Virus record (IMG/VR): IMGVR_UViG_3300033148_008901
Span: 1 to 23,536 of that record
DNA: 23,536 nt
Origin: a virus
Strand: one strand, 5' to 3'
The stretch's first letter is position 1. Each line of letters opens with the position of its first letter. Below the pieces are notes generated by a model, which did not search any database, was not told the DNA's origin, and worked only from the letters and a program-made list of their open reading frames with translations. The translations under genes and the position numbers were made by a program. Positions 1 to 23,536 of the stretch are shown here, piece by piece.

Positions 1-39
1 AGGCAGTTGCAACAAAACATGGCAGAGCGAAATTTTTTC

Positions 40-68
40 TTGCATCACGGTGGGGCACAGGGGATAAT
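40..68 (+). promoter_or_regulatory. Candidate sigma70-like promoter for the late operon
   Basis: TTGCAT at 40-45 and GATAAT at 63-68 are separated by 17 bases, a good match to a -35/-10 pair. The site is 70 bases upstream of the first structural-region gene, and no gene is visible in 1-137. It is inferred to drive the rightward late operon, at least its first genes. Confidence 0.45.
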
Positions 69-137
69 AATAGCAGTAGGAATGGTGCAGAAAAAATCTT
101 CACCCCATGATTTTATTGCACAACGGAGGTTTGTCGC

Positions 138-569
138 ATGAAAGATAAATTCCGCGGAGTGGTTCTCGGCCTAGTTCTCGGCTTGGTCTCGTTCGGGCTC
201 ATCTCGGCGGTCATCTCATCCCACAAGGAGGTTGAGTCGTCCCGGCCCGCCCTCACCCGGGCCTATACGCTCCTCAACAATCAGTCGGGCAACACCACCG
301 GCGACCCCGCTACGGTGTGGGGTTTCAACCAATTCACATTCTGGTTGAAATATACCACAGGTACCGCCAATGTCGAGCTGGAGGCACTAGTCACGGCCAG
401 CGACGGGGAGACCCTGTGGAACCAGGTGGATACCTGGACCTCCTCCGATTCCGGCAACATCATCCACGCTACCATACCGGGGGCAGAAAAACTGCGGGCC
501 AAGGTGACGAATTGTTCCTCGTGTGACATAACGCTGGAGGCCCGGGCCTGGCACCCCAAGGGGCAGTAA
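138..569 (+). CDS. Exported or membrane-anchored small phage protein, function unknown
   Basis: This 143-residue protein starts at an ATG preceded by GGAGG. Residues about 8-28 form a hydrophobic stretch after a short basic N-terminus (KDKFR), which reads as a signal peptide or membrane anchor. The remainder is rich in Thr, Ser and Val with alternating hydrophobic residues, as in a beta-sandwich. Two cysteines (CSSC, about 125-128) could form a disulfide after export. The stop is one base before the next ATG, so it is translated together with the next gene, which is also exported. I do not recognise a family. A virion-associated or cell-surface role is inferred only from operon position. Confidence 0.75.
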   Translation: MKDKFRGVVLGLVLGLVSFGLISAVISSHKEVESSRPALTRAYTLLNNQSGNTTGDPATVWGFNQFTFWLKYTTGTANVELEALVTASDGETLWNQVDTWTSSDSGNIIHATIPGAEKLRAKVTNCSSCDITLEARAWHPKGQ

Positions 570-570
570 G

Positions 571-1923
571 ATGAGAAAGTCCTTCTGGGTGCTCCTGGCG
601 GCTCTTTGGGCGGTGGCGGTGATCGCGGCCCCCAATCTATGGGGGCAGTACAAGAATCTCGACTGCGAGGGAGGGGATAAAACATTTGAGAGCGTAAACG
701 CCGACCTAGTGGGCGGGGACACAATCAGGGTGGGCTCGGGCACAAACGCCGATCTTATACGGTTTTTCGATATCAACGTGGGGCTCTCCACCATAGTCTC
801 CTATTACACCAATCCCCTCGGCCTGGGACTCCGGGCCGTCTTGATGGACGGCGGCACCACAAATCTCGCGTTCGGCAACCAGACCGACGGCAGCTCGTAC
901 CTGTATTCGTTCACCCACACTGCCGACGAGGTGGCGTGTTACACCCTCGGATACTCCGCCTCCTTGGGAGAATCGGAAACCGACTACTCGGTGAACCAGA
1001 TATGTTTTGCTCCAAGCGCCCAGGACCTGTTTTTCGCATACATGGACGGAGCGGGCAACTCAGAGATATATCTGAACCTCAATGGCTCAACCTCCTCCGG
1101 GTTCGCCCCCAACTTTATATGGAATCCGGGTGGGAAGGACTTTGATTTTATTATAAATTCCGATGGGGTGGATGACCAGTTCATGGTGGACGCCTCGGCC
1201 AACCAAACCCTGATAAAGGACCTGGTCGTGGGCGATGGGGTGGACCACGACCAGGTGATTCAGGTGTTCGATCAGGGATACAGCGACCCTCCCTACTGGT
1301 GGTACGAAAACGGATACCTGATGGGGGCAATTGACAGCGTGATTTTACGCGGAGGCACAGATTCGGGAGATCCCAAAAATATCTATCTGGCGACGCATTC
1401 CAACGCCGCCAGCGCCATAATAGCCTCCTCATCGAATAAAGGCAAACCGGTATATGTTGCTGCCTGTCAGCAGCCGAGCCTCACCAGCCAAACGGACCGA
1501 TTTTGCTCCGAAATCGGGATACTGCCGAACGATAACGGCATCCTGGCATGGAGGAATGAGGACGCCGGCCAGATAAATTACGCCGTGATCCACGGCGACT
1601 CGGCCGCCAACAGGGTGGACGAGTTCGAGATCGCCACCCACCTGGTCACGGGCACCACCACCCCTGGGGTGAGCTCCTGCGGAACCGACCCGTCTATCTC
1701 CGGCACCGATATGGCGATGGAGGTGACGGTGGGCTCAGGCACCATCACCTCCTGCACCGCGTCCTTCTCCCGGGAGTGGACCTCCATCCCCGTCTGCGTG
1801 GTGACGGGAGATAATACAGGCGTGGAATATGCCATCACCACCCTGACAGGCAACACCGTGGTGGTGGAGGGCAGCGCGGACATGGCAGGTGACAGCCTGT
1901 ACGTGCTGTGCCTGGGGCGGTGA
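571..1923 (+). CDS. Exported fibre-like protein with a C-terminal knob-type domain
   Basis: A 450-residue protein with a classic N-terminal signal sequence (positive residues, hydrophobic core about 5-20, AAP cleavage-like site). The body is Gly/Asp/Asn/Ser-rich and beta-prone, as in phage fibres and receptor-binding proteins. The last 85 residues, starting near SSCGTDPSISG and ending YVLCLGR, match a pattern I recall at the C-termini of many phage and prophage structural proteins; it contains paired cysteines. AAGGGG, about 6 bases before the ATG and inside the previous gene, acts as the SD. A signal peptide is unusual for a tail fibre, so this could instead be a surface protein made during infection. 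Function is inferred. Confidence 0.75.
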   Translation: MRKSFWVLLAALWAVAVIAAPNLWGQYKNLDCEGGDKTFESVNADLVGGDTIRVGSGTNADLIRFFDINVGLSTIVSYYTNPLGLGLRAVLMDGGTTNLAFGNQTDGSSYLYSFTHTADEVACYTLGYSASLGESETDYSVNQICFAPSAQDLFFAYMDGAGNSEIYLNLNGSTSSGFAPNFIWNPGGKDFDFIINSDGVDDQFMVDASANQTLIKDLVVGDGVDHDQVIQVFDQGYSDPPYWWYENGYLMGAIDSVILRGGTDSGDPKNIYLATHSNAASAIIASSSNKGKPVYVAACQQPSLTSQTDRFCSEIGILPNDNGILAWRNEDAGQINYAVIHGDSAANRVDEFEIATHLVTGTTTPGVSSCGTDPSISGTDMAMEVTVGSGTITSCTASFSREWTSIPVCVVTGDNTGVEYAITTLTGNTVVVEGSADMAGDSLYVLCLGR

Positions 1924-1925
1924 TT

Positions 1926-2096
1926 ATGCCGCCGGCTGAACTCCAGATAGCTCTCGGCATCGGTTGCGGCGTGCCCGCGGCGCTGATACTCGGCAACCTA
2001 ATTTATCTCATCATCGGCCTGGGGGAGATGTGGCAGAATATGCGTTCAGGCATGAGAGGATACTGGTGTGGAAACCACAACGGAAAGAGCATATAA
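1926..2096 (+). CDS. Small single-span membrane protein, possible holin
   Basis: 56 residues from ATG 1926, with GGGGCGG upstream. A GTG at 1908 would give 62 residues overlapping the previous gene. Residues about 8-35 are strongly hydrophobic (LGIGC...LIYLIIGLG) and form one or two membrane segments, followed by a short basic tail. Size and topology fit a phage holin or a small membrane accessory protein, but there is no adjacent endolysin, so holin is only one possibility. Confidence 0.55.
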   Translation: MPPAELQIALGIGCGVPAALILGNLIYLIIGLGEMWQNMRSGMRGYWCGNHNGKSI

Positions 2097-2122
2097 CCCC
2101 GCGTACTCGATAGTTTTATCGG

Positions 2123-2139
2123 CCCGGCCGCAGGCCGGG
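2123..2139 (+). promoter_or_regulatory. GC-rich hairpin upstream of terS
   Basis: CCCGGCC and GGCCGGG form a perfect 7-bp stem with a GCA loop in the 73-base gap before terS. It is followed by a short tandem repeat of GTTGCCGG. There is no T-run, so it is more likely an RNA processing or stability element than a terminator. Confidence 0.4.
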
Positions 2140-2169
2140 AGGTTGCCGGGAGTTGCCGGATAAAAAATA

Positions 2170-2739
2170 ATGACACACAAAAAGAAAATAGACTGGGCCG
2201 CCATCAAGGAAAAATACGAGGCGGGCGAAAAGTCCGTGCGACAAATCGCCCGCGAGCACGGGGTCAGCCATACCGCCATCGGCAAAAAAGCCAGAGACCA
2301 AAATTGGGAGCGCGACGTGTCGGAGGACGCCAACCGGCTGGCCGCGCTGGAGGAGCAACGCGCCCTGGGAGAGACCAGGGAGGAGCGCACCCGCGCCCTG
2401 GCCAATAAACGGCTCCAGATTCAGATCAAACACCAACGGCTCACCGCCCGGATCGGAGAATTCCTCGACAATCTGCTGTCCGAGCTGGAGCGGCTGGCCA
2501 GCATGGCCGTGCCGCCGGCCGAGGAAATTGAGTGGGTGAAGGAGAAAATCAACATGATACGCACTCTGGGCCTCACCGCCGACAAAATCCAGCCCCTGGA
2601 GCGGCTGGCCAACAACCTGCCGGGTAAGGTCAGCCCGGAGGATACGGCGGGTAAGGGCGAGGAGGGCTTGCAGGTGATAAATTATGTCATGTTCGGCGAT
2701 GACCCGCCGCCGGCGTCCTCCAAGGAGGCGGGAAAATGA
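2170..2739 (+). CDS. terS: Terminase small subunit
   Basis: 189 residues. The N-terminal 55 residues form a helix-turn-helix of the type used by small terminase subunits (VRQIAREHGVSHTAIGKKARDQ). This is followed by a charged, helical region suited to oligomerisation (about 60-150). TerS recognises viral DNA for packaging and hands it to TerL. The stop overlaps the terL start (ATGA at 2736-2739), which supports the assignment. No strong SD precedes the ATG; instead it follows GATAAAAAATA, also seen before the portal gene. Family assignment rests on the HTH, the length and the neighbour. Confidence 0.82.
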   Translation: MTHKKKIDWAAIKEKYEAGEKSVRQIAREHGVSHTAIGKKARDQNWERDVSEDANRLAALEEQRALGETREERTRALANKRLQIQIKHQRLTARIGEFLDNLLSELERLASMAVPPAEEIEWVKEKINMIRTLGLTADKIQPLERLANNLPGKVSPEDTAGKGEEGLQVINYVMFGDDPPPASSKEAGK

Positions 2740-4208
2740 GCGCATCTGCGGTCGCCCGGGCCTCGGAACTTTCCGCAGACGCCGCAGGCTCCTCCATCAC
2801 CCTGCCGTACCGCTTCACCCCGCGCGGGTACCAGGCGCCGTTTTTCCAGGCCATGGACAGCGGTTTCCGCCGCGCCATCGCGGTGTGGCATCGGCGTTCG
2901 GGCAAGGACAAAACCTTCATCAACTACCAGATACGCGAGGCCTGCCGGGTGCCGGCGTTATATTATTATTTTTTCCCCACTTACAAACAGGCCAAGAAGG
3001 TGATCTGGAAAGGGATGGACCTCGGCGGATTCAAATTTTTGAACCATTTCCCGCCGACGATGATCTCCCACATCGACAAAACGGAGATGAGCATCGAGCT
3101 CACCAACGGCTCGTTGTGGCAATTGATCGGCACCGATCATTACGATTCCATCAGGGGCACAAATCCCTATGGGTGTGTATTCTCGGAATATGCGTACCAA
3201 AAACCCCTGGTGTACGACATCGTTCGTCCCATCCTACGCCAAAACGGGGGATGGGCCGTGTTTAATTTTACTCCCCTGGGAGAGAATCACGCCTACGACC
3301 TGTACGAGAACAATCGTGACAATCCCGGCTGGTGGGTGAACCTCCTGACGGTGGACGACACCGGCGGGATAGTTACACCCGAGATGATAGAGGAGGAGCG
3401 ACGCGAGGGCATGGCCGAGGAGATGATCGAGCAGGAATATTATTGCTCGTTCACCGCCGGGCTGGTGGGTTCATATTTCGGCCAGCAGATGCGCCAGGCC
3501 GCATCCGAGGGCAGGATCGGCCCGGAGTACGGCTATGATTCGTCCTACCCTGTGGATACATGGTGGGACCTCGGCGTCGGCGCGGAAGACGCTACGGCGA
3601 TCTGGTTCACCCAGACCGTGCCGGGGCGCAACCGCATCCACCTCATCCATTTCTTCGAGGATATGGGCCAGCCCCTCAGCTATTACGTGCGCCACATGGA
3701 GGATTTCCGCCGCCAAACCGGCTGCCGCTTCGGCCGGCTAGCCTGGCCTCACGACGGCGGCCATCCGGACCGGGTCCAAGCACGGCCCCTGGCGGATGTA
3801 GCCCGCGATTATGGCATCAACCCGGAGGTTACGCCCAGGACAAAGAACAAGCTCGACTCGATAGACGCAGCGAGGCGAATACTCATGATCTGCTGTTTCA
3901 ACGACCGGGACCCGGGCATTCAATACGGGATAAAGGCACTTAAATCTTATCATAAATCCTATGACGAGGAACGGAAGGTTTATAAAAACCGGCCCGACCA
4001 CGACTGGAGCTCACACGCCGCCGACGCATTCATGGTAATGGCCGACAACCACGAGCTGACATACGGGGATAAGGTTTCCAGCCCGACAAAACGGGCGGAC
4101 TGGAGGAGCGGGAAACGGGCAAAACGGGGACTCAAGATCATTGCCGAGGAGTCTGCCGAGCGCGAGCTGAAGAGCTTGGAAGATATCATATTTCCCAAGA
4201 AAAATTAA
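2736..4208 (+). CDS. terL: Terminase large subunit (packaging ATPase and nuclease)
   Basis: 490 residues, the usual TerL length. The ATPase domain shows a Walker A-like loop RRSGKDKT at 53-60, a Walker B CVFSEYA at 147-153 with catalytic Glu151, and a coupling-motif-like FNFTP at 177-180. The RNase H-like nuclease domain shows acidic residues in WWDLGVGAEDATAIW (D278), WPHDGG (D340) and SSHAADAF (D430). Together these define the motor that pumps DNA into the prohead and cuts it. AAGGAGG precedes the ATG. It is coupled to terS and upstream of the portal, the canonical packaging order although five genes intervene before the portal. Confidence 0.96.
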   Translation: MSASAVARASELSADAAGSSITLPYRFTPRGYQAPFFQAMDSGFRRAIAVWHRRSGKDKTFINYQIREACRVPALYYYFFPTYKQAKKVIWKGMDLGGFKFLNHFPPTMISHIDKTEMSIELTNGSLWQLIGTDHYDSIRGTNPYGCVFSEYAYQKPLVYDIVRPILRQNGGWAVFNFTPLGENHAYDLYENNRDNPGWWVNLLTVDDTGGIVTPEMIEEERREGMAEEMIEQEYYCSFTAGLVGSYFGQQMRQAASEGRIGPEYGYDSSYPVDTWWDLGVGAEDATAIWFTQTVPGRNRIHLIHFFEDMGQPLSYYVRHMEDFRRQTGCRFGRLAWPHDGGHPDRVQARPLADVARDYGINPEVTPRTKNKLDSIDAARRILMICCFNDRDPGIQYGIKALKSYHKSYDEERKVYKNRPDHDWSSHAADAFMVMADNHELTYGDKVSSPTKRADWRSGKRAKRGLKIIAEESAERELKSLEDIIFPKKN

Positions 4209-4221
4209 GGAGGTTGAAAAA

Positions 4222-5355
4222 ATGAAAAAGATCACATGGTTGTGGTTGCTGGCAGCGGGGCTGCTCCTGGCCGCCGTGCTCCCGTGGGTGACAGCCACCG
4301 TGCGTTCCGCGGCCGAGGGAGCCCGGATCGTCCTGGCCGCAGACTCATGCACCGATGATAACGGCAACAGATTTTCCACCCTGCCATTCTACGATGAGGA
4401 CACTCTGGCCAGTGATAATGAGTGCGGCGTGGCTAGCCAGCAGTCGGTCAAGGCCTATATTGATAATGGGCCGACCGTTTCCGGCGGGGCCACGTTCTCC
4501 TCCACCGTGGTAGTGGGCGCGACCCTCACGGCCCAGAGCACCATCACCGCGGCGGGCGACATCACCGTCTCCGCGGATTCCACCGGCGGAAACGCGGGGG
4601 CGGTGTCGCAGATCATCGGAGTGCCGAAAATCACCGTTGTTGCGGCGGGATCGACCGAATGGACCAACGGGAGCACCGAGACTACCGCCCTGATGGATGA
4701 CACCCCGTCGGGTGAGTGGATTGCATTGGAGGTATCCGCACCCGATGTTACGGTCGCCGACAACTCGACCATCTACCGGGTGGGCTCCAAGAGCCTCTCA
4801 ATCACGTTCGGCTCAACCATAACCGCCGCCGACGGCTCCACCCTGTATGACGGTGTTACCTGCAATCTCACTGACGATAATTGGATGTCAAACGAATCCG
4901 TGGGGGGCTGGGTGTATTCCACTGTTGCACTTTCGGCCGGGGACCTGGTGCTCGGCTGTTATGACGGCACTTCCACCAATGTCGCCAATGTACCGGCCGT
5001 TTCCAGCGCAAACACCTGGACATGGGTGGAGGTGAATATAGCCAGCATTGATTGTGATATGGATACCGTGGCAATCGTGGCCGGCACCACCGCGGTGGCC
5101 TCTCAAACCGTCTATCTGGATAACTGGTACAAATGGGACGCCACCGACGAGTTCAGCCTGCGCAACGCCATCCTGACCGACGGAGTGTTGTGGGTCACCA
5201 AATCTATTGCCGACGGCGCAACCGTAACTGTAACAAATCTCACGGAAAACACAGACTTCCTGGTGCATTACCAGTCCGGGGATGACGCTATCGTGTTTAT
5301 CACCGATCAGAGCGCCGCGGATGGCGGCGGCCAGGTCGGCATAGCCATGGAATAG
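4222..5355 (+). CDS. Exported fibre-like protein with SVKAYID motif and jelly-roll-like region
   Basis: 377 residues from an ATG with AAGGAGG. The N-terminus is a strong signal peptide (MKKITWLWLLAAGLLLAAVLP). Near residues 55-75, DTLASDN...ASQQSVKAYIDNG resembles the linker common in phage tail fibres (TQQSVKAYVD-type). Low-complexity Thr/Val/Ser repeats follow, then a beta-rich region (about 170-310) ending VYLDNWYKW, reminiscent of carbohydrate-binding jelly rolls. I infer a host-surface or glycan-binding role. Finding a signal peptide on a fibre-like protein placed between terL and portal is odd; this is the second such protein in the operon. Confidence 0.75.
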   Translation: MKKITWLWLLAAGLLLAAVLPWVTATVRSAAEGARIVLAADSCTDDNGNRFSTLPFYDEDTLASDNECGVASQQSVKAYIDNGPTVSGGATFSSTVVVGATLTAQSTITAAGDITVSADSTGGNAGAVSQIIGVPKITVVAAGSTEWTNGSTETTALMDDTPSGEWIALEVSAPDVTVADNSTIYRVGSKSLSITFGSTITAADGSTLYDGVTCNLTDDNWMSNESVGGWVYSTVALSAGDLVLGCYDGTSTNVANVPAVSSANTWTWVEVNIASIDCDMDTVAIVAGTTAVASQTVYLDNWYKWDATDEFSLRNAILTDGVLWVTKSIADGATVTVTNLTENTDFLVHYQSGDDAIVFITDQSAADGGGQVGIAME

Positions 5356-5365
5356 GGAGGAGAGG

Positions 5366-5737
5366 ATGCCTCAGCAACCGATGAAACTTCCGCAGGAGTT
5401 GGAGGATGTGTTGGTAAAGGCCAACTCAATCGACTCCGATATCGCCCGCACCATCCTGACCAGCCCCGACCCGGGACTGGGGAGGCGCTACCTCAAGGGA
5501 GAAGTGGCGCGAGGCACCACCTACAACCCAGCGGGCCGACGCCACATGGTAAGCCCCTTTATTCTGTGGGCCCTGCGGCAGCGGGAGGCGATGGAAAAGT
5601 CCAAAAAACCCGTCTCCGGGTTCGTGATGGGCGGGGCGAGCTCCATTAAGGTGGTGCCGCTGCCGGGGATCAGGACCGAGCCGGTGGACCTGGGCGATGG
5701 CATCAGGATATACGCCGCGCCCCTGGAGGAGGAATGA
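5366..5737 (+). CDS. Hypothetical protein in the head gene cluster
   Basis: 123 residues; GGGAGGAGAGG lies directly before the ATG. It is mixed alpha/beta with a proline-rich C-terminal half and an acidic end (LEEE), and has no signal peptide or membrane span. The stop overlaps the next start by four bases (ATGA at 5734). I do not recognise the family. Its position between fibre-like and portal genes suggests a virion or assembly role. Confidence 0.75.
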   Translation: MPQQPMKLPQELEDVLVKANSIDSDIARTILTSPDPGLGRRYLKGEVARGTTYNPAGRRHMVSPFILWALRQREAMEKSKKPVSGFVMGGASSIKVVPLPGIRTEPVDLGDGIRIYAAPLEEE

Positions 5738-6153
5738 GCATAAGCATCGACATAATAGCCCTGGCGGGTGCAGTGGCGCTCATAGCCGTGGCGGGCGGGC
5801 TGATGCTCCTCTCATCTCTAATCACCGGCCTGCTGGTGCTGCGGGCCAGGGGCGTACACGAACCCCTGCGGCGCTCGAAGGGCAAGGTGGCGGCGCTCGG
5901 GACTCCCATGGGCAGCCCGTTCGACCAAGTAAACACGGCGGACGAGGCGGACGAGAACGAAACCCGCCGGGCGGTCAGAAACAAGCTGTTCGGCCTAATA
6001 TCCAATTTCACCCGCGAACAGATGGAAACAGCGGCGGGTGCGGCCGAGGACCTGGCCCGGCGCAAAGCCGAGATGCTGCGCCGGAGCGAGGAGCGCGCCC
6101 GGCAGGGAGAAGAGGGAGGAGATAGTATCTACGAGGTGAGCGATGAGCAATGA
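5734..6153 (+). CDS. Small protein with N-terminal membrane helix and C-terminal coiled coil
   Basis: 139 residues. Residues about 5-37 are hydrophobic (IIALAGAVALIAV...LLVLRARG), giving one membrane helix. The rest is highly charged and helical (FTREQMETAAGAAEDLARRKAEMLRRSEER), likely a coiled coil facing the cytoplasm. GGAGGAGG precedes the start, and it overlaps both neighbours, so it belongs to a tightly coupled cistron set. No family recognised; spanin-like or membrane-tether roles are possible, but no lysis partner is visible. Confidence 0.72.
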   Translation: MSISIDIIALAGAVALIAVAGGLMLLSSLITGLLVLRARGVHEPLRRSKGKVAALGTPMGSPFDQVNTADEADENETRRAVRNKLFGLISNFTREQMETAAGAAEDLARRKAEMLRRSEERARQGEEGGDSIYEVSDEQ

Positions 6154-6868
6154 AACCTCTACCGCTGAGGACATCCGCGTTCGGCGCGACCCGCTGGATA
6201 CAATACGCGAGCGGGGGCCCGCCGGAGTGGTGATTCAATGCCAGGGTTGCCAGGCCATGATGTACCAGCTCACGGAAAAATTCGACCCGGACAGGATCAG
6301 GGGCGCGCAGATGGAGCGGACCGATTTCTACCGCAGGAATAACTGGCCCAAAATGCCGGCCGACGCCAAGGGTGACAACGTGTGTTGCGGTCAGTGCGGG
6401 GCCGTATTCTTCCTGGGACGGCATGTTTACGCCCGGTTCTATACGGCGGCCGGAAATCCCCTTGACCGCGCCGGGTTCATGGAGGCCGTCCGGGATTATC
6501 GCGCCACCCGCCGGGAGATAGAGGATCGGGAACGGGCCGAGGCCGAGGAGACTGCCGAGCGCGAGGCCGATCTGCGGGCGTCGGATGCGGCCATTATAGA
6601 TGGGCTGGCCCAAGCCGTGCGGTTGCGGGCCGACGCCGACGCCGCGATGCCAACCCGGAGCGAGGAGGCACTCGAGGAGGGGGCACTCGAGAACGAAACC
6701 GATGAATCGAAGGGAATTTTCGAGCGGATCGCCGCGCACCGGGCCGAATACCCCGAATCCACGTGGCGAGAGATATTCGAGGCATTCGGCGCCGGGTCCG
6801 GATGCACCAACCACCGGAGCCTATCCGCGGCCTACAACCGATGGACAAAGCGGGAGCGGCAGGCATGA
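6143..6868 (+). CDS. Zinc-ribbon protein of unknown function
   Basis: 241 residues, starting 11 bases inside the previous gene with GAGGTGAG upstream. The N-terminal 95 residues contain CQGC (about 33-36) and CCGQCG (about 79-84), a split zinc-ribbon pair. The middle (about 115-175) is a long Glu/Arg/Ala-rich coiled coil. The C-terminus (WREIFEAFGAGSG...LSAAYNRWTKRERQ) looks like a small helical, possibly DNA-binding, domain. It could bind nucleic acid during packaging or transcription. Assignment beyond zinc ribbon is not supported. The stop overlaps the next ATG (ATGA at 6865). Confidence 0.72.
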   Translation: MSNETSTAEDIRVRRDPLDTIRERGPAGVVIQCQGCQAMMYQLTEKFDPDRIRGAQMERTDFYRRNNWPKMPADAKGDNVCCGQCGAVFFLGRHVYARFYTAAGNPLDRAGFMEAVRDYRATRREIEDRERAEAEETAEREADLRASDAAIIDGLAQAVRLRADADAAMPTRSEEALEEGALENETDESKGIFERIAAHRAEYPESTWREIFEAFGAGSGCTNHRSLSAAYNRWTKRERQA

Positions 6869-7140
6869 AAACCAAGGATAAACCATGGCTCGTTATAAAC
6901 GAGACCCCCCGGATCGAGGCCCAGCAGCATCAGGACGGGGTGATGCTCCACGCCGCCGACAAGGATATCCATTTCGTGCCCGGTATGGAGATTATGATTA
7001 CTCCCCGACAAGAAATAGATGCCGAGGGCAATGTGGAGGAGTGGGCCGAGTTCGACCTCACATTCAAAAAACAGGGCGCACCCGGCCAGATGACGATTAC
7101 CACGTGGCTGAAAAGCCAGGGGGACGGTGATAAAAAATAA
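6865..7140 (+). CDS. Small hypothetical protein upstream of portal
   Basis: 91 residues from the ATG at 6865, chosen because it overlaps the previous stop (ATGA). A GTG at 6763 would extend it far into the upstream gene. The protein is compact and beta-prone (VMLHAADKDIHFVPGMEIMIT). Its TAA shares its last base with the portal ATG. No family recognised. Confidence 0.68.
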   Translation: MKTKDKPWLVINETPRIEAQQHQDGVMLHAADKDIHFVPGMEIMITPRQEIDAEGNVEEWAEFDLTFKKQGAPGQMTITTWLKSQGDGDKK

Positions 7141-9407
7141 TGGCTGCCGATAAAAAATACAATCTCAGCAACCTGCCCCCGCCGAACAGTCCGGAGTTGG
7201 GGCGGTTCCTGGTGGACCTGTTCGAGCAGGCGCGCTCGTGGAAAAAGGAGTTGCACCTGGAGCAGAGGTGGAACGAGTGCCACCGGCTGATCCGCGGCCG
7301 CCACTGGCCCAAAATAACCACCGCCAACGATGCAGACAAAGACAAAATCAGCCTGCCCCTAGGGCAGGCCAACGTGATTAGAACCTGCTCCAACCTGGTG
7401 GGCTCCTCTCCCAAATTGCAGGTAAAATCCCAGGATGGGCTCGATGAGGACGAAACCGCGCAGTTTAAGGCGGAACAGATATTCTCGACTAAACTGCTCA
7501 ATTGGTGGGAGGATGAGGAGCAGCAGCCACTGCTCTTTGATAGCTGTTTCGCCGCCGAGGTTTACAATATCACATTCGAGAAATCCAGGTGGCGAAATGG
7601 GCGGCCCGAAGTCTATGTGGTGGACCCGTATGCGGCCTATCCGGCGCGGGGCAACTGGAGGCGGTTGGGAGAGCAAGTCCCCTATTTTTTTCACCTGGTG
7701 AAACGCCGGCGTGACGACTGTGAGAAAAAGTTCGGCCTGGCTCCGGGTGAGCTGCAATCCAGCGGCAGCCGGGCGCGGGAGGAGCTGGGCGAGTACCGGG
7801 AGGACAACAAACCCGATTCGAGGGGCATCACCACCGTGCGGCCCCTGCGGGCGGAGGGCAGTAATTTCAGCCCGGAGTCCCGGTCCCCGAAGGGTGCGGT
7901 CGAGGGAGATTACGTTGATGTGCTCGACTGCTGGATACGCGATTACTCGATGGAGACAGTCACCATAAGCGCCGCGGATGTGCTGGCCCAGACCGCGGAC
8001 CCGGACGACCGGCAGGGTGGGTTCGAGGTCCTACCCCTGCCCATGGAATCCGGCAAAATGAATGTGGAGATAGTCGAGCACAGCGGGGCCGGGGTGCCGG
8101 CCATGCAGATAAACGCCTGCCCGTTCGACGGCCATTCCTACGCCACCTATGGAATCGAACCCGTCACTATTCCCCTCCGGGCCGATGCCGCCGAGGTCTA
8201 TAAACTCCCCGGAGATATCTCGGTCAAATATACCGAGAACGAGGGCGGACCTTCGCTGATATTCAGCCGGTTGTGCTATCCCGGCGGAATCAGGAATATC
8301 GTGCTCACCCGCGACGGTCGTCACATCCTGGCCGACCGGGGAAACCCCAGTATCAACCACCAGAAACCGCGGTGGATGACCAAAGAGACGTACCTATACT
8401 CCAGGTTCCCCTTCTATTACACCAATTCCAAGCGCGACCCCATGAGTATGTGGGGAATGGGGAGCGACCTGGAGCTGACCGCCAGCATCAATTTACATAT
8501 AGATGACATGATCAGCCGGGCTGTCCGGTTCATGAAACTGGTTGTGTGGCCACTTTTTGTTGTGCCTCAGGGCAGTAATATCTCCGAGGAGGATTTTTCC
8601 AACATCGACTTCAACCTGCTCCAGCCCACCGCCTACACGGCGCCGCATATCAGGTTCATCCAGATGCACGCCCGGGAGCATCTCAACGCCTTCTTCGAGA
8701 GCCTGGCCGAATTGATGCAGCTTTTCGACAGGCTGTGGCAAATCCACGATGTGGCGCGGGGCGAAGTGCCGTACTCCGGCATGAGCGCACAGAGTATCCT
8801 CTCCCTTCAGGAACAGGCTTCGATTCCGCTCCTGCCCAAAATCCAGGCCGCCAACTACCTGGTGCGAGAGCGCGGCCGTTGCGCGCTCTCGCATTTTCTC
8901 AATCATCACAACACGCCGGAGTGGATAGAGGTGCAAAAAAACAGCGTGAAGTTCCAGGGCGACGAGTACCTGGGCCGGCGGCTGGCCATGCATGTAAAAT
9001 CCGGGTCCACCCTGGCGCGGACCGAGGCCTATCTCAAAGAAATCGCCCTCGCGCTCCACCAGTACGGGCTCCTGCCCAAAAAACAGACCCTGGAGATGCT
9101 GGAGGTGCCGGGGGCGCAGGAAATAGCGGAACAACTGGGTGAGGGACGCCTGGGACTGATTATGCAGGAACTCCTGGACGCCGGGCTGGAATCCGCCATC
9201 GAGCAGGGCATTATAAGCGTCCAGCCGGAAGTGGCCGGCCTGCCAGCGCTGGGAGAGGGCGCCACCGCCGAGGATGCAGCCAGGGTAATACTTCAAGTCC
9301 TTCTGCTCAACCAGCCGCAGAACACGCCGCGCAACGGACAGGGGCGCAAACAAAGGCCGCTGGCGGACCAGCCGGCCGTGCCGCAGGCGGCGGCGGAGGG
9401 AGGATAG
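7140..9407 (+). CDS. Portal protein (P22-like size)
   Basis: 755 residues, close to the ~725 of podoviral P22-type portals. The portal is the dodecameric ring at one head vertex through which DNA passes. Sequence features that fit: a helical N-terminus (RFLVDLFEQARSWKKELHLEQRW), a long mixed central wing, the stem/clip-type stretch GMSAQSILSLQEQASIPLLPKIQ near 545-570, and a long helical C-terminal barrel region ending in a disordered Gln/Pro-rich tail. The position between terL and scaffold/coat genes strongly supports it. The ATG overlaps the upstream TAA; no good SD is present, only the AT-rich leader shared with terS. Residue-level homology is inferred, not searched. Confidence 0.88.
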   Translation: MAADKKYNLSNLPPPNSPELGRFLVDLFEQARSWKKELHLEQRWNECHRLIRGRHWPKITTANDADKDKISLPLGQANVIRTCSNLVGSSPKLQVKSQDGLDEDETAQFKAEQIFSTKLLNWWEDEEQQPLLFDSCFAAEVYNITFEKSRWRNGRPEVYVVDPYAAYPARGNWRRLGEQVPYFFHLVKRRRDDCEKKFGLAPGELQSSGSRAREELGEYREDNKPDSRGITTVRPLRAEGSNFSPESRSPKGAVEGDYVDVLDCWIRDYSMETVTISAADVLAQTADPDDRQGGFEVLPLPMESGKMNVEIVEHSGAGVPAMQINACPFDGHSYATYGIEPVTIPLRADAAEVYKLPGDISVKYTENEGGPSLIFSRLCYPGGIRNIVLTRDGRHILADRGNPSINHQKPRWMTKETYLYSRFPFYYTNSKRDPMSMWGMGSDLELTASINLHIDDMISRAVRFMKLVVWPLFVVPQGSNISEEDFSNIDFNLLQPTAYTAPHIRFIQMHAREHLNAFFESLAELMQLFDRLWQIHDVARGEVPYSGMSAQSILSLQEQASIPLLPKIQAANYLVRERGRCALSHFLNHHNTPEWIEVQKNSVKFQGDEYLGRRLAMHVKSGSTLARTEAYLKEIALALHQYGLLPKKQTLEMLEVPGAQEIAEQLGEGRLGLIMQELLDAGLESAIEQGIISVQPEVAGLPALGEGATAEDAARVILQVLLLNQPQNTPRNGQGRKQRPLADQPAVPQAAAEGG

Positions 9408-9410
9408 ACA

Positions 9411-9788
9411 ATGCCCCTGTACGATTATGAGTGTTGCGAGTGCGGACATGTAAATGAAGAATTTTTACACCTGCACCACTTCGACCGGGATATAAGGTGC
9501 GGGGAGTGCGGAGGGACCATGAAAAGACTCATATCGGCCCCGGCGAGGATCATAGATGACAACCCGGAGTGGCTCGCCCACCCCGACCCCCGGCACCCCG
9601 ACAGCCCCAACCGCAACCTGGTGAATCCGTTTGACCCGGTGGAGATGAAAAATCTGCCCAAAACCAGGTCGGAAAGGCAGGCCATGATGGACCGGAAGGG
9701 GCTCGTGTGTGTGGGCGACGCGACGGCCGGTTCGGACACGGGAACGGGCTACAACCGGGATATAGCGATGAAAGGAGTAGCGGACTGA
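9411..9788 (+). CDS. FmdB-type zinc-ribbon protein
   Basis: 125 residues with GGGAGGATAG upstream. The first 45 residues match the FmdB regulatory-protein zinc ribbon: MPLYDYECCECGHV...CGECGGTMKRLISAP, with two CxxC pairs. The remainder is polar and proline-rich without a recognised fold. FmdB-like proteins are common between portal and capsid genes of phages, but their role there is not established; nucleic-acid or protein binding is likely. Confidence 0.85.
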   Translation: MPLYDYECCECGHVNEEFLHLHHFDRDIRCGECGGTMKRLISAPARIIDDNPEWLAHPDPRHPDSPNRNLVNPFDPVEMKNLPKTRSERQAMMDRKGLVCVGDATAGSDTGTGYNRDIAMKGVAD

Positions 9789-9820
9789 CCGGCGGAGAAT
9801 CCCATCTCGGGACCCGCCGG
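9789..9820 (+). promoter_or_regulatory. Hairpin upstream of the scaffold gene
   Basis: CCGGCGG (9789-9795) and CCGCCGG (9814-9820) pair perfectly, with an inner CCC/GGG pairing at 9801-9803 and 9809-9811. It sits just ahead of the GAGGAGG SD of the scaffold gene and lacks a T-run. A role in RNA processing or in tuning translation is inferred. Confidence 0.4.
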
Positions 9821-9837
9821 AAGAGGAGGATACGACA

Positions 9838-10701
9838 ATGACAAAAAATGGCGATGTGATCCAGATGGCACCTGGAGGCGAGGGCGCGGATAATCCCCAG
9901 GGACCCGCAAATGCGCCTGCGGACAATGCCCAAAATGAGCCCGACGACAAGGGAGGGCCACAACCCAGCGGCCAGGACTCACCCGAGATACCGGAGAAAT
10001 TCCGCGGCAAATCTCCCGATGAGATTATGCGGAGCTATGCGGAACTCGAGAGCGAGAAAGGTCGGCTGGCGGCTGAATTGGGGAAGGTCAGAAACACCCT
10101 GCAAGGACTGGAGAGACTGTCGGTCATGCAAAACGTCCAGCGCGAGCCCGCGGAATCTGAATCCACCATCGAGGAAAAGATAGCCGCGCTCCACGAGGAA
10201 TTCGAGGCAGGCAACATTAAAAGCGAAGCTGAGTTTGAAGCGAAAAAGGCCCTCTTGATACGAGAGGATGCGATGAAACTTGCGGTCGAGCACATCCGTC
10301 AAAACCTGCTCGCCGAGCGGGAGGAGATAGCCCGCCGGGAATTTGCCAGCAAAAACCCCGACTTCGTTGAAATGTACCACAACCCCGACAGCCCCATGAG
10401 ACAGCTCATGGACTCCAATCCGGTGCTGGCGGCCGACCCAGTGGGCGCGTACTACGCGGTCAAGGTTCAACAGGCACACACGGCAAAGGAGCAGGAGGTC
10501 GCCCAGGCCAGGAAGGATGCCTACGAGGCGGCTCTTGCGGAGTTCAAGAAAACTTTGGGAGGGTCTGCGGACGCCGAGAGCGTGCTGGGAGGCTCGGAGC
10601 AATCACTCCGAAACCCCGAAGGGAGCAAAAATCCTTTCGAGGGGATGACGCCGGCCGAGCGCAAATTAGCGGTGGCAAAGCGCGCCGGGATCATAAAATA
10701 G
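9838..10701 (+). CDS. Capsid scaffolding protein
   Basis: 287 residues with GAGGAGG upstream. The first 55 residues are a disordered, Pro/Asp/Gly-rich acidic tail. EIPEKFRGKSPDEIMRSYAELESEKGRLAAELGKV (about 50-85) is a motif common to phage scaffolds. A long charged helical region (100-235) follows, and the basic C-terminus (TPAERKLAVAKRAGIIK) is the usual coat-binding end. It directly precedes the coat gene, as expected. Scaffolds guide prohead assembly and leave before maturation. Confidence 0.85.
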   Translation: MTKNGDVIQMAPGGEGADNPQGPANAPADNAQNEPDDKGGPQPSGQDSPEIPEKFRGKSPDEIMRSYAELESEKGRLAAELGKVRNTLQGLERLSVMQNVQREPAESESTIEEKIAALHEEFEAGNIKSEAEFEAKKALLIREDAMKLAVEHIRQNLLAEREEIARREFASKNPDFVEMYHNPDSPMRQLMDSNPVLAADPVGAYYAVKVQQAHTAKEQEVAQARKDAYEAALAEFKKTLGGSADAESVLGGSEQSLRNPEGSKNPFEGMTPAERKLAVAKRAGIIK

Positions 10702-10715
10702 ATAGTTCGCGCGAT

Positions 10716-10734
10716 CCTCCCCTCTAACGGGAGG
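10716..10734 (+). promoter_or_regulatory. Hairpin that pairs with the SD of the major capsid gene
   Basis: CCTCCC (10716-10721) is perfectly complementary to GGGAGG (10729-10734), the ribosome-binding site of the coat gene, with a 7-base loop CTCTAAC. If formed, it would mask the SD; coupling to scaffold translation (stop 42 bases upstream of the coat ATG) could open it. Structure seen, function inferred. Confidence 0.5.
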
Positions 10735-10742
10735 TTAGTAAA

Positions 10743-11846
10743 ATGGCCCTGACAGAAACACAAGCCCAGTCAATCACCAACGACTGGTATCTGCAACCGG
10801 ATGGTGGGGCGTACGACATCGTCCACACGGGTCATCCGCTCCTGTGGTATCTCCTCAAGGGAGAGCGCTACAAGGGCGGCATGATTACCAAGGACATGCT
10901 GGTACAAACCATTGACGGCGGCTACAAGGTCCGGCTGCCCATCGAGTACGCGCGGGCGAACACATTCATCATCGGAAACAACACCACCATACCCGCAGAC
11001 CACGTTGATTTCCTCAACGCGGCCCTGTTCACGCGCGGCGCAGTGGGCACCTCAATAGATATCAGCTTCTCGGACAGGCGCACGGTGCGCGGGCCCGAGG
11101 CCAAGGTGGACCTGGTGGAATCGAGGGTGAAATCCCTCCACAAGAGCTTGGCCACTGCCATAGCCATGGCGATCATATTCGGCAAAACCGACTTCGCCGG
11201 GTTTGCCAACGGCACTACCCGGTCCGAGTTCAAGTTGTCCAACCAGACCTCAGATGACGCGCCCGACGGGCTGTACGGCGATCTGTTCAACTACGCCGGA
11301 GGCTCGGCCGGGGCCACCTCTGTAAGGTTCGGCAACATCCAGGAGTCGGTCATATCCGACTGGAGCGCCAATGTGGGAACCACCAGTCTCAGCCCCAACT
11401 ACGCCGGTTTGAACGGCGCGGTGAGTGCGGCCACCATCAGCAACCTGGAGATGGATTCCCCCAACTGTGCGTTCCTGTCGCACAATGCGTTCGACTACTA
11501 CCTGGAGAGTCTCCAGCCCCAGCAGAGGTTCAACCGCTTCGCCGAGCTCCAAAAGACAGGGTTCATACACCTGGTACACAACGGGATGGTGGCGGTGATG
11601 TGGGACGATCTGCTCAACACGCTGATGACCTACCTCTCCGGCAGCGCCGACAGCCTAGCCATGGTGCTCAACACCGATCACCTGCACCTGCTCACCGATA
11701 CGGAGTGGGCCATGACCGATGTCACATGGAGAGAGGTTTCGGCTCAGCAGAGGCAGAATCTTCTGGGAGACTGCATCTGGTCCGGCGCATTCGCGTGCTC
11801 GAACCGCAAAACTCAGAGGATGGAGACCGCCGTCTCCGTTTCATAA
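10743..11846 (+). CDS. Major capsid protein (HK97-fold-like)
   Basis: 367 residues, right after the scaffold gene and with the SD GGGAGG. It has the composition of a coat protein: a soluble alpha/beta chain without signal or membrane span, an extended early beta region (YKVRLPIEYARANTFII), and a helical spine-like segment (AKVDLVESRVKSLHKSLATAIAMAIIFG, about 120-147). The long E-loop-like and A-domain regions follow. The identification rests on gene order, length and overall pattern of the phage major capsid family. Decoration-like and adaptor genes follow immediately. Confidence 0.87.
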   Translation: MALTETQAQSITNDWYLQPDGGAYDIVHTGHPLLWYLLKGERYKGGMITKDMLVQTIDGGYKVRLPIEYARANTFIIGNNTTIPADHVDFLNAALFTRGAVGTSIDISFSDRRTVRGPEAKVDLVESRVKSLHKSLATAIAMAIIFGKTDFAGFANGTTRSEFKLSNQTSDDAPDGLYGDLFNYAGGSAGATSVRFGNIQESVISDWSANVGTTSLSPNYAGLNGAVSAATISNLEMDSPNCAFLSHNAFDYYLESLQPQQRFNRFAELQKTGFIHLVHNGMVAVMWDDLLNTLMTYLSGSADSLAMVLNTDHLHLLTDTEWAMTDVTWREVSAQQRQNLLGDCIWSGAFACSNRKTQRMETAVSVS

Positions 11847-11862
11847 TGGGGAGGAGATGAAC

Positions 11863-12237
11863 ATGAGCCAGACAATACAAATGAAATATGCACAGGGGTC
11901 GTCCGCTGACACCCTCTACCTGGGTCTGCCACCCACCATGCACAGCGTTATACTGAAATCCGTTCGGGCGGTGGTATCGAAAGTGAGCTCGTTGGCCTCG
12001 GAGGCAACTTTCACACTGCAGAAATCGAGCACCTCAATCGCCACTGTTGCGCTGGGGGCCACCAGCTCGGCCAGTGAAGGGATGATTAAAAACGGCTCGA
12101 TTATAACGTCGAGCTCGGCGCATCTCACGGAGTTCACCAGCACGGATGTCATCAAGATTACGCCGAACAAGGCCATCGGCTCGGGGGTGAACGTGGAGTT
12201 CCAGATAGAACTGGACTACTACAGACCTAAGGACTGA
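11863..12237 (+). CDS. Probable head decoration or coat-accessory protein
   Basis: 124 residues from ATG 11863, six bases after GGGGAGGAG. An ATG at 11857 abuts the SD and is less likely. The protein is Ser/Thr/Val-rich and beta-prone (SVILKSVRAVVSKVSS, STSIATVALGATSSASEG), ending in EFQIELDYYRPKD. The size and position right after the coat gene fit a decoration or cement protein. No specific family recognised. Confidence 0.68.
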   Translation: MSQTIQMKYAQGSSADTLYLGLPPTMHSVILKSVRAVVSKVSSLASEATFTLQKSSTSIATVALGATSSASEGMIKNGSIITSSSAHLTEFTSTDVIKITPNKAIGSGVNVEFQIELDYYRPKD

Positions 12238-12266
12238 CGAGGCTGAGGCCGCCAACAACAACCAGC

Positions 12267-12313
12267 CCGCCGGGAGGCGAGGGTCTCCCGGACCTCCCGG
12301 CGGCTGTGTTTTT
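12267..12313 (+). terminator. Strong hairpin with short T-run after the coat/decoration genes
   Basis: An 11-bp perfect stem joins 12267-12277 (CCGCCGGGAGG) and 12293-12303 (CCTCCCGGCGG), followed by CTGTG and five Ts. This reads as a rho-independent terminator or attenuator, possibly leaky, that would keep coat mRNA more abundant than the adaptor mRNA downstream. Confidence 0.65.
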
Positions 12314-12360
12314 GAGGGGGATGAAAGATTTTAACCAACGCAGGCATAATCGACCAGGTG
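12314..12360 (+). other. Anomalous start region of the adaptor gene
   Basis: GAGGGGG at 12314-12320 abuts ATG 12321, but that ATG is one base out of frame with the adaptor body. In the body frame, codons 12328-12357 encode LTNAGIIDQ-like helix sequence typical of adaptor N-termini, with no stop between the TGA at 12322 and the GTG at 12358. Dropping one T of the TTTT run at 12329-12332 would join ATG to the body in frame. Alternatives are an ATT start at 12328, seven bases after the SD, or a +1 shift. Confidence 0.6.
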
Positions 12361-13200
12361 CAGGACCGAGTGGGGGACTCGGACTATGACGGCGACACCA
12401 TAGTGATCCACATAAACTCCGCCCTGCGCGAGATCGCCTCGAGGATCATGCTGCCCGAGTTGCTGACCTCGGCCACCGTGACCACCCATTCGGACGCCGT
12501 CGAGGACATAACCCTGACTCCGGGCTCGGCCGTGGCCATCCAGGCCACCGGGCATGGCCGCTCCACCGGCGACCGGGTGATATTCGCCGGCGTGGGCGGG
12601 ACCACGGAATTGAACGGCAATATATACACCATAACAGTCAGCAACGACAACAATTTTACCCTGGACGGCACCGATGGGGACGACTTCACCGCCTGGACCT
12701 CGGGCGGGAATTTTTACTGCCCCAGCGTGTCACTACCCTCGGATTATCACCGGGGCCTGCACGGCAGGGCCATCGCCGGCTCGGTCTATTCCAAGGACCG
12801 CGATGAGCACGTGAAGGTTTACGAGAGCTTTACGCGGTTTTTGCTGGATTATGATGATCTCAACCACACCGGCAGCGTGGAGGGGGTGTGTGCCCACGGA
12901 GGAAAAATCTGGTACCAGTATGTGCCCACTTCCCCAGACACCCTCACTCTATATTACTATCGCGTGCCAGATGATTCCGCCGACAACTCCAGCTACCCGG
13001 ACGGTATGCCCGCCCAGGCGGACGAGGCCATCATCTATCACTGCCTCCAAAAGATTGCCGAGAGCAGGCAAAATTGGGAGGCGGTCCGCGGGTGGAAAGC
13101 GCTTTTTGAGGAAGAGATGACCCGGCTGAGTTCATTCTACGGCCCGGACGACAAAAGGGCCATCACCATCAGGGACAAGGCGGTGGAGAAGGGATTTTAA
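12358..13200 (+). CDS. Head-tail adaptor (gp4-like) with inserted FCCH-like beta domain
   Basis: 280 residues from the first conventional start, GTG 12358; the real N-terminus is probably about 10 residues longer (see the start anomaly just upstream). The N-terminal helices (INSALREIASRIMLPELL) and C-terminal helices (ADEAIIYHCLQKIAESRQNWEAVRGW...FEEEMTRL) fit podoviral gp4-type adaptors that dock under the portal. Between them, about residues 45-120 read as an FCCH-like beta barrel: ATGHGRSTGDRVIFAGVGG, then TELNGNIYTITV and FTLDGTDG. This element recurs as an insertion in phage virion proteins. The adaptor call rests on pattern and gene order; no close homology was searched. Confidence 0.72.
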   Translation: MQDRVGDSDYDGDTIVIHINSALREIASRIMLPELLTSATVTTHSDAVEDITLTPGSAVAIQATGHGRSTGDRVIFAGVGGTTELNGNIYTITVSNDNNFTLDGTDGDDFTAWTSGGNFYCPSVSLPSDYHRGLHGRAIAGSVYSKDRDEHVKVYESFTRFLLDYDDLNHTGSVEGVCAHGGKIWYQYVPTSPDTLTLYYYRVPDDSADNSSYPDGMPAQADEAIIYHCLQKIAESRQNWEAVRGWKALFEEEMTRLSSFYGPDDKRAITIRDKAVEKGF

Positions 13201-13208
13201 AACCACGG

Positions 13209-13383
13209 CTATATAAATTGGAGCCTACCCGATTTGATATCTTTTCCATTTTCAATAGGATATCCCGGCGGGGCACCGGAAGGAGTCTTGCCCTCGAATT
13301 CCGCAAATGAGGAATAAGCGATGAGCATGGAACCCTCAGAATCTGTCCCGATCAGGCGGGCTATGGATTGCGTAGTACCTCAT
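13209..13383 (-). pseudogene. Small broken gene at the end of the lysogeny operon
   Basis: On the - strand, AAGGAGGA (13398-13391) lies seven bases before ATG 13383, a textbook start, but that frame ends after 15 codons. The frame one base over is open from 13379 to the TAG at 13211-13209 (56 codons) and reads like protein (QSIARLIGTDSEGS, then YSSFAEFEGKTPSGAPPG). Removing the single A after the ATG restores a 57-residue protein. It is either a fresh frameshift, a sequencing error or a recoded start. An internal ATG at 13328 would give 39 residues. No family recognised. Confidence 0.5.
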
Positions 13384-13455
13384 TTTTTGATCCTCCTTCT
13401 TTCCTTTTTACCCTCATGATGCAAGTTTTCATCCTCCCGAGGGGCGGGCCGCTGC

Positions 13456-13668
13456 TTATGGGTCCCCCGGGTCTCTGTCGGCGAGTTCGGCGACGAGAGC
13501 CCGCCGGGCACGGCGATTTTCCAGCCAGCTTTTGATTGTCAGATAGACAATCACCGGCAGGACCAGGAAGGCCAACTGTTGCATTATAGCCGCCGTCAGG
13601 ATGGCGGCCAAAAAGCCCGCGAGATGCAACGGGAATTTTTTTATAATTTGCAATTTTTTCCGGTTCAC
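13456..13668 (-). CDS. Small two-span membrane protein beside the repressor
   Basis: 70 residues from GTG 13668, five bases after GGAGGAG; ATG 13683 would give 75 residues. Two hydrophobic segments are seen (HLAGFLAAILTAAIMQQ and LAFLVLPVIVYLTI), with a basic N-terminus and an Arg-rich then acidic C-terminus. It follows the repressor on the same strand with almost no gap, so it is probably expressed in the lysogen. Small membrane proteins in this position are often superinfection-exclusion factors; that is inference only. Confidence 0.6.
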   Translation of the reverse strand: MNRKKLQIIKKFPLHLAGFLAAILTAAIMQQLAFLVLPVIVYLTIKSWLENRRARRALVAELADRDPGDP

Positions 13669-13686
13669 TCGCGCTCCTCCCATTTT

Positions 13687-14253
13687 TCAGCCTTTTGCCT
13701 TTAGCTTTATAAACTCATACCACAAGACGATCTCGCGGCGGAGTTCTGGGTCGGCCAAGTCTTCGATCATGCCGGCCAGGGACTCGCGCTCCTCCCGTTG
13801 GACACCGGCCAGGTCCCGGACGTGCCCAGCCGCGGCCGAGAGCCGGTCCTCGTCGCTCATAGCCCGGTTGGAGGAACCCTCCCGGCGCACCACTTCGACC
13901 GGAGGAGAGCGGCCCTCCAACTCCGCCCCGTAGAGAATCCACACCTCGGACGCGCCGGTCTTTTTGGCTATGTTTCTGGCCGCATCCACGCTGATCCTCT
14001 GATGTCCCCGCAGATAACGGGTGATGGTCTCTGGCGCTAACCCCAGCCTGGCAGCGAACTCCTTTCTTTTCTCTCCCGGGTACATAAGGCTTTGTAATCG
14101 CCCCTGTGGCGTGGATAAGTCTATGTTATGTTTAGCCTTTTTTCTGTTGATTTTTTTTCCCAACGCAAAAAGCTGTTTGGGGAGCGCACTGCTCCACCTC
14201 GGCCCTGTTGGGCTTTTTTTTACTCTAACCCTGTGATTAAAAAAAGAAAACAT
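13687..14253 (-). CDS. XRE-family repressor (CI-like)
   Basis: The open frame is 188 residues. The helix-turn-helix KEFAARLGLAPETITRYLRGHQRISVDAARNIAKKTG lies in the middle, followed by a helical C-terminal half. There is no visible Ala-Gly cleavage site or Ser/Lys peptidase motif, so RecA-driven self-cleavage is not evident. It faces a rightward Cro-like gene across an inverted-repeat operator, the classic lysogeny switch. The start is uncertain: ATG 14253 lacks an SD, and the first 30 codons overlap plus-strand hairpins and a T-run. TTG 14163 (158 residues) is an alternative that keeps the whole HTH domain. Confidence 0.85.
   Translation of the reverse strand: MFSFFNHRVRVKKSPTGPRWSSALPKQLFALGKKINRKKAKHNIDLSTPQGRLQSLMYPGEKRKEFAARLGLAPETITRYLRGHQRISVDAARNIAKKTGASEVWILYGAELEGRSPPVEVVRREGSSNRAMSDEDRLSAAAGHVRDLAGVQREERESLAGMIEDLADPELRREIVLWYEFIKLKAKG
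14181..14221 (+). terminator. Plus-strand terminator-like hairpins inside the repressor 5' end
   Basis: GGAGC-GCACT-GCTCC (14181-14195) is followed by GCCC-TGTT-GGGC (14202-14213) and eight Ts (14214-14221). In the + direction this is shaped like a rho-independent terminator, which could stop late readthrough before the early promoter. It also suggests that the extreme 5' end of the repressor frame may be untranslated. Confidence 0.5.
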
Positions 14254-14258
14254 ATTTT

Positions 14259-14303
14259 ATCTTGAGCGAGAGCATTTTTTTTCTTGACATATCCGCTCAA
14301 GAT
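14259..14303. promoter_or_regulatory. Inverted-repeat operator between repressor and cro-like gene
   Basis: ATCTTGAGCG at 14259-14268 is the exact reverse complement of CGCTCAAGAT at 14294-14303. The right arm lies in the spacer of the rightward promoter and the left arm is just upstream of the repressor frame, so binding of the XRE repressor or Cro-like protein would control both directions. A near half-copy (TCTTGACAT) lies at 14282-14290. Confidence 0.65.
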
Positions 14304-14313
14304 GTGCTAGGCT
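14284..14313 (+). promoter_or_regulatory. Rightward early promoter
   Basis: TTGACA at 14284-14289, an 18-base spacer, and TAGGCT at 14308-14313 preceded by TGC (extended -10). It drives the Cro-like and integrase genes and overlaps one operator half-site. Confidence 0.65.
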
Positions 14314-14356
14314 TTATTTGTCGCCTCAACACGTAACATAGCAGGTATTGACGAAG

Positions 14357-14629
14357 ATGTCAACTGAAAAAGACGCGCATATGGCGAATGCCCGCCTGCC
14401 CCAGAGGCTCTCGGAACTTCTGGCCCGGCGCGGCGACCGGGCCGAACTGGCCCGCCGGACTGGGCTCACACGCCAAATGATTTCGCGCTACTGTTTGGGC
14501 GAAGTGAGCCCGTCGGGCCGCACCCTCAGCCGCCTAATCGAAGGACTTTCCGACATGTATCCCTACAAGCGCATCACCGCCGACGAGCTTTTGGGGCTCG
14601 ACATGCGAAATATGGCCAGGAGCAGATGA
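14357..14629 (+). CDS. Cro-like helix-turn-helix regulator
   Basis: 90 residues from ATG 14357; TTG 14348 and ATG 14381 are alternatives. The HTH is AELARRTGLTRQMISRYCLGEVSPSGRTLSRLIEGL. It is small, divergent from the repressor and first in the early transcript, which matches Cro or a Cro/CII-type role. The stop overlaps an ATG at 14626 in the integrase frame, so translational contact with int is possible. Confidence 0.78.
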   Translation: MSTEKDAHMANARLPQRLSELLARRGDRAELARRTGLTRQMISRYCLGEVSPSGRTLSRLIEGLSDMYPYKRITADELLGLDMRNMARSR

Positions 14630-14709
14630 TGGCGCGGGAAAAATTGACTAACGCGACAAAAAATAGTATTCCTTACGCGGTGCTGATACAAGTGAATGGA
14701 GGTGCCGCC

Positions 14710-15765
14710 ATGGGATACCTTATCAGAAAAACGCGCGGGGGGAAAAAGTACGGCAGTTACATTGCCTGCTGGAAGACCGATGACGGATGGGTGCGGCGTT
14801 CCACCCGCACCCGCAACCGCAAGTTGGCGCTGAAAAAGCTGGCCCAATACGAGATGAGCACGGAGTTTCCCGGCGCCGCCATCGCCGTGCCCCAATTTAG
14901 GGATTTTGCCGCGGAATACCTCAACTGGTGCGCCGCCAATAAAAAATACTCCACTTGGGACGGGGAGCGGCGGCTGATGCCCCGCATGGTCGAGCGGTGG
15001 GGACACGAGCGACTCGACTACGTGGACGCCGCTTCGATCAGCAAATACGTCGAGCACCGCCGACGCCAGGGAGTACGGGCCTCCAGCATCAACCGCGAGA
15101 TGAGTATGCTGCGCAGCATGTTCGAACTCGCGGTGCTGCGCCACCGGGCGGCGGTCGTGCCGCAGATTCCCCGGTTGCGCGAGTCAGACTCGGAGCGCCG
15201 CGCCACCCTCCCGTCCGGGTTCTGTATGGCCGATGTGCTGAAGCACATCAACCCCAGGGCGCGGCTGGCCGCCCTCACGATGTATCACACCGGTATGCGT
15301 CGCGGCAGCGTGTGCTCTCTCACCTGGGATATGATTGATCTCGAGGCCGGCCTGATGCAGCTCCCACCCGCGCATCTAAAACAGGGACGTGCCCACGACG
15401 TGTGGATGAGTGATGAGCTTATTAAAGAGTTCTCGCGCGTGCCTGTCCAAAAACGGACAGGCAAAATATTCACTGGCCACGCCTCCACGCTGACCAGGTA
15501 TCTGCGCTCGGCCATGATCGCGGCCGGGTTTTACAGGCCGGGGAGCGTGTGTCACGCCCTCCGGCACCAGTTCGCCACCGACATGCTACGCCGCGGAGTG
15601 GACCCCCGCACGGTGCAGGAGCTGTGCGGCTGGGCGACCATGAGCATGGTGGAACTTTATGCCCACACCTCGGCCGAGCGCCAGCGGGCGGCGGTGCGCG
15701 GCCGCACTGCGGGTCGGGGTAAGGTGGTCCGGCCCAATTTCGGTGGGAGGAGCGGCGATGAATGA
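14710..15765 (+). CDS. int: Tyrosine recombinase integrase
   Basis: 351 residues from ATG 14710, chosen for GGAGGTG five bases upstream; an ATG at 14626 would add 28 residues with no domain. It has an N-terminal arm-binding region (about 1-55, basic), a core-binding SAM-like domain (60-150), and a catalytic domain with R197 (TGMRRG), K224 (HLKQGR), H282/R285 (HALRH), W308 and nucleophile Y317 (ELYAHTS). All key residues are present, so it should be active in phage integration and excision. The gene ends directly before the candidate attP, the usual arrangement. Confidence 0.95.
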   Translation: MGYLIRKTRGGKKYGSYIACWKTDDGWVRRSTRTRNRKLALKKLAQYEMSTEFPGAAIAVPQFRDFAAEYLNWCAANKKYSTWDGERRLMPRMVERWGHERLDYVDAASISKYVEHRRRQGVRASSINREMSMLRSMFELAVLRHRAAVVPQIPRLRESDSERRATLPSGFCMADVLKHINPRARLAALTMYHTGMRRGSVCSLTWDMIDLEAGLMQLPPAHLKQGRAHDVWMSDELIKEFSRVPVQKRTGKIFTGHASTLTRYLRSAMIAAGFYRPGSVCHALRHQFATDMLRRGVDPRTVQELCGWATMSMVELYAHTSAERQRAAVRGRTAGRGKVVRPNFGGRSGDE

Positions 15766-15770
15766 GGCGC

Positions 15771-15796
15771 GTCCTTGTGCCCTATGTGTGCCCCAC
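15771..15796 (+). repeat. Direct repeat copy 1 (candidate integrase arm site)
   Basis: A 26-base sequence beginning GTCCTTGTGCC and ending TGTGCCCCAC, identical to 15956-15981. It contains two TGTGCCC steps in tandem, like paired arm-binding sites. Confidence 0.8.
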
Positions 15797-15830
15797 TCTC
15801 TCAATCCCTCTGTAATTACCGCCTTTAGAT

Positions 15831-15864
15831 GCGGACAATCAATCCGCAAGCCGCAGGTTCGAGT
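15831..15864 (+). other. tRNA-like core of candidate attP
   Basis: GCGGA-CAATCAA-TCCGC (15831-15847) has the 5-bp stem and 7-base loop of an anticodon arm, then AAGCC, then GCAGGTTCGAGT as at the start of a T-arm. After this the match to a tRNA 3' end stops (ACATTTGG). Position 33 of the loop is A, not T, and the T-stem cannot close, so it is a fragment, not a tRNA gene. Confidence 0.5.
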
Positions 15865-15955
15865 ACATTTGGCCGCGGCAGGATTCCATCAAAATCAGGC
15901 TCTTACCGGACAGGGCAAATCACCAATACCACAGCCCACGCACGCCACCGGCGCA

Positions 15956-15981
15956 GTCCTTGTGCCCTATGTGTGCCCCAC
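15956..15981 (+). repeat. Direct repeat copy 2 (candidate integrase arm site)
   Basis: Perfect 26-base copy of 15771-15796, 185 bases downstream in the same orientation. Confidence 0.8.
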
Positions 15982-16110
15982 CACAAATATCTATAGAGAG
16001 AAAATGGGAGTGCGGGGTCCGTCCCTTTCCAAAAAGCGACCACCCCGGACGGATACAAAAAATCTTTGTAGCAGACACTACTCCAAGAAGTCCCGATCAG
16101 GGGGCCAATA

Positions 16111-16338
16111 ATGCAACTGACGGTGAAAGATAAAAAACGGATCGAGGCGAGGTTCAGGCAGGCGCGGGCAGAATTCAAGAGACTGATGGAAGAGACCCGG
16201 GCGCTCAACGAGCAGATACGCCGCCTGGGACAGGACAATCTACGACACGGAAGGAAAGTCGGCGGCCGAGGGGCCGAGGGAGGAGAAAGATGCGAAAAAC
16301 CGAGCAAAAAAGAAATGGAAAACCCAAGCAGCGGGTGA
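16111..16338 (+). CDS. Small charged coiled-coil protein
   Basis: 75 residues; AGGGGG lies six bases before the ATG. Residues 5-42 form a highly charged helix (KDKKRIEARFRQARAEFKRLMEE), then a Gly/Arg-rich tail. It overlaps the next gene by 49 bases in another frame. No family recognised. Confidence 0.6.
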   Translation: MQLTVKDKKRIEARFRQARAEFKRLMEETRALNEQIRRLGQDNLRHGRKVGGRGAEGGERCEKPSKKEMENPSSG

Positions 16339-16541
16339 CCGCCACTCTCTACCTGGGAGAGGCCCTGCCCCGGCTGCGAAGCAAGACCGTGCGGGAGATC
16401 ATCACACCGGAAGGAGACCATCTGGATGGTCCGGTTCATACCTTCCAGAAAGAGGATGTGGATTACGCCCTGGGAAACGGCTATATCCTGCGCATCAAGG
16501 GCGCCGCGGTCCATAGGGCGGAAGTGCTCCGGAAAACATGA
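16290..16541 (+). CDS. Small hypothetical early protein
   Basis: 83 residues with GGGAGGAG upstream. The N-terminus is basic (RKTEQKRNGKPKQR), then a small beta-rich domain (VTATLYLGEALPRLR, VDYALGNGYILRIKGAAV). The stop overlaps an ATG at 16538. Possibly nucleic-acid binding given the basic end; no family recognised. Confidence 0.65.
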   Translation: MRKTEQKRNGKPKQRVTATLYLGEALPRLRSKTVREIITPEGDHLDGPVHTFQKEDVDYALGNGYILRIKGAAVHRAEVLRKT

Positions 16542-16552
16542 AAGGAGAAAAA

Positions 16553-16807
16553 ATGGAAAAGAACAGCGCGGAAAAAACCGAGCAGACCACAGTGTTGGGC
16601 AAATATCCCACGGACGCGATCTGTGACGCCGCCCGCAGGGTGGTGAGTACAAAGCGGGTGTTCGACTTGTTTACTGCCGCGGAGAAAAATTCAACGGCCT
16701 ATCCACGGGACTTCGAGTTGTTGAAAGAGGCCACCGGGATAGAGTCCACCTCGGAGGCCTTCCGGGCCTACATGTTGGCCATGGAAGATTTGGAGCGGAT
16801 AGTATAA
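16553..16807 (+). CDS. Small helical hypothetical protein
   Basis: 84 residues from ATG 16553, chosen because AAAGGAG sits at the right distance; ATG 16538 would add five residues. Predominantly helical (TDAICDAARRVVSTKRVFDLFTAAE, SEAFRAYMLAMEDLERIV). It precedes the replication-initiator-like gene by 12 bases. No family recognised. Confidence 0.68.
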   Translation: MEKNSAEKTEQTTVLGKYPTDAICDAARRVVSTKRVFDLFTAAEKNSTAYPRDFELLKEATGIESTSEAFRAYMLAMEDLERIV

Positions 16808-16819
16808 GGGCCAGTAGAT

Positions 16820-18169
16820 ATGCGCTACGTGCCGTTTGATCCCAGGACCTATTCGGATGCCAAGTTCCTGCGCCTATCCGGGCCGCAACCCAACGCCCGG
16901 GACCTGTTCATATTCCTCATCCAGGGCACAGTGACCACCGCTCTACCGGGACTGATAAAAGCCGGCCCGGGCACCCTGGCCGAGCACCTGGGCTGGGATA
17001 TTAATCAAACGGGCCGTTTATTGGCTGAACTAATGAGCGTACACAACGAAAAGGCTGGTGAAACCCCACTGGTGAAATACGATCCGGTCCACCACATCAT
17101 ACGGCTGCCCAAGTGCTTCAAGTACGAAAAACCCCGCAATGAGAATGCGCTGATTGCATGGGCACGTGTGTTCGACGAGCTTCCCGACTGCAAGCTGAAG
17201 CTGGAGTATTGGCACGACCTGAAAAAGTTGTGTGACGAGATGGGCGGCAACTTCCCAAAATACTTTAGCAACACCTTTGGGAACGGGAAAACCCCGTTTT
17301 TAACACCCGAACAAACGGGCGAACAAACGGGCGAACAAACGGGCGAACAAACACCAGGAACGAACAGGTCAACAAACAAGCCATTTACGAAACACACAAC
17401 AACATCTTCATCTTCAGACTCAAACTCATTATCAACAACAACAAGGGGCGGCGGCAACACCGCGGCGGGGGGCGGCAAGAACGGCTCCGGATTCGTGCCC
17501 GGTGTTGTTGATAATGAACACCAGGAAAACGGAGAGAAAATCTCCAACCCGGGGAGAAAGGAGGACGAGCTGCTGGTCTCCGGCCTGGTGGAACTGGGGC
17601 TGACACGCGCCCGGGCCCTGCTGGAGACTGAGCGGCGCGGGCCGGAACACTGCCGCCGGGCGCTGGAGTGGACCCAGTCCAAGGCCCGTGCTAACCCTGC
17701 GGGGTATTTTTTACAAGTGGTGAAAAATCACCACCTCGACCCGTCCCCGGCCGAGCGCCAACGGGCGGCGGAAAAAAAACAGCTGGAAGCGGCTGAGACG
17801 GCCCGGGAAGAGCGGCGGCGGGCCCACGCCCTCCGGAAGCGAAAAGCGGCAGAGGAGGCAACTGAGGAGGCACAGGCGGCGGAAATGGAAGCCCGTTGGG
17901 AGGCGCTTACGGAACCGGAGCGGGAGGAGCGGCTCGAGCGGGCCCGGGCTGGGCTCCCCCCGCGGCTGCGACTGAATGAGTATGTGGTAAAGAACACCGC
18001 CATCGCTCAGATGGAGGAACCCACGGGGGACCAGGTTGAACCCTCGGGAGGACGCGTATCGTCGGGCACGTGCCCGACGCGCTCATGTCTGGCGTGCGGG
18101 TTTGTCTGTGTGGACCCGTCGAAGACCAGGTGCATCAAGTGCGGGGGAAAGCTGGGGAAGCTCACGTGA
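16820..18169 (+). CDS. Replication initiator-like protein (O-type layout) with C-terminal zinc ribbon
   Basis: 449 residues. The N-terminal ~110 residues (MRYVPFDPRTYSDAKFLRLS, later TALPGLIKAGPGTLAEHLG) have the winged-helix pattern of phage replication initiators/replisome organisers. A low-complexity linker (about 160-235) contains tandem GEQT units and Ser/Thr/Gly runs. A DnaD-like or helicase-loader-type helical part follows (about 250-310), then a long Glu/Ala/Arg coiled coil (315-385). It ends in a zinc ribbon (CLACG...CIKCG). DNA encoding the linker holds tandem 12-mers and an inverted repeat, the lambda O/ori arrangement. Initiator role is inferred from layout and position in the early region. 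Confidence 0.7.
   Translation: MRYVPFDPRTYSDAKFLRLSGPQPNARDLFIFLIQGTVTTALPGLIKAGPGTLAEHLGWDINQTGRLLAELMSVHNEKAGETPLVKYDPVHHIIRLPKCFKYEKPRNENALIAWARVFDELPDCKLKLEYWHDLKKLCDEMGGNFPKYFSNTFGNGKTPFLTPEQTGEQTGEQTGEQTPGTNRSTNKPFTKHTTTSSSSDSNSLSTTTRGGGNTAAGGGKNGSGFVPGVVDNEHQENGEKISNPGRKEDELLVSGLVELGLTRARALLETERRGPEHCRRALEWTQSKARANPAGYFLQVVKNHHLDPSPAERQRAAEKKQLEAAETAREERRRAHALRKRKAAEEATEEAQAAEMEARWEALTEPEREERLERARAGLPPRLRLNEYVVKNTAIAQMEEPTGDQVEPSGGRVSSGTCPTRSCLACGFVCVDPSKTRCIKCGGKLGKLT
17308..17352 (+). repeat. Tandem 12-bp iterons (candidate origin core)
   Basis: CGAACAAACGGG occurs three times back to back (17308-17319, 17320-17331, 17332-17343), followed by a partial fourth copy (17344-17352). An A/C-rich low-GC tract follows to about 17450. 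Iterons inside an initiator gene followed by an easily melted tract match the lambda-type origin; the repeats also encode GEQT units, so protein-level repetition is the alternative. Confidence 0.6.
17426..17517. repeat. 15-bp perfect inverted repeat next to the iterons
   Basis: TCATTATCAACAACA at 17426-17440 is the exact reverse complement of 17503-17517, separated by 62 GC-rich bases. It lies inside the initiator-like coding frame, just after the A/C-rich tract, as inverted repeats do in lambda-type origins. Confidence 0.65.
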
Positions 18170-18242
18170 CGCCCAGGAGACGTTCCCCAGGCGCTACAAA
18201 ATAAATTTGCCATAAAGGGCAAAGGATAGAAGGATAGGCGGT

Positions 18243-18911
18243 TTGACTCCATACTATCAGGGCGACGGGGTGACTCTTTATAATGGAGACGCCAGGGAGA
18301 TCATATCTTCTCTGGGCTCTTTCGACTCCCTGATAACCGACCCTGTTTGGCCGAACGCACTAAAAACTCTCAAGGGATCGGAAAAACCCTTTGAACTTTT
18401 GAGTCAAACCCTCACCGCTCCGGGATGGAATGCAGAGCGCCTGGCTCTTCATCTGGGGTGCAACTCCGACCCTCGATTTTTAAGAGCGGTTCCCGACTCC
18501 TGGCCCTTTTTCCGTACCGTTTCCATGGATTACGCCATCCCATATTATCGAGGTCCTCTCCTATACACGGGAGACACGGTGTATTTATTCGGGAAAGTCT
18601 CCCTCGTGTGGACGGGGGCGCGGGTTATTCCCGGACGAGCCCTCTCTAATTCTAATAGGAAAAAGGAAAGAGTTTATGGACATCCCTGCTCGCGACATCT
18701 CACACATGCAAGGTGGCTTGTTAAGTGGTGGGGAGGCCCTGTTGTTTGCGATCCTTTTTGTGGCTCAGGAACCACTCTCTTGGCGGCCAAGGAACACGGT
18801 TGTTCGGCAATCGGGATCGAGATTGAGGAAAAATACTGCGAGCTCGCGGCTCTGCGGTTATCTCAATTAACTCTCCCTTTGATTTACGAGAAGGGAGGTA
18901 GGGCAATATGA
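18243..18911 (+). CDS. DNA methyltransferase (N4/N6 type, beta-like motif order)
   Basis: 222 residues from a TTG start; AAGGAT is about seven bases upstream. Motif IV is DPVWP (33-37), an altered form of DPPY/W. Motif I DPFCGSGTT (170-178) with an acidic strand end GIEIEE is C-terminal, preceded by HPCSRHLTHARWLVKWW, equivalent to the HP..KP helix. The IV-before-I order is the beta class of amino-methyltransferases. It would methylate phage or host DNA, most likely for protection from restriction; no restriction endonuclease is visible, so it looks solitary. The target site cannot be read. The stop overlaps the next ATG. Confidence 0.87.
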   Translation: MTPYYQGDGVTLYNGDAREIISSLGSFDSLITDPVWPNALKTLKGSEKPFELLSQTLTAPGWNAERLALHLGCNSDPRFLRAVPDSWPFFRTVSMDYAIPYYRGPLLYTGDTVYLFGKVSLVWTGARVIPGRALSNSNRKKERVYGHPCSRHLTHARWLVKWWGGPVVCDPFCGSGTTLLAAKEHGCSAIGIEIEEKYCELAALRLSQLTLPLIYEKGGRAI

Positions 18912-19300
18912 TTATCTCTTTTGCCTGGACCGTGCCCGCCCTTCTTGCCGGGAGAAAAACCCGGACCCGTCGGCAATGGACGGATGAGTACGCATCCCGT
19001 TTCAAGAAAAATATGATAGTGGACGCTTACAACCGTTCTCCGAGACATGGCGGTAAAAAGGTTGCCTCGATCCGGTTGACCGCCAATCCTATAAAGATTC
19101 CAATTAAGATTATGCCGGACGAGGACTTTGAAAAAGAGGGGTTCGCCTACTTTCTCGAAAATCCGGACCAGATACCTAGACGTGGCTTGTTAAACTACGG
19201 CATTCGGGATCCGTGGCGCGTGTTCAGGATATGGCGCGCGGCGGGCGGCGACTACTGGATTGTGGACTTTGAGATGGTGGAGGTTTTTAATTTTGACTAA
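18908..19300 (+). CDS. ASCH-domain (PUA-like) protein
   Basis: 130 residues with GGGAGGT upstream, overlapping the methyltransferase by four bases. The N-terminus MIISFAWTVPALLAGRKTRTRRQW is the hallmark of ASCH domains (SF...AL..G.KT.TRR), a PUA-like fold that binds RNA or modified nucleotides. A beta-rich remainder ends WIVDFEMVEVF, also usual for the family. The tight coupling to a methyltransferase suggests it may read or process the same modified nucleic acid; that is inference. Confidence 0.78.
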   Translation: MIISFAWTVPALLAGRKTRTRRQWTDEYASRFKKNMIVDAYNRSPRHGGKKVASIRLTANPIKIPIKIMPDEDFEKEGFAYFLENPDQIPRRGLLNYGIRDPWRVFRIWRAAGGDYWIVDFEMVEVFNFD

Positions 19301-19574
19301 GACGGAGAGTGCGCGGCGGCGTGAGCACAAAATCAGGGAGTGGAGCGCCCAGCCACCGCCGTGCTACGAGACCCTCGAATTCCAGCGGTTCGTCCGCTAC
19401 TCAAAACCCGGCAAGGCCGCCCTCCTCCGGTTCGCCGACGGCCGCGAGGAATGGCTGCCGCTTTTTGCACTGCGCGGCCTCGAGCTTTACCAGGAAGGAC
19501 ACTACGACGGGAGGGTCGAGGTGTTATGCGAGTGGATAAAGAAAAAAGGATTGTGGGATTTTCAAGGGGAATGA
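19293..19574 (+). CDS. Small hypothetical early protein
   Basis: 93 residues from TTG 19293, which overlaps the previous stop and has GGAGG ten bases upstream; a longer frame begins at 19260 inside the ASCH gene without an SD. Basic N-terminus, then a compact alpha/beta domain (AALLRFADGREEWLPLFALRGLELY, VEVLCEWIKKKGLWDF). No family recognised. Confidence 0.62.
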   Translation: MTKTESARRREHKIREWSAQPPPCYETLEFQRFVRYSKPGKAALLRFADGREEWLPLFALRGLELYQEGHYDGRVEVLCEWIKKKGLWDFQGE

Positions 19575-19576
19575 CG

Positions 19577-19843
19577 ATGAAAAAAATAAACAAGGTTCTA
19601 TGTATGGGCGTCAAAGACGAGCTAGGTTGGAAAACAAAAAAGCTCACCCGCGCCGGTTGGGGAGTGAGCTACCTTTACACGAGGCCGCACTCAGGCGGTT
19701 GCCGCGAACACTCCTATGTGGCCGGGAGTAGCGGTTCCGGCTGGAATCTACCAGCGGCGATTCTGGTAGCGCTGGCATGGAGAATAAATGGGGCCCAGAA
19801 CGTGAAGATTCGGAAAAATTATAAAGAGGATTGGGAGGGGTGA
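19577..19843 (+). CDS. Small basic hypothetical protein
   Basis: 88 residues from ATG 19577 (AGGGGA six bases upstream); ATG 19571 overlaps the previous stop and is possible. It contains aromatic and glycine-rich segments (GWGVSYLYTRPHSGGCRE, SGSGWNLPAAILVALAW). No family recognised. Confidence 0.6.
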   Translation: MKKINKVLCMGVKDELGWKTKKLTRAGWGVSYLYTRPHSGGCREHSYVAGSSGSGWNLPAAILVALAWRINGAQNVKIRKNYKEDWEG

Positions 19844-19869
19844 AAGGAGCAACTTAAAGGGGGTTAATT

Positions 19870-20319
19870 ATGCCGAGAAAACAAAGTGATATTTTTTGGG
19901 ATCAAGACGATAGAGTTGAACTTAGATTTAATAATCCCGACGAGGCTGTTGAAGGGATTATTGATGAGATGTATCCAACACCAATAGAAGAAATAGGTGA
20001 TATCACAATTTATGAATATAAGAGAGCGAATATAGAAATGAGTGGAGCGATTGATAATGATAAGGAGCTGATGATTGAGAATATTTACGAACGATTGGAC
20101 GAGGAATATGGGGATCATCAAAATGGAGAATTCCCTGATATACCGCATGATGATCCTGAAATTCAACAAGCCTGGGATAAATTTGTTGAATCTGTTGAAA
20201 AAACTTATGTCCCGTGGGCTTGTGAAAAAACAGGTAATACGATAACAGTTAATGCTTTGGAATGGGTTAAAGAGAATATGCCAGAATGGTTAGAGGGGGA
20301 GAAAAACTTTGAAAAATGA
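19870..20319 (+). CDS. Highly acidic protein of AT-rich, foreign composition
   Basis: 149 residues with AAAGGGGG upstream. By my count it has 39 Asp+Glu against about 14 Lys+Arg, a net charge near -25. The DNA is clearly AT-richer than everything around it, with codons such as GAA, GAT, AAT and ATA instead of GAG, GAC, AAC and ATC used by its neighbours. This marks recent transfer from another genome (a moron). Small, acidic phage proteins include DNA mimics that block restriction or CRISPR proteins; no family is recognised here, so that role is a hypothesis. Confidence 0.78.
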   Translation: MPRKQSDIFWDQDDRVELRFNNPDEAVEGIIDEMYPTPIEEIGDITIYEYKRANIEMSGAIDNDKELMIENIYERLDEEYGDHQNGEFPDIPHDDPEIQQAWDKFVESVEKTYVPWACEKTGNTITVNALEWVKENMPEWLEGEKNFEK

Positions 20320-20378
20320 ACAACCTATATTATAAAGAATATAATGGAGGCAATAGAATATTTACGTGGAGGTGAAAA

Positions 20379-20576
20379 ATGAGCTGGCGTTTTGGCCGTG
20401 AGGATGACCAGAGCATCCGGTTGAATTTCGGGAAGCACCAAGGTGAGTGCTTGCAGGATATTCCCGATAGTTATTTGTGGTGGCTGGAGGAGAACATCGA
20501 GGATGACGAGCTTTTGGACGAGGTTCGGGAGGAGTTGAGTTACCGGGAGAGCACCGGGACCATAATACGAGACTGA
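20379..20576 (+). CDS. DUF3820-like small protein
   Basis: 65 residues with GGAGGTG upstream. The core NFGKHQGECLQDIPDSYLWWLEEN matches the pattern FGKHKG..L.ElPdsYL.WL of DUF3820 proteins, labelled quorum-sensing-regulated virulence factor in databases but also found in phages and next to exonuclease domains. An acidic helical C-terminus follows. A nucleic-acid role is plausible; the biochemical function is not known to me. Confidence 0.72.
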   Translation: MSWRFGREDDQSIRLNFGKHQGECLQDIPDSYLWWLEENIEDDELLDEVREELSYRESTGTIIRD

Positions 20577-20597
20577 ATAAACAGGAGGGAGTGTTAA

Positions 20598-20660
20598 ATG
20601 GACAAACCGACCGGATTTTCAGCGGAGGACCTGGTTACCAAACTGGAGGCGGAGTCATGA
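20598..20660 (+). CDS. 20-residue mini-ORF coupled to the next gene
   Basis: ATG 20598 follows a strong GGAGGGAG and encodes 20 residues (MDKPTGFSAEDLV...), stopping at TGA 20658-20660, which overlaps the next ATG (20657). The SD and overlap indicate that it is translated, probably as a leader for coupled translation or as the remnant of a larger gene. Confidence 0.5.
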   Translation: MDKPTGFSAEDLVTKLEAES

Positions 20661-20998
20661 GTGAAGGTGATTTGAAAATTAAAACAGGCGTGACCGCGCG
20701 CAAGGGCTGCCTGGTGGTCCGCACCACAATTCCCCTGGACTTCATCAAGAACGGCGTTCAATCCATAGCGGTTGAGCGCGAACAGCAAGTAATCATGGAG
20801 GGTTATACCTACGCGCATGATCTCCAACATGATTGGACAGACCTCTGTAAGGCGGCGCTGGCTTACCTCTATTCGGCGATGGGAGATAAATCGAGCGGAG
20901 CCGATACCTGGCCGTGGGACGACGGCTTTAAACCCAAGAACGCGTATCAGGACATGAAGCGTGCTGGGGCCTTGATTGCCGCCGCTCTGGGGCCTTGA
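20657..20998 (+). CDS. Early protein truncated by a 23-bp tandem duplication
   Basis: 113 residues from ATG 20657 (GGAGGCGGAG upstream); a longer frame from 20591 is unsupported. The fold is mixed, with VVRTTIPLDFIKNGVQSIAV then a helical region. The C-terminus runs into a tandem 23-bp duplication (20964-21009) that shifts the frame and ends the protein at LGP. Without one copy the frame reads on through LDRNFDQHVKEADRKYEK to a TGA at 21064-21066, overlapping the next gene start by 11 bases, giving 128 residues. No family recognised. Confidence 0.65.
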   Translation: MSEGDLKIKTGVTARKGCLVVRTTIPLDFIKNGVQSIAVEREQQVIMEGYTYAHDLQHDWTDLCKAALAYLYSAMGDKSSGADTWPWDDGFKPKNAYQDMKRAGALIAAALGP

Positions 20999-21009
20999 TT
21001 GCCGCCGCC
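20964..21009 (+). repeat. 23-bp tandem duplication with frameshift
   Basis: Two adjacent 23-base copies (20964-20986 and 20987-21009), both starting CTGGGGCCTTGATTGCC and differing only in the last base. 23 is not a multiple of three, so the upstream gene is shifted out of frame. Confidence 0.9.
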
Positions 21010-21055
21010 CTGGACAGGAATTTTGACCAGCATGTTAAGGAGGCTGATAGAAAAT

Positions 21056-21316
21056 ATGAAAAATGAAAGAACTGTCGAGCGGCGGAAAAAGGTATACGGC
21101 AAGGAATACCACTGGTTCGTTTGGGAAGATATACCTTTTGAACTTATCGAGTACGGCGACTATTTCCGCCTGCTGGAGCCGAACGGCAAGATTGTCTATG
21201 AAGGGGTCGCGCTTTCTTGCGCGGTCCCTGTCAAGGGGACCTTGTCCAATTATGAGGTCAGGGTTGTGGACTGGGACAAACTTCCCGAGCCGAAACACGA
21301 GATACCTTCGGTATAG
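21056..21316 (+). CDS. Small hypothetical early protein
   Basis: 86 residues from ATG 21056; AAGGAGG lies about 12 bases upstream. The 20999 start would lack an SD. Basic N-terminus (KNERTVERRKKVYGKEYH) followed by a beta-rich region (WFVWEDIPFELIEYGDYFRLLEPNGK). No family recognised. Confidence 0.65.
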   Translation: MKNERTVERRKKVYGKEYHWFVWEDIPFELIEYGDYFRLLEPNGKIVYEGVALSCAVPVKGTLSNYEVRVVDWDKLPEPKHEIPSV

Positions 21317-21349
21317 GGAAAGCGGGGCGGGACTCCGCTCCATCCCGAG
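21315..21349 (+). repeat. Intergenic remnant matching part of the RuvC-like gene
   Basis: 35 bases starting AGGGAAAGCGGGGCGGGAC match 21699-21733 with one mismatch. The second copy codes QGKRGGTPLHPE in the resolvase; this one lies at the 3' edge of the previous gene and codes for nothing complete. It looks like debris from a duplicated or deleted resolvase gene. Confidence 0.8.
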
Positions 21350-21397
21350 TGAGAAAATCCAGGAATGGCCGGATGACCGGAATGATGAGGAGAATAA

Positions 21398-21478
21398 TTG
21401 AGGATCAGGCGGTGCCTGGATTGCGGGAAGGTGCTTGATGACAAGTAGCGGGCACGCCGTCGTTCAGGCAAGAGATGA
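21398..21478 (+). pseudogene. Broken mini zinc-ribbon gene
   Basis: TTG 21398, five bases after GAGGAG, reads RIRRCLDCGKVLDDK, then TAG (21446), then RARRRSGKR and TGA. The CxxC knuckle followed by a basic stretch looks like a small phage zinc-finger protein interrupted by an amber codon and lacking its second CxxC. It is probably decayed; the 177-base stretch 21317-21493 otherwise holds no gene. Confidence 0.4.
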
Positions 21479-21493
21479 AAAAGAGACTATAAA

Positions 21494-21991
21494 ATGAAAA
21501 TTCTCACCATAGACCCGGGCCGCAACTGCGGCCTAGCGTACTACGATACGGATAATCCGCCGCAGAAATCATATCAGGTCTGTCTGGGCCGCTCCAGCGC
21601 CTCGTGGATATCCCGGCTGGATAAATTCTCCACGGCGCTGGAGAGCACGGCCGATGGCGGCGTGGACATCCTGGCGGTGGAGATGATACAGGCACCGCAG
21701 GGAAAGCGGGGCGGGACTCCGCTCCACCCCGAGGTGATAAAATTGCACCGATATGTGGGGGTGGCGGCGCTTTTCGCCGCCCGCACGGGAGCCGCCATGG
21801 TCGAAATCGCCCAGAATACCTGGAAGAAGTCTCTGGGTAAAGGCAACATGAGCGCGGAGGAGGCGCGAAAGGCGGCGCGGATAGTGTGGAGGCTCGATCA
21901 CGAGCCCGGCCCGGACGAGGCAGCGGCTTTGGGGATGCTGTGGTGCATACTCAACCGCTACAACGTCAAGGACATGGGGGTGAAGGAATGA
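21494..21991 (+). CDS. RuvC-like Holliday junction resolvase
   Basis: 165 residues, the usual RuvC size. The RNase H-like fold shows D7 in LTIDPGRNCG, E63 in LAVEMIQ, and D141/E142 in GPDEAAALGML, the acidic catalytic set. It would cut four-way junctions or branched DNA formed during replication and recombination, before packaging. No conventional SD is seen (GAAAAAGAG upstream). The last four bases overlap the next start. Confidence 0.88.
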   Translation: MKILTIDPGRNCGLAYYDTDNPPQKSYQVCLGRSSASWISRLDKFSTALESTADGGVDILAVEMIQAPQGKRGGTPLHPEVIKLHRYVGVAALFAARTGAAMVEIAQNTWKKSLGKGNMSAEEARKAARIVWRLDHEPGPDEAAALGMLWCILNRYNVKDMGVKE

Positions 21992-22533
21992 ATGCTAGTG
22001 AGCGGCGGAATATCCGCCTGGAGCGCGACCGGGCGATGGGCCGCGCAGACATGCCCGTCCCTTCGGCAGTGCGCACGGCCGCACCGTGGGCGGAGAGCGA
22101 GGCGTGGGACCCATACCGGGGCTACGCGCGTACCATTTGGTCCTGCCCGTTGTGCGGCCAGTTGGTACTGCACCAGAATCAGCCGCAGGTATGCGTGTGC
22201 TGCGGTTATGATCGTCCGGGCCGGTTTCCGTCCAGAGACTACGAGCGGCACCTCCAGGAGGTCCATGCCGCGGCAAGAGAAAGGGTGGATTCTTTCCGGG
22301 CGGCGGATGCGCTGGCGGGACAGTGCGGCCGCACCCGGAAAAGAGACGCGGTCCATGGCGCGCTGGCCAATGTGGCGAGGTTCGTGCCGGGCAACGATTG
22401 GGGACGGCGCGAGCCGCGCGAGCTGGCCATCCGGCGGGCACAGAAGGAACTCGACGACGAGGCGACCTGTGCGGACATCTTCAGATATTGTCTGGTTCAA
22501 GGCGGTGAAAAAGGAGGAGGCAAATGCGCATAA
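21988..22533 (+). CDS. Zinc-ribbon protein, unknown function
   Basis: 181 residues from ATG 21988 (GAAGGA upstream); the longer frame from 21886 lies inside the resolvase gene. A zinc ribbon is formed by CPLCG (about 55-59) and CVCCG (about 71-75), followed by a charged helical region with HLQEVHAAARERV. The C-terminal part includes RELAIRRAQKELDDEATCADIFRYCL. It overlaps both neighbours. Possibly nucleic-acid binding. Confidence 0.7.
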   Translation: MNASERRNIRLERDRAMGRADMPVPSAVRTAAPWAESEAWDPYRGYARTIWSCPLCGQLVLHQNQPQVCVCCGYDRPGRFPSRDYERHLQEVHAAARERVDSFRAADALAGQCGRTRKRDAVHGALANVARFVPGNDWGRREPRELAIRRAQKELDDEATCADIFRYCLVQGGEKGGGKCA

Positions 22534-23003
22534 AAATGCAAATATGGCTGCTAAATAAGGGCAGGCGCCGCCTCTATCTGGCGGCGGCGTTCGAGCGCCG
22601 GCATGAATTGCGACAGATGGCAAAAAAGCTCGAGGCCGCGGGTTTTATGGTGGTGTCCGACTGGATTTACGAGGGTGATGAGGGAGATAAATTATCGGAA
22701 AAGCTCCATGAGCCCGGCAGGATGACCCCGCAGGACAGGATGAATTGCTGTTTGATTGGACATCGGGACCTGGAGCAGATAAAAAAATGTGACGCCCTGC
22801 TTCTGGTGGCGGGCGGCGCCCAGAGGGGAGGCAAGCATTTCGAGGCGGGCTACGCCCACGGGTTGGGAAAGCCCCTCTACCTTATCGGCCCGCCCGAGAT
22901 AGTATTCCATTACACGTACTTTTTCAAATGGTTCGAGTCGGTGGAGGAGTTTATTGGCGCCCGCCCGGGAGGTTTCCTGGTTGCAGGGAGGAAAAATGGC
23001 TGA
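22524..23003 (+). CDS. Nucleoside 2-deoxyribosyltransferase-like protein
   Basis: 159 residues; AAGGAGGAGG lies directly upstream, with 10-base overlap of the previous gene. The Rossmann-like pattern fits the NDT superfamily: LYLAAAFERR at the first strand, CDALLLV (D90), and GGKHFEAGYAHGLGKPLYLIG with the catalytic Glu at 107. Family members exchange or hydrolyse bases on deoxynucleosides or related N-glycosides. In a phage this could feed nucleotide salvage, base modification, or consumption of a nucleotide signal. Substrate cannot be told from sequence. Confidence 0.78.
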   Translation: MRIKMQIWLLNKGRRRLYLAAAFERRHELRQMAKKLEAAGFMVVSDWIYEGDEGDKLSEKLHEPGRMTPQDRMNCCLIGHRDLEQIKKCDALLLVAGGAQRGGKHFEAGYAHGLGKPLYLIGPPEIVFHYTYFFKWFESVEEFIGARPGGFLVAGRKNG

Positions 23004-23536
23004 CCGCCCATTATCCCGCGCCAGGCCGGAGCGTCCTTTGATCGTCTGCCGCGATTGCGGCCAGCCGCGGCCGCACAAGGCCAGGGGCCTGTGCCAGGCC
23101 TGTTATCAGAACGCTCGGCGCCGGGATCGCACCGGGTGCTGTCCCCGCTGCGGACTGGTGCGCCCTCTCATGTATGCGGGGCCGGGAGGACGGAGCATCT
23201 GCAAGACGTGCTACTCGAAAATCCAACGGCGGAGACCCATCACCTGCCCCGGATGTGGCTGGGAGACCCGCCACCATACTGCGGGATATTGTAACCGCTG
23301 CTACCAGCGCACCCGGCGCTCGAACGCGCACGGCAAGACCGTCAAACTTGACCGGCAGGTGTGGCGCGCCATGCAACAGCGGCACAGGGGGTTAAGGGCA
23401 GCCGGGGAACGGATCACCTTCACCGGTTTGGTCAACCAGGTTTTGGAGATTTATTTGCTGGAGAGGGGCTGCCTGCCCTGGAGGACCCGGGCGGGGAGAT
23501 ACAAAAGGAGGAAAGCAAATGGGAGCGACACGGACG
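22996..23536 (+). CDS. Triple zinc-ribbon protein, partial at window end
   Basis: At least 180 residues from ATG 22996 (GGGAGG upstream), still open at the window edge. Three consecutive zinc-binding modules are seen: CRDCG...CQACY, CPRCG...CKTCY and CPGCG...CNRCY. A helical domain follows (KTVKLDRQVWRAMQQRHRG...TFTGLVNQVLEIYLLERG), similar to ribbon-helix-helix DNA-binding segments. Likely a DNA- or RNA-binding regulator. Start overlaps the previous gene by 8 bases. Confidence 0.72.
   Translation, partial: MADRPLSRARPERPLIVCRDCGQPRPHKARGLCQACYQNARRRDRTGCCPRCGLVRPLMYAGPGGRSICKTCYSKIQRRRPITCPGCGWETRHHTAGYCNRCYQRTRRSNAHGKTVKLDRQVWRAMQQRHRGLRAAGERITFTGLVNQVLEIYLLERGCLPWRTRAGRYKRRKANGSDTD
23519..23536 (+). 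CDS. Start of the next gene, cut by the window end
   Basis: AAAGGAGG at about 23505-23512 precedes ATG 23519 in a different frame from the zinc-ribbon gene, giving MGATRT before the edge. The SD quality suggests a true start. Confidence 0.45.

Follow-up and report, generated by a model that had tools for sequence, protein, structure and literature searches.

Gene neighbourhood and integrase

The virus record IMGVR_UViG_3300033148_008901 is a linear sequence of 23,536 nt, probably from an incomplete genome, and was analyzed here over its whole length (hereafter, the 23.5-kb window). A non-coding gap in this window separates the gene for a tyrosine integrase (int) from early genes encoding helicase-loader-like, methyltransferase and RuvC-like proteins on its right. 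Repressor-like, Cro-like and head genes lie to the left, as do terminase, portal-like, capsid and adaptor genes, so that phage genes flank the gap on both sides, as the initial annotation had stated. The features of this neighbourhood are:

13687-14253, minus strand: candidate repressor, with a helix-turn-helix-like sequence recognized by eye and no NCBIfam match
14243-14319, strand not applicable: inverted repeat in the repressor/cro intergenic region, with ATCTTGAGCG / CGCTCAAGAT inside
14348-14629, plus strand: Cro-like helix-turn-helix gene upstream of int (PF01381, E 4.4e-8)
14710-15765, plus strand: tyrosine integrase, 351 aa (PF00589, E 1.8e-25; PHROG 1 integrase, E 9.2e-47)
15766-16110, plus strand: attP region, the gap from int to the early genes, non-coding by six-frame coding score
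15771-15796, plus strand: left arm-site pair (P arm), an exact 26-bp repeat with two TGTGCCC motifs, in a layout found also in relatives
15956-15981, plus strand: right arm-site pair (P' arm), with the same sequence and layout as the left one

The inverted repeat at 14243-14319 likely comprises operators and is distinct from the TGTGCCC repeats. Within positions 14348-16338, int lies behind the Cro-like gene and the attP region stands between int and the early genes, all presumably in one transcript; on this map, integration would sever the early genes from the Cro-like operon and its promoter, a possible regulatory effect. The early genes also contain a 35-bp direct repeat (21315-21349 and 21699-21733; 34/35 identical, 384 bp apart), and a 12-bp tandem repeat at 17308-17352 encodes EQTG units in the helicase-loader-like protein.

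The integrase likely starts at position 14710, behind a GGAGG sequence, which gives the 351-aa product. The claim that the site immediately follows an intact integrase was borne out: the reading frame is open, and the catalytic residues R197, K224, H282, R285 and Y317 are invariant across 36 sequences, with W308 in the sixth place. In an AlphaFold model built with 35 relatives (pLDDT 87.9), residues 3-52 form an arm-binding N-domain of three strands and a helix, followed by core-binding and catalytic domains, and the model matches the full-length lambda Int structures 1z1b and 5j0n with E about 1e-9. As modelled, the integrase is lambda-like and carries an arm-binding N-domain. No close relative of either the integrase or the major capsid protein was found in IMG/VR; distant integrase relatives, at about 20-33% identity, were recovered among the matches listed, and a six-member integrase alignment proved too diverse to serve as a search query.

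Paired repeats in the non-coding gap

The gap is conspicuous in a phage of such compactness. Its coding score ranges from -0.04 to -0.19 bits per codon over the six frames, against +0.2 to +0.5 for most known genes in the window. A 117-aa frame (15758-16111) with a good ribosome site overlaps both neighbouring genes; it was rejected as a gene, its codon score of -0.16 being at the non-coding level, and this reading is further weakened by the fact that the 26-bp repeats sit in different frames.

The two repeats reported by the initial annotation are exact (26/26 identical, 185 bp from start to start), and each holds two TGTGCCC motifs 11 bp apart, starting at 15776, 15787, 15961 and 15972. The longest repeat obtained from 1000 dinucleotide shuffles of the region was 11 bp. 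Since both arm pairs stand together, the site is uncut. Neither the arm nor the core strings had a match in IMG/VR, and Blastn of the attP region against phages and plasmids returned matches at E about 1 only.

Arm sites and tRNA halves in distant integrase relatives

Several distant relatives carry the same layout directly after int, with paired motifs spaced by 11 bp and lying about 185-230 bp apart around a core. In the segment after int, the motif ACGTCCC occurs at 32, 43, 228 and 239 in relative L036, and AGCTGTC at 14, 25, 198 and 209 in L088; the corresponding motifs are CTACACA (in pairs) in L060, CAGGACA in L010 and TGCTGAC in L072. Strict arm geometry was observed in 5 of 50 non-redundant viral relatives and in 57 of 5347 control segments (p about 2e-4). 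Between the arms, a tRNA 3' half of Met type is present in L036, of Lys type in L088, of Asn type in L060 and Sec-like in L010, as read by eye from the anticodon loop. Among the matches listed, int is followed within 450 bp by a tRNA or tmRNA gene in 36 of 72 relatives from bacterial genomes, compared with 0/65 upstream controls (p 5e-13); a tRNA half after int is lacking in many viral relatives.

Taken together, the exact repeats following an intact int, the lambda-like N-domain, the layout in relatives and the tRNA genes after int identify positions 15766-16110, as far as sequence can tell, as an uncut attP with arm sites beside its own integrase. The comparison with distant relatives likewise supports the earlier proposal of arm-type direct repeats around a tRNA-derived core. 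The repeats do lie between regulatory and replication genes, which would suit repressor operators or replication iterons, but the repressor/cro divergence has a separate inverted repeat, and the family-wide position of 11-bp-spaced pairs right after int fits arm sites; that the repeats are operators or iterons is accordingly a distant outside chance.

One relative, L072 (IMGVR_UViG_3300044606_000119, 3690-4064), has arrays of its TGCTGAC arm motif around a 14-bp core matching the anticodon arm of tRNA-Thr(CGT), the only notable tRNA match of its attP. A complete tRNA-Thr(CGT) gene, the sole tRNA of that record, lies directly beside the attP, and an endolysin-like gene is found further on. From its sequence, L072 is a candidate for a non-restoring attP and tRNA-dependent lysogeny. 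In another relative, L115, a complete tRNA-Met is followed by two copies of a 44-bp sequence from a tRNA-Met 3' half (at about 180-355 bases after int), a pattern suggestive of tandem integration by small elements.

A decayed tRNA-Arg-like 3' half between the arms

The segment between the arms contains the following features:

15830-15848, plus strand: anticodon-arm-like hairpin TGCGGA-CAATCAA-TCCGCA, a 6-bp inverted repeat with 7-bp spacer; possible core-type Int sites and overlap
15831-15880, plus strand: decayed tRNA-Arg-like 3' half, from the anticodon stem to the CCA position (35/49 match, evaluated with shuffles)
15841-15864, plus strand: best-kept part, tRNA positions 37-60 (21-22 of 24 to tRNA-Arg)
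15850-15864, plus strand: GCCGCAGGTTCGAGT, at 15 bp the longest stretch shared exactly with real tRNA-Arg genes; candidate common core
15856-15864: T-arm start GGTTCGAGT, present in the sequence
15865-15880, plus strand: decayed 3' strand of the T-stem (ACATT), acceptor strand and GCA instead of CCA (8-9 of 16 to tRNA-Arg, positions 61-76)

The hairpin is weak evidence by itself, 6-bp arms with a 7-bp spacer occurring in 137/2000 shuffles. The arrangement in tRNA register (a stem of 5 bp with a 7-nt loop, then 4-5 nt, then the start of a T-arm) appeared in 5/3000 shuffles and occurs once in the 23.5-kb window. An ungapped slide over the whole window, on both strands, against 83 tRNA 3' halves gathered before any core-guided search, placed positions 15832-15880 as the single best of 46,976 places, with 35/49 matches to tRNA-Arg(ACG); the next unrelated place reached 31. 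Each of the top four of the 83 tRNAs at 15832 is an Arg(ACG), and one Asp scores the same as the fourth. When the inter-arm segment was shuffled 3000 times, the maximum was 31 and none of the shuffles reached 35. A score-based local alignment was less decisive (2/200 shuffles and 10/200 other segments of the phage scored as high), and the claim of tRNA-Arg likeness therefore rests on the register-based test. On these statistics, and to judge from its sequence, the core has its origin in a host tRNA-Arg gene, of which it represents the 3' half.

The resemblance is uneven. Positions 37-60 are well kept, positions 61-76 are decayed and positions 33-36, at the anticodon, match tRNA-Arg at 0-1 of 4; these three comparisons use tRNA-Arg genes found later and chosen via the core itself, and are not independent evidence for arginine. 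The hairpin and the GGTTCGAGT T-arm start described in the initial annotation are both present, but the T-stem strands GCAGG and ACATT are unpaired, and the loop lacks T33 and has an altered anticodon. Without T33, CAATCAA cannot be a tRNA loop, which would place the crossover elsewhere if attB is a tRNA. The Rfam tRNA model gave no score for the window core; the L060 half scores 16.5 bits. With the T-stem unpaired and CCA absent, the half supplied by the phage would not rebuild a tRNA upon integration, and the prediction of a clean insertion at a tRNA 3' half fails, the half being too decayed to restore the gene. Integration here would probably break the host tRNA gene.

The best-kept 24 bp (15841-15864) had no exact match in any of 84,980 genomes. 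A mismatch-tolerant search covering the genomes of 50 relatives and one phylum yielded two-mismatch matches scattered in 20/395 genomes of that phylum. The proposed search against bacterial tRNA genes recovered a 15-bp exact match to tRNA-Arg and nowhere the full 24 bp; most of the closest tRNAs are arginine tRNAs, from a range of bacteria, and the core does not identify the host as had been hoped. Nor did the expectation of related prophages bounded by the core materialize, as no integrated copy in a close relative was found among the matches listed.

An attP that rebuilds the tRNA of a host with an unusual tRNA would agree with the register, orientation and inter-arm place of the half, which are as in L010 and other relatives; it is nonetheless highly improbable, being largely refuted by the unpaired GCAGG/ACATT strands, the missing T33 and CCA and the presence of the 24-mer in no genome searched.

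Interpretation of the decayed core

The two likeliest readings are a short-core attP, as in tRNA-dependent lysogeny, and an attP with a shifted target. We favour, with modest confidence, the first: an uncut attP of a temperate tailed phage whose core derives from a host tRNA-Arg half and has decayed, so that it no longer rebuilds the tRNA and depends on a short shared core and on compensation. Through its N-domain, the lambda-type integrase would bind the TGTGCCC pairs of the two arms, and strand exchange would take place in the core between the arm pairs. In the ancestral design, usual among the integrase relatives, the phage half would have repaired the tRNA entered; with the half now decayed, recombination at a tRNA-Arg gene would leave a broken tRNA. 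The phage would most likely need only a short core shared with attB, for which GCCGCAGGTTCGAGT is the candidate, and either host redundancy or a tRNA-Arg encoded by the phage itself, outside the recovered part of its genome, would make up for the lost tRNA. Counting against this explanation are the results of searches that included the Rfam tRNA model and found no tRNA gene in the 23.5-kb fragment, as well as the lack of the 24-bp segment in genomes, of an Rfam score and of an integrated copy, the missing T33 in the loop-like CAATCAA, and the weaker local alignment.

That the attP works but has shifted to a target other than a tRNA is possible but doubtful. The tRNA-Arg half would then be either a fossil or a coincidental resemblance, and an overlap such as CAATCAA would match another chromosomal site. 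Consistent with this, positions 33-36 are lost while a clean 6-7-6 inverted repeat, the usual layout of a core site, is kept, and in many viral relatives int is not followed by a tRNA half; the 21-22 of 24 positions retained at 37-60 would, however, be unexpected of a free fossil, and the 17-mer GCGGACAATCAATCCGC occurs in nine other viral contigs at about chance frequency and in unrelated contexts. Decay of the core could also mean that the attP is non-functional and the phage is losing lysogeny, but the integrase is intact in all catalytic residues and the arm repeats are 26/26 identical, and we consider this very unlikely.

Comparison with known integration systems

Compared with lambda-type (bivalent) tyrosine integrases and their P and P' arm sites, the window shares the domain order, the modelled N-domain and a core adjacent to int with paired direct repeats on either side. 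It differs from lambda in the place of int, downstream of a Cro-like gene in a rightward operon, and in a core that is apparently tRNA-derived, whereas lambda's is not; arm binding is here a prediction. With attP sites that rebuild a tRNA 3' half, such as that of Boilgate (PMC10865867) and those of L036, L088, L060 and L010, it has in common a tRNA half in register between arm pairs. The window half, however, is decayed: its closest match among the first 83 tRNAs is 35/49, it is not near-identical to a tRNA 3' half as far as CCA, its T-stem does not pair, and it would be unable to rebuild a tRNA.

Fionnbharth, LeBron and Gaia, in which lysogeny is tRNA-dependent, have a tRNA-derived attP, paired arm sites and an N-terminal arm domain without tRNA reconstruction (PMC10865867), and the window resembles them in all these respects. 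It has a 15-bp block in common with tRNA-Arg genes and is decayed at the 3' end, and may thereby share only a short core with a host tRNA; it differs in having no phage tRNA in the incomplete record and in that a decayed half can still be recognized outside the short core, and nothing links it to actinobacteria. Here an attP has been worked out for a phage without close known relatives, in a set of integrase relatives in which arm sites are repeatedly combined with tRNA halves. An open question is whether the loss of an attP able to rebuild its tRNA gives rise to tRNA-dependent lysogeny (PMC10865867); the window attP bears on it if its decayed half is what it seems, and L072 is a second, cleaner candidate. 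Tentatively, the window may represent tRNA-dependent lysogeny outside the actinobacteriophages at a stage part-way, a once tRNA-rebuilding attP whose half is decaying because its role has passed to a phage tRNA-Arg outside the sequenced part, with L072 as a completed case among the distant integrase relatives.
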